Source: Ilyobacter polytropus (GTDB lineage: Bacteria > Fusobacteriota > Fusobacteriia > Fusobacteriales > Fusobacteriaceae). From it: a stretch of DNA of 41,697 nucleotides. The translations under genes and the position numbers were made by a program. The stretch lies in contig QKCP01000139.1 of the NCBI GenBank assembly GCA_003246855.1, forward strand, positions 1-41,697, written 5' to 3'. The notes below the pieces were generated by a model. It was not told the origin of the DNA. It was given only the letters and a program-made list of their open reading frames with translations, and did no database searches. Positions 1 through 41,697 of this stretch are shown here, in pieces (within the stretch, counting starts at the first letter, position 1; each line of letters opens with the position of its first letter).

Positions 1-118
1 ATTAATATAAAGTAATAATATATTTTATTATTTATAAATGATGACAATTGATTTTCTATTTTCTTTTGAAATATTGTGAAATTATAAAAAGAAAGTTAGG
101 AAAAAATTTTTGAAAATC

Positions 119-247
119 TTGTTATAATTTAGAGGTGATGATAAAAAAATCTAGAAAAATTAAGGATAAAAATTAAAATTTCTTGATTTTTTCTAAAAAA
201 GTGTTATAATCATAGGAGTTTTGTTATAATTTGTGGATGATGATAAA
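119..247. repeat. Two-copy direct repeat in the rep leader
   Basis: Copies at 119-145 and 221-247 share TTGTTATAATTT, then five variable bases, then TGATGATAAA. Each includes an extended -10 (TGTTATAAT); a third TGTTATAAT lies at 202-210. The first copy is followed by a possible 12-codon leader (ATG at 138, stop at 174-176) behind AGAGGTG. The second copy runs into the rep start. The repeat could be iteron-like Rep binding sites or a duplicated expression signal; the sequence alone does not decide. No DnaA box was recognised in bases 1-246. Confidence 0.5.
183..210 (+). promoter_or_regulatory. Promoter of the replication initiator
   Basis: TTGATT at 183-188 and TATAAT at 205-210 with a 16-bp spacer and an extended TG upstream of the -10. 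It lies 49 bases before the preferred rep start. A second extended -10 at 223-230 could also serve. Confidence 0.5.
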
Positions 248-258
248 TGGGGGGAAAT

Positions 259-2016
259 ATGACCAAAGATAAAGAGTCTTTGTTTGAGGTTCTTCAAATA
301 GGGGAAAAAGACGATTTTACAATAGATATAAAGTCAGTTAAACCTAAGAAAATTCCTACAAAAACTGTATCTCTTTATTTAGAGGAGATGGATATAAGGG
401 ATACAATTAACCAGCCATTTATATTTATAATACTGCCTTTTTTTACTTCAAAAAGACAGAGAAATGTAAATTTGGTATATGAAATAGAGAATGCTGGCAT
501 TAAATTTGGAGCCTCTCTTAGTTCGGATAATTTTGAAGGTATAAAAAACCAACAGCCATCTGATTTTGAGAAAAACGTGTTCTATTTTATATTGTATAAA
601 TTTCAAGAATTGCTTATGAATGGTGAAGATGCTGATAATATAGTTTTTAATATAGATGAAATTATAGAGTATCTAGGGTTGAAGTTTTCTATGAAATATT
701 ACAGAAAAATGGAGGAAACTCTTTTTAATTTGCAGGGAACGACTTATAAAATTGCCATAAGAAACAGAAAGAAGGCTGGCAATATTATAAGGGAGGTTTA
801 CAAAGAACCTTTAAATCTGATTAGGTATGAAAAGGTAAAAGAAAGAAATACGGTTACTAATAAGATGAAAGTCTATTACAAAGTTACTTTAGATAAGAGA
901 ATAATAGAAGAACTGAGGATAAAGCACTACTCTATTTTCGATAGACATCTCTTAAATGATCTAAGAAAGTCTGATAGAGCTTCTGAAAAGATATATCAGT
1001 TTATCAGTATGAAAAGGTTTTCTAGTGATGAAGGTGAGTACCGTATAGAAACTCTCGCGACTATAATTCCTCTTACACTGACTAGCAGGATAAAAAAGAA
1101 GCTCAAAAATGGTGAAGTAAAGGAATATGAAGTCAGCAAGATGAAACAGGTGGCTAGAAGGATAAAAAAGGCTTTTGATGTACTTGTAAAAAAGAAATAT
1201 TTGCTTAAATATGAAATGGTGGAATTAAAATCTCTGAAGTCTTATAAATTTAGGTATATATTTAACGTGGAAAAAGATAACTATTGTCACATATCAAACC
1301 TTATAGGCAACAAGAAAACCGAGAGGTTGAAACTAATAGAGTTAGATGAGACTAGCAGCCGTACGCCTAAAAAATCAGGAGCATCTTCTGAAAAAGTCGG
1401 AATGACCCAAACTGTATTAGATGAAGTAAAAAGGGCTAAAAAAAATATATATGTTTCCAAAGCCTGGAACAAGTGGGTCGACAATAAGATACAAAAAATA
1501 TATGAAGAAAATGGTGAGGAGTATACTGTAAATATTTTAAGGACCGTGTACAAGAGTCTTAACAAGGAGATAAGCAAGTCTCTTGTGGGTTATATAAATG
1601 GTATAATGAAGAATATGGAAGAAAGCAGCAGTGAAAATCAGCTTTCTTTTGGTAGATATTCACCTGACAAAAATGAAATAGTTGAGATAGAAGCGAATGT
1701 TGAGATAGAGGATGCTGAAATAGTTTTAGAAGATAAAAAGATTGATAATATAAATGTTACAAAAAAATCTAATTTGGACACAACTGAGTTAAAAACTCCA
1801 AAACTTGACTTAGATGATCCGATATCAAAACTTCTTTTAGAACTTTATAGTAAATTATCTGAAAATGAAAAAACTGTGATTAAAACTAAGGCTGTAGAAA
1901 AGTATCTGGAAGCAACAGATAGCGAAGCCATGACAAAAGTGCATGAACAAATATTTAAATCGCTTGAAAAAATATATGTATTAGAGGTTATGAAAGAGGA
2001 TAAAGGTATAGTATAA
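259..2016 (+). CDS. Replication initiator protein, RepB/Rep_3 superfamily
   Basis: Probable plasmid-type initiator that binds origin repeats and opens the DNA. The central part (about residues 85-345) has the look of the two winged-helix Rep_3 fold, with the segment KSDRASEKIYQFISMKRF near its middle. The roughly 240-residue tail is charged and of low complexity, longer than in small-plasmid Rep proteins, and may contact partner proteins. I prefer the ATG at 259 because GGGGGG lies four bases upstream; an in-frame ATG at 247 would add four residues and has no clear ribosome binding site. A small out-of-frame ORF (237-272) overlaps the start, hinting at translational coupling. The stop codon sits inside the left arm of a perfect terminator hairpin. 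The family call is from sequence character, without a search. Confidence 0.8.
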   Translation: MTKDKESLFEVLQIGEKDDFTIDIKSVKPKKIPTKTVSLYLEEMDIRDTINQPFIFIILPFFTSKRQRNVNLVYEIENAGIKFGASLSSDNFEGIKNQQPSDFEKNVFYFILYKFQELLMNGEDADNIVFNIDEIIEYLGLKFSMKYYRKMEETLFNLQGTTYKIAIRNRKKAGNIIREVYKEPLNLIRYEKVKERNTVTNKMKVYYKVTLDKRIIEELRIKHYSIFDRHLLNDLRKSDRASEKIYQFISMKRFSSDEGEYRIETLATIIPLTLTSRIKKKLKNGEVKEYEVSKMKQVARRIKKAFDVLVKKKYLLKYEMVELKSLKSYKFRYIFNVEKDNYCHISNLIGNKKTERLKLIELDETSSRTPKKSGASSEKVGMTQTVLDEVKRAKKNIYVSKAWNKWVDNKIQKIYEENGEEYTVNILRTVYKSLNKEISKSLVGYINGIMKNMEESSSENQLSFGRYSPDKNEIVEIEANVEIEDAEIVLEDKKIDNINVTKKSNLDTTELKTPKLDLDDPISKLLLELYSKLSENEKTVIKTKAVEKYLEATDSEAMTKVHEQIFKSLEKIYVLEVMKEDKGIV

Positions 2017-2056
2017 AATATGAGCGCCGGCATTTGCCGGCGCTCATATTTTATAC
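2011..2056. terminator. Perfect 21-bp hairpin after rep
   Basis: Arms 2011-2031 and 2036-2056 are exact reverse complements around the loop ATTT, with GC-rich core GCGCCGGC. The left arm contains the rep stop codon. The A/T-rich arm ends can supply a U-run in either direction, so it likely terminates rep and shields the convergent tRNA operon. Confidence 0.75.
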
Positions 2057-2071
2057 TGATAATAACTAAAA

Positions 2072-2094
2072 AAACCCACTTTTAAAGTGGGTTT
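2072..2094 (-). terminator. Terminator of the tRNA operon
   Basis: Inverted repeat AAACCCACTT / AAGTGGGTTT. On the minus strand it is followed by a run of seven T. It lies just after the 3' end of tRNA-Gln. Confidence 0.8.
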
Positions 2095-2103
2095 ACAATC
2101 TAA

Positions 2104-2178
2104 TGGCTGGGCTGGCTGGATTCGAACCAGCGCATGACGGAGTCAAAGTCCGTTGCCTTACCGCTTGGCGACAGCCCA
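2104..2178 (-). tRNA. tRNA-Gln(TTG)
   Basis: The minus strand folds as a tRNA: acceptor TGGGCTG pairs with CAGCCCA, anticodon loop CTTTGAC gives anticodon TTG, T-loop TTCGAAT is present, and CCA is encoded. Last gene of a three-tRNA operon read Pro-Ala-Gln. Confidence 0.95.
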
Positions 2179-2183
2179 TTAAA

Positions 2184-2259
2184 TGGTGGAGATAAGCGGG
2201 GTCGAACCGCTGACCTTCGCAGTGCAAGTGCGACGCTCTCCCAACTGAGCTATATCCCC
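2184..2259 (-). tRNA. tRNA-Ala(TGC)
   Basis: Minus strand: acceptor GGGGATA pairs with TATCTCC, D-arm AGCTCAGTTGGGAGAGC, anticodon loop CTTGCAC (TGC), T-loop TTCGACC, encoded CCA. It lies five bases from the tRNA-Gln gene. Confidence 0.95.
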
Positions 2260-2261
2260 AA

Positions 2262-2338
2262 TGGTCGGAACAGCAGGATTCGAACCTGCGGCCCCCTGCT
2301 CCCAAGGCAGGTGCGCTACCGGGCTGCGCTATGTTCCG
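2262..2338 (-). tRNA. tRNA-Pro(TGG)
   Basis: Minus strand: acceptor CGGAACA pairs with TGTTCCG, anticodon stem CCTGC/GCAGG around loop CTTGGGA (TGG), T-loop TTCGAAT, encoded CCA. First gene of the tRNA operon. Confidence 0.95.
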
Positions 2339-2365
2339 GAAAGCCATCCCTCGACGACAGAAAAA

Positions 2366-2394
2366 ATAATATCATAGATAGAAAGAAATGTCAA
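2366..2394 (-). promoter_or_regulatory. Promoter of the tRNA operon
   Basis: On the minus strand TTGACA (2389-2394), a 17-bp spacer and TATTAT (2366-2371), 28 bases upstream of tRNA-Pro. Near-consensus sigma-70 promoter, as expected for stable RNA. Confidence 0.85.
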
Positions 2395-2411
2395 TTGTTT
2401 TTTTTTATAAA

Positions 2412-3761
2412 TTAAGTTTGGGACATTATTTTTCTGTAAGCTGCAAGTATGGGGTTCCATACAATAGAATTTCTTGGCGAATAGGCATAGTCTACATCAA
2501 AAAGTTGTTCAAAATTCAATTTGTGTGCTATGGCAATGGAAAATTGATCGATAAACTGAGCCACAGGAATGTTCCCTATCATCGTTGCTCCTAAAATGAC
2601 TTCCTTGTCAACATCATAAACAACTTCAGTATTGGCTCTTCCTGCATTTTTGAAAAGTGGGACCTCAGTTACTGCTGTAACATAAACTGATTTAGCATTG
2701 TATCCAGCTTCTACTGCCTCCCCAAGTGAAAGACCGGTTTTCGCCATTTTTAAATCAAAAAATGAACTAGCAAACGTCCCCATTACCCCTTTAAACTCTT
2801 TATTCCCACCACTCAAATTTTTTGCCACAACTAATCCTTGTTTATCGGCAGCATCTCCAAAAGGGGCATAGACTTTTTTTCCAGTTAAAAAATTATCCGT
2901 AAAGACCATATCGCCTATGGCATACACATCATCTAGGTATGTTTTCATTTTTTTATCTACGTAAACCCTTCCCTTTTCGCTGAACTTAAAAGAACTTTTT
3001 TCTAAAATTTCTATATTTGGTCGAAGCCCTATGCTAATCAGCAGTATATCTGCTTCTATTTCTTCACCGGAGTCAAGTAAAATAGATTTTAAAACACCAT
3101 CGTGACTGTTTATTTGCACAACACTTTTCCCCAATATAAGATTGAGATTTTTATCCTCGAATTCTTTATATATAGGTTTTAAAAGTGATTGGTCCATTTT
3201 TGGGAAAAGTGTTTCCAGTTTTTCTATCAGAGTGGTATTTAACCCTCTTAAGTAGAATGACTCAGCCATCTCAATTCCAATGAATCCCCCGCCTATTATA
3301 CAGGCATTTTTAGGTTTTTTATAATCAATGAAATCCTTTATTTTTATGGCATCATCAACGTGAGAAAGCCTAAAAATTCCCTCAATGCTATTCAAATATC
3401 CTCTTATATCAGGAATTAATGGAATACCTCCTAAGCTTAGTATAAGTTTATCATAATCAAAAGAACCATTTATTTTTTCTCCCTTTACAAACACGGTTTT
3501 TTCTTTGAAGTCTATTCTCTCAACTTCGTGGTGGTTGTAGACTTCTATTCCCCTAGAAGCGAAGTCCTCAAGTCCGTGACGCACAACAGCCTCAAATGGT
3601 AGTTCTTGTGATATGTAGTAAGGTGTGGGGCACCCTGCCCAACTTACGTATTCCGATTTTTCGAACAAGACTACCCTTTTTTCTGGGGAGTATTTTTTCA
3701 ACACAGCGGCCGAGGTCATTCCACCAGCACCGCCGCCAACTATAACTACAGTTTCAGCCAT
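2412..3761 (-). CDS. CoA-disulfide reductase / NADH oxidase-like flavoprotein
   Basis: FAD- and NAD(P)H-dependent pyridine nucleotide-disulfide oxidoreductase of the single-cysteine CoADR/Npx type. FAD-binding VVIVGGGAGGM sits at residues 5-15, the NAD-binding segment IIGGGFIGIEMAE near 155, and the second FAD motif VYAIGDM near 285. The single redox cysteine is C44 in SWAGCPTPYY; classical CoADRs have NCGLPYY here, so the active-site loop is divergent. The C-terminal dimerisation domain is complete at 449 residues. The gene starts at ATG behind TAGGAGG and overlaps the ccdA stop by one base (TAATG), so it is last in a tlpA-ccdA-CoADR operon. The substrate may be CoA disulfide, a persulfide, peroxide or oxygen; which one is not visible. 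Confidence 0.85.
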   Translation of the reverse strand: MAETVVIVGGGAGGMTSAAVLKKYSPEKRVVLFEKSEYVSWAGCPTPYYISQELPFEAVVRHGLEDFASRGIEVYNHHEVERIDFKEKTVFVKGEKINGSFDYDKLILSLGGIPLIPDIRGYLNSIEGIFRLSHVDDAIKIKDFIDYKKPKNACIIGGGFIGIEMAESFYLRGLNTTLIEKLETLFPKMDQSLLKPIYKEFEDKNLNLILGKSVVQINSHDGVLKSILLDSGEEIEADILLISIGLRPNIEILEKSSFKFSEKGRVYVDKKMKTYLDDVYAIGDMVFTDNFLTGKKVYAPFGDAADKQGLVVAKNLSGGNKEFKGVMGTFASSFFDLKMAKTGLSLGEAVEAGYNAKSVYVTAVTEVPLFKNAGRANTEVVYDVDKEVILGATMIGNIPVAQFIDQFSIAIAHKLNFEQLFDVDYAYSPRNSIVWNPILAAYRKIMSQT

Positions 3762-4474
3762 TACGACCTCCTAAAGATATTTGATAGGTAATTGAATATT
3801 GAGAGTTTGTTGAAAAACAGCATAAGCCCGATTAAGATAAGTAACATGCCGCTTATTTTTTCTATAAATTTTACGTGTTTGTTTAGATATCTGTAGAGCC
3901 TCTCGTCTTTTTCCAAAAAAACAGAAAACAGGATAAAAGGCACACCTAATCCCAAGATGTAAACATAAAGAAAAAGAATCCCTTTTAAAAGGGTGCTACT
4001 TCTGGAGATATATGTGAATATGGCTACTAAAGTTGGGCTGGTGCATGGAGACCATCCAAATCCAAAAGTTACCCCAAATAAATACGATACGAAATAGGAC
4101 CTCTTTTTAACGTGAAGGTCCAGATGTTTTTCATAGTACAGTGGTTTTATTTTTATTACGCCCATTATATGCAATCCGAATATGATTATTAGCATCCCTA
4201 ATATATTATAAAAAAGGTTGCTTCCTATTACTTTCACTGCTAAATTCGCAAAATAAAATATAAGTATCTGTATTATTGTAAAGGATGTGGCTATACCTAA
4301 CAAGAATAGAAGTGTATGGGATAAAAGCTTTAGTTTTTGTTTTTTATCCAAGTGAAATATAGCGGTGAATCCGCTTATATACGAGATGTATGTTGGAATT
4401 ATGGGCAAAATACACGGCGACAAAATTGTCAGAAGTCCTGCAAAAAACACTAAAATAAACGAAGGTTCCTGCAT
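3761..4474 (-). CDS. ccdA: CcdA-type membrane thiol:disulfide transporter
   Basis: Six-helix inner-membrane protein of the CcdA/DsbD-beta family, which passes electrons from cytoplasmic thioredoxin to thioredoxin-like proteins outside the membrane. The conserved cysteine pair is visible: C21 in TILSPCILPIIPTYIS and C144 in FGWSPCTSPT, one in each half of the internally duplicated fold. At 237 residues it is the normal CcdA length, without the extra DsbD domains. Its start follows a strong AAGGAGG. It lies between a TlpA-like thioredoxin (its likely partner) and a flavoprotein, all read as one unit. Confidence 0.92.
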   Translation of the reverse strand: MQEPSFILVFFAGLLTILSPCILPIIPTYISYISGFTAIFHLDKKQKLKLLSHTLLFLLGIATSFTIIQILIFYFANLAVKVIGSNLFYNILGMLIIIFGLHIMGVIKIKPLYYEKHLDLHVKKRSYFVSYLFGVTFGFGWSPCTSPTLVAIFTYISRSSTLLKGILFLYVYILGLGVPFILFSVFLEKDERLYRYLNKHVKFIEKISGMLLILIGLMLFFNKLSIFNYLSNIFRRS

Positions 4475-4485
4475 CTAAATCCTCC

Positions 4486-4983
4486 TTACAAAAATTTACT
4501 AAAGTCAAATTCATTCCATTTTAATGCTCCAATCTGTTTGCCAATTATTACCCCGTTTTTATCTATAATGTATGTTGTCGGAAAAGCCTTTATCAAAAAT
4601 TTATTGGCTAGATCTCCATTGTCGTAGAATACCGGTATGTCCATTGGATTCTCTGCCAGGTAGTTTTTAAGAGTTCTTTTAGATTGATCTAAAGAGACTT
4701 TTAAAACAACTAAACCATCATCTCTATATTTTTCGTACACGTCTTCTAAAAACGGCTTTTCATATTTGCATGCCGGGCACCAGGTTGCCCAAAAGTTTAG
4801 GAGTATCAATTTTCCCTTGTAGGCGTCGCTGGAATAAGATTTGCCGTCTAGATCGTAGAGAGTGAATTTGGGTGCAAAGTTCCCTACCTCTATCCCTTCC
4901 ATTGGTTGTTTTGCAGACATCCCCATTATTTGCAGTGATAAAATTATAAAAAGTATAGAAAACAATCTTTTAAGTCGAAACAT
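4486..4983 (-). CDS. TlpA/ResA-like exported thioredoxin
   Basis: Thioredoxin-fold reductase expected to act outside the inner membrane. An N-terminal hydrophobic segment (about residues 4-24) serves as signal or anchor. It is followed by a TlpA/AhpC-TSA-like domain with active site WCPAC (C69, C72) and the cis-proline region KAFPTTYIID near 135. The start lies after CAGGAGG. It is first in the operon with ccdA (11-base gap), so CcdA should keep it reduced. Roles known for this family include cytochrome c maturation and repair of oxidised exported proteins; no cytochrome c gene is in this window, so repair or peroxide defence seems likelier. Confidence 0.88.
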   Translation of the reverse strand: MFRLKRLFSILFIILSLQIMGMSAKQPMEGIEVGNFAPKFTLYDLDGKSYSSDAYKGKLILLNFWATWCPACKYEKPFLEDVYEKYRDDGLVVLKVSLDQSKRTLKNYLAENPMDIPVFYDNGDLANKFLIKAFPTTYIIDKNGVIIGKQIGALKWNEFDFSKFL

Positions 4984-5079
4984 TAAGATTACCTCCTGTT
5001 AGAAATTTGTTATACCATATATTAAGATTTATGAATTTTTATTTTATTTCCTTTAAACGACAAGAAGAAAATAGTTTGG

Positions 5080-5091
5080 AAGCGTACGCTT
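5080..5091. promoter_or_regulatory. GC-rich palindrome between divergent operons
   Basis: AAGCGTACGCTT is a perfect 12-bp palindrome in an AT-rich intergenic region between tlpA (minus) and lrgA (plus). TTTAAACG and GGTTTAAA flank it. It is a candidate operator; the regulator is unknown. Confidence 0.35.
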
Positions 5092-5167
5092 AAACGGCGC
5101 GACAGGTTTAAAAAAAATATTTAAAAAAACTTAAATTAATGATATATTAATGCATAGAGGTGATTAG

Positions 5168-5512
5168 ATGCTTAAACAATTTGGGGTAATAATCTGTATA
5201 ACTTATGTAGGAAATATTTTGAGCGAAATTTCTGGTCTGCCCATACCCGGGACAGTAGTCGGGATGCTCTTACTTTTTATATTGTTGTATTTTAAAGTTA
5301 TAAAGCTTTCGACTGTTGAAAAGGCTTCTGAAGCCCTTTTATCAAACCTTGCCTTTCTTTTTGTACCGCCTGCTGTAGCCCTTATTGCAAAACTCGATTT
5401 ACTCAAAGATAGTTGGTGGCAGATACTGATAATAACTGTAATAACCACTGCTGCCACAATAGTTGTGACAGGTTATACTGCAGATACACTTATAAAAAGG
5501 AGTAAAAAATAA
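5168..5512 (+). CDS. lrgA: LrgA/CidA holin-like membrane protein
   Basis: Small membrane protein of the LrgA/CidA family with about four hydrophobic helices and the signature GLPIPGTVVGMLLL near residues 23-36. At 114 residues it has normal length. It overlaps lrgB by one base (TAATG), the usual two-gene arrangement. In staphylococci and bacilli such pairs affect murein hydrolase export, programmed lysis and pyruvate or other organic-acid flux. A lytSR-type regulator is not adjacent. The ribosome binding site is AGAGGTGA. Confidence 0.9.
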   Translation: MLKQFGVIICITYVGNILSEISGLPIPGTVVGMLLLFILLYFKVIKLSTVEKASEALLSNLAFLFVPPAVALIAKLDLLKDSWWQILIITVITTAATIVVTGYTADTLIKRSKK

Positions 5513-6201
5513 TGGGGATACTAGACACACCACTTTTTGGAATGCTCATATCTTTAGCAGCATTTCAATTCGGACTTTTTATATATAAAAAAACAAAATT
5601 TCCATTACTTAATCCACTATTGATAGCAGTTACGACTATAATAGTGTTTATGCTTATATTTAATATTGATTTGGAAACCTATAAAAAGGGTGGAGATATA
5701 ATAAACTTTTTTCTGGGACCGGCAACGGTAGCTCTTGCAGTTCCACTTTATAAAAGAATAGAACTTTTAAAAGCAAATCTAATGCCAATATTGGTATCGG
5801 TTTTTGTTGGGTCGTTTACAGCGATATTTTCTGTTTTTTTAATGGGAAGAATAATGGGAATGGATGATAGGATGATTGCCACTTTATTTCCAAAATCTAT
5901 AACGACTGCAATCGCCATTGATTTAGCAGGATCTATGGGGCTAGATGTGCCGATAACAGTGGTGGCGGTAGTGTGGACTGGTATATGTGGAGCGGTTATA
6001 GGACCAACTATATGCTCTTTAATGAATATAAGGAGCAAAATAGCCACAGGTATAGCAATAGGCACAGCAAGTCATGCTGTGGGTACTTCAAAAGCTATGG
6101 AGCTGGGTGAAACTGAAGGAGCTATGAGCGGCCTGGCAATAGTACTTGCTGGGATAGCAACAGTCATATTAGTCCCTTTACTGGTAAAAATATTGATGTG
6201 A
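5512..6201 (+). CDS. lrgB: LrgB/CidB family membrane protein
   Basis: Partner of LrgA with many hydrophobic helices and the family hallmark PKSITTAIAIDLAGSMG near residues 125-140, followed by GTASHAVGTSKAMELGE near 185. Length (229 residues) is typical. Translation is coupled to lrgA through the overlapping stop and start, and a terminator hairpin follows at once. It is expected to form a membrane complex with LrgA that influences lysis or small-molecule export; the specific substrate cannot be read from sequence. Confidence 0.92.
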   Translation: MGILDTPLFGMLISLAAFQFGLFIYKKTKFPLLNPLLIAVTTIIVFMLIFNIDLETYKKGGDIINFFLGPATVALAVPLYKRIELLKANLMPILVSVFVGSFTAIFSVFLMGRIMGMDDRMIATLFPKSITTAIAIDLAGSMGLDVPITVVAVVWTGICGAVIGPTICSLMNIRSKIATGIAIGTASHAVGTSKAMELGETEGAMSGLAIVLAGIATVILVPLLVKILM

Positions 6202-6206
6202 TAAAC

Positions 6207-6230
6207 AAAAGAGCTTGAGAAAGCTCTTTT
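6207..6230. terminator. Bidirectional terminator after lrgB
   Basis: Stem AAAAGAGCTT / AAGCTCTTTT with a four-base loop. It serves lrgAB on the plus strand and the convergent STAS-like gene on the minus strand. Confidence 0.85.
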
Positions 6231-6507
6231 AATCATTTGACCTAGTCATGAGGAAATCTTTTACAATACGTGAGATTACCTCTTTGATGCCAGCATCTAC
6301 ATTTATAAAATTAACCTTAAACTGTATAGCCTCAAAATTATAGTTTTCAAGGAGACTTCCAAGTGTACCTTCCAAAAATTCATGAGTAATACTTTCTAGC
6401 CCTGAAAAGTCTAAAACTATTTTTTTATTTTTTTCCAAATTTTTCTCTATTTTATCCAATAATACAGCAGGGTCGGAATCCATAAAGTGTTTTATTTGAA
6501 TAACCAT
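6229..6507 (-). CDS. STAS-like (DUF4325-type) small protein
   Basis: 92-residue protein with the alternating strand-helix pattern of STAS-like proteins: KKIVLDFSGLESITHEFLEG resembles the DUF4325 core, where a hydrophobic strand ends in DF and is followed by a helix. Such domains are usually paired with a histidine-kinase-like ATPase domain; none is adjacent here. I prefer ATG at 6507, which lies behind AAGGGGTG; a GTG at 6516 would sit inside that ribosome binding site. The site itself is part of a 14-bp inverted repeat (6511-6524 with 6546-6559), so translation may be controlled by RNA folding. Function unknown, possibly regulatory. Confidence 0.6.
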   Translation of the reverse strand: MVIQIKHFMDSDPAVLLDKIEKNLEKNKKIVLDFSGLESITHEFLEGTLGSLLENYNFEAIQFKVNFINVDAGIKEVISRIVKDFLMTRSND

Positions 6508-6510
6508 ATT

Positions 6511-6559
6511 ATTCACCCCTTTTCTTTAGTCAATGATATTTTATTGAAAAAGGGTGAAT
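6511..6559 (-). promoter_or_regulatory. Hairpin that hides the STAS-gene ribosome binding site
   Basis: On the minus-strand RNA, ATTCACCCTTTTTC pairs with GAAAAGGGGTGAAT (14 bp with one G-U) across a 21-base loop. The downstream arm contains the Shine-Dalgarno sequence. No U-run follows on that strand, so it is not an obvious terminator for exoA. Confidence 0.45.
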
Positions 6560-6568
6560 TTCCTTTTT

Positions 6569-7333
6569 TTATTTATCTATTTCAATTAAAACCGGGCAAT
6601 GGTCAGAACCCGTTATGCTATCCAGTATGTCTACGCTTTTCACCTTTGGCAAAAAATTATTGTTTACACAGTGGTAGTCTATTCTCCAGCCTATGTTTCT
6701 TTCCCGGGCCCTGGTTCTATATGACCACCACGAGTACTTAATTTTTTCAGGATTGAAGTGTCTGAAGGTATCCACATACCCTGAGTCTAAAAATTTTGTC
6801 ATCCAAGCCCTTTCTTCAGGCAGGAATCCCGGATTCTCTTCATTGTCTTCAGGCCTAGCCAGGTCGATTTCTGTGTGGGCAATGTTGTAGTCTCCGCAAA
6901 TAACCAGATTTTCCCCATTTGAAATAAGAGTGTTACAGTATTCTAGGAGGGAATCGCAGAAGGCTATCTTGTAATCCAACCTTTTTCCATTTGCCTGACT
7001 GTTTGGAAAGTAAGCATTTATCAGGATAAAATCGTCGAATTTTGCCTCGAGAAAACGTCCCTCGGAATCAAACTCTTCTAATCCCATATTTTTTACATAT
7101 ACTGGTTCACTACGCGTGTAGATGGCCACTCCACTGTACCCCTTTTTATCTGCAGACTCAAAGTAAGAGTAATAACCCATAGGTGCTAAAAGTTCCTCCT
7201 CTAGCTGTATCGGATTGGCTTTTGTCTCCTGAACGCAGAGTATGTCCGGCTGGTACTTTTCAAGAAGGCCTAAGAGCTCTCCCTTTTTATGTAGAGCTCT
7301 TATACCGTTAACATTCCAAGAGTAGATCTTCAT
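6569..7333 (-). CDS. xth: Exodeoxyribonuclease III (AP endonuclease)
   Basis: Mg-dependent exonuclease III-family base-excision repair enzyme that cuts at abasic sites and degrades 3' ends. Family motifs occur in order: WNVNGIRA (N7), CVQETKA (metal ligand E36), YSGVAIYTR, a CGDYNIAHTEIDLARP loop and the terminal GSDHCPV with catalytic His. The full 254 residues are present. It is preceded by a near-consensus promoter and a leader of about 80 bases ending in AAGGGGG. It lies between a small STAS-like gene and an AhpF-type reductase, consistent with an oxidative-damage theme. Confidence 0.95.
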   Translation of the reverse strand: MKIYSWNVNGIRALHKKGELLGLLEKYQPDILCVQETKANPIQLEEELLAPMGYYSYFESADKKGYSGVAIYTRSEPVYVKNMGLEEFDSEGRFLEAKFDDFILINAYFPNSQANGKRLDYKIAFCDSLLEYCNTLISNGENLVICGDYNIAHTEIDLARPEDNEENPGFLPEERAWMTKFLDSGYVDTFRHFNPEKIKYSWWSYRTRARERNIGWRIDYHCVNNNFLPKVKSVDILDSITGSDHCPVLIEIDK

Positions 7334-7422
7334 AAATACCCCCTTTTTTCTAATTTTTATTTTGTTTTGTCAGGCAGCAAAATCCATATGTAATGACAGG
7401 CCTCCCAACCTTATAGTTTAAA

Positions 7423-7451
7423 ATTATATACTATTTAATGTGAAATGGCAA
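7423..7451 (-). promoter_or_regulatory. Promoter of xth
   Basis: Minus strand TTGCCA (7446-7451), 17-bp spacer, TATAAT (7423-7428). It lies just past the stop of the upstream reductase gene and implies a leader of roughly 80 bases. Confidence 0.6.
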
Positions 7452-7476
7452 CGGCAAGGAGGCTTCAGATTCAGGC

Positions 7477-8463
7477 CTATTTTAGCTTTCTTAAAAAATT
7501 GTTTGCAGAGAGGGCAGCTTTTGCTCCTTCTCCAGAAGCGATGCTCACCTGTTTGTACGGTACAGATGTAACATCTCCGGCAGCGAAGATACCTGGTACA
7601 CTGGTTCTGCAGAAATCATCTATTATAATTTCCCCCATCTGGTTTGTGTTTAGCAGTGTCTTAACAAAATCGGAGTTTGGGGTGAGGCCTATCTCAACAA
7701 ACAGCCCGTCCACCGGCATAACCGTATCCTGGTTGGTTTTCCTGTTCTTTATTACAATCTCTTTTACCCTTTCATCGCCTCTTATTTCTGTTATAAGACT
7801 TGAGGTAAGTATATTGCAGTGGCAGAACTCATTCATTTTGTCGATTAGTATTTTATCAGCCTTGAGTTCATCCTGAAACTCTATAATTGTTATTTTGTTT
7901 ACTATATTAACAAGGTCCATGGCTGCTTCTATTCCAGAATTCCCACCGCCAACAACTACTACGTCCAGCCCCCTGTAAAAAGGACCGTCACAGATGGTAC
8001 AAAATGCAACCCCGTTTCCAATAAATTTTTCCTCACCAGGTACATTCAGCCTCCTCCACTTGCTTCCAGTTGCTACAATAACGGTTCTGCTTGTAAAAAT
8101 TTCACCAGTGCTGAGTTGAATTTTTTTTGTATATTCGTCAATATTCTCTATGCTTTTTACCTCGCACTCTTCCTGTATTGCTACGTCGAACTGCTTTAGC
8201 TGTTTGATGAACTTTGATACCAGTTCATCTGTTTCTATGTAATCAAACCCAAGATAATTTTCTATAGACCTGGTCTCGGAAATCTGTCCGCCAAGCTGTT
8301 TTGCAGCAAGTGCAGTTTTAAGACCCTTCCTGGATGCATATATGGCAGCTGTAAAAGCGGCCGGCCCACCTCCTACTATAAAAACGTCATAGACAGTTTT
8401 TTGATCAAGTTTTTTAGTTTTGAAGTTATTGTCTAAAATTCCAAGATTTAAATTAAGTTCCAT
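7477..8463 (-). CDS. AhpF C-terminal-type (thioredoxin reductase-like) disulfide reductase
   Basis: FAD/NAD(P)H disulfide reductase. It has FIVGGGPAAFTAA (residues 28-40), redox pair CTIC (C155, C158), VVVGGGNSGIEAAMDL and terminal AAGDVTSVPYKQVSIASGEG. Several of these match AhpF more closely than ordinary TrxB (ATGSKWR, NSGIEAAMDLVNI, ELKADKILIDKM). A 25-residue N-terminal arm resembles the AhpF linker, but the AhpF thioredoxin-like domain is absent; a free copy of it is encoded at 29032-29682. I infer a split AhpF, with this chain reducing the detached domain, which then reduces AhpC. It could also serve thioredoxin. Start: ATG at 8463 behind GGAGG; a TTG at 8484 is less likely. Confidence 0.85.
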   Translation of the reverse strand: MELNLNLGILDNNFKTKKLDQKTVYDVFIVGGGPAAFTAAIYASRKGLKTALAAKQLGGQISETRSIENYLGFDYIETDELVSKFIKQLKQFDVAIQEECEVKSIENIDEYTKKIQLSTGEIFTSRTVIVATGSKWRRLNVPGEEKFIGNGVAFCTICDGPFYRGLDVVVVGGGNSGIEAAMDLVNIVNKITIIEFQDELKADKILIDKMNEFCHCNILTSSLITEIRGDERVKEIVIKNRKTNQDTVMPVDGLFVEIGLTPNSDFVKTLLNTNQMGEIIIDDFCRTSVPGIFAAGDVTSVPYKQVSIASGEGAKAALSANNFLRKLK

Positions 8464-8496
8464 AAGAGCCTCCAACGATTTCAAAATATAGTAACT

Positions 8497-8544
8497 TTAT
8501 AATATTATAACTCAAAAACTTTGACGATGTCAACTATATGACAT
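8497..8544 (-). promoter_or_regulatory. Promoter with PerR-like palindrome, AhpF-type reductase
   Basis: Minus strand TTGACA (8528-8533), 18-bp spacer, TATAAT (8504-8509). The -10 lies inside TTATAATATTATAA (8497-8510), a PerR/Fur-like palindrome lacking the usual central base. A second inverted repeat, ATGTCA-N6-TGACAT (8527-8544), overlaps the -35. Both could be operators. Confidence 0.6.
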
Positions 8545-8599
8545 ATTTGATATATCTGGAAAAATCCTCTTAGATTATAAAATAAATTGGGACTAAATT

Positions 8600-8629
8600 T
8601 TGATATGGACCTTATTTTTGTGATATAAT
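8600..8629 (+). promoter_or_regulatory. Promoter of the first coiled-coil lipoprotein gene
   Basis: TTGATA (8600-8605), 18-bp spacer, TATAAT (8624-8629), 46 bases upstream of the start codon, which follows GGAGG. Confidence 0.65.
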
Positions 8630-8675
8630 GTAACTAAGAGTAGTTATTAAAAAATAAGCAGGAGGTTGTATAGTC

Positions 8676-9107
8676 ATGAAAAGATTTTTAATAGCTGTAT
8701 CGTTGTTGGCCCTGGTTGGATGTGCTTCTGAAGGCCTTAAAAATCAGCTGTCCGAGGCAAAAGAACAATTGGAGGTTGTGAAGTCCGATTTAGAAAAAGA
8801 AAGAACCGAGCACCAAAAGACAAGGGAAGAATTAGATACTGTAAAATCTCAGTTAAATGTTAATATAGCGGAGATATCAAAATTAAAAGAAAATTTAAAA
8901 GTCTCAAAAACCGATTCAGAGGTTTCTAGTAAGCAGTGGTCTGAGCTTAAGGCTAAAATTGACAGATCTGAAAGAGAAAAGAAAGCTTTGCAGATGAAGA
9001 TAAACAGTCTCAGTAAGGTAAGCAATACGCTAGAAGGTGTGAAAAGTGGTGTAGAATCTGCTATAGTAGATGTAGATGAGCTGAAATATGAAATGAAGGG
9101 CGAATAG
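8676..9107 (+). CDS. Coiled-coil lipoprotein, copy 1
   Basis: 143-residue predicted lipoprotein. The signal peptide MKRFLIAVSLLALVGC ends in a lipobox with lipidated C16. The rest is almost entirely heptad-rich, charged and helical (residues 20-140), so a rod-like or trimeric periplasmic coiled coil similar in style to Lpp/OmpH-like spacers is likely. It is a clear paralog of the next gene: both carry EHQKTREEL and an S-x-TLEGVK-x-GV segment at equivalent positions. This copy has an extra 20 residues in the middle. No enzyme motif. A structural role in linking the outer membrane to other envelope layers is an inference. Confidence 0.7.
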   Translation: MKRFLIAVSLLALVGCASEGLKNQLSEAKEQLEVVKSDLEKERTEHQKTREELDTVKSQLNVNIAEISKLKENLKVSKTDSEVSSKQWSELKAKIDRSEREKKALQMKINSLSKVSNTLEGVKSGVESAIVDVDELKYEMKGE

Positions 9108-9218
9108 TATTTTCCAAGTGGAGTTCCCTTAAAATAAGTGTTTTATTTTTGTTTTTTTAAAGACCATAAATGTTATATAATGATTTTATAGGGATAAATT
9201 TTAAAAGGAGGTAAGGTT

Positions 9219-9596
9219 ATGAAGAAATTTGCAATAGCTATTGCACTTCTCGCTTTTTTTGGGTGTTCTTCAAATGAGATGAAACAGGAATTAGAGGTTG
9301 TAAAGGCTGATCTTCAACAAGAAACTTTGGAACATCAGAAGACCAGGGAAGAACTTGAGATTATAAGAGCTCAGTTAAACGAAAAACTAGCGGAACTTGC
9401 AGCTCTAGAGGATGAATTAAAGGTTGCTGAAGTAGATTTAAGTGTAGCTCAGAAAAAAGTGGATATAGTTGAGAAGCAAAAGCAAATAGTTGAGGTTCAA
9501 GTAGATAAGTTGAATAAGTTGTCTAGCACTCTAGAGGGGGTAAAAGACGGGGTACATACAGCCATAGACGATATAGAAAAGATAAAGAGTAAGTAA
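9219..9596 (+). CDS. Coiled-coil lipoprotein, copy 2
   Basis: 125-residue paralog of the preceding gene. The lipobox (AFFGC, C16) is followed by a continuous charged coiled coil. It shares EVVKADL, EHQKTREEL and STLEGVKDGV with copy 1. It has its own AAAAGGAGG ribosome binding site, a possible -10 TATAAT at 9176-9181 with a weak -35, and a strong terminator after the stop, so it may be transcribed separately from copy 1. The pair reflects a tandem duplication followed by divergence. Function unknown beyond a probable envelope-anchored coiled coil. Confidence 0.7.
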   Translation: MKKFAIAIALLAFFGCSSNEMKQELEVVKADLQQETLEHQKTREELEIIRAQLNEKLAELAALEDELKVAEVDLSVAQKKVDIVEKQKQIVEVQVDKLNKLSSTLEGVKDGVHTAIDDIEKIKSK

Positions 9597-9597
9597 T

Positions 9598-9631
9598 AAA
9601 AAATAAGCCGAACTCTATCGGCTTATTTTTT
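9598..9631. terminator. Bidirectional terminator, lipoprotein / acyl ligase
   Basis: 14-bp stem AAAAAATAAGCCGA / TCGGCTTATTTTTT, loop ACTCTA. It overlaps the last codons of the convergent minus-strand gene. Confidence 0.9.
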
Positions 9632-12079
9632 ATTTGTCCATGCTGTGACATCACTTAGGGTTTTTTCCACTATCTCTTCTATGGTAAGGTTGTGAGGTTC
9701 AATTTTTTGGAAAAATTTTATGCTGAGTTTTTTAGGCCTTGGAAATTTTTTCCCAAAGGAGAAGGCATCATAAGCTCCGTTTATGGCAAAGGGCACCACA
9801 GGTATATCTAACTGTTTACTTAAGATAGCAAATGTTTTTTTAAATTCATTTAAGCTTCCATCCCTCGTTCTAAGGCCTTCCGGAAATATAACTATATTCT
9901 TTCCACTTTGCAAAATTTTTGCTATTTTTTGCAGAGATTCTGTCAGGTTTTTGTTAATATCCACTGTCAGTATATTTGAATTTTTACTGAGATATTTTAG
10001 GATTCCCTTTTCGAAGTGCTTTATTTTTGCCAAATAACAGGTTTTTTCTACCGAGCGGAACCTGAGAGCGTTGTTTATCATTAGGCCGTCTATAAAACTT
10101 TGGTGATTTCCAGCTAATATGCATGGGGTGTTTGGAATATTTTCCACCCCTTCTTTTTTAAATCTAAAATAGAGTTTAAATGCAGGGGACGATAAAAGTT
10201 TTATAAACTTCAGGAATAGGGCAGACTTAGGCAACTCAATGTCATTTTTTGAGTTTAGTATAGCCCCCCAATCCGTACTTGAATTTCCAGTTTTAGTTTT
10301 ATTCGCATTTATGTATACTGAGAGCTCTTCAACAGTTGGATTTTGAAGGAGTATTTTTTCGTTCATGTCTATACCGAAATTATCTCCTATAAACGCAAAC
10401 AGCTCTACCATATCAAGAGAGTCCAATCCTATATCTAGCTCAAGGTGGTAATCCGGTAGCACCTCCCCTTTTCTGCTATTAAGGTATTTTTTCAGTATGT
10501 GGTATTCTTCCAAGTCTGGTTCCTCTATATTTTCATTTTTTTCATCTTTCTCCTTTAAAAGTTCTTGTAGCTTAAAGCGTTTCAACTTACCTATTTTAGT
10601 TTTTGGAAGTTCCTGTTTTACGATTTTTATATGCAGTATCTTTTTATAGGTCGGGACCTTGGAGTTGTATTTGTCGATTACTTTTAGCTTTAGGGTTTCG
10701 ATTATGTTGCTTATCTCTAACTCTTTTATTTTTTTGAAATTAGGGTATATAATGGCAGCAAGTATGCTGTTATGTTCCACAACTCCAACCTCTTCTATTA
10801 GGTCGGTATTGGACAAAATTTCCATTTCGAGCTCTAGTGGATTTATATTTTTCCCATTGGGTAAGACTATCATCTCTTTTTTTCTTCCTGTTATGAAAAT
10901 ATAACCATTTTTCAGATAGCCCTGGTCTCCGGTGTGCAGCCATCCATCCTCGTCGATTATCTCACTGCTTTCTTTTGGATTGCCGAAATATCCCGTCATG
11001 ACGTTTGGTCCCTTAACCAAAATTTCTTTATCTTCTGCTATTTTAACCTGGCACCCTTTTAATACTTTACCGGCCGATCCAATAACGATTTTACCTGGAG
11101 GGGTAAAGCTTATCATAGGTGCACATTCAGTCATACCATAACCCTCTATAAGATCAAACCCAAGCGCCTGATACCCCCTGACTATTTCAGGAGATATCTT
11201 GGCCCCGCCTGATATGAATAATTTTACGTTTCCTCCGAATGCCTGATGGACTTTTTTAAATACCAGTTTGCTTAAATTTTTGCTGTTTATGTTTTTTAAC
11301 ACAAAGTAGGCGACTCTTGTGAAACGTTTTTTCTGTATTTTATCCATTATCCCTTTGAAGAAGATCTCGTAAAGTTTTGGAACTGCTATAAGCAGGGATA
11401 CACTGTTGTTTTGGAAAGCTTCTTTAATTGATTGTAGAGACAACTCTTCTAGTATTACTACTGAAGCACCAACATGCAGGGGCATTATAGCTGATCCTAC
11501 CAAAGGGAATATGTGGTGCAGTGGCAGCACATCTAGGACGACATCTTCTTTTGTATAGATTTCGGAGTCACGGAGGCCACTAAGATTGATTTCTAAATTT
11601 CTATAACTGAGCACTACCCCTTTTGGGTCTCCAGTTGTCCCGGAGGTGTAAAGCATAAGGCAGGGGGAATCCATATCTGGAGTTTTTATGAATACATCCT
11701 CTCCAATATAAATGGAATCCAGATATTCAAAACAGAGCAAGTCTATATTTTCCTGAAGTCTGTTTATCAACGGGTAGAGTTTTTTGTAGCCGGTTTTAGA
11801 GGTGATTATATAGCTTGGTTTGGAGTCCTCTATTAAAAATTTAAACTCCTCTTCGCTACTTGAAAAGTCTACAATTACGCAGATACCCTTTTTTTCCCAA
11901 ACCGCAAAAAAAGCAAATAAAAGCTCCGGCCTATTTTCTGAAAAAATTATTACACGCTCGTATTTTCCAAGCGTCATTTTTTCGCTATATCCCTTTGCAG
12001 ACCTTATGAATTCCTCATAGGATATCTGCCTATTCCCAAAAATTATCGCAGTTTTATTAAAATCTTCTATAAAAACCAA
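9623..12079 (-). CDS. AMP-ligase / acyl carrier / acyltransferase fusion, copy 1
   Basis: Three-domain lipid enzyme. Residues 1-510 form an acyl-adenylating ligase (YTSGTTGDPKG at 144-154, GYGMTECAP at 313-321, TGRKKEMI near 397). Residues 525-595 form an acyl carrier with GLDSLD (Ser554 for phosphopantetheine). Residues 620-818 form a PlsC-type acyltransferase (NHQSFID at 658-664, FPEGLRTR at 732-739). Family knowledge suggests a free fatty acid is activated, loaded on the built-in carrier and passed to a lysophospholipid. Domain order is reversed relative to E. coli Aas (acyltransferase first), and the embedded carrier is extra. Start is TTG with AGGGGG seven bases upstream. It is a tandem paralog of the next gene, but a terminator lies between them. 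Confidence 0.85.
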   Translation of the reverse strand: MVFIEDFNKTAIIFGNRQISYEEFIRSAKGYSEKMTLGKYERVIIFSENRPELLFAFFAVWEKKGICVIVDFSSSEEEFKFLIEDSKPSYIITSKTGYKKLYPLINRLQENIDLLCFEYLDSIYIGEDVFIKTPDMDSPCLMLYTSGTTGDPKGVVLSYRNLEINLSGLRDSEIYTKEDVVLDVLPLHHIFPLVGSAIMPLHVGASVVILEELSLQSIKEAFQNNSVSLLIAVPKLYEIFFKGIMDKIQKKRFTRVAYFVLKNINSKNLSKLVFKKVHQAFGGNVKLFISGGAKISPEIVRGYQALGFDLIEGYGMTECAPMISFTPPGKIVIGSAGKVLKGCQVKIAEDKEILVKGPNVMTGYFGNPKESSEIIDEDGWLHTGDQGYLKNGYIFITGRKKEMIVLPNGKNINPLELEMEILSNTDLIEEVGVVEHNSILAAIIYPNFKKIKELEISNIIETLKLKVIDKYNSKVPTYKKILHIKIVKQELPKTKIGKLKRFKLQELLKEKDEKNENIEEPDLEEYHILKKYLNSRKGEVLPDYHLELDIGLDSLDMVELFAFIGDNFGIDMNEKILLQNPTVEELSVYINANKTKTGNSSTDWGAILNSKNDIELPKSALFLKFIKLLSSPAFKLYFRFKKEGVENIPNTPCILAGNHQSFIDGLMINNALRFRSVEKTCYLAKIKHFEKGILKYLSKNSNILTVDINKNLTESLQKIAKILQSGKNIVIFPEGLRTRDGSLNEFKKTFAILSKQLDIPVVPFAINGAYDAFSFGKKFPRPKKLSIKFFQKIEPHNLTIEEIVEKTLSDVTAWTNKK

Positions 12080-12152
12080 AAGGTTTCCCCCTAACTATCC
12101 ATATTTTCATGTGCCACCAAGTATATGCTTTTCAGTTTTAACTTTGTAAATA

Positions 12153-12178
12153 AAAAGACTAGTATAAACTAGTCTTTT
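12153..12178 (-). terminator. Terminator of acyl ligase copy 2
   Basis: 11-bp stem AAAAGACTAGT / ACTAGTCTTTT, loop ATAA, with T5 downstream on the minus strand. The stem contains the stop codon of the upstream gene. It separates the two paralogs. Confidence 0.8.
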
Positions 12179-14643
12179 AACCATTCTATAATTAGATTTC
12201 TCGAATTAACTATTATTTCCTCTATTTTCAAATTTTCTGGGTATATTGGCTTGAAAAACTTTATTCTGAGTTTTTTAGGTTTTGGGAAACTTTGCCCAGC
12301 GGGCATAGCTTCGTAAGGGCCGTCTATACCAAAGGTAACTACGGGAACGTTCAATTCTTTGGCAATAATAGCAAAGGCCTTTTTAAATTCCTCTACCTCT
12401 CCGCTTCTAGTTCTAGCCCCCTCAGGGAATATAACTATGTTTTTTCCATTTTTTAAGACTTTTGCCACCCCTTTTAGAGTCATAGAAAGATCTTTGTTTA
12501 TATCTATCACCAGCACGTTTGAGTTATCAGCCATGGTTTTCATAAATGGCGTGTTAAAATATTTTACTGTTGCCAAAAAGTAGGTGTTTTTAAGTACCTT
12601 GTTCGGCAGGGAATTCACTACCATGAAACCATCTATGAAACTTTGGTGGTTACCTACTATAATAGTAGGTGAATTTGGAAGGTTTTTCATGCCATTCTTG
12701 TTCAGCCTGAAATAAAGTGCGAATACAGGCCAAAGGATTATCTTTACTGCCCTCAACACCTTCCAAGAACGTGGGAACTCTATGTCTATGTCCTCATTTA
12801 ATATTTTTCCCCAGTCGGTTTTACCATCGCTAATCTCAGAAGCATTTATCTTGAGATATTGGGCTAATTTCTCAACGGTAGAATTTTCTATGAGTATATC
12901 TTCTTTTATTTCCAAGCTGAAAGTCGATTTTAAAAATGAACCTAACTCGATTAAATCTAGTGAGTCCAGTCCTAGGTCAAGCTCAAGATGGGAATTAGGG
13001 AGTATTTTTATCCCTTTTTCCTCTTCTAGGTATTTTTTTATTATGGTGTACTCCCTGTAGTCAGGTTCCTTGACTTCTTTTTGGACTGCAGCTTTTTCTT
13101 GTAGGAGCTCCTTTACTTTAAACCTTTTAAATTTGCCAAGCTTGGTTTTAGGCAACTCTTCGCTTACTATTTTTATATTATGAATTTTTTTATAGTTTGG
13201 CACCTGGAGGTTGTAAGGGTCTATAACCTCCCATTTTACAGTTTCGGCTATATTTGAAATCCCCTTCTCCATCAGTGTCTTAAAGTTTGGGTATATTACG
13301 GCTGTGAGCTGATTTTTATTCTCCAGTACCACAATTTCCTGAATAATGTCTTTGGAAAGTTCCCGTATTTTAAACTCTATCTCAGTTGGGGCAATATTTT
13401 TACCGTTTGCTAATATTATAAGCTCTTTTTTTCTACCGGTGATAAACAGGAACTTGTCTTTGTCTAGGCTGCCGATGTCACCTGTATGGAGCCATCCCTC
13501 GCTGTCTATCGCTTCTTTGGTTTCCTCTGGCTTGTTATAGTAGCCCAACATTACATTTGGACCTTTGACTAAAATTTCTCCGTCATCCTCTATTTTTACC
13601 TCCATGCAGTCCAGTATTTGACCAGGGGAACCTGGCTTTATCTTGTCTGGACGAGTCACCGAGATGATTGGTGCGCATTCAGTCATACCGTACCCTTCAA
13701 GCACAGAAAACCCAAGTATGGTAAAATCCTTTGCTATCTGTTCGTCTAATTTTGCCCCACCTGAAACCAGGTATTTTATATTTCCACCAAACGCCTGATG
13801 TACTTTTTTAAACAATTTTTTTCTGAAGCTTTGGTTGTTTACATGTGAGGCAAGTTGAAATAAAATTTTTGCAATTTTATTCGATTTTATTTTCCCCATG
13901 ACTCCTTTATGCAGAAGTTCGTAAAGCCTTGGAACACCAATTATTATACTTATGGAGTGTTTAGAAAGGGCATCCTTTATACTGTCTGAGGATACTTCCT
14001 TTAAAATTATTGCCGTTATCCTATAATTTAGAGGCAGAATAACCGTAAAAACCAGTGGAAGAATGTGGTGAAAAGGTAGGATGGCAAGTAAGGTGTCCTT
14101 CCCCATTTCAGCTATCCCCATGCCTTCGATCTCCCTCAAGTTGACTCTGATATTTTTATAGGTCAACATAACCCCTTTTGGGTTACCTGTTGTTCCTGAT
14201 GTGTATAGTATAACGGCGAGTTGCTCGTCGTCTGGTTCCATAAAATCTTCAGGTTTTTTTTCTGAAGTACGGAGTTCCTTGTCTAAGTCCTCCATAAGCA
14301 GAATTTTTATTCCGGGATCACTTTTTGCCGCGGCTTCTTTCGCCGTATCTAAACACTCTGAAGAAGTTATGAGTATCTTTGGCGAGCAGTCACTGATTAT
14401 GTAAGCCAAGTCATCAGAGGTGCTCGAGGAGTCCACACAGACTGCGACCCCTTTATTTTTCCAGGTAGAAAAAAAGGAGTAGTGGTACTCAGGCCTATTT
14501 TCGCTGAATATAACCACTTTGTCTCCTTCGGATATATCCAGGAGCTTTGAATAAGTGTTTATGTTAGTCAAAAGGTCGTCGTATGTTAGTTTTAATTCAT
14601 CGTATATTAGTGCAGTCTGGCTGCCTCCTTTTATGAGCTCCAT
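12169..14643 (-). CDS. AMP-ligase / acyl carrier / acyltransferase fusion, copy 2
   Basis: Paralog of the downstream gene with the same order: adenylating ligase (LYTSGTTGNPKG, GYGMTECAP, ITGRKKELI), acyl carrier with LGLDSLD, then PlsC-type acyltransferase (NHQSFIDG, FPEGARTRSG). The Ser of GLDSLD is the expected phosphopantetheine site, and the NHxxxxD box supplies the acyltransferase base. I choose ATG at 14643, which has GGGAG seven bases upstream; the ATG at 14658 contains that site inside its coding sequence. Its terminator lies before copy 1, so the two are probably independently expressed and may differ in chain length or acceptor. It may recycle fatty acids into membrane lipid without passing through CoA; this is inference. 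Confidence 0.85.
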   Translation of the reverse strand: MELIKGGSQTALIYDELKLTYDDLLTNINTYSKLLDISEGDKVVIFSENRPEYHYSFFSTWKNKGVAVCVDSSSTSDDLAYIISDCSPKILITSSECLDTAKEAAAKSDPGIKILLMEDLDKELRTSEKKPEDFMEPDDEQLAVILYTSGTTGNPKGVMLTYKNIRVNLREIEGMGIAEMGKDTLLAILPFHHILPLVFTVILPLNYRITAIILKEVSSDSIKDALSKHSISIIIGVPRLYELLHKGVMGKIKSNKIAKILFQLASHVNNQSFRKKLFKKVHQAFGGNIKYLVSGGAKLDEQIAKDFTILGFSVLEGYGMTECAPIISVTRPDKIKPGSPGQILDCMEVKIEDDGEILVKGPNVMLGYYNKPEETKEAIDSEGWLHTGDIGSLDKDKFLFITGRKKELIILANGKNIAPTEIEFKIRELSKDIIQEIVVLENKNQLTAVIYPNFKTLMEKGISNIAETVKWEVIDPYNLQVPNYKKIHNIKIVSEELPKTKLGKFKRFKVKELLQEKAAVQKEVKEPDYREYTIIKKYLEEEKGIKILPNSHLELDLGLDSLDLIELGSFLKSTFSLEIKEDILIENSTVEKLAQYLKINASEISDGKTDWGKILNEDIDIEFPRSWKVLRAVKIILWPVFALYFRLNKNGMKNLPNSPTIIVGNHQSFIDGFMVVNSLPNKVLKNTYFLATVKYFNTPFMKTMADNSNVLVIDINKDLSMTLKGVAKVLKNGKNIVIFPEGARTRSGEVEEFKKAFAIIAKELNVPVVTFGIDGPYEAMPAGQSFPKPKKLRIKFFKPIYPENLKIEEIIVNSRNLIIEWLKD

Positions 14644-14713
14644 TTTTTCATCTCCCATCGATAGTTGTTTTAATACAAGTTTAGCACACCAAGATGTTTA
14701 TTTCAAATAAAAA

Positions 14714-14738
14714 AGCTCTCTGCACGCGGCGGAGAGCT
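14714..14738 (-). terminator. Terminator of the two-component operon
   Basis: AGCTCTC / GAGAGCT stem with an 11-base GC-rich loop, followed by TTTTTAT on the minus strand. It lies seven bases past the stop of the 49-residue gene. Confidence 0.75.
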
Positions 14739-14744
14739 AGGCAT

Positions 14745-14894
14745 CTAGCATAAATTTTCTATGAGTTCCTCGAGTTCTTTCCTTTCTTTTTGAGTAAGGT
14801 CATGCCCTGACTTCAATATGTCTAAAATTTTACTTTCACTTCCACTTGAAGAGGACTCTATGATTTTTATAATCAGTTTTCTATAGAAATCCAT
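14745..14894 (-). CDS. 49-residue protein in the two-component operon
   Basis: Short ORF starting MDFYRKLIIKIIES and ending EELIENLC, with an ideal AAGGAGGAG ribosome binding site five bases (TTATG context) before its ATG. It starts 17 bases after the sensor-kinase stop and ends just before an intrinsic terminator, so it is almost certainly the third gene of the regulator-kinase operon. The protein is charged and helical, with an amphipathic N-terminus and no membrane span or signal peptide; the segment LTQKERKELEELIENL is a likely helix. I do not recognise a family. It may modulate the kinase. It falls below common ORF length cut-offs. Confidence 0.6.
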   Translation of the reverse strand: MDFYRKLIIKIIESSSSGSESKILDILKSGHDLTQKERKELEELIENLC

Positions 14895-14911
14895 AACTCC
14901 TCCTTTTGTTT

Positions 14912-16276
14912 TTATTCTTCTTCAGATAGCGGGAGTAGGACTTCAAAAGTGCTTCCAACCCCTTCAGTGCTCTGTATATTAAGTGTACCCTTATGCTGCT
15001 TTATAATGAATTCAACTATGGATAGACCAAGACCTGTTCCAGATTTTTTACTGGTTCTAACCTTGTCCTCTCTGAAAAATTTCTCGGTTATCTTCTTCAG
15101 ATTCTCTTTCTTTATACCTATCCCGGTATCCTTGATACTTATTTTTGCATGGGAGTCTTCTATACGGGAGCTTATGAATATCTCCCCGTTCTCCCTGTTG
15201 TACTTTATGGCGTTTGATACTAGATTTATAAGCATCCTCTTTATTTTGTTTTTATCGCATTTAAGGATGTAATCCTCTAGGTCGGTGTGTATCCTTATGT
15301 TGCTGTCCATGGCCATTATCTCTACGAGGTCATAGATCTCTTCTATGAGCTTTTTCATGTTGACCTCTTCTATGACGAAGCTTTGCTTATCCCCCCTTGT
15401 CATGAGGAGAAGGTCCTGTATTATTGAGTTCATCCAATTAACGTCGTCTAGTATGTTTAAAAGCACCTCTTTGTGGTGCTCGGCATCTTTGTCGTCGTCT
15501 TCTGCCATTAGCTCCACTTCTATAGTACTTTTTAGGGATGTCAGCGGTGTCCTCAGCTCGTGGCTAACGTTGCTGGAAAAATCCTCCACCCTTCTAAAAG
15601 TAGTCTCTATCCTGTCTAGCATGTTGTTCATGGTGCCAACTAGCTCATCGATCTCTTGGCTCCCGTATTTTTTATTTATCCTAAGCTTCAGCTTGTTTTT
15701 CTGTATATTCTTTGTAAAATCTGTTATCTCGTGGATAGCCCTAAATATTACGCTTATTAGTTTACTTGCAAGTATAAGGTACAGAACTGTTATTATAAAG
15801 ATAAGTGTTATAAATGAATATACTATTATTTTTCTTATATTTTCCATTAGGGTTATATCTTTTGAAAGAATTATATAAAAGGGGTCTCCGAAAAATTTGT
15901 GGGTGCTTACATAAAATCTATATTTTTCAACAGAAAATTTAAAATTATTGCTGGTTATATTCCTCTTAAATTCTCCAAGATTTCTTCTATAGAAATCTAG
16001 GTCGAAGTTATCGAGATACTCAGGAACAAACTCTTTGTCCACTATGGCAAAGCCAATTGTCAGTGGGATATAGCCCTGCTCTTTTCTAAGGAAAGATTTT
16101 CCGAGGGTTATCCCCTTTGAGGTGATATTCCTCTTTAGAGCAGCATTTGCTATGTAAAGCTCTTTATCTATTTGAGAATAGATGTTGGACTTTATAAGGC
16201 TGTACATAATAAAATGTACCACGCATATGACAACGAGACCTATGATCCCATTGTAGAATAGGAGGTTTTTTTTCAT
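14912..16276 (-). CDS. Sensor histidine kinase
   Basis: Membrane sensor kinase with classical layout: transmembrane helix at residues 9-29, an extracytoplasmic sensor region of about 115 residues, second helix at about 148-172, a HAMP-like linker, then HisKA with the phospho-acceptor H239 in FSSNVSHELRTPLTSL. The ATPase domain follows (NLVSNAIKYN N-box, DTGIGI and GTGLGLSIV G-boxes). It lies 20 bases downstream of its OmpR-type regulator gene. The sensor region carries basic and aromatic residues but no motif naming a ligand; domain style resembles CusS/envelope-stress kinases. The signal is unknown. Confidence 0.93.
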   Translation of the reverse strand: MKKNLLFYNGIIGLVVICVVHFIMYSLIKSNIYSQIDKELYIANAALKRNITSKGITLGKSFLRKEQGYIPLTIGFAIVDKEFVPEYLDNFDLDFYRRNLGEFKRNITSNNFKFSVEKYRFYVSTHKFFGDPFYIILSKDITLMENIRKIIVYSFITLIFIITVLYLILASKLISVIFRAIHEITDFTKNIQKNKLKLRINKKYGSQEIDELVGTMNNMLDRIETTFRRVEDFSSNVSHELRTPLTSLKSTIEVELMAEDDDKDAEHHKEVLLNILDDVNWMNSIIQDLLLMTRGDKQSFVIEEVNMKKLIEEIYDLVEIMAMDSNIRIHTDLEDYILKCDKNKIKRMLINLVSNAIKYNRENGEIFISSRIEDSHAKISIKDTGIGIKKENLKKITEKFFREDKVRTSKKSGTGLGLSIVEFIIKQHKGTLNIQSTEGVGSTFEVLLPLSEEE

Positions 16277-16296
16277 GTAATTCTTCCTAAACTTAT

Positions 16297-16965
16297 CTAT
16301 GCTTTTAATATGTACCCTACTCCCCTTACAGTATGGATGAGTTTTTGATCAAAGTCCTTGTCTATTTTTTTTCTCAAATGATTTATATATACGTCTACTA
16401 CGTTTGTGTCAGTTAGGAAGTCAATGTTCCATACTTTTTCTGCAATCATGGTTCTTGTAAGAACAAGATTTTTGTTTCTCAGGAAGTACTCTAAAAGAGA
16501 GAACTCTTTTAAGGTAAGTTCTATTGTCTTATCCCCTCTTTTAACCTCTCTGTTTAAAAGGTTAACTGTAAGGTCGGCAGCGCTTATGATGCTCTCCTTG
16601 TCCTCAGAATTTCTTCTTAGTACAGCTCTAACCCTTGCAAGCAGCTCTGCAAATGCAAAAGGTTTGGTGATGTAGTCGTCTGCTCCTGCATCAAGGCCTG
16701 TAATTTTATCCTGGATTTTATCCTTGGCTGAAATAAGTATGATGTAGGCAGAGTTTTTCTCTTTACGAAGGGTTTTGCACACCTCTACGCCATCCATTTT
16801 AGGGATCATTATATCTAAAAGAATCAAGTCATAATCATTTATAGAAGCCATGTACACAGCGTCTTCACCGTCATGCGCTATGTCAACCTTGTACCCTGCT
16901 TCCGCCAGTCCCTTTTTCAGATAATTGGCTATGTTTTTTTCGTCCTCAACAACTAGTATTTTCAT
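16297..16965 (-). CDS. OmpR/PhoB-family response regulator
   Basis: Two-domain transcription factor: receiver at residues 1-118 with acidic pocket ED (7-9), phospho-acceptor D51 in LILLDIMIPKMDG and K101 in YITKPF, then a winged-helix DNA-binding domain (LTLKEFSLLEYFLRNKN, terminal VRGVGYILKA). It is first in the operon with the kinase and a 49-residue protein. A promoter with extended -10 lies upstream, and AT-rich repeats around it could be autoregulatory sites. Target genes cannot be deduced; the flanking acyl-ligase genes or the peptidase are candidates only by position. Confidence 0.94.
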   Translation of the reverse strand: MKILVVEDEKNIANYLKKGLAEAGYKVDIAHDGEDAVYMASINDYDLILLDIMIPKMDGVEVCKTLRKEKNSAYIILISAKDKIQDKITGLDAGADDYITKPFAFAELLARVRAVLRRNSEDKESIISAADLTVNLLNREVKRGDKTIELTLKEFSLLEYFLRNKNLVLTRTMIAEKVWNIDFLTDTNVVDVYINHLRKKIDKDFDQKLIHTVRGVGYILKA

Positions 16966-17014
16966 AATACACCTCGCTTATATGATATTAAATTTTTATT
17001 ATAGTTTTAACAAA

Positions 17015-17043
17015 ATTATAGCACTTTTTAAGGAAAAGTTAAA
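17015..17043 (-). promoter_or_regulatory. Promoter of the two-component operon
   Basis: Minus strand TTTAAC (17038-17043), 17-bp spacer, extended -10 TGCTATAAT with TATAAT at 17015-17020. About 50 bases before the regulator start. Confidence 0.55.
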
Positions 17044-17093
17044 GTACTTTTGTTTAAACAAACAAAATAAATTAAAATAAATGAAAAATTAGG

Positions 17094-18389
17094 TTAAATT
17101 GAGTAAAACCTCTTGATTAACTTACTTATGTAAAAATAATCGTCTACGCCACAGAGCTCCCTTATAGAGTGCATTGCGAGCATTGGAAGACCTATATCTA
17201 TTGAGCTTATGTTGACATGAGATGATGAAATAGGGCCGATTGTAGACCCACCCCTGGTGTCTGATCTGTTTACAAAATACTGATATGGAATGTTGGATTC
17301 CTCTAGGAGCTGCTTTATGGCGCCTATGGAATAGGCGTCCGAGGTATAAGACTGGTTTGCGGAAACTTTTATGGCTAGGCCGCCGTTTACCACCGGCTTT
17401 ATCTCTGGGTCGCTTTTGCCACCTTGGGCAGGGTGTACTGCATGGGCACCGTCTGCTGATATAATAAACGAGTTGGCTAGAGCCCTAAAAAATTCATCCC
17501 TTGTTTTTCCCAGACTCAAACAGATCCTTTCCAGGGAAGTCGAAAGCAGCGGGGAAGCAGCGCCCTGTTTGGTCAAGCTCCCAACCTCTTCGTTGTCGAA
17601 GCAGGCCAGCACATTTATACAGCTGCCGCCCTCTTCTATTATCCCACGAAGTCCGGCGTGGCATGAGGCCAGATTGTCTATTCTGGAAGAAGATATGAGC
17701 TCTTCGTTCGCCCCGACAAGCTTACCCTTATCATATTCATATAAAAACAGGTCGAAGTCGAGTATATCGTCTGCAGCTATGCCGCCCTCTTGGGCAACTA
17801 AGTTTATGAGAAAGGCCTCTTTTTCGAAGTTCTTTTCTATCACGCTTAATACCGGAAGGGTGTCATTTTGGGCGTTCAGTTCTACACCCTTGTTTACCTC
17901 CCTATTTTGGTGTATGGCTAAGTTAGGTATTATTAGTAGAGGTCTTTCTATATTCACGAGAAGAGTGTCGGGTTTTAGCGGCCTTTCTGAGCGAACCGCA
18001 AGCCTACCTGCCACTGAAAGAGGTCTGTCCATCCATGTGTTTAAAATAGGACCACCGTAAACTTCAGTGTTTAGTCTAAGGTAAGAAGTTTCACTCAATA
18101 TCTCCGGTTTGGGTTTTATCCTGAAACCTGGGGTGTCGCAATGAGTGCCTACTATGTTAAATCCATTGTTGGCAACGTCTGTACTTTCTATAGTGAAAGC
18201 TATGAGTGCGGAGCCATTTTTTCTTAGAAAATACCTGCCTCCGTTTTCTAAGTCCCACTTTTCACCTTCAAGCAGTTCTATAAAACCACTATTTAAAAGG
18301 GATTCAGCCATGTTGTTCACTGCATGAAAAGCAGTTGGGCTCCTATATGTAAATTCTAACAAATCATTTGCAAGACTTTTTTTTTCCAA
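17094..18389 (-). CDS. M18 family aminopeptidase
   Basis: Cytosolic dinuclear-metal aminopeptidase of family M18, which releases N-terminal (often acidic or neutral) residues from peptides. Visible motifs include GTHCDTPGFRIKP near residue 80 (metal-binding His and Asp), QNDTLPV, AQEGGIAADDILDFD, FDNEEVGS with metal ligands and catalytic Glu near 270, and the C-terminal MHSIRELCG His. The full 431 residues match the family. Start is TTG with AGGAGG seven bases upstream. It appears to be a single-gene unit. It would suit an organism that uses peptides or amino acids. Confidence 0.92.
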   Translation of the reverse strand: MEKKSLANDLLEFTYRSPTAFHAVNNMAESLLNSGFIELLEGEKWDLENGGRYFLRKNGSALIAFTIESTDVANNGFNIVGTHCDTPGFRIKPKPEILSETSYLRLNTEVYGGPILNTWMDRPLSVAGRLAVRSERPLKPDTLLVNIERPLLIIPNLAIHQNREVNKGVELNAQNDTLPVLSVIEKNFEKEAFLINLVAQEGGIAADDILDFDLFLYEYDKGKLVGANEELISSSRIDNLASCHAGLRGIIEEGGSCINVLACFDNEEVGSLTKQGAASPLLSTSLERICLSLGKTRDEFFRALANSFIISADGAHAVHPAQGGKSDPEIKPVVNGGLAIKVSANQSYTSDAYSIGAIKQLLEESNIPYQYFVNRSDTRGGSTIGPISSSHVNISSIDIGLPMLAMHSIRELCGVDDYFYISKLIKRFYSI

Positions 18390-18722
18390 AGGAAAACCTC
18401 CTACATTAAAATTTTTATAAACAGCATAAATTAAATTAAAGTTAAATTTTGATAAAAACTTCTATATAGATAATACTTTAATAGTGGGGAAAATACAAGG
18501 GTAAAATTGATAAAAAAAGACCGGATATTAGATTTTTTAAGGTTTAAACAGTTTGAAAAATTTGCAGCATCTTTTTGTATTTATAAGTAGACCTTGCATT
18601 AAATTGGTGTCGTAAAAAAGGACCGATTTTAAAAATAAGGTTTTTCATAATAGAGGGGGGTTAATATATTCATAGAAAAATGGTATAATGGTCTGAAAAC
18701 AAAGATAAAAGAGGTATTAAAT
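18390..18722. other. 333-base intergenic region between divergent genes
   Basis: It holds the ribosome binding site of the M18 gene on the left and, on the right, a promoter for the MBL gene: TTAATA (18661-18666), 17-bp spacer, extended -10 TGGTATAAT (TATAAT at 18684-18689). The middle is AT-rich; a 27-codon frame opening with TTG was seen but lacks a ribosome binding site. No RNA gene or repeat recognised. Confidence 0.5.
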
Positions 18723-19346
18723 ATGCGTATCGATAGTATAACATGTGGACTTATAAAAAATAATAATTATTTTGTAATCAAAGGTGACGAATGCTTGATA
18801 ATAGATATATCTGATTTTTCAGCGGTAGATAAATTTATACAGGAAAATCATCTGAAAGTAAAGGGGGTACTTTTAACTCACAGCCACTGGGATCACTTGA
18901 TGGGGGTGGAAGAGTTTGTAAAAAAGTACAATGCAAAGGTATATTTGGGGTCGAGAAAGCCCAATTATATAACGAAGAAAGAGTTTGACTATACCAAGGA
19001 AAAGTACGGGGTAACCGTAGAATTTGACGCAGATGTAATTTATCTGGAAGAAGGAGAGAATACGATAGATCAATTTAATTTTCATGTAATAGAGACACCT
19101 GGTCACACCTACTGTTCGGTTGTTTACTATTTTAAACAGGAAGGAATTATGTTTACAGGGGATTTCCTGTTTAAAGGAACCATAGGTATCACAACTTCAA
19201 TGTACAGCAATAAGGAACTCATGGAAGAGAGCCTCAGAAAGATACTGAATTATCCTGACGAAATCGTTATTTATCCAGGTCATGGTGCCATAAGCAGACT
19301 AGGAGAAGAAAAGAGAAGCAACATGTTTTTAAAAAGAGCCAGATAA
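18723..19346 (+). CDS. MBL-fold metallo-hydrolase (glyoxalase II-like)
   Basis: Metallo-beta-lactamase-fold hydrolase with the full metal set: THSHWDHLMG (residues 53-62, HxHxDH), the third His in ETPGHTYCSV near 124, the bridging Asp in FTGDFLF near 148 and the terminal His in YPGHG near 187. Length (207 residues) suits single-domain hydroxyacylglutathione-hydrolase-like enzymes or other thioesterases. It is monocistronic, with promoter upstream and a strong terminator downstream. Substrate unknown; low-molecular-weight thiol esters are a reasonable guess from the family. Confidence 0.9.
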   Translation: MRIDSITCGLIKNNNYFVIKGDECLIIDISDFSAVDKFIQENHLKVKGVLLTHSHWDHLMGVEEFVKKYNAKVYLGSRKPNYITKKEFDYTKEKYGVTVEFDADVIYLEEGENTIDQFNFHVIETPGHTYCSVVYYFKQEGIMFTGDFLFKGTIGITTSMYSNKELMEESLRKILNYPDEIVIYPGHGAISRLGEEKRSNMFLKRAR

Positions 19347-19392
19347 ATAAGCTGGAAATATTACAATAGAACTTATAGTTTTTACGACAGTA

Positions 19393-19434
19393 AAATACAA
19401 AACGGGCATCCCCTTTGATGCCCGTTTTGTATTT
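19393..19434. terminator. Strong bidirectional terminator
   Basis: 18-bp perfect stem beginning AAATACAAAACGGGCATC, loop CCCTTT, flanked by A- and T-rich ends. It lies between the convergent MBL and M32 peptidase genes. Confidence 0.9.
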
Positions 19435-19446
19435 ATATTCTTGATT

Positions 19447-20952
19447 TTAATTAAGATCGTATATTTTTGAGAATTTTTCTTTCAGATAATCTGTAAAATG
19501 TTTAGCATTCAGTTCTTCACCAGTAAATTCCTTAATCAAATCATTTGGGTCCTTCAACTTTCCAAACTTGTGTATTTTTTCATCCAGATAATCCCTTATC
19601 ACGTGTAGGTTGCCATTTTCGATTACCTCTTCTATTCTTACGTCTTTTTCCATAGTGTTAAAAATTTGTGACGCATAAGCATTACCAAGTGCGTACGAAG
19701 GGAAGTAGCCGAAAAGACCGGCAGCCCAGTGTACGTCCTGAAGCACACCTTCTTTATCGCTTTCTACATCTATGCCGAGGTACTCCTTTACCTTATTGTT
19801 CCAAATTTCAGGCAGATGGTCTATTTCTATATCCCCCTGAAATATCTGCTTTTCTATCTCATATCTTATCATTATATGCAGTGAGTATGTGAGTTCATCA
19901 GCTTCTATCCTTATAAGGGAGTTCTCCACTTTGTTAATCCCTTTGAAAAACTCTTCCAGTTTTATATTTTCCAGATTTTCAGGAAACAGACTTACCAACT
20001 TAGAGTATATAGGCTTCCAAAAGCTGACACTCCTGCCGAGAAGGTTTTCGTAAAATCTTGACTGTGACTCATGTATGCCCATGGAAACCCCCGAACCGAG
20101 TACGGTATTGTACAGTTCATCTCCTATCCCCTGCTCGTATAGAGCATGCCCCCCCTCGTGGACAGTGCTATATATTGACGAGAGGATGTTGTATTCGGCG
20201 TAGTGTGTGGTTATCCTGACGTCATTTTTGTCGAAATTCAATGTGAATGGATGCACGCTTTCCTTTAAAACCCCCCTGTTGAAATCGAAGCCTATGTACT
20301 CAGCTAGGAACCTGGAGAACTCTTTCTGCTTTTCTATGTCGTAGTTTAGGGTCAGAAAAGAGGAGTCTATTTTGTGGTGGCTTGTCTCTATCTTTTTTAA
20401 CAGCGGAACTATCTTTTCTTTCAATTCCTTGAAAAATTTATCCAGCTTATCCACGGTCATTCCTGGCTCGTAGTCATCTAACAAAGTATTGTAAGGGTGG
20501 TCTTCGAACCCCCTGTACCCTATGAACCTTTTATTTGTGTCTATAATATTTTTTAAGTATGGCTTGAATATTGAAAAATCGCTTTCTTTTTTTGCTTTTT
20601 CCCAAACCGACTGGGATTGCCCAAGGAGCTCACTGTACTCCATGTACTCTTTTTTAGGGATTTTTATGAGTTTCAGGTAATCCTTCCTGCACTCCTTTAC
20701 TACTTTTTTTTCTATAGTACCCAGGTTTTGTGATTCTTTCTCAAGAAGCTCCAAGCAATCCTCCATTTCCTGGGATATGGTAAGAGCATAAAGTTCTCCG
20801 CTCAGAATTCCCAAAACCCTGGCAGCTTTGGAAACAGCCATTTTGGGAGCCTCAGTTTCAAGGTCCCAGTGTATAAGAGACATGGAGTGCTCTATAGCCC
20901 TCTTTTTTTCAAGTATTTCATTTAAGTTCTCGTACGCTTCTATATGTTGCAC
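19447..20952 (-). CDS. M32 carboxypeptidase (Taq type)
   Basis: Zinc carboxypeptidase of family M32, which removes C-terminal residues from peptides. The zinc site HEGGH is at residues 265-269, preceded by DVRITTHYAE, with the third-ligand region ESQSRFYENLLGRS about 30 residues later. The family-typical IRIEADELTYSLHIMIRYEIE follows near 350 and PSYALGNAYASQI near 430. The 501 residues are full length. The start appears to be GTG behind GGGGGG. It sits one base past the dinB stop and is probably co-transcribed with it. Together with the M18 enzyme nearby it suggests active peptide degradation. Confidence 0.93.
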   Translation of the reverse strand: MQHIEAYENLNEILEKKRAIEHSMSLIHWDLETEAPKMAVSKAARVLGILSGELYALTISQEMEDCLELLEKESQNLGTIEKKVVKECRKDYLKLIKIPKKEYMEYSELLGQSQSVWEKAKKESDFSIFKPYLKNIIDTNKRFIGYRGFEDHPYNTLLDDYEPGMTVDKLDKFFKELKEKIVPLLKKIETSHHKIDSSFLTLNYDIEKQKEFSRFLAEYIGFDFNRGVLKESVHPFTLNFDKNDVRITTHYAEYNILSSIYSTVHEGGHALYEQGIGDELYNTVLGSGVSMGIHESQSRFYENLLGRSVSFWKPIYSKLVSLFPENLENIKLEEFFKGINKVENSLIRIEADELTYSLHIMIRYEIEKQIFQGDIEIDHLPEIWNNKVKEYLGIDVESDKEGVLQDVHWAAGLFGYFPSYALGNAYASQIFNTMEKDVRIEEVIENGNLHVIRDYLDEKIHKFGKLKDPNDLIKEFTGEELNAKHFTDYLKEKFSKIYDLN

Positions 20953-20953
20953 T

Positions 20954-22075
20954 TTAATTTCCCCCCTCTAATCTCCTTATTGAGTTTTTAAGCTTTTCTA
21001 TCTTGTTTTTTCTCTTCATGCTGTTGACGTTGGTCAGACTAAGCTGTTCTCCATGTTTCCTAGCCACGTTTCCTAAAGCCACCCCAACAAGTCTTATTTT
21101 TCTGGAGAAATCTATGTGTTCCTTCAGTCCGACTAGGGTTTCCCACAATTTTGTAAATTGGTCTTCCAGGCCGTCAAAGCTCTTGGATCTGGTGATGGTT
21201 TCCCTGTTTTCATATCTTATCTTAATTGTGACAGTTTTGCAGTGCAGTTTTTTCCCCAGTAGCCTTTTGTAGGTTTTTTTAAAGAGTTCTGCTATTTCCT
21301 TTTCGATTATATCCGACTCGTCTACAGGGAAGTTAAAGGTGGTTTCGTTGCTTATAGACTGGATTTTCCTGGAATTCTTCACAGCCCTCCTGTCTACCCC
21401 TCTCATGTACTCGTATACCATGTCTCCCTTGCTATAACCTAGTATGCTTCTCATCTGCTGTAGTGGAATTTTTAATCCGTCCTCTACTTTGCATATCCCC
21501 GTCTCTTTCAGGAATTGGGCGGTTTTTTTTCCTATACCAGGGATTATACCTATATCCTTCTGTCTCACATAGTCGATAAATTCATCCTCATCTTTAAACA
21601 CGTGCATCCCGTCAGGTTTATTCACCTCGCTGGCCATCTTGGCACTCAACTTATTAAAGCCTACGCCAACCGAACATGTTAGTCCGGTATGTCTTTTTAT
21701 GCCTTTCTTAAATTTTTCTGCAAAGTATTCCAAAGATGTATACTTTTTTGCTATTTCACTTATATCTATATACCCCTCATCTAGGGCGATGAATTCCACC
21801 TTGTCCGTTATCCTCAGTACCAGCTCCTTTATCCTGTCGGATTCAGCCTGGTAAAGGTCCTTGTCTACTCTCAAGTAGACACCGTTTTTGCAGAGCCTGC
21901 GTGCCATGGCTGTGCTCATAGCAGAGTGAATGCCGTATTTCCGCGCCACATAATTACAGGTGGTGACCACATTGGTACCAACGATAACAGGTTTGTCAGC
22001 AAGCCAAGGTTTTTCCCTTATCTCCACTGATGCAAAAAATGCATCCATATCGTAGTGCATTATTATCCTATCCAA
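20954..22075 (-). CDS. dinB: DNA polymerase IV (Y family)
   Basis: Error-prone translesion polymerase. The catalytic start IIMHYDMDAFFASVEI carries the first metal-binding Asp, LDEGYIDIS near 95-105 the catalytic acidic pair, followed by TCSVGVGFNKLSAKMASEVNKP, the helix-hairpin-helix IPGIGKKTAQFL and a little-finger domain. No clear C-terminal clamp-binding motif was recognised. I choose TTG at 22075 because AGGAGGG lies five bases upstream; the ATG at 22093 would precede that site. An extended -10 at 22106-22111 lies within GTATAATATAC, a short palindrome that could be a damage-response operator, though no standard LexA box was recognised. Confidence 0.94.
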   Translation of the reverse strand: MDRIIMHYDMDAFFASVEIREKPWLADKPVIVGTNVVTTCNYVARKYGIHSAMSTAMARRLCKNGVYLRVDKDLYQAESDRIKELVLRITDKVEFIALDEGYIDISEIAKKYTSLEYFAEKFKKGIKRHTGLTCSVGVGFNKLSAKMASEVNKPDGMHVFKDEDEFIDYVRQKDIGIIPGIGKKTAQFLKETGICKVEDGLKIPLQQMRSILGYSKGDMVYEYMRGVDRRAVKNSRKIQSISNETTFNFPVDESDIIEKEIAELFKKTYKRLLGKKLHCKTVTIKIRYENRETITRSKSFDGLEDQFTKLWETLVGLKEHIDFSRKIRLVGVALGNVARKHGEQLSLTNVNSMKRKNKIEKLKNSIRRLEGGN

Positions 22076-22093
22076 TGTGCCCTCCTTCCACAT

Positions 22094-22466
22094 AAAACTA
22101 AGTATATTATACCATAATTTCAGTTTTATTGGAGTTTTTGTTGTTTTTTTTAAGCTAAAAGTATTAGTTAAAATTTTAATTTGAGTTTGGTCAGAACAAA
22201 AATTAACCGAAGTACTTTTTAAGGTGTGGCTTATCGTAGCTCTTTTATAATATGGATTTTCAAGGATTTACAGTATAAAGAATTTTATGGACAAAAACAC
22301 ATTTTTTCACATGCAAGCCTTTTTAAGGGTTTTGTTCGGTGTAAAACCATTTTTTTTGATAAAAGCACATCTTGACCTAAAAATAATAAAGTTGTATTAT
22401 AATATAGTGATTAAATCTTGATAGATTTTTTGAAAAGAATTAGAAGTTATCAAAGGAGGATATTAC
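22094..22466. other. 373-base intergenic region between dinB and the aldehyde dehydrogenase
   Basis: It contains the dinB promoter (minus strand, extended TGGTATAAT, -10 at 22106-22111). For the plus-strand gene there is TTGACC (22372-22377), a 17-bp spacer and TATTAT (22395-22400). Another TATAAT near 22250 lacks a -35. The remaining AT-rich sequence shows no ORF or strong hairpin. Confidence 0.5.
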
Positions 22467-23864
22467 ATGAGGGGTGTAAACCAAGATGCAAAGGAATATG
22501 TAGCTGGGTTGGTAGAAAGGGCTAGAAAAGCACAATCTATCGCAGAAACCTTCTCTCAAGAGAGGGTAGACGAGCTATGTACAGCTATTGCTTGGGATAT
22601 AGTGCAGCATGAAAATGCAGATAAAATATCAAAGATGGCCGTAGAAGAATCACAACTAGGAAACTACGAAGGTAAATACTCAAAAATAATGACAAAGGTT
22701 CGTGGTGCACTTCGTGACATGAAAGGTCAAAAATCTGTAGGCATAATAGAGAGGGACGAAGAAAAACAAATAATAAAAATCGCAAAACCTGTTGGAGTGG
22801 TGGCAGCATTAGTTCCGTGTACAAATCCGGAGGCGACACCTGTGCTTAAAGCTATGTTCGCCATAAAAGGGAGAAACGCGATAATAATAGCGCCTCATCC
22901 TAGAACAAAGGATACAAACACGTATATAGTAAACGTGATGCGTGCGACTCTTAAAAAGTACGGGGCCCCAGAAGACCTTATAATTCCAGTGGAAGCTCCT
23001 ACTGTGGAGATAAGCGAAGAAGTTATGAAGCAGAGTGACGTAGTAATGGCTACAGGCGGAGGCGGAATGGTTAAGTCAGCTTACAGCTCTGGGACTCCTG
23101 CTTTCGGAGTAGGTCAAGGGAATGCAGTTACTGTTGTAGACGAGACGGTTGACCTTCAAGATACTGCAAACAAAATCATGAGAAGTAAAACCTTTGATTT
23201 TGCTACAAGCTGTTCAACTGAAAATGCTTGTGTAATCCATGAGAGCATATACGATAATTTCATTAAAGCTCTAGATACTGAAGGAGGATACCTCTTAAGT
23301 TCTGAGGAAAAAGAGAAACTTCAAAGCGTGATGTGGCATGACGGTCATCTCAATACAGCAATCGTTGCCCAACCAGCGGATAAAATAGCGGAAAAAGCTG
23401 GGTTCAAACTACCAGAAGGCAAAACATTCCTTATGGTAGAGGAAAGCGGGATAGGACCGGAATATCCTTTCTCTGGGGAAAAATTGTCTGTTGTTACAAC
23501 ACTTTATAAATATGATGAGTTCAAAGAGGCCGTTGATACGGTAAACGACATAACTTCGTATCACGGTAAGGGCCACTCTTGCGGGATACACTCGAATAAC
23601 GAGGAAAGAATAATTGAGCTTGCAACGAGTACTAAAACAAGCCGTGTAATGGTAAGACAGCCTCAATGTCTTGCGAACAGTGGTTCTTGGACAAACGGTA
23701 TGCCTATGACTCTTACACTTGGTTGCGGTAGCTGGGGAGGGAACGTGGCCTCAGAAAACATAACTTGGAGAAACCTTATAAATGTTACATGGGTATCTGC
23801 ACCAATCGAGTCTACACAACCTAGCGATGAGGAACTTTTTGGAGAGGTTATGAACAGAGGATAG
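22467..23864 (+). CDS. CoA-acylating aldehyde dehydrogenase, SauS/SucD-like
   Basis: NAD(P)-dependent aldehyde dehydrogenase converting an aldehyde to an acyl-CoA. The catalytic cysteine is C249 in FDFATSCSTENAC, the nucleotide-site segment ATGGGGMV is at 195-202 and the phosphate-contact region IAPHPRTKDT at 141-150. The motif set is closest to acylating enzymes such as sulfoacetaldehyde dehydrogenase (SauS) and succinate-semialdehyde dehydrogenase (SucD), rather than hydrolytic ALDHs. At 465 residues it is complete. It has its own promoter, an AAAGGAGG site and a terminator, so it is monocistronic, without shell proteins, alcohol dehydrogenase or transporter beside it. The substrate is therefore undecided. 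Confidence 0.82.
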   Translation: MRGVNQDAKEYVAGLVERARKAQSIAETFSQERVDELCTAIAWDIVQHENADKISKMAVEESQLGNYEGKYSKIMTKVRGALRDMKGQKSVGIIERDEEKQIIKIAKPVGVVAALVPCTNPEATPVLKAMFAIKGRNAIIIAPHPRTKDTNTYIVNVMRATLKKYGAPEDLIIPVEAPTVEISEEVMKQSDVVMATGGGGMVKSAYSSGTPAFGVGQGNAVTVVDETVDLQDTANKIMRSKTFDFATSCSTENACVIHESIYDNFIKALDTEGGYLLSSEEKEKLQSVMWHDGHLNTAIVAQPADKIAEKAGFKLPEGKTFLMVEESGIGPEYPFSGEKLSVVTTLYKYDEFKEAVDTVNDITSYHGKGHSCGIHSNNEERIIELATSTKTSRVMVRQPQCLANSGSWTNGMPMTLTLGCGSWGGNVASENITWRNLINVTWVSAPIESTQPSDEELFGEVMNRG

Positions 23865-23890
23865 GCCTCTAAGTATAAAAAAATATTGCT

Positions 23891-23924
23891 ATAAGAAAAG
23901 GAGGGTTAACCCTCCTTTTCTTAT
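23891..23924. terminator. Perfect palindromic bidirectional terminator
   Basis: Exact palindrome with 17-bp half-sites (core GGAGGGTTAACCCTCC) flanked by A- and T-runs. It lies between convergent genes and overlaps the last codons of the minus-strand membrane protein. Confidence 0.88.
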
Positions 23925-24529
23925 TCTTCAGTCTCCTTTGTTTTCTGAATGATGTAACTTATATATTTTAACTCAATGGAAAGTGAAACCCATATTATGA
24001 AATATGTTATTATGAGTATTTTGTCGTAACCGTTCACACCAAACTTACCTATCAGCATATATCTTATCAGTGAGTTTGAGATTCTTATAAACACGTAGAA
24101 AAGTGTGTAGTACCTGAAGTATCTGTATATCCTGGATTCGTGGCACAACAAGGAGATATCTTCACGATTATAGCCAAACCCCTCATACATCTCTAAAAAA
24201 AAATAAAAGGGGATATATTTTTTTATTATGAGGCTAACAGAGAAAATGAAAGCCATAATAAGCTGATGCCATATGTAGCTTTGCAGAAACCAGAGGTCTG
24301 ATTTTTTTATTAGGGCAAGCCCGAGGAACAGCATTCTGGAGAAAAATATGAATCCACCAATGGCGTTTATCATCTTCTCGTGGTAAAGCTTGTAGAAGGT
24401 GTAGACTATTCCTGGAGCAATGGATGCCAGCATGGCGTAATAGTTTTCTATCTTGATTTTAAGTATCTTCCACAGCAGAACTGGTAAAACTGTGTATATG
24501 ATAATTTCAATGACAAATTTCTTTTTCAT
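23921..24529 (-). CDS. Multi-pass membrane protein, possibly VC0807-type
   Basis: About 200 residues with five or six hydrophobic helices: roughly 5-22, 30-48, 55-75, 82-102, 138-158 and 170-192. Charged residues between them include YEGFGYNREDISLLCHES. The spacing and overall look recall the VC0807 family of uncharacterised membrane proteins, but this is a weak resemblance. The preferred start is ATG at 24529 (MKKKFVIE), with GGCAGG seven bases upstream; an ATG at 24544 lacks a site. Function unknown. Terminator on its 3' side; upstream 200 bases hold no other gene. Confidence 0.55.
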   Translation of the reverse strand: MKKKFVIEIIIYTVLPVLLWKILKIKIENYYAMLASIAPGIVYTFYKLYHEKMINAIGGFIFFSRMLFLGLALIKKSDLWFLQSYIWHQLIMAFIFSVSLIIKKYIPFYFFLEMYEGFGYNREDISLLCHESRIYRYFRYYTLFYVFIRISNSLIRYMLIGKFGVNGYDKILIITYFIIWVSLSIELKYISYIIQKTKETEE

Positions 24530-24724
24530 AGTCGTACCTGCCATTCATTGAATGTTTGTTTGGATAAAATCTTTTGAGATTAAAATGTCCATCTTTAATA
24601 AATATACTAGCTATTTGGTTCAATCCTTCTCTAAAACATTCAGACTTTCATCAGAAAAACCACATTGAAATGCTGCCATTCATTTGAAACTCTTAAAGAT
24701 ATTTTTTTCTGGGTATGATGTGAA

Positions 24725-24755
24725 AAAAACGGGTGTCGCGGCGACACCCGTTTTT
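24725..24755. terminator. Terminator of the alarmone synthetase gene
   Basis: Stem AAAAACGGGTGTC / GACACCCGTTTTT with loop GCGGC. On the minus strand it follows the stop codon directly and has A/T-rich flanks. Confidence 0.88.
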
Positions 24756-25497
24756 ATTTCTCATTTTTTATTTGGTTTTTTAGTTTTTTTATAAAGGACC
24801 CCATTTCGTCAGCACTGCCTGCAATTCTGTTGAATATTGCCAGATACTCATTGATCAACGGGTTTTCTGTGTCGTAGGGATATCTAATAATATGGTCAAT
24901 TTCGCTCCATGCCTCCTCAAACACTGTCCTTACTTGTATTTCAATTAGGACCTCCTCGTCTCTTGATAGCGGAGTTCCTATAAGATAGTGCACAGACCTG
25001 TATCCGTGTTCCCTCTCTAGAACCTCGCATCCCTTCTCCTCCACAAGTTTTTTCATCTCTCCCAAGTTTCCATCACCTGTACGTATATTTACTTGAGGAG
25101 TTTCTTTTGGTTCCCAGTATTCCAGTATCTCATCGTGAATTTTTATCCAGTCGTCCTTGAAAAGGTGCAAAACCCGGATACCGATCATATCGGTTACAAT
25201 TTCTTTGTAATTGGAGAGGTTTATCCCTTTATCCACATACTTATTTCCTTTTCTTATAATCTTCTCTATCAGATGGTCGGGTTTTTTCACCCTTCTTCTT
25301 ACAGAATGAACGTTTTCGGCATCCATTAATTTTGAGGTCACATGTTCCGCTTCCGCTTCCAATTGAGGGATTATACTGCAGTAGTCATGGTATATTTTTT
25401 CCAGTTCTTCCCACACAAGTCCTGTGCTGTCGAAATAAGCTTCGCTTATGGAAAACTTTTCAAAAAGTTTTCTTTTTACAAGATTTTCAGCTTCCAA
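24754..25497 (-). CDS. Small alarmone synthetase, RelA/SpoT domain
   Basis: Single RelA/SpoT synthetase domain without hydrolase, TGS or ACT domains, so a small (p)ppGpp synthetase. Expected motifs occur: KSAK-like RKGNKY near 87, DMIGIRVLHLF near 106-116, the synthetase catalytic EIQVRTVFEEAWSEIDH near 180-196 and YRSVHYLIG near 155. At 247 residues it is in the usual range (about 200-260). Start is TTG with AGGAGG seven bases upstream. It is divergent from the UvrD/AddB-like gene and monocistronic. It probably makes a stringent-type alarmone in response to a transcriptional cue. Confidence 0.9.
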   Translation of the reverse strand: MEAENLVKRKLFEKFSISEAYFDSTGLVWEELEKIYHDYCSIIPQLEAEAEHVTSKLMDAENVHSVRRRVKKPDHLIEKIIRKGNKYVDKGINLSNYKEIVTDMIGIRVLHLFKDDWIKIHDEILEYWEPKETPQVNIRTGDGNLGEMKKLVEEKGCEVLEREHGYRSVHYLIGTPLSRDEEVLIEIQVRTVFEEAWSEIDHIIRYPYDTENPLINEYLAIFNRIAGSADEMGSFIKKLKNQIKNEK

Positions 25498-25569
25498 ATC
25501 CTTACCTCCTTTGGTATCCTAAATTAAGTTTACTTTATACAATTGGAAAAATCAATGATTCAGCAGGTT

Positions 25570-25597
25570 TTGCAATGTTTATTCTTTGTAGTATAAT
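25570..25597 (+). promoter_or_regulatory. Promoter of the UvrD/AddB-like gene
   Basis: TTGCAA (25570-25575), 16-bp spacer, TATAAT (25592-25597), 21 bases before the start codon, which follows GAGGTGA. Confidence 0.6.
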
Positions 25598-25618
25598 AAG
25601 TTTAATTGAGGTGATGTA

Positions 25619-27595
25619 ATGGGAACTATTTTAATAAGTGGAGGTACCGGCTCCGGGAAAACCCAATGGGCCATGAAACAGTACAGCTCCATGATAAATG
25701 AACAGGGACTAAACTCCGATGAGATATTGGTATTAGTACTGAACAGGGGAGAAGTCTACAAGTGGTTGGAAAATATAGAGGTAAATTCAGCGTCTTCACT
25801 CCGCATATCCTCCTACTTTGGATTTGTGCAAAGGGAGGTTAGGAGGTTTTGGCCACTTATCTTAAAGAAAAGCAAGGGCATAAAAAGGATTGAGATAAAT
25901 CCGATATTCATGACGTTTGAGTCCTCACAGGATTTGATGTCTAAAACGGTTTCTTTTTACAGGTCTAGGGGGTATCTGAGTAGTATAAATTCAAATGACG
26001 ACGAGATCGCAAGAAAGCTACTTTCCAACCTTTTGAGTGCGTCTTCGTCAAATATATATTACACAAAGATAGGCGAGCGTTTGGCATCCTCCCTGTCTGA
26101 AGAGGAGAGGGGAGACGGGCAATTCTACAAGGAGATGGACGAGATAATCTCAAAATATGTGGATAGGACCATAGAAGAGGGGGTTCTAGACTACTCTATG
26201 ACCCTGTACTTATACAGTAACTATCTTTTAAAAGATGCCGTATATTTGGAGAGCTTTTATAGGAGGACCAAGTACCTCATAGTGGACAACCTCGAACTCG
26301 CATCAATTTCTCAGATAGACTTTATTATGGAGGTATCCAAGCAGTTGAAAAAGTCTATATATCTCTACAACACCGACGGAAGTTTTGGTATATACTCATA
26401 CAACAGCGAATATCTTGAGGGTTTTCTAAAAAATGTGGATGAAACCGTAGATTTGGGTGAGGAAAATCCAGAGTTTTTGGATGTTCTTCAGAAAAATCTA
26501 TTGTTGGAAAAAAATGATAAGATATACACAGAAAAGCTGGAACTACAACTTGATTACGAACTGAGAACTGACATGAACAGGGAAGTCTTGAAAAAGGTAA
26601 GGGAGCTACTAGACTCTGGGGTATCACCGGGTGACATAGCGGTCATAACGCCGAAATATGATATAGTACTAGAGTACTCACTGGGGAAACTCTGCCGTGG
26701 CAGAAAGATCAAGTTTTTAAACATAGGCCGAAACGAGAGGATACTAGACAATAACTATGTTTATGCACTAATAATTTTCGCCTGTGTTTTCTACGAATTT
26801 AAAGACGCCACACTTAGCTATGATGAGCTGAAAGTTTTCCTAGGCATAGTCTTGGAAACGGATCTTATAACTAGCTCACTCCTGGCAAACTATATAGGGG
26901 CAGTTTCAGGTAGATACGACAGACTAGTAAAGATAGAGAGTAAGGAGCTTTTAAAGCGAATACCGGATGAGGTCTTAAAAAGGTACGGGGACGTCCTTCA
27001 ATTTTTGGAGAAGCTGGAAGGCGGGATAAGTATAACCGAATTTTTCAAAAAAGTATATATGGATGTACTCCTTGGAAGGGGAGAGGCTGTGGAAAATATA
27101 AGAGCTTGTAAAGACTTGATAGATTCATCTGAGAACTTCGTCGGGGTAATGGAGACTTTTGAACTCATAGGAGATCCCAATAGTGAATTTGTTAAATTCA
27201 TAAGAGGCGGGTCAAAGGCAGCCGAAAATCTCTATGACATAGAGGAAAAATCTGAAAATGACTACTTGAGCCTATCCACCCCATTTGCATATCTGGTTGC
27301 AAATAAGAGATCTAAATATCAGATATGGTCCGATGCAAAAAGTACCATATGGACAGTCAAGACAAAGAACTTACTTCAAAACCCATGGGTGCTGACTAAA
27401 ACCTGGAAGTATGGTAAAATTTTTGACTTAGAGATAGAACTGCAAAAGGAGAAAGAGGATCTTCTCTCCACAATCAAAAGATTAGTCAAATCATGTGAAG
27501 AAAAGATATTCATTTACGGCTGTAAATACTCTAATTCTGGATATGTCCAAGAAAATCTTCTTTCAGAACTTTTAAAAAATAGTTTTGAAAATTAA
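25619..27595 (+). CDS. Degenerate UvrD/AddB-like ATPase
   Basis: 658-residue protein with an N-terminal P-loop GGTGSGKT (residues 9-16). A Walker-B-like strand YLIVDNLEL near 223-231 has DN in place of DE. Overall layout resembles AddB/RexB or UvrD-like superfamily-1 proteins. The C-terminal region, with QIWSDAKSTIW near 570 and NPWVLTKTW shortly after, resembles a little-studied UvrD-like ATPase group I associate with cyanobacterial genomes; that comparison is from memory. No iron-sulfur nuclease cysteines and no complete helicase motif III-VI set were recognised. It may be a DNA-repair accessory factor rather than an active helicase. No addA partner is adjacent. Monocistronic, ending in a terminator. 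Confidence 0.6.
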   Translation: MGTILISGGTGSGKTQWAMKQYSSMINEQGLNSDEILVLVLNRGEVYKWLENIEVNSASSLRISSYFGFVQREVRRFWPLILKKSKGIKRIEINPIFMTFESSQDLMSKTVSFYRSRGYLSSINSNDDEIARKLLSNLLSASSSNIYYTKIGERLASSLSEEERGDGQFYKEMDEIISKYVDRTIEEGVLDYSMTLYLYSNYLLKDAVYLESFYRRTKYLIVDNLELASISQIDFIMEVSKQLKKSIYLYNTDGSFGIYSYNSEYLEGFLKNVDETVDLGEENPEFLDVLQKNLLLEKNDKIYTEKLELQLDYELRTDMNREVLKKVRELLDSGVSPGDIAVITPKYDIVLEYSLGKLCRGRKIKFLNIGRNERILDNNYVYALIIFACVFYEFKDATLSYDELKVFLGIVLETDLITSSLLANYIGAVSGRYDRLVKIESKELLKRIPDEVLKRYGDVLQFLEKLEGGISITEFFKKVYMDVLLGRGEAVENIRACKDLIDSSENFVGVMETFELIGDPNSEFVKFIRGGSKAAENLYDIEEKSENDYLSLSTPFAYLVANKRSKYQIWSDAKSTIWTVKTKNLLQNPWVLTKTWKYGKIFDLEIELQKEKEDLLSTIKRLVKSCEEKIFIYGCKYSNSGYVQENLLSELLKNSFEN

Positions 27596-27638
27596 AAAAG
27601 GTAGAGATAATGGAGTTATCCATTCTCTCTACCTTTTT
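27595..27638. terminator. Bidirectional terminator
   Basis: Stem AAAAAGGTAGAGA / TCTCTACCTTTTT with an inner ATGGA/TCCAT stem. It separates the convergent ATPase and MFS genes. Confidence 0.88.
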
Positions 27639-28825
27639 TTACCTGCAGCAATAGTAATGGCAAAAAATACCAGGAAAATAGAAATTAATCCAGATATAAG
27701 AGCACCTTTCGCACTGAAATTTTCATTTAAAAAACCTGAAACAGGTGAAGAGAGTATTATCCCAAATGATCCGGAAATAATTATGGTTGTCATAAGTGAA
27801 GAATCAACCTTTGTCCTCCCGTAAGTCCCAAAAGAGATTATAGACGGATACAGGGCAGAAGAACCTATGCCGATAAGTGCTATAAGTATAAACAAAATGA
27901 GGGTTTTAGTAGTAAACAGCAGACCTAAAAAGGCGAATCCGCTTAAAAGAGAAGAAATTTTTATAAAATTTCCAAGTTTCATATATTGAGTCAAATTAGC
28001 AGCTATTATTCTACCGATCACTATAAAAACCCAAAACATAGAGATCCCGAGTTTAGATATCTGTGGATTTATATTTAATTTCACAAGGTATTCTACTATC
28101 CAATAGTTGAATACGGCTTCAAAAAAAGTATATGAAAATATAGCCACGCAAGATAGGTAGACCTGTACTCCCCACTCTTTACCTGTTCTAGCAGTCGTAT
28201 TGTTTTCTTTTTCCTGCTTGGAAATAGATGTAAAATCACTTTTAAGAGCCATAAAAACACTTAGTGCAACTATGACCAGAAAGAGCCTGCTGACAAACGT
28301 CCAAGAAAATCCGCTATTTATTATAAAGGCAGCCGCTATGGGGGTTATTACCGCGCATATTGAATAACACGCATGTAGCATTATTAGTTTGCTGGCTCTA
28401 TTTTCGTTGTATAGATTTATTATAAGATAGTTTGCCATAGAGGTGTAGAGCCCTATGCCAAGCCCTGTAGTAGTCAGATAAACTGAAAAGATAGCAATAG
28501 TTTTAGCCGTTGTCATACCAACTGTGCCTAAAATTATTAAAAAGCTTGAAAATAGGAGATTCGTTTTTATGGGAATTTTTTCTATTAAAAACTTGTTGGC
28601 CATAACCATAAATGTAACAGCTGCCGAAAACATGGTAAGCAGGTATTGCAGCTTGCTGGTATCTATACCAAAATGATTTGCCAATTCAAGTTTCATCGAC
28701 CCCAAAGAGATTACGCATATCCCGACGTATGAGAACATCAGGTATGGGATAGGACCTATGTTGTTTCTATTTGTGACGGAAGTTTTGAGTGCAAATGTAT
28801 TTTTAGAAATAAAATTATTTAACAT
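27629..28825 (-). CDS. MFS transporter, TsgA-like
   Basis: Major facilitator with 12 predicted helices over 398 residues. The N-terminal half, with FLIEKIPIKTNLLFSS and YLIINLYNENRASKLI, resembles E. coli TsgA (MEIIPLKTQ..., ITHMYEGR...), a transporter of unclear substrate linked to nitrite/selenite conditions. Start is ATG behind AGAGGAGG. A promoter was not clear, but an inverted repeat TTGAC-N9-GTCAA lies about 60 bases upstream. It faces the peroxide-defence genes but appears transcribed alone. The substrate is unknown; assignment beyond MFS is moderate. Confidence 0.8.
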   Translation of the reverse strand: MLNNFISKNTFALKTSVTNRNNIGPIPYLMFSYVGICVISLGSMKLELANHFGIDTSKLQYLLTMFSAAVTFMVMANKFLIEKIPIKTNLLFSSFLIILGTVGMTTAKTIAIFSVYLTTTGLGIGLYTSMANYLIINLYNENRASKLIMLHACYSICAVITPIAAAFIINSGFSWTFVSRLFLVIVALSVFMALKSDFTSISKQEKENNTTARTGKEWGVQVYLSCVAIFSYTFFEAVFNYWIVEYLVKLNINPQISKLGISMFWVFIVIGRIIAANLTQYMKLGNFIKISSLLSGFAFLGLLFTTKTLILFILIALIGIGSSALYPSIISFGTYGRTKVDSSLMTTIIISGSFGIILSSPVSGFLNENFSAKGALISGLISIFLVFFAITIAAGKKR

Positions 28826-29014
28826 AAGAACCTCCTCTAATCTGGATATTGCACAAATAATACAGATAAAGGATACTCCATTGACAAGCTTTTAGTCAAA
28901 CAAAAAAATTGTAAAAATTTAATAGAGTGAGTGTTTGCGAGATATGGAAAGGTTGAAAAATTATTTATAGCACTGAAATATATATAAGGGGTTGGAGTGG
29001 CATAAATAAAAAAG

Positions 29015-29030
29015 GAGGCTTAATCGCCCC
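29015..29030 (-). terminator. Terminator of the ahpC operon
   Basis: On the minus strand GGGGC-GATTAA-GCCTC (one G-U pair), then CTTTTTTATTT, right after the stop of the AhpF-N gene. Confidence 0.65.
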
Positions 29031-29031
29031 A

Positions 29032-29682
29032 CTAATTTAATGATTCTTTTACTAAGTGTATTAAATCTTCCAAAGATTTTTTACCTATGAACATTTTATC
29101 TCTGTCATTATTTATAATAGTTACTGGTACACTTTGTATCCTATATTTTTCCACTATCTCTCTGTAGAGAGCCGCATCTATCATTTCGGCTTCTATGTTG
29201 GGGTTTATTATCGCCATCTGTTGTGCAGCTGTCACCACGTGAGGACAGTGAGGGCAAGAAAGTGAAACAACTATTTTTAAATTTAGCTTTTCCTTTATGG
29301 CTTTAATGTCTTCTACTAATTCTTCAGGGATTTCCTGACCGGCCCCCCCTAGATTTAAAAGTGCCAGGATGAATGAGTTAAATTCGTGACCTCCGGGAAT
29401 CCCGTGGAATTTAACTCCAGAATAGGTACCATTTTCATCTAAAAGGACAACCACGGGGAGTTTGTCTGCATTTACTTTTTCTTCCAATTCTGCATTTTCA
29501 CCAAGAGTATATTTTTCTAAGCTTATCATTTCTGTAAGGGCGTCTATCTCCTCTAAAAATTCAAGCATCTCCACGGATTTTTTCACATTTTCATCTACGA
29601 AGGTCAGCATTTTAATTGGTTTTTTTAGTTTTGAAAACACCTCTTCTAACTGTTTAATTATATTTTCATCTAACATTGACAT
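29032..29682 (-). CDS. Free-standing AhpF N-terminal domain (two thioredoxin folds)
   Basis: 216-residue protein matching the N-terminal part of AhpF: start MLDENIIKQLEEVFSKLKKP, then the first thioredoxin fold with GIPGGHEFNSFILALLNLGG (AhpF: SPLGHEFTSLVLALL), then the second fold with redox pair CPHC (C143, C146) in SLSCPHCPHVV (AhpF: SLSCHNCPDVV). The FAD/NADH reductase half is missing here and is encoded 20 kb away at 7477-8463. This protein should shuttle electrons from that reductase to AhpC. It starts 77 bases after ahpC with no terminator between, so both are co-transcribed. Ribosome binding site GGGGGG. Alternative name in other genomes would be glutaredoxin-like or protein disulfide oxidoreductase. 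Confidence 0.85.
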   Translation of the reverse strand: MSMLDENIIKQLEEVFSKLKKPIKMLTFVDENVKKSVEMLEFLEEIDALTEMISLEKYTLGENAELEEKVNADKLPVVVLLDENGTYSGVKFHGIPGGHEFNSFILALLNLGGAGQEIPEELVEDIKAIKEKLNLKIVVSLSCPHCPHVVTAAQQMAIINPNIEAEMIDAALYREIVEKYRIQSVPVTIINNDRDKMFIGKKSLEDLIHLVKESLN

Positions 29683-29759
29683 GGTATTTCCCCCCTATAA
29701 AATTGAGTAAATTATCTGTTTATGATCTGAATACTAAATAGTAAGTTTACTAGATGAGT

Positions 29760-30323
29760 CTATATTTTTCCAATTAAATCTAAGCCTGGTTTCAAAGTTT
29801 CTTCACCTGGTTTCCAGCTAGCAGGACAGACTTGATCGCCATGGGCAGCTACGAATTGGGCAGCCTGAACTTTTCTTAATAATTCCGAGGCGCTTCTTCC
29901 TATCCCTAGGTCGTGGATTTCATATACTTTTATTTCACCTTCAGGGTTTATGATAAAAGTTCCTCTCAGCGCAACTCCATCATCCTCTAAGTACACCTGG
30001 AACTGCTTTGATAGCTTCCCGGTTGGGTCAGCCAACATAGGGAACTTTATTTTTGCAATGGTATCCGAAGCATCGGCCCAAGCCTTGTGTGCATAATGGG
30101 TGTCTGTACTTATAGAGTAAACCTCTATGTTAAGTTCTTTAAATTTATTGTATGTATCTGCAAGCTCCCCCAATTCCGTAGGGCACACGAAGGTAAAATC
30201 TGCTGGGTAAAAGAAGAAAACCGACCACTTCCCCTTAAGGGATTCTTGGGTTACCTCTTTAAACTCTCCGTTGTGATATGCATTTACATTAAAGTTTTCG
30301 ACTTTTTTATTTATTAATGACAT
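29760..30323 (-). CDS. ahpC: Alkyl hydroperoxide reductase, peroxiredoxin subunit
   Basis: Typical 2-Cys peroxiredoxin. Peroxidatic C47 lies in FTFVCPTE and resolving C166 in DQVCPASWKPG, at the same numbers as E. coli AhpC; length is the standard 187 residues with the C-terminal KPGLDLIGKI tail. It reduces hydrogen and organic peroxides to water or alcohols. It heads an operon with the free AhpF N-terminal domain. A near-consensus promoter with a PerR-type box just after the -10 indicates peroxide-responsive control. Ribosome binding site GGAGGTG. Confidence 0.97.
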   Translation of the reverse strand: MSLINKKVENFNVNAYHNGEFKEVTQESLKGKWSVFFFYPADFTFVCPTELGELADTYNKFKELNIEVYSISTDTHYAHKAWADASDTIAKIKFPMLADPTGKLSKQFQVYLEDDGVALRGTFIINPEGEIKVYEIHDLGIGRSASELLRKVQAAQFVAAHGDQVCPASWKPGEETLKPGLDLIGKI

Positions 30324-30348
30324 AAGGCACCTCCAAATGTTTTTATTT

Positions 30349-30363
30349 TTGTAATGATTACAA
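30349..30363. promoter_or_regulatory. PerR/Fur-type operator of ahpC
   Basis: TTGTAATGATTACAA is a perfect 7-1-7 palindrome close to the PerR consensus TTATAATNATTATAA. It sits four bases downstream of the ahpC -10, a place where a bound repressor blocks transcription. Confidence 0.75.
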
Positions 30364-30367
30364 TTTT

Positions 30368-30396
30368 ATTATAAGTAAAAACTTGTCTGTTGTCAA
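30368..30396 (-). promoter_or_regulatory. Consensus promoter of ahpC
   Basis: Minus strand TTGACA (30391-30396), 17-bp spacer, TATAAT (30368-30373): exact sigma-70 consensus hexamers. Strong promoter held in check by the adjacent palindrome. Confidence 0.9.
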
Positions 30397-30465
30397 GTTT
30401 ATTTAAAAATTCTAAAAAGCTTTACTGTAAAAATTAAAAAATCCTTTAAAATATGTAGGGAAAAT

Positions 30466-30499
30466 AATAAAATAGTGGATTTAACCCCACTATTTTATT
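30466..30499 (-). terminator. Terminator of copA
   Basis: 13-bp stem AATAAAATAGTGG / CCACTATTTTATT with an eight-base loop. It overlaps the copA stop codon and ends in an A/T-rich arm that gives the U-run. Confidence 0.8.
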
Positions 30500-30699
30500 T
30501 CGATAACTTCGTATCCAGCATCCTCTACAGCTTCTTTTACTATGGAATCAGCCACATCCTCTTTAAGTTTTAACACAGCTTTTTTTTCTTCCAGGTTTAC
30601 AACAGCCTTTTCTACGCCATCCAAGGAATTCAGGGCTTTTTCAACCCTCATTTGGCAGTGCCCACAAGTCATTCCTTCTATAAATACAGTTTTTTCCAA
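30490..30699 (-). CDS. Possible internally initiated CopZ-like chaperone within copA
   Basis: In-frame internal start candidate. TTG at 30697-30699 is preceded by AAGGGG nine bases upstream and would give a 69-residue free metallochaperone with GMTCGHC, the size of stand-alone CopZ. The local sequence AAGGGGATGGTAAAATTGG parallels the copA start region AAGGAAGTGGTTAAATTGG. This suggests copZ was fused to copA with its initiation signals kept. Whether the internal start is used is inference. Free CopZ would deliver Cu(I) to CopA. Confidence 0.35.
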
Positions 30700-33192
30700 T
30701 TTTACCATCCCCTTTTGGTTTTTTCCTTTTTTATTTGAAGGCTTAAAGCCCTTTAATCTGAGAGCATTGCTAACAACCGATACCGAGCTGAAAGCCATTG
30801 CGGCTCCGGCTATCATCGGGTTTAGTTTTGGACCGCCGAATGCATAGAGTACCCCTGCTGCTATGGGGATTCCTAGGGTGTTGTACGCGAAAGCCCAGAA
30901 AAGGTTTTGTTTGATGTTCCTTATGGTGGCCCTGCTTAGCTCTATGGCGGAAACTACGTCCTCTAGGTCACTTTTCATAAGCACTATATCAGCTGACTCT
31001 ATGGCTACATCAGTACCTGACCCTATAGCTATACCTACATTTGACTGGGCCAGTGCCGGTGCATCGTTTATGCCATCTCCCACCATGGCCACTATTTCGC
31101 CATTTTCCTGGATTTTTCTGACTTCATTTGCCTTATCTTGAGGCAGTACCTCGGCAAGAACCATATCTATGCCAACGGTTTTTGCAATGGCAGCTGCAGT
31201 CCTCTTGTTGTCACCAGTTATCATAGCGACCTTTATACCCAGACTGTGAAGTCTTTCAATAGCGCTACGGCTGGTTGGTTTTACGGTGTCTGCCACGGCG
31301 ATTATACCTTCCAACTTACCATTTATACCTATGAACATAGGTGTTTTACCTTCTGCGGCCATGGTGTCTGCCTCTTTTTTCAGAGTTATTTTTATATTTT
31401 TTTCATCCATAAGCTTCTGGTTGCCCAGAAAGATATCCTTGTCGCCCATAACAACTTCTATACCCTGTCCCGGTATTGCTGTAAACTTATCCGGTTTTTC
31501 AAGCTTAAGTCCTTTTTCTTCAGCGTTTTTTATAATTGCTTCCCCAAGTGAATGCTCAGACCCCTTTTCAGCCGCTGCGGCTATGGCCAGAAGTTTGTCA
31601 TCACTATAATTTCCACTTGATATTATATCCGTCACCCCGGGTTTACCTTCTGTTATGGTACCTGTCTTGTCGAAAACTATAGTATTTACTCTGTGGCTTG
31701 TCTCAAGGGGTGCACCGCCTTTTATTAGTATGCCGTAGTCAGCCCCTTTTCCAGTCCCAACCATTATGGCGGTTGGTGTGGCCAGTCCCAGGGCACACGG
31801 GCAGGCTATTACGAGGACTGCTATGAATATTGTGAGAGCAAGTATAAAATCTGCCGTAGCTAAGTACCATATGATGCCTGATACCACGGCTAACGAGATG
31901 ACAACCGGCACAAAATAGCCGGCTATTATGTCAGCCATATGTGCAATGGGAGCTTTGGATCCCTGCGCATCTTCTACAAGCCTTATTATCTGTGCTAACG
32001 CAGTATCTTTCCCAACCTTTGTAGCCTTGAACTGTATTGCCCCATTTTTGTTTATAGAGGCTCCAACTACCTTATCGCCAGTGTTTTTTTCCACCGGAAT
32101 ACTCTCGCCGGTAAGCATGGATTCGTCGATGGAAGTGTGCCCCTGAATAACTATACCGTCAACCGGTATTTTTTCTCCAGGTTTTACAACGATTACGTCT
32201 CCTACCTCCACTTCTTCTATGGGGATTACGACCTCTTCTCCGTTTTGGATTACCAATGCGGTCTTAGGCTGGAGACCTATGAGTTTCTTTATGGCTTCGG
32301 AGGTTTTCCCTTTTGTCAGAGTCTCCAGATATCTACCCAGCATTATAAATGCTATTATTACTGCTGCCGACTCAAAGTATAGATCTTTGGCATATTCTAA
32401 GTTTCCTGTGGCGATCTGTACTGTTCCATATACACCATAAAGGACAGCAGCAGACGTCCCCATAGCTATAAGGGAATCCATGTTAGGGTTTCTCTTGATC
32501 AGGTTTTTAAATCCTATGGTGTAAAATTTATATCCGGCTGCTACAACAGGAACTGTAAGAATTAGTTGTATCAAAGCAAAACTTAATGGGTGCATATCTG
32601 GGCTTATAAACTCTGGCAGCTTAAGACCCAACATGTGACCCATGGCTATATAAAGCAGTGGGACTGAGAACACTGCGGCCGTTAAAAACTTGTAGAACAT
32701 GACAGTTTTTTCCCTTTCGCGTTCCATTTTTTCCGCATCCAAAGTCTCTGTCTTGTCAATCTCCAGAGGCTCATACCCCGCGTTTATTATAGAGGTTTTT
32801 ATCTCAGATATTCTGGTTATAGAGGGGTCGTATTTTACAGTGGCCTTTTCGGTGGCCAAGTTTACGTTTACCTCTAAGACACCGTCCAACTTGTTTATGC
32901 TTTTCGTAACTGCAGCTGTACATGAAGCACAGGTCATCCCCTTCACCGGGATACTTACTGATCTGAACTCCTCCTTTTCGCTTAATTCGTAGCCAGCATT
33001 TTTTACAGCCTCTGAAATAGTTTCTGAGTTCAGGATAGCTTCGTCAAAGTATATATGCAGCTTTTCTGTTGCGAAGTTAACATTAGCATCCTGCACACCG
33101 TCTAGCTTTTCAACCGTTTTTTCGACGGCCCTGGCGCAAGCAGCACAGGTCATTCCCTTTACGTCGAACTCTTTTTTTTCCAATTTAACCAC
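30490..33192 (-). CDS. copA: Copper-exporting P1B-type ATPase with C-terminal CopZ domain
   Basis: Membrane pump exporting Cu(I). Two N-terminal heavy-metal domains carry GMTCAAC (C16, C19) and GMTCASC (C88, C91). Then come eight helices with transport motif CPCALG, phosphorylation site DKTGTITEG, nucleotide-site [18 protein letters not shown] hinge, and [15 protein letters not shown] in the last helix, the Cu(I) signature. After a basic linker a third metal domain, GMTCGHC (about 842-846), closes the protein at 900 residues; most CopA proteins end after the last helix. The DNA at this junction resembles the gene's own start. The real start may be TTG three codons in (33183), since AAGGA abuts the GTG at 33192. 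Likely controlled by the nearby CsoR. Confidence 0.95.
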
Positions 33193-33268
33193 TTCCTTAA
33201 GAATTTATATAATCCCTTATATATTATAATCCAGGTATTCTTCGATAAGGATCAGAAAAGACCTTTAA

Positions 33269-33320
33269 ATATACCCCTACCCCCTATATAGATATTAATA
33301 TATTCTACTGTTCTTGTCAA
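33269..33320 (-). promoter_or_regulatory. copA promoter with C/G-rich operator candidate
   Basis: Minus strand TTGACA (33315-33320), 17-bp spacer, TAATAT (33292-33297), followed at 33270-33287 by TAGGGGGTAGGGGTATA. G/C runs flanked by TA are typical of CsoR operators, but this one is not an exact inverted repeat. Confidence 0.55.
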
Positions 33321-33342
33321 CAAATGATTTCGGAAATAAAAA

Positions 33343-33363
33343 AAGGCTGAAATATTCAGCCTT
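33343..33363 (-). terminator. Terminator of the 84-residue protein gene
   Basis: Stem AAGGCTGAA / TTCAGCCTT, loop of three bases, followed on the minus strand by TTTTTATTT. Confidence 0.85.
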
Positions 33364-33616
33364 AAATGTTTATCGTATCTAAATTTTTAAACTCAGAAAA
33401 CTCCGGTTTTCCGTTGCACTTCATGGTGAAGAGTACAACCTCTTTTTCTTCAGGCAGGTAGTCAGATAAGACGTATTTTCCATCTATGTCCATAATCTTT
33501 CTTTTTCCATTTTCCCTTACTTGATCGCAGATATTTTTTAAGATATCTTTTTTCAGCTCGAAAGCATTTTTGATAATATTTGACACTGTCTCAGTAGATA
33601 AAATTTTGATTTCCAC
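33362..33616 (-). CDS. Hypothetical 84-residue protein between copA and csoR
   Basis: Small soluble protein of mixed helix and strand. The N-terminal half is helical (TVSNIIKNAFELKKDILKNI). The second half has DIDGKYVLSDYLPEEKEVVLF, a likely beta hairpin. Two cysteines (in NICDQ and MKCNG) do not form a metal-binding motif. Start appears to be GTG behind GGGGG. It has its own terminator, and its upstream region holds a 9-bp inverted repeat at 33654-33684. Placement between copA and csoR hints at copper stress but does not prove it. Family not recognised. Confidence 0.6.
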   Translation of the reverse strand: MEIKILSTETVSNIIKNAFELKKDILKNICDQVRENGKRKIMDIDGKYVLSDYLPEEKEVVLFTMKCNGKPEFSEFKNLDTINI

Positions 33617-33653
33617 AATAATAACCCCCTTGTCTAATGCAGCCCTGTGGTGC

Positions 33654-33684
33654 AGTATATATTTAATAATAATACATATATACT
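33654..33684. promoter_or_regulatory. Inverted repeat upstream of the 84-residue protein gene
   Basis: AGTATATAT (33654-33662) and ATATATACT (33676-33684) form a 9-bp inverted repeat with a 13-base spacer, overlapping the likely promoter (minus-strand TTGATA near 33685). Candidate operator. Confidence 0.35.
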
Positions 33685-33798
33685 ATCAAAAATTGAAAAA
33701 ATCAATAATAGTGATAAAAAATAATTAATAAATGATCAAAAAATGATTTAACTGTTTAACGTCTTCAAATGGGATCCCTTAAAAAATAAGCGTTTTGA

Positions 33799-33832
33799 AA
33801 AAAATAACCTATGTAGGCACAGGTTATTTTTT
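33799..33832 (-). terminator. Terminator of csoR
   Basis: 12-bp stem AAAAAATAACCT / AGGTTATTTTTT with a ten-base loop, seven bases beyond the csoR stop. Confidence 0.85.
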
Positions 33833-33839
33833 GATATGT

Positions 33840-34136
33840 TTATTTTATTATTTTTCCTATGGTGTCTAAGAGTTCGTCTATTACCTCGGTTTTGCCGTTG
33901 AGTATGTCCTCTGTTACGCAGGATTTCATATGGGCTTCTAATAGCAGCTTGGACACACCATTTAAAGCTGATTTTATAGAGGCTATCTGGTGAAGGACTT
34001 CGTCGCAATAGACGTCTTCCTCTATCATTTTGTTTACCCCTCTCACCTGACCTTCTATTCTGTTTAAACGGTTTTTTAACTTTTTCTTGAGTTCTTCCGA
34101 ATGGTGAGCCTTTTTGTGTGAACAGCATTTTTCCAA
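33840..34136 (-). CDS. csoR: CsoR-family copper-sensing repressor
   Basis: 98-residue all-helical repressor of the CsoR/RcnR family. The Cu(I) triad is present with canonical spacing: C44 (YCDEV), H69 and C73 (EAHMKSC), equal to the C-x24-H-x3-C pattern of characterised CsoR proteins. The helix LKNRLNRIEGQVRGVNKMIEED is the family signature. An extra N-terminal CC-H-HH cluster (residues 4-12) may bind metal as well. Cu(I) binding should release DNA and derepress copA nearby. Start is TTG with GGAGGG seven bases upstream. Its own terminator follows. Confidence 0.92.
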   Translation of the reverse strand: MEKCCSHKKAHHSEELKKKLKNRLNRIEGQVRGVNKMIEEDVYCDEVLHQIASIKSALNGVSKLLLEAHMKSCVTEDILNGKTEVIDELLDTIGKIIK

Positions 34137-34513
34137 ATCTCATCCCTCCCAACTATAATATTAGCAAATAAAAGTAAAAAATTCCATATAAAATAGCTTA
34201 AGCTACTGTCGGTGTCTAATTTATTGAATCTGTATAAAGAGAATTAAAGAATATAAACCTCTGCCTTAGTCACGAATCACAAAAATTGGGTCAAAGAAAA
34301 AAATCTATAAAAATAGTTAAATTCAGTGCTTCATCAAAACTTTTAAGGAATAACTTAGGTCAAATATAAAGGTGGCAAAGTTATTTTTATAAAAATATGA
34401 TGATGATATTTGATAAATTGATGAAAAAAGTGGTAAAATTTTTTATAAGGCAAAATTTAATTAGGAAAAACTCGGGCGGATTATCATCATCTATAAATTA
34501 CAAGGAGGGAAAT

Positions 34514-35293
34514 ATGGCAGATATAATAGACTACAAGATATACGGTAAAGAGCTCCAGCTTGTGGAGATTGAGTTAGACCCGAATGAAGGGGTGAGGGCG
34601 GAAGCTGGGGCAATGACCTATATGGAAAAAGGTATATCCATGGAGACATCTGCCAGCGGAGGTTTTTTAGGTGGGTTTAAAAGAATGATTACCGGTGAAA
34701 GTTTTTTTATCACCACATTTTTTAATGAAAGCAGGGAGAAAAGTCGTGTAGGATTCAGTGCGCCTTATCCTGGGACTATAATTCCGCTTCATCTAGATAA
34801 GATGGATGGGGAGTTTATATGTCAAAAGGATTCCTACCTTTGCTCTGCCAACGGTATAGACATAGAGGTTGCCTTCACAAAGAGGCTGGGGGCTGGATTT
34901 TTTGGTGGAGAAGGTTTTATACTGCAAAGATTAAAGGGTGACGGACTTGCATTTGTACATGCCGGAGGTACGGTTATAAAAAAAGAATTAAACGCCGGGG
35001 AAACATTGAGGGTGGACACAGGCTGCATAGTGGGCTTTACCAGAGGTGTGGACTACGACATAAGGTTTGTGGGTGGATTCAAGAATGCACTTTTCGGGAA
35101 AGAGGGGTTGTTCTTGGCAAGTCTTACCGGACCTGGAACTGTTTACATGCAGAGCCTGCCAATATCTAAGCTGGCTGAGAGACTTTATTTTGCAGCCGGA
35201 TCTTCCAAAGAGGGATCAAACAATAGCAGAGCAATTGGCGGAGCGTTGGCAGGAGGCATACTGGGTGGAATTTTAGGTGATGGTAGGGATTAA
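34514..35293 (+). CDS. AIM24 / TIGR00266 family protein
   Basis: 259-residue beta-rich protein of the AIM24 (TIGR00266) family. Recognisable segments are [12 protein letters not shown] near 30, GESFFITTF near 65, [19 protein letters not shown] near 125-143 and TGCIVGF near 175, with a glycine-rich C-terminal tail ([16 protein letters not shown]). Function in bacteria is unknown; the fold is a tryptophan-RNA-binding-attenuator-like beta assembly. I choose ATG at 34514 behind AAGGAGGG; upstream in-frame ATGs from 34397 lack such a site. The 34137-34513 region otherwise holds only the csoR upstream region and the palindrome AGCTTAAGCT near 34193. Confidence 0.85.
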
Positions 35294-35322
35294 AAAAAGG
35301 ACGCCAATTGGTGTCCTTTTTT
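35293..35322. terminator. Bidirectional terminator
   Basis: AAAAAAGGACGCC / GGTGTCCTTTTTT stem (one G-U), loop AATT. Between the convergent AIM24 and MFS genes. Confidence 0.85.
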
Positions 35323-35326
35323 TAAT

Positions 35327-36526
35327 TTATGCTTCTGCAAGGATATTCTTTTTGTTGTTGAAAAAGCGCCATAATGCTAGATTTAAAATTGCAACCAAGA
35401 AATTTACTCCCCCTAAAAGTATAATATTGCTCCCTATATTAAACGAAGTCAGTAACATTCCTATACCTCCAAAAACTGTAAAGGAAAAATTTATTGCGGA
35501 AGAAACCGCCCCGGTATCACCATTTTGCTGGCTAAACATTAAGTTTACTCCCAAAGGACGGATTGCACTGCCGAAAAGAGTTGCCGGAATAAGTGACACC
35601 GCAAATACAATCGGGCTTAAAGTTCCTAAAAAATAGATAGTTATTCCACTAGCCATAGTGATAAACAAACTCAGGTTTACTATAGTTTTATAGGCATATT
35701 TTTTGGAAAGCCTTAAATACAACAGCGGACCTATTATTGAAAATACAGCGTTTGTAGCAAAGTAGAAACTATAGGTCTGTTCACTCAAACCGAACTCTTC
35801 TACATAAATATATGCTGATGAAGATACATATGTCATAAGGGGTACGGCCATAAGTGAAAATATTATGAGCGAGGTTGAAAAGCTCCTGTTTTTTAATACA
35901 AAAAACAGCCTACTTACAGCCCCGTATACACTGCCAAGGTACCTGTTTTCTATGGTTTCTTCATACAGAACTACCAAAAATAGTGACAACCCACCCAGCA
36001 GACTCAACGTTAAGAAGATTCCCTTCCACGATGTGTAGTTTAAGATAAATGCTCCAAGCAGAGGGGCTACTATTGGAGCTATCATTGCCATTGACTGTAT
36101 AAGTGCCAGCATTGTCTCCCTTTTTTTATCCTCGAAAGAATCCTTGACTATTGCATTCGTCACAGCTATGACAGCACCGCTTCCAACCGCCTGGAAAATC
36201 CTGCAGGATATTAGAAAATATACGTTGTTTGCAAGTGAGCATAGAATGCTTCCCGATATATATATTCCAAGTCCTGCTAACAGTACTGGTTTCCTGCCGT
36301 ACTTATCGCTTAAAGGCCCCCAGAAAAGTGTCGCTATTCCAAAGACCATGTAAAACGACGTCAGGGTTAGGTTCACAAGTCCAGAAGAGGCGTGAAGAGC
36401 TTCTGACATTGTAGGAAGTGCGGGCAGGTACATGTCTATGGATAGTGGGATAAATGCACTCAAAAGGACCAGCATAGCCATGAGTCCTTTTTCTTTAAGG
36501 TACTTTTGTTTGACTATTTTATCCAT
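35327..36526 (-). CDS. Bcr/CflA-family MFS drug transporter
   Basis: 12-helix major facilitator of the drug:proton antiporter-1 Bcr/CflA type. Motifs include SIDMYLPALPTM in helix 1 (the D and LP are family-typical), the loop motif GPLSDKYGRKPVLL, and QAVGSGAVIAVTNAIVKD in helix 4. The 399 residues are complete. Promoter and ribosome binding site (AGGAGGG) are upstream; it is monocistronic. Family members export bicyclomycin, chloramphenicol or sulfonamides, but also small metabolites; substrate unknown. Confidence 0.9.
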   Translation of the reverse strand: MDKIVKQKYLKEKGLMAMLVLLSAFIPLSIDMYLPALPTMSEALHASSGLVNLTLTSFYMVFGIATLFWGPLSDKYGRKPVLLAGLGIYISGSILCSLANNVYFLISCRIFQAVGSGAVIAVTNAIVKDSFEDKKRETMLALIQSMAMIAPIVAPLLGAFILNYTSWKGIFLTLSLLGGLSLFLVVLYEETIENRYLGSVYGAVSRLFFVLKNRSFSTSLIIFSLMAVPLMTYVSSSAYIYVEEFGLSEQTYSFYFATNAVFSIIGPLLYLRLSKKYAYKTIVNLSLFITMASGITIYFLGTLSPIVFAVSLIPATLFGSAIRPLGVNLMFSQQNGDTGAVSSAINFSFTVFGGIGMLLTSFNIGSNIILLGGVNFLVAILNLALWRFFNNKKNILAEA

Positions 36527-36564
36527 AAAGTTAAACCCTCCTAATAATTTATTTTTATTAGAAC

Positions 36565-36593
36565 AGTATACAGCTTTTTGATTTATAAGTCAA
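36565..36593 (-). promoter_or_regulatory. Promoter of the Bcr/CflA transporter
   Basis: Minus strand TTGACT (36588-36593), 17-bp spacer, TATACT (36565-36570), 38 bases before the start. Confidence 0.75.
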
Positions 36594-36818
36594 TGTGCCT
36601 ATGCTCAAAAGAGCTTTCCTATATATGATAAAGTTTATTGAATTTTTTATATAAAATGCAGGGTTATTTCCAGAGTAGTAGATAAATTTAGTTTTGAGGG
36701 TAGTTATTTATTTTAAATATAATCACTTACAAATTATAAAGAAAAAAACATCCTTTAAGTATTTTTATTGTCAGGAAGGTCCATTCATAATTTTGTTAAC
36801 TATTTATAAACTAAAATG

Positions 36819-36848
36819 TTGACATATTTAACAGTTGTAGGGTATACT
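36819..36848 (+). promoter_or_regulatory. Promoter of the candidate noncoding RNA
   Basis: TTGACA (36819-36824), 18-bp spacer, TATACT (36843-36848). Expected transcript start near 36855. Confidence 0.65.
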
Positions 36849-36854
36849 ATTCGT

Positions 36855-37016
36855 GGATGTCATATCATTCTTTTATTAAAATTTCCAGATATTTACCGGG
36901 GGGGCTAATACCTGGAAGTTTAGATTATATGCTGTTTGGATCGAATCAGCATATTTTCATATTTTCATAATTTTATAACACTCCTGCAAAGAGAGCTCGT
37001 ACGGGCTCTCTTTGCG
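36855..37016 (+). ncRNA. Candidate structured noncoding RNA, about 160 nt
   Basis: A promoter and a terminator-like hairpin bracket about 160 bases with no supported ORF inside a 667-base gene-free stretch (36527-37193). Hairpin 1 pairs AAATTTCCAG (36879-36888) with CTGGAAGTTT (36912-36921) and exposes a loop with seven consecutive G. Hairpin 2 pairs ATATGCTG (36927-36934) with CAGCATAT (36947-36954). The last hairpin, GCAAAGAGAGC / GCTCTCTTTGC (36986-37015), is followed by GTTTAATAG, a weak U-tract. No match to tmRNA, 6S, SRP or known riboswitches was recognised. A 37-codon leaderless frame from ATG 36857 is open but has no ribosome binding site. The next gene begins about 180 bases later, so a long leader for it is an alternative. 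Confidence 0.5.
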
Positions 37017-37193
37017 TTTAATAGATATGAAACCATTTAACCTAATTATTTTCATATTTTTTTTTACTTGAAATGTGACTTTTTGAGGAGTAAAATTAAA
37101 ATATGATTTCACATAAAAATTTGAGTCAAGATAAAAGGCGGCTAAAACAGTAAAAATGACAGTAACTATAAAAGGATTTTATAGGGGGATTAA

Positions 37194-37556
37194 ATGAGTG
37201 AAATTGTAGTGAGAACAAAATCGGAATTAAAAGAAGCTGTTAAAATGAAACATGAAAAAATTATAGTAAAGGGAGCATTGGCTGAGACATTAAATAGCGC
37301 ATTGAAGATCAGGAAACTTTCCAAGATCACCCTAGGGGTCTTATCAGCCGCCGTAATAACAACTCCATTTTCAGGGGCATTGAGTACAGCTGCAGCCGCT
37401 CCAATAGCAGCCTCAACCGGTTTGGAAGCAGTGACAATAATTGCGGTTTCTTTTCTGGGGTTATCGTTAATTTTAGAAATTTTCAAAGATTATAAAAAAG
37501 CGAAATTCAAAGTAAAAACCGAAGATTACAAAGCTGAACTACATTTAGAAAAATAG
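37194..37556 (+). CDS. Hypothetical small membrane protein
   Basis: 120 residues. The N-terminal third is soluble and charged (VRTKSELKEAVKMKHEKIIVKG). Then comes a hydrophobic, alanine-rich region (about residues 42-90) that can form two helices, including AAVITTPFSGALSTAAAAP and ASTGLEAVTIIAVSFLG. The tail is charged. The AAAAPIAASTGLE segment has the glycine/alanine pattern of small membrane-active proteins such as holins or toxin-like proteins, but I do not recognise a family with certainty. Ribosome binding site GGGGG, seven bases away. It may be expressed alone or through readthrough of the upstream candidate RNA. Confidence 0.6.
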   Translation: MSEIVVRTKSELKEAVKMKHEKIIVKGALAETLNSALKIRKLSKITLGVLSAAVITTPFSGALSTAAAAPIAASTGLEAVTIIAVSFLGLSLILEIFKDYKKAKFKVKTEDYKAELHLEK

Positions 37557-37586
37557 ATCAATATCTTGTTAAAAAAGGGTGAAAAT

Positions 37587-37625
37587 ATGAAAAAGATATT
37601 ATTAGGGCTAATTTTGATTATATGA
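37587..37625 (+). pseudogene. Truncated signal-peptide stub
   Basis: A 12-codon frame MKKILLGLILII with an AAGGGTGA ribosome binding site, ending in TGA. It looks like the first half of an exported protein or lipoprotein signal peptide, cut off before any mature region. A short leader peptide is the alternative. It sits between two unrelated genes. Confidence 0.35.
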
Positions 37626-37636
37626 ATTCGATTAAA

Positions 37637-37665
37637 TTGTTAATTGACAAATATTTTAATATAAT
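37637..37665 (+). promoter_or_regulatory. Promoter of the TM1266-hydG operon
   Basis: TTGTTA (37637-37642), 17-bp spacer, TATAAT (37660-37665). A TTGACA at 37645-37650 is in poor register with this -10 but 17 bp from TAAAGT. Confidence 0.55.
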
Positions 37666-37724
37666 ATAAAGTACGGATAAACAAAAAAATAATATAACAA
37701 ACAAGAAAATCGAAAGGAAAATAT

Positions 37725-37979
37725 ATGGGAAATATTGAAACTAGGGTTGCAATCTTAGCAATTATTGTTGAAGATGAAATTTCCATAGATAAACTTAATA
37801 AGATTCTTTTTCAGTATAGACAGTATATAATTGGTAGAATGGGTTTGCCATATGCAAAAAAGAATATTAATGTAATTAGCATAATTGTAGATGCACCTCA
37901 AAATACTATAAGTGCACTTTCTGGAAAAGTTGGCAAATTAAAAGGAATCACTTCAAAAACTACTTATTCAAAAGTTTAA
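37725..37979 (+). CDS. TM1266-type [FeFe]-hydrogenase system regulator
   Basis: 84-residue ferredoxin-like (ACT/NikR-C-like) protein. The pattern ETRVAILAIIVEDEISIDKLNKILFQY ... IIGRMGLPYAKKNINVISIIVDAPQNTISALSGKVGKLKGITSKT matches the family annotated as iron-only hydrogenase system regulator (TM1266), commonly found next to hydrogenase maturation genes. No DNA-binding domain is present, so it probably acts as a small-molecule-binding or protein-interaction regulator. It precedes hydG by 133 bases with no terminator between and shares its promoter. Confidence 0.85.
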   Translation: MGNIETRVAILAIIVEDEISIDKLNKILFQYRQYIIGRMGLPYAKKNINVISIIVDAPQNTISALSGKVGKLKGITSKTTYSKV

Positions 37980-38112
37980 AAAGTTTTTGAAGGATTTTTT
38001 ATTACTTGTTATGTGATTATTTTCTTTTAAAGATTTGAAAAATATTTTTTTGTTAAAAATTTCATAGCTGAAGGGAAAGAAATTCTGACCCGATTAAGAA
38101 AGGAGATTTATA

Positions 38113-39531
38113 ATGTATAATCCAAAATCGACAAAATCAGAGGAATTTATATCGCATAATGAAATACTGGCAACTCTTGACTATGCTGAAAGCAATAAGA
38201 ATAATTTGGAATTAATCGACAAGATAATTGAAAAAGCAAAATTAAGAAAAGGTCTTTCTTATAAAGAAGCAACAGTGTTATTGGAGTGTAATATTGAAGA
38301 GAAAAATAAAGAAATATTTGCATTAGCTGAGCAAATTAAAAAAGATTTTTATGGTAATAGAATTGTAATGTTTGCTCCATTATATTTATCTAATTATTGC
38401 ATAAACGGTTGCGTATACTGCCCGTATCATTTAAAAAATAAAAATATAGCTAGAAAAAAAATGACTCAAGAAGAGATTCGAAGAGAAGTTATAGCTTTAC
38501 AAGATATGGGGCATAAAAGATTAGCTATAGAAGCAGGAGAAGACCCGGTAAATAATCCTATTGAATATATTTTGGAATGTATTAATACAATATACAATAC
38601 AGTACATAAAAATGGTGCAATCAGACGTGTAAATGTAAATATTGCAGCAACAACTGTGGAAAACTATAAAAAATTAAAAGATGCAAATATCGGGACATAC
38701 ATATTATTCCAAGAAACTTATCATAAAGAGAGTTACGAAAAGCTGCATCCAACAGGCCCAAAGCACAATTATGATTATCATACTGAAGCTATGGATAGAG
38801 CAATGCAAGCAGGTATAGATGATGTCGGTCTTGGAGTACTGTTTGGATTGGAGTTATATAGATATGAATTTGCAGGATTATTAATGCATGCAGAGCATTT
38901 AGAGGCAGCATATGGCGTAGGACCACATACAGTAAGTGTTCCGAGAATACGTCCGGCTGATGATATTGATCCGTCTACTTTTGATAATGGGATAAATGAT
39001 GAAATATTTGAAAAAATAGTTTCTTGTATAAGAATATCATTACCTTATACAGGGATGATAGTATCGACTAGAGAAAACCAAAAATGCAGAGAAAAAGTAT
39101 TGCATCTTGGTATATCTCAAATTAGTGGAGCTTCTAAAACAAGTGTCGGAGGGTATGCAGAACCTGAACCTGAAGAAGAAAATTCAGCTCAATTTGATGT
39201 AAGTGACAATCGTACATTAGATGAAGTTGTTAAATGGTTAATGGAAATGGATTATATTCCTAGTTTTTGTACAGCATGTTATAGAGAAGGGCGTACAGGT
39301 GATAGATTTATGAGCCTTTGCAAAAGCGGAGAAATACAAAATTGTTGTCATCCAAATGCACTTATGACATTAAAAGAGTATTTAGAAGATTATGCCTCAA
39401 CTGAAACAAGAGAAATTGGCGAAAAATTAATAAAAAATGAACTTGATAATGTACCAAAAGCGAAAGTTAGGGAAATCGTAGAGAGAAATTTATATAACAT
39501 ATCAGATGGAAAACGTGATTTTAGATTTTAA
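38113..39531 (+). CDS. hydG: [FeFe]-hydrogenase H-cluster maturase HydG
   Basis: Radical-SAM tyrosine lyase that supplies CO and cyanide as an Fe(CO)(CN)-type synthon for the H-cluster. The radical-SAM cluster site is C96-x3-C100-x2-C103 in NYCINGCVYC; the auxiliary cluster site C386-x2-C389-x22-C412 is intact, which separates HydG from its relative ThiH. At 472 residues it is full length. Ribosome binding site AAAGGAG. HydE, HydF and a hydrogenase are not in this window and must be elsewhere if the system works. A strong terminator follows, then insertion-sequence debris, so this may be the end of a transferred block. Confidence 0.95.
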   Translation: MYNPKSTKSEEFISHNEILATLDYAESNKNNLELIDKIIEKAKLRKGLSYKEATVLLECNIEEKNKEIFALAEQIKKDFYGNRIVMFAPLYLSNYCINGCVYCPYHLKNKNIARKKMTQEEIRREVIALQDMGHKRLAIEAGEDPVNNPIEYILECINTIYNTVHKNGAIRRVNVNIAATTVENYKKLKDANIGTYILFQETYHKESYEKLHPTGPKHNYDYHTEAMDRAMQAGIDDVGLGVLFGLELYRYEFAGLLMHAEHLEAAYGVGPHTVSVPRIRPADDIDPSTFDNGINDEIFEKIVSCIRISLPYTGMIVSTRENQKCREKVLHLGISQISGASKTSVGGYAEPEPEEENSAQFDVSDNRTLDEVVKWLMEMDYIPSFCTACYREGRTGDRFMSLCKSGEIQNCCHPNALMTLKEYLEDYASTETREIGEKLIKNELDNVPKAKVREIVERNLYNISDGKRDFRF

Positions 39532-39547
39532 TTTATTATAATATAGG

Positions 39548-39578
39548 AAAAAGAGAAAGGATAATCCTTTCTCTTTTT
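39548..39578 (+). terminator. Terminator of hydG
   Basis: 14-bp stem AAAAAGAGAAAGGA / TCCTTTCTCTTTTT, loop TAA, with further T downstream. Confidence 0.9.
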
Positions 39579-39597
39579 TTATTGATAGCGTGTCATA

Positions 39598-39735
39598 CAA
39601 AGCGCAGCACTTTATCTTTTCCCATAAAAACTCTGTAACTTTGAAATAATCTAATATTTTTCTAGGCCTATCTTTAATCTTTGTTATTACTTTTCGCAAT
39701 TCTTTATCTGATACTTTGCTAAAATCTGTTTTTTT
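39598..39735 (-). pseudogene. IS30-type transposase C-terminal fragment 1
   Basis: The minus strand encodes a segment running TDFSKVSDKELRKVITKI, then KDRPRKILDYFKVTEFLWEK, ending near IKCCAL. This is the typical end of IS30-family transposases (TDF...VS..EL..I...N.RPRK.L.Y.TP.E.F). No catalytic DDE region, start or terminal repeats remain. The reading frame breaks at a run of nine A at its 5' side and abuts the nuclease pseudogene. A second, non-identical fragment lies at 41466-41519. Confidence 0.65.
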
Positions 39736-39745
39736 TTAGGAAATA

Positions 39746-40075
39746 CTACCTTATTTCCTTTTTATTTTTTCTAGCAGCTTTCTCAGCCATCTCAAGAGCT
39801 ATTTCATTCTTAGCATAATCTCGATACCACCAAGAATACCCCTCTCTTACCATAAGTTCATTTAGATATACACCTTTAGAATATGCCTTCCCAACTAACC
39901 TTCCATACCTGTCTTTATCTACAAACATTATTCTTGTCCATATGGTTTATCAGACCTTGGCCTCTAAGCCATAAGCTTGTATTTTCTCTGGACAATCTAT
40001 GCCATAAAACCTTACCTTGGTTTAGTCGTGAACTATAGCCCTAAAAGATATTTTGCTAACAGGTTGCGAGCACAT
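39746..40075 (-). pseudogene. Nonsense-riddled thermonuclease (SNase) pseudogene
   Basis: A single 110-codon frame from ATG 40075 to TAG 39746 reads as a staphylococcal-nuclease-like protein but has three internal stops. Recognisable parts are KVRFYGIDCPEK (catalytic-site segment), YGLEAK and, after the stops, DKDRYGRLVGKAY and LNELMVREGYSWWYRDYAK. The normal C-terminal GLW is replaced by KEIR. The missing end is found on the opposite strand at 40688-40795 behind a perfect 52-bp inverted copy. The gene is dead as written unless the stops are sequencing errors, which is unlikely for three. Confidence 0.75.
39757..39808. repeat. 52-bp perfect inverted repeat, left arm
   Basis: Exact reverse complement of 40688-40739. 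It covers the 3' part of the nuclease frame (NEIALEMAEKAARKNKK). The arms enclose 879 bases with the nuclease 5' part, the PqqD-like gene and an unrecognised fragment. Confidence 0.9.
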
Positions 40076-40095
40076 TGGTTTTGCTTGAAAACAGA

Positions 40096-40383
40096 TTAAT
40101 AATTAATATCTACGATTTTTCCATTAATAAGCTTAGCCAAGAATTCATGGACACCATCTTCAGCCTCTTCAATATCCACATCATACTTTTTAGCCAGAGC
40201 TTGTATTAGCTCGTCAACTGATAGTCCTTCTTCCAATCGCCCCCATAAAAAAGCACTTTCTTCCCTAAAAGCTGGTAATCCAGCGACTGATCCAGTGTTG
40301 TCGTTCTTTGAAAAAACCCAGAACTCATTTGAAAACATATCCAAATAATATTCTTCTTTTATAGTTACTGACTTAATTTGCAT
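40096..40383 (-). CDS. Orphan PqqD-like (RiPP recognition element) protein
   Basis: 95-residue protein whose second half matches the PqqD winged-helix pattern: AFREESAFLWGRLEEGLSVD (like the LNxTAxxIWxLLDGxxTxxE core), then LIQALAKKYDVDIEEAEDGV, then HEFLAKLINGKIVDI. PqqD domains bind leader peptides for radical-SAM or other peptide-modifying enzymes. No precursor peptide or modifying enzyme was recognised nearby. The ribosome binding site GGGGAGG is strong, and a TATAAT lies upstream with a weak -35, so it may be expressed. A GCTGC/GCAGC hairpin sits in the leader. It could be a remnant of a peptide-modification cluster. Confidence 0.6.
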   Translation of the reverse strand: MQIKSVTIKEEYYLDMFSNEFWVFSKNDNTGSVAGLPAFREESAFLWGRLEEGLSVDELIQALAKKYDVDIEEAEDGVHEFLAKLINGKIVDINY

Positions 40384-40487
40384 TTCAATTCCTCCCCTTT
40401 CTCACGCTGCGATTTCCAGCAGCTCATTTATTATTATAACCTAAGGATGACACATTGGATGCATCTTAATTTTTAAAAACGGTAATC

Positions 40488-40664
40488 TTATCCTGTAATA
40501 TTATGCAAGTATTTTGTCATTCGGTAAGGCACTTTGTAACTTAGTCTTCCATAGTGTATCTCTTCTTGTATTGACACTTCAGCTGCTCTATATTTATCAG
40601 TTGCAATTACTATTTGTTGCTGATTATGCGATACTTCAAATAATTTCTTGAAGAATTTTTTGCT
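40488..40664 (-). pseudogene. Unrecognised coding fragment
   Basis: A minus-strand frame of 58 codons with no start codon at its 5' end. It reads KKFFKKLFEVSHNQQQIVIA, then TDKYRAAEVSIQEEI, and ends in KYLHNITG before a stop. The composition looks protein-like rather than random, so it is probably the 3' end of a truncated gene. Family not recognised. Confidence 0.3.
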
Positions 40665-40687
40665 TTATCCTTGTCACGATGTTATGA

Positions 40688-40739
40688 AATGAAATAGCTC
40701 TTGAGATGGCTGAGAAAGCTGCTAGAAAAAATAAAAAGG
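40688..40739. repeat. 52-bp perfect inverted repeat, right arm
   Basis: Exact reverse complement of 39757-39808; see that entry. Confidence 0.9.
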
Positions 40740-40795
40740 GACTTTGGAAGCAAAAAAATCCTGTGGCTCCTTGGGAATATAGGAGAAAAAGATAA
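40688..40795 (+). pseudogene. Displaced C-terminal end of the SNase gene
   Basis: Plus-strand frame NEIALEMAEKAARKNKKGLW continuing to KNPVAPWEYRRKR and a stop. This is the normal end of a thermonuclease (GLW, then PWE-R-R). Its first 52 bases duplicate the minus-strand pseudogene, so inversion of the enclosed segment would join the nuclease 5' part to this end. Confidence 0.7.
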
Positions 40796-40883
40796 TAAGA
40801 TTCTAATTGCTCAAAGATGTTTAGATAAAAAGTTTAGTGGTAGATGGGAATTTCCAGGTGGAAAATTAGAAAAGGGTGAATAA
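40785..40883 (+). pseudogene. NUDIX hydrolase (MutT-like) fragment
   Basis: Frame EKDNKILIAQR, then SGRWEFPGGKLEKGE and a stop. This is the beginning of a MutT-type NUDIX protein, ending at the first residues of the NUDIX box (GGKxExGE) and lacking REL..E. It overlaps the SNase tail in another frame by a few bases and has no start of its own. Confidence 0.65.
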
Positions 40884-41465
40884 AATCTATTATATATTCG
40901 TTCAAATCCACCGCACGATATAAATAAGTAAATTTTCCTTTAATCTTCAAATAAAAAAAGTTTACTAATAAATACTGGATATTATGTTTAGACAACTTTC
41001 CAGCCTAAGTATAGCACATAAAATTATTAATGAAGGTACCCCCTTGCTTACTAAAGCGAAAGTGAAATATTTATATTCTTATTTTAGTGCTGAGTAAGTA
41101 CTTTAATGATTTTGGAGGTCATTATATAGTATGGGGATTCATACTAACAAGAACTGTAGAACCTTTAATTGAAAGTTTATCATACCAATCAACAACGCGC
41201 AAGATATAATTGATATATTAATAAATATTTACAAGATATAATTGATATATTAATAAATATTTAAATGATACAAAATTTTAGTCATTACAATTTTTAATCG
41301 GATATAAAGTCAATAATTTATTGGTAATATCTAATTTTCAAAATATCAATGTAACTAGAAAAGGATAAGGTTATATGAAACCTTATCCAATTCCTTAACT
41401 ATATTATTTAATAAACTGGTATTAATAAATAACCTTGGGCTTGATATCCTATTAGAGATATAAAA
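40884..41465. other. 580-base gene-free AT-rich stretch
   Basis: No convincing gene. A 37-codon frame (ATG 40984, stop 41095) lacks a ribosome binding site. The stretch holds a 32-bp tandem duplication (41200-41263) and a hairpin GGATAAGGTT / AACCTTATCC (41363-41388) without a U-run. Probably decayed mobile DNA. Confidence 0.5.
41200..41263. repeat. 32-bp exact tandem duplication
   Basis: Two identical adjacent 32-base copies (41200-41231 and 41232-41263), each starting CAAGATATAATTGATATATT. Likely replication slippage in AT-rich DNA; the two copies are too few to call iterons. Confidence 0.9.
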
Positions 41466-41519
41466 CCGTTTTATTTTTTCCCAGAAAATTTCTGTAGCTT
41501 TGAAATAACCTAATATTAC
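41466..41519 (-). pseudogene. IS30-type transposase C-terminal fragment 2
   Basis: The minus strand reads ILGYFKATEIFWEKIKRF, homologous to ILDYFKVTEFLWEKIKCC in fragment 1 and in the same orientation, but different in DNA, so it comes from another IS copy. It ends abruptly next to the terminator of the truncated tRNA. Confidence 0.6.
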
Positions 41520-41530
41520 CAAATAAAAAA

Positions 41531-41551
41531 AGAAGGGCTTTATACCCTTCT
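41531..41551 (-). terminator. Terminator downstream of the truncated tRNA
   Basis: Minus strand AGAAGGG-N7-CCCTTCT followed by TTTTTTT. This is a normal tRNA-operon terminator that has kept its place beside the tRNA 3' half. Confidence 0.75.
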
Positions 41552-41568
41552 GAAATGTTTGTATTTAT

Positions 41569-41613
41569 TGGTGGAGCTAACCGGGATCGAACCGGTGACC
41601 TCTACGCTGCCAG
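41569..41613 (-). tRNA. Partial tRNA-Ala(GGC): 3' half only
   Basis: The minus strand gives anticodon loop CTGGCAG, stem half CGTAG, variable AGGTC, T-arm ACCGG-TTCGATC-CCGGT, acceptor half TAGCTCC, A73 and CCA. The 5' half (acceptor GGAGCTA, D-arm, stem CTACG) is absent; upstream sequence within the window is unrelated. Breakage in the anticodon loop is the usual result of integrase-mediated insertion into a tRNA gene, so this is a likely attachment-site remnant. It is probably not a functional tRNA. Confidence 0.75.
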
Positions 41614-41697
41614 GATAAATATTTTTTTAATCTGTTCTCTACCCCTTTGTTTTCAAGCAGTTTTATTTCTTTTTTACGGTAATTTACTACTTTTTAT
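41614..41697. other. Sequence beyond the tRNA break, likely element edge
   Basis: AT-rich. The minus strand has a short open frame (KKEIKLLENKGVENRLKKYL) that runs into the tRNA half but is bounded by an in-frame stop at 41694-41696 and has no start. Nothing else recognisable before the window ends. Confidence 0.35.

What the first reader, a model, noticed from the sequence alone, without database searches (positions are those of the whole stretch)
9623..14643. Tandem three-domain acyl ligase-carrier-acyltransferase genes
Seen: two paralogs each join an adenylating ligase, an acyl carrier with GLDSLD and a PlsC-type acyltransferase, in reverse order to Aas, each behind its own terminator. Inference: a single polypeptide activates a fatty acid, holds it on its own carrier and places it on a lysolipid, bypassing CoA and soluble ACP. 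Two diverged copies suggest different acyl chains or acceptors, for lipid recycling or remodelling.
Basis: partly seen in the sequence, partly recalled or inferred. Interest (0 to 1): 0.6.

Follow-up and report, generated by a model that had tools for sequence, protein, structure and literature searches.

The report
Self-loading fatty acid ligase-carrier-acyltransferase pair
Two neighbouring bacterial genes each make one protein that probably charges a fatty acid, parks it on a built-in carrier and hands it to a membrane lipid; the layout is widespread in bacteria and partly known already, but what these proteins acylate has not been tested.

Summary
Window 12169-14643(-) and 9623-12079(-) encode 824- and 818-aa paralogues (48% identical), each AMP-binding ligase, acyl carrier, then PlsC-type acyltransferase. 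The carrier serine is present in 84 of 84 fusobacterial proteins examined and the acyltransferase and P-loop motifs in 85 of 85, so all three domains look functional. The genome belongs to Fusobacteriales: 55 of 61 genomes searched carry an intact copy, 28 carry two or more. The same layout occurs in 15 other phyla among 80 loci fetched. It is not unprecedented: it is the ligase-carrier-acyltransferase core of the myxobacterial ether-lipid enzyme ElbD without its reductase, and a 2022 review already mentions reductase-less 'ElbD-like homologues' in other phyla. Best explanation: a self-loading, Aas-like lysolipid acyltransferase. For it: the acyltransferase domain scores nearer to Aas-type than to lysophosphatidate-type enzymes, the ordinary PlsX/PlsY/PlsC route is complete, and a true Aas is missing from most relatives. 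Against an ordinary recycling role: the genome shows no Lnt over cut-off and no outer-membrane phospholipase A. A conserved 48-aa microprotein and a response regulator sit upstream of many copies. New member of a known kind; acceptor unproven.

The parts
12169..14643 (-). Copy 1: ligase-carrier-acyltransferase protein, 824 aa (alternative start 14658)
13537..14622 (-). Copy 1 AMP-binding ligase domain
   Evidence: Pfam PF00501, 231.7 bits
12853..13005 (-). Copy 1 acyl carrier domain
   Evidence: Pfam PF00550, 36.7 bits; PDB matches are acyl carrier proteins, best E 5e-6
12961..12963 (-). Copy 1 carrier serine codon (Ser561)
   Evidence: Ser in 84 of 84 fusobacterial proteins aligned
12325..12705 (-). 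Copy 1 PlsC-type acyltransferase domain
   Evidence: Pfam PF01553, 87 bits; PDB 5kym_A PlsC, E 6.9e-14
12153..12178 (-). Terminator-like hairpin after copy 1
   Evidence: -12.4 kcal/mol, z -4.3
9623..12079 (-). Copy 2: ligase-carrier-acyltransferase protein, 818 aa, TTG start
10985..12058 (-). Copy 2 AMP-binding ligase domain
   Evidence: Pfam PF00501, 205.7 bits
10313..10465 (-). Copy 2 acyl carrier domain
   Evidence: Pfam PF00550, 30.9 bits
10418..10420 (-). Copy 2 carrier serine codon (Ser554)
9782..10162 (-). Copy 2 PlsC-type acyltransferase domain
   Evidence: Pfam PF01553, 82.3 bits
9595..9634 (-). Terminator hairpin after copy 2
   Evidence: 17 pairs; -21 kcal/mol, z -7.5
14748..14894 (-). 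Conserved 48-aa microprotein gene upstream of copy 1
   Evidence: homologues directly upstream of the copy-1-type gene in 16 of 30 clade-B rows plus the window; 43 of 61 genomes
14912..16276 (-). Sensor histidine kinase upstream
   Evidence: Pfam HATPase_c, HisKA; same position in Ilyobacter polytropus
16297..16965 (-). Response regulator upstream
   Evidence: 83% identical to the one at the same place in I. polytropus

Best explanation
Each protein is a self-loading lysolipid acyltransferase. The ligase domain makes an acyl-adenylate from a free fatty acid and ATP (inferred from family). It passes the acyl group to the phosphopantetheine arm on the protein's own carrier serine (inferred; the serine is invariant). 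The C-terminal PlsC-type domain moves it to a lysophospholipid or a similar lysolipid in the inner membrane (inferred, acceptor least certain). It works like Aas, but carries its own carrier instead of borrowing the soluble one, and it is built like the core of ElbD without the reductase. In Fusobacteriota it would serve membrane lipid repair or acyl remodelling rather than bulk synthesis.
For: Three domains above Pfam cut-offs. DSL with the carrier Ser invariant in 84 of 84 fusobacterial proteins while several flanking columns vary; P-loop, NHxSxxD and xPEGxR in 85 of 85. Acyltransferase domains of both copies and of the Rubrobacter protein score best with Aas-type NF006386 (94, 93, 79 bits) over the lysophosphatidate model TIGR00530 (77, 67, 41), while the genome's own PlsC does the opposite (125 with TIGR00530, 57 with NF006386). 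The de novo route is complete without them: PlsX, PlsY, PlsC. They are the only two AMP-binding proteins found in the genome. A true Aas-like protein is found in only 3 of 61 genomes at E 1e-150 or better, E. coli ringing as control, whereas 55 of 61 have an intact copy of this protein (my count from the table). ElbD's ligase and carrier domains were active in vitro (PMC9131029).
Against: The usual sources of lysophospholipid (my knowledge of E. coli) were not found in the genome: no outer-membrane phospholipase A, and only a sub-cut-off match to Lnt in a 288-aa frame; the assembly is 96.7% complete. No acyltransferase activity was detected for purified ElbD (PMC9131029). [quoted passage not shown] The genome also has a fused FakA-FakB, another way to use free fatty acids. 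Profile scores of different models are only a rough guide to acceptor.
Confidence: 0.55

Rival explanations
1. The protein is a step in ether-lipid or plasmalogen synthesis, as ElbD is in Myxococcus xanthus.
For: Same ligase, carrier, acyltransferase domains as ElbD (PMC9131029).
Against: No reductase domain in either copy. PF07993 matches in the genome are three stand-alone frames of 322-334 aa with E no better than 4.7e-10. No DUF2229 (PF09989), a domain that by my recall marks the anaerobic ether-lipid enzymes PlsA/Ger.
Confidence: 0.12
2. It acylates glycerol 3-phosphate or lysophosphatidate, as a parallel route of de novo phospholipid synthesis from free fatty acids.
For: PlsC superfamily; TIGR00530 is the second-best model for both copies; the one PDB relative of the domain is PlsC 5kym. 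Two copies could do the two positions.
Against: The genome already has PlsX, PlsY, PlsC and a fused FakA-FakB; domain scores below the TIGR00530 cut-off of 103 and below the Aas-type model; fatty acids do not rescue F. nucleatum when fabK is silenced (PMC11091888).
Confidence: 0.15
3. The acceptor is not a phospholipid but another lysolipid, for example an N-acyl amino acid.
For: In 5 of 6 fetched Omnitrophota loci of the longer form a gene of one family lies in the flank; the one of the five run through Pfam is a FeeM-type N-acyl amino acid synthase. Copy 2 has a weak match to the lyso-glycine lipid acyltransferase GlsA (37 bits, cut-off 260).
Against: No such gene was seen among the 18 commonest neighbour families of the fusobacterial copies; the Omnitrophota proteins belong to the more distant, longer form.
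Confidence: 0.12
4. The ligase simply makes acyl-CoA or acyl-ACP for the cell, and carrier and acyltransferase are accessory.
For: [quoted passage not shown]
Against: Carrier Ser and acyltransferase motifs are kept in all of 84-85 proteins, which would not be expected of accessory parts.
Confidence: 0.06

Closest known systems
ElbD (Myxococcus xanthus ether-lipid enzyme)
   Same: Ligase (ACS), acyl carrier and AGPAT-like acyltransferase in one protein (PMC9131029, passages).
   Different: ElbD has an N-terminal FAR1-like reductase, absent here. Direct sequence comparison not done: the ElbD sequence was not among the records fetched.
FAR-less 'ElbD-like homologues' in other phyla
   Same: The review says almost all ElbD-like proteins outside myxobacteria lack FAR1 and occur in anaerobes, pathogens and extremophiles, crediting Lorenzen et al. 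2014. The proteins here fit that description.
   Different: The passages read name no phylum for them and report little or no lipid analysis. Lorenzen et al. 2014 itself is not held.
Aas (NF005959) and the longer Aas-type model NF006386
   Same: Ligase plus PlsC-type acyltransferase in one protein; the acyltransferase domains score best with NF006386.
   Different: Reverse order; own carrier domain; whole-protein scores 208-237 bits against the NF006386 cut-off of 1221.
Rubrobacter radiotolerans plasmid protein WP_084264133.1
   Same: Same three domains in the same order.
   Different: 911 aa, about 27-29% identical, annotated only 'AMP-binding protein'.

Membership tests
ElbD-type ether-lipid enzyme | Ligase, carrier and acyltransferase domains in one polypeptide | tested here: met
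   ElbD domains from PMC9131029
ElbD-type ether-lipid enzyme | N-terminal FAR1-like reductase | tested here: not met
   no such domain; ligase match starts at residue 8-13
ElbD-type ether-lipid enzyme | Sequence kinship with ElbD itself | not tested
   ElbD sequence not fetched
ElbD-type ether-lipid enzyme | Needed for ether lipids | not testable with these tools
   needs mutants and lipidomics
Aas acyl-ACP synthetase/lysophospholipid acyltransferase | PlsC domain N-terminal, ligase C-terminal | tested here: not met
   order reversed
Aas acyl-ACP synthetase/lysophospholipid acyltransferase | Over NCBIfam cut-offs NF006386 (1221) or NF005959 (886) | tested here: not met
   NF006386 208 and 237 bits; NF005959 116 and 144 bits
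Aas acyl-ACP synthetase/lysophospholipid acyltransferase | Acylates lysophospholipids | not testable with these tools
   biochemistry needed
PlsC lysophosphatidate acyltransferase (TIGR00530) | Over cut-off of 102.95 bits | tested here: not met
   77 and 67 bits; the genome's stand-alone PlsC scores 125
Pfam AMP-binding, PP-binding, Acyltransferase | Over gathering scores | tested here: met
Carrier protein | DSL motif with phosphopantetheine serine | tested here: met
   84 of 84 fusobacterial proteins; actual modification not testable here

The most novel reading that the evidence does not exclude
A cross-phylum family of FAR-less ElbD cores is a self-contained lysolipid acyltransferase needing neither CoA nor soluble ACP. 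It has taken the place of Aas in most Fusobacteriota, was duplicated early in one family of the order, and in that family is often placed beside a two-component regulator, so acyl repair of the membrane would be under envelope sensing.
Probability: 0.35. Interest if true: 0.55.

Novelty: new member of a known kind. Interest (0 to 1): 0.36.

Why it matters
If right, Fusobacteriota, which include oral and tumour-associated species, place acyl groups on lysolipids with a one-protein enzyme instead of Aas. This would explain how bacteria without Aas do it, and would give the acyltransferase half of ElbD-type proteins, for which no activity was detected, a system in which it can be tested.

Tried and rejected
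A link to ether-lipid synthesis in this genome was looked for and not found. The idea that the 48-aa microprotein belongs to this enzyme was weakened: it occurs in 43 of 61 genomes, including G011 and G037 that lack the enzyme, and in 26 of the 43 it lies elsewhere; of 16 such places read, 13 have it next to a peptidase-like gene (my reading of the sequence). Its model has three helices (pLDDT 85) and no PDB match at E 0.001.

Signs of different specificity between the two copies were looked for; only 4 clade-separating columns, all in the ligase. The place of the window's pair in the tree is unsure: together they join as long branches; alone, copy 2 falls with clade A (support 93) and copy 1 stays outside A and B (60 of the 85 rows), so copy 1 is called B-type only by its neighbours.

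The far-phylum sample was drawn with a DNA pattern that demands the carrier DS, so carrier conservation there is circular and is not used. Its strict NHxSxxD and P-loop patterns hold in 74 and 30 of 80; the P-loop pattern was written for the fusobacterial form. The plasmid search covers plasmid records only. Paper searches listed no study of the fusobacterial proteins; most subscription journals are not held.

Full report
What is there. Two minus-strand ORFs, 12169-14643 (824 aa) and 9623-12079 (818 aa, TTG start), lie 89 bp apart. Both hold an AMP-binding ligase with its C-terminal subdomain, a phosphopantetheine carrier and a PlsC-type acyltransferase, and are 48% identical. The carrier serine is Ser561 and Ser554. 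Terminator-like hairpins follow each gene. An AlphaFold2 model of copy 1 from 24 sequences has mean pLDDT 84.6, pTM 0.60. The 50 Foldseek rows shown against the PDB are adenylate-forming enzymes or proteins that contain them, including ligase-carrier structures of peptide synthetases (4r0m, 6mfw). The sequence of the acyltransferase domain finds the PlsC structure 5kym, and the carrier domain finds acyl carrier proteins.

Whose genome. The window is contig C35 of an unnamed 2.49 Mb genome, 96.7% complete with 5.1% contamination. One relative in the same family, G025, has its copies at the coordinates and on a contig of the length of Ilyobacter polytropus plasmid pILYOP01, which places the genome in Fusobacteriales.

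Distribution. Of 61 genomes (own plus 60 relatives, 23 genera) 55 have at least one intact full-length copy by my count from the table. The six without are G002, G011, G030, G037 (none), G018 (fragment at a contig end) and G047 (match broken by 23 stops). Twenty-eight genomes have two or more copies; in 19 of them copies are same-strand neighbours. I aligned 84 fusobacterial proteins, leaving out those of G051 and G053, whose loci I did not fetch, and including two from Fusobacterium plasmid records, plus one from Rubrobacter. Outside the phylum, the Rubrobacter radiotolerans plasmid protein has the same three domains. A pattern-based scan of one genome for each of 84,980 species found 209 relatives of the carrier-acyltransferase half and kept the best 80. 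All 80 show ligase, carrier and acyltransferase matches in this order in one open frame; in five the ligase part is short (L110, L121, L125, L133, L145), three of these at a contig end. They fall in 15 phyla: Acidobacteriota 38, Aquificota 8, Pseudomonadota 6, Omnitrophota 6, Bacteroidota 6, Thermodesulfobacteriota 3, Ignavibacteriota 3, Actinomycetota 2, Fidelibacterota 2, six others with one each. Lengths and scores suggest a compact form of about 820 aa like the fusobacterial one and a longer form of about 900 aa or more. The scan finds only proteins with the searched carrier motif, so it is neither a census nor a test of the serine.

Signs that all three domains work. In the 84 fusobacterial proteins DSL at the carrier site is invariant while several neighbouring positions vary. 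All 85 proteins, with Rubrobacter, keep NHxSxxD, xPEGxR and the ligase P-loop; 84 of 85 keep the strict A10 lysine motif, L084 being the exception. The motif names A5, A10 and so on are recalled.

What the acyltransferase resembles. With the domain alone, copies 1 and 2 and the Rubrobacter protein score best with the Aas-type model NF006386 (94, 93, 79 bits) and lower with the lysophosphatidate model TIGR00530 (77, 67, 41). The genome's own 251-aa PlsC scores 125 with TIGR00530, over its cut-off, and 57 with NF006386 (120 residues of it given). This comparison has an internal control but is only suggestive, since scores of different models are not strictly comparable.

Metabolic setting. The genome has PlsY, PlsX, PlsC and a fused FakA-FakB, so de novo phospholipid synthesis and one route for free fatty acids exist without these proteins. 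They are its only two AMP-binding proteins. An Aas-like protein was found in 3 of 61 genomes at E 1e-150 or better, a threshold I chose (G005, G017, G024, all of which also have the three-domain protein), with E. coli as the control that rings. Results against a textbook recycling role: no outer-membrane phospholipase A and no Lnt over cut-off. If lysolipids are the acceptor they must come from elsewhere, for example from other phospholipases or from outside. In F. nucleatum, fabK silencing was not relieved by exogenous fatty acids (PMC11091888, abstract and passages), which argues against large-scale fatty acid salvage, though the authors note that outer-membrane synthesis needs the pathway anyway.

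Neighbourhood. In I. polytropus the order M18 peptidase, response regulator, histidine kinase, 48-aa ORF, two copies is the same as in the window. Two paralogue clades exist in the family: A (26 rows) and B (30 rows). The 48-aa ORF lies just upstream of 16 of 30 B rows and of window copy 1; a response regulator lies within 2.5 kb upstream on the same strand in 14 of 30 B rows and the window; neither was found upstream of a clade A row (rows sorted by the tree). The regulators vary widely (29-83% identity to the window's), so they may not all be orthologous. The 48-aa gene also occurs far from these genes.

Two copies. Apart from 4 ligase columns, 2 of them close to the A5 motif, nothing separates clades A and B at 80% in each. 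The duplication is old and kept, but a split by acceptor has no sequence support; a split by acyl chain or by regulation remains open.

Comparison with the known. ElbD of M. xanthus has a FAR1-like domain plus ligase, carrier and AGPAT-like domains; ligase and carrier activities were confirmed in vitro, acyltransferase activity was not detected, and mutants have strongly reduced ether lipids (PMC9131029, passages). The same review states that ElbD-like homologues outside myxobacteria almost all lack FAR1 and that little or no lipid analysis is available. The proteins here fit that description, but I could not compare them with ElbD itself. PMC11150832 (passages) names ElbD and Ger as routes to bacterial alkyl glycerols; I found no sign of the ElbD reductase or of DUF2229 here (that PF09989 marks Ger/PlsA is recalled).

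Verdict. Real, conserved, widespread, and in outline already noted in print. Mechanism as an Aas-like self-loading acyltransferase about 55% likely; acceptor and CoA independence unproven.

Noticed in passing
window 14748-14894 (-): A 48-49 aa microprotein without a convincing Pfam match, one copy in 43 of 61 Fusobacteriales genomes, 16 invariant positions in 14 rows, predicted three helices. It sits before the three-domain gene and response regulators in part of one family, and next to a peptidase-like gene in 13 of 16 other places read.
   Followed up: partly
L107 7317-8159: In 5 of 6 Omnitrophota loci the long-form protein has a nearby gene of one family; the one scanned with Pfam is a FeeM-type N-acyl amino acid synthase, with a PilZ protein next to it. 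This hints at another acceptor.
   Followed up: partly
L174 (G000:C130, DegV match 32027-32869): Fatty acid kinase FakA and a DegV (FakB-type) protein fused in one frame.
   Followed up: partly
window 247-2016 (+): 589-aa ORF with a sub-cut-off match to Replication initiator protein A; in Ilyobacter polytropus the gene pair lies on a 961-kb plasmid, so the contig may be a plasmid or second replicon.
   Followed up: no
G047:C1:1810065-1812389: Match to the three-domain gene broken by 23 stop codons, apparently a decayed copy.
   Followed up: no
window 8676-9107 and 9219-9596 (+): Two similar small coiled-coil, lipoprotein-like ORFs that face the gene pair tail to tail; not found as neighbours of the copies in other genomes apart from one weak match.
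   Followed up: no

What the first reader, a model, noticed from the sequence alone, without database searches (positions are those of the whole stretch)
36819..37016. Promoter-to-terminator noncoding RNA with a seven-G loop
Seen: a good promoter, a 10-bp hairpin exposing a G7-containing loop, a second 8-bp hairpin and an 11-bp GC-rich terminator-like hairpin, all in a 667-base gene-free stretch. A G-rich loop could pair with C-rich mRNA segments or mimic a ribosome binding site. It does not resemble the common housekeeping RNAs I know.
Basis: partly seen in the sequence, partly recalled or inferred. Interest (0 to 1): 0.6.

Follow-up and report, generated by a model that had tools for sequence, protein, structure and literature searches.

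The report
Orphan three-hairpin small RNA candidate
A 160-base gene-free stretch of a Fusobacterium-relative's genome looks like a small regulatory RNA with its own promoter and a G-rich hairpin loop, but no relative of it was found anywhere searched, so it is a plausible single-genome small RNA of an ordinary kind rather than a new type of system.

Summary
The observation mostly holds. Window 36819-37016 has an 11/12 sigma-70-type promoter (TTGACA-18-TATACT), then three hairpins: P1 36879-36921, P2 36923-36958, T 36986-37015. All lie in a 667-base stretch without convincing genes. The 36855-37016 strand folds far better than shuffles (z about -7; flanks z about 0). Corrections: P1 is about 16 pairs, not 10. 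The G7 is only partly exposed (four or five unpaired G). T is a 13-14 bp stem without a proper U-run, unlike the clear terminators of this window. An unnoticed 37-codon ORF (36857-36970) runs through P1 and P2.

Host: a Fusobacteriaceae genome related to Ilyobacter, probably a second replicon. No homologue was found: Rfam, BLASTN in 61 family genomes, plasmids and phages, covariance models in 96-98 order/class genomes, exact patterns in viral and GTDB contigs. Covariation was therefore untestable.

Best reading: a lineage-specific, about 160-nt, independently transcribed sRNA (about 0.5). Most likely mechanism: the G-loop, which imitates poly-G Shine-Dalgarno sites of this genome, pairs with a C-rich partner, as RosA does with RoxS/FsrA. 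Partner and transcript are unproven. Rivals: a leader of the gene at 37194, a small-protein mRNA, or an untranscribed palindrome.

The parts
36819..36848 (+). sigma-70-type promoter-like site TTGACA-N18-TATACT; predicted start of transcription near 36855
   Evidence: 11 of 12 consensus matches; about 5% of shuffles of the intergenic stretch hold one as good
36879..36921 (+). hairpin P1: 10-bp outer stem AAATTTCCAG/CTGGAAGTTT, 1x1 bulge, 4-bp TATT/AATA, inner CC/GG; loop region ACCGGGGGGGCTA
   Evidence: RNA fold; z -3.1 alone
36898..36904 (+). run of seven G in the P1 apex; four certainly and a fifth mostly unpaired in the predicted ensemble
   Evidence: base-pair probabilities
36923..36958 (+). 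hairpin P2 (ATATGCTG/CAGCATAT stem plus an inner 4-bp stem)
   Evidence: RNA fold; z -4.1 alone
36959..36985 (+). A/U-rich, mostly unpaired linker ending in ACACTCCT, which holds CUCCU (complement of AGGAG)
   Evidence: sequence and ensemble accessibility
36986..37015 (+). hairpin T: near-perfect palindrome GCAAAGAGAGCTC-GTAC-GGGCTCTCTTTGC, terminator-like but followed only by GTTTAAT
   Evidence: fold -23 kcal/mol, z -7.4; no terminator call by the scan; AGAGCTC-type stems recur among weak model matches in relatives
36857..36970 (+). 37-codon open frame MSYHSFIKISRYLPGGLIPGSLDYMLFGSNQHIFIFS overlapping P1 and P2, starting about 2 nt after the predicted transcription start, without a Shine-Dalgarno site
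   Evidence: translation; coding score between genes and intergenic DNA; no tblastn hit in phages or plasmids
37194..37556 (+). downstream gene: 120-aa small membrane-like protein with its own AGGGGG Shine-Dalgarno; not part of the RNA, possible leader target
   Evidence: ORF; phrog_25580 E 9e-18; no Pfam or NCBIfam match; no homologue in 96 order genomes

Best explanation
A lineage-specific small RNA of about 160 nt, transcribed from its own sigma-70-type promoter at about 36855 and ending at hairpin T near 37016-37022. Inferred mechanism: the stable P1 stem presents a G-rich apical loop that looks like the poly-G Shine-Dalgarno sites of this genome. The loop pairs with a C-rich seed of another RNA (a FoxI/FoxJ- or RoxS-like sRNA, or a C-rich mRNA segment), sequestering or destabilising it; P2 and T act as stabilising or terminating elements. 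Shown here: promoter match, fold significance, loop exposure in the predicted ensemble, lack of homologues. Inferred: transcription, termination, partner and effect. I put the independent sRNA at about 0.5, and the sponge/decoy mechanism given that at about 0.3.
For: Promoter 11/12 placed just before the hairpins. Fold z about -7 confined to 36855-37022, with flanks at z about 0. Four to five G of the loop unpaired. GGGGGGGCTA also occurs as a ribosome-binding-site-like GGGGGGGCTATG elsewhere in this genome (L182), and G-runs precede 4 of 22 starts in the window. The host belongs to the Fusobacteria: RepA is 62% identical to the Ilyobacter polytropus 961-kb plasmid. In Fusobacterium nucleatum the sRNAs FoxI and FoxJ act through C-stretches, and FoxJ's C-hexamer was proposed to bind G-stretches (PMC11005410). 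RosA of Bacillus subtilis is a stand-alone G-rich sponge of C-rich sRNAs (PMC8216469).
Against: No RNA-seq. No homologue outside this genome, so no covariation or conservation. T lacks a U-run. No C-rich sRNA partner was found: of 13 other TAGCCCCCC sites in the genome none was a convincing sRNA; most lie in long ORFs, one is in a terminator and one is antisense to a probable lysine-riboswitch leader. No C-run of five or more was found near der (the position of FoxJ) in any of the six genomes examined, the host included, though its locus was cut just after der. The minus strand of the region folds almost as well (z -8.8), so part of the signal is simply DNA palindromes.
Confidence: 0.5

Rival explanations
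1. A structured 5' leader (attenuator or regulatory UTR) of the gene at 37194 and perhaps the following TM1266-like and hydG genes: transcription starts at 36855 and T decides between stopping and read-through.
For: Same strand, promoter upstream, strong hairpin T without a U-run (read-through likely), 178 bases from T to the start codon.
Against: No competing antiterminator: forbidding T leaves its halves unpaired and costs 24 kcal/mol. P1 and P2 do not share sequence with T. The downstream gene has its own Shine-Dalgarno and another promoter-like site at 37068-37096. No match to any riboswitch or leader family.
Confidence: 0.22
2. A small-protein mRNA: the 37-codon frame 36857-36970 is translated from a nearly leaderless start and T is its terminator.
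For: The frame begins at the predicted transcription start and spans both hairpins; coding score -0.12 bits per codon, above the intergenic mean (-0.81, sd 0.48), below genes (0.34, sd 0.16).
Against: No Shine-Dalgarno; no homologue by tblastn in phages or plasmids and no family match; a neighbouring frame scores about the same; stable stems are unusual inside a short coding region.
Confidence: 0.1
3. No RNA gene: chance promoter-like site in A+T-rich DNA next to DNA palindromes or remnants of a mobile element.
For: Promoter-like sites at 9/12 or better are no commoner than chance here (11 against 8.8); palindromes fold on both strands; no conservation.
Against: No other copy in the genome, so not a dispersed element; the specific 11/12 site and three successive significant hairpins in one 160-nt stretch are unlikely together.
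Confidence: 0.18

Closest known systems
RosA (Bacillus subtilis sponge sRNA of RoxS and FsrA; PMC8216469)
   Same: Stand-alone small RNA from a vegetative-type promoter with exposed G-rich stretches able to pair with C-rich sRNA seeds; lineage-restricted.
   Different: RosA is about 225-229 nt with three G-rich regions, verified partners and a Rho-independent terminator; here there is one G-run, no known partner and no sequence similarity established.
FoxI / FoxJ (sigmaE-dependent sRNAs of Fusobacterium nucleatum; PMC11005410)
   Same: Same phylum; FoxJ is similar in length (about 156 nt) and structured.
   Different: They carry C-stretch seeds and a sigmaE promoter; this RNA carries a G-run and a sigma-70-type promoter. 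It could be a partner of such RNAs, not one of them.
RsaI (RsaOG) of Staphylococcus aureus (as described in PMC8216469)
   Same: Stand-alone sRNA whose G-rich regions bind C-rich sRNAs.
   Different: RsaI has two G-rich regions and a C-rich region; the candidate matches no Rfam family.

Membership tests
Bacterial stand-alone intergenic sRNA | own promoter | tested here: met
   11/12 consensus by sequence only; activity not testable
Bacterial stand-alone intergenic sRNA | significant secondary structure | tested here: met
   z about -7
Bacterial stand-alone intergenic sRNA | intrinsic terminator with U-run | tested here: inconclusive
   13-14 bp GC-rich stem present but followed by GTTTAAT; scan finds no terminator
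Bacterial stand-alone intergenic sRNA | discrete transcript | not testable with these tools
   no expression data
Bacterial stand-alone intergenic sRNA | conservation or covariation in relatives (supporting, not strictly defining) | tested here: inconclusive
   no homologue in 61 family genomes by BLASTN, or in 96 order / 98 class genomes by covariance model; but no other species of the same genus is held, so covariation could not be tested
Any Rfam family | score above the gathering threshold | tested here: not met
   only three tRNAs in the window; permissive scan gives chance-level matches, E 3.4 or worse
RosA/RsaI-type sponge | accessible G-rich region | tested here: met
   G-run four to five bases unpaired in the predicted fold
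RosA/RsaI-type sponge | C-rich sRNA partner in the same genome | tested here: inconclusive
   none recognised among the TAGCCCCCC sites; C-rich sRNAs not searched exhaustively
cis-acting riboswitch/attenuator leader | mutually exclusive terminator and antiterminator | tested here: not met
   no alternative pairing for T

The most novel reading that the evidence does not exclude
A G-loop sponge RNA that imitates poly-G ribosome-binding sites to titrate C-seed sRNAs in a phylum whose studied member lacks Hfq and ProQ, i.e. an anti-sRNA within a FoxI/FoxJ type of network.
Probability: 0.12. Interest if true: 0.5.

Novelty: new member of a known kind. Interest (0 to 1): 0.25.

Why it matters
If transcribed, it adds an uncharacterised sRNA to a phylum with few studied ones, and its G-loop gives a direct, mutable prediction (pairing with C-stretch RNAs). 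Without homologues or expression data it remains one of many plausible single-genome sRNA candidates.

Tried and rejected
Rfam at gathering and permissive thresholds: nothing relevant. BLASTN of the RNA in 61 family genomes: outside the host genome, only 20-39-nt A+T-rich matches at E above 1e-4. Covariance model R1 (whole RNA) in 96 order genomes: weak matches (23-25 bits at best), mostly driven by T-like AGAGCTC stems or A+T-rich stretches, none with a G-rich P1; read and rejected. R2 (P1+P2) in 98 class genomes: only itself. R1 in 80 hydG neighbourhoods of other bacteria: nothing. Exact and near-exact P1 patterns in viral and GTDB contigs: none. Plasmids and phages: none. Synteny through the MFS transporter: not kept in the nearest relatives. 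Dispersed repeat: no other copy. FoxJ-like C-run near der: not found in six genomes, the host's locus being cut just after der. C-partner scan: one IGR candidate (L179) rejected because its other strand reads like a lysine-riboswitch leader before dapF (my reading of the sequence; not run through Rfam). RNA duplex scores against gene starts were dominated by long A+T-rich pairing and are not used.

Full report
What is there. The + strand at 36819-36848 carries TTGACA, 18 bases, TATACT, the best sigma-70-type match in the surrounding 1.8 kb. Sites this good are found in about 5% of shuffles of the 667-base stretch, although seven occur in the whole window. From the predicted start at about 36855 the sequence forms P1 (36879-36921), P2 (36923-36958), an A/U-rich linker and the strong palindrome T (36986-37015). 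The 36855-37016 strand folds at -55.3 kcal/mol, z -7.0. T contributes most (z -7.4), P2 -4.1, P1 -3.1, and the DNA on either side is unremarkable. In a scan of the whole window, the windows at 36901 and 36961 rank fourth and fifth of 693; the other top windows lie near gene ends with strong hairpins.

P1 has about 16 pairs. Its inner CC pairs with two of the seven G, so four are unpaired and a fifth mostly so. T is 13-14 bp but is followed by GTTTAAT and is not recognised as an intrinsic terminator; clear terminators elsewhere in this window end in T-runs. Its coding score lies between that of genes and intergenic DNA, a neighbouring frame scores about the same, it has no Shine-Dalgarno site, and nothing similar was found.

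Where it sits. The genome (G000) is the only held member of its genus. The RepA-like protein at 247-2016 is 62% identical over its length to the first gene of the 961-kb plasmid of Ilyobacter polytropus, and all other matches are Fusobacteriota. The long acyl-activating protein at 9623-12079 also matches I. polytropus and Fusobacterium best. I therefore read the host as an Ilyobacter-like member of the Fusobacteriaceae, with the contig probably the rep end of a second replicon; this is inference. The RNA lies between a divergent MFS transporter (35327-36526, minus) and a 120-aa gene (37194-37556, plus), followed by a TM1266-like regulator and hydG.

Relatives. None: Rfam, BLASTN in 61 family genomes, the whole-RNA model in 96 order genomes, the P1+P2 model in 98 class genomes, 80 hydG neighbourhoods of other bacteria, plasmids and phages, exact patterns in viral and GTDB contigs. 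The weak model matches were read and rest mainly on T-like AGAGCTC stems or A+T-rich stretches. The nearest relatives of the transporter do not share the neighbourhood. Because no congeneric genome is held, fast-evolving homologues in the same genus cannot be excluded, and covariation could not be tested.

Mechanism. I favour an independent sRNA because the promoter abuts the folded stretch and T has no alternative partner, which speaks against a switchable leader. The loop string GGGGGGGCTA also occurs as GGGGGGGCTATG at what looks like a ribosome-binding site elsewhere in the genome (L182), and G-runs precede several starts in the window. A loop that looks like a ribosome-binding site is the natural bait for C-seed sRNAs. 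In Fusobacterium nucleatum FoxI and FoxJ act through C-stretches, and a G-stretch was proposed as FoxJ's site in five activated operons (PMC11005410). In Bacillus subtilis RosA is a proven stand-alone G-rich sponge for the C-rich RoxS and FsrA (PMC8216469). No C-rich partner was found here, so this step is a hypothesis.

Verdict. A real, unusually structured intergenic stretch with a good promoter, plausibly an sRNA, with no evidence of conservation. It belongs to a common kind (species-restricted sRNA candidates). Interest 0.25.

Noticed in passing
247-2016 (+): RepA-like protein 62% identical to the first gene of the Ilyobacter polytropus 961-kb plasmid: the contig is probably part of a second replicon of a Fusobacteriaceae bacterium.
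   Followed up: partly
37194-37556 (+): 120-aa membrane-like protein without Pfam or NCBIfam match, but phrog_25580 (unknown function) at E 9e-18 and a weak holin/anti-holin match; no homologue in 96 order genomes and no tblastn hit in phages or plasmids.
   Followed up: partly
37725-39531 (+): TM1266-like regulator and HydG; HydG is 81-83% identical to Clostridia such as Lutispora and Sedimentibacter, and the genome holds a second TM1266 on contig C126: these hydrogenase genes may have been acquired.
   Followed up: partly
37103-37153 (+): 16-codon frame MISHKNLSQDKRRLKQ behind GAGGAGT, between hairpin T and the 120-aa gene; AGGAGT is complementary to ACUCCU just before T.
   Followed up: no
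L179 1282-1828 (genome contig C30): The intergenic stretch before dapF reads like a lysine riboswitch on the dapF strand, ending in GGGGGGCTATCAGC; judged by eye, not run through Rfam.
   Followed up: no
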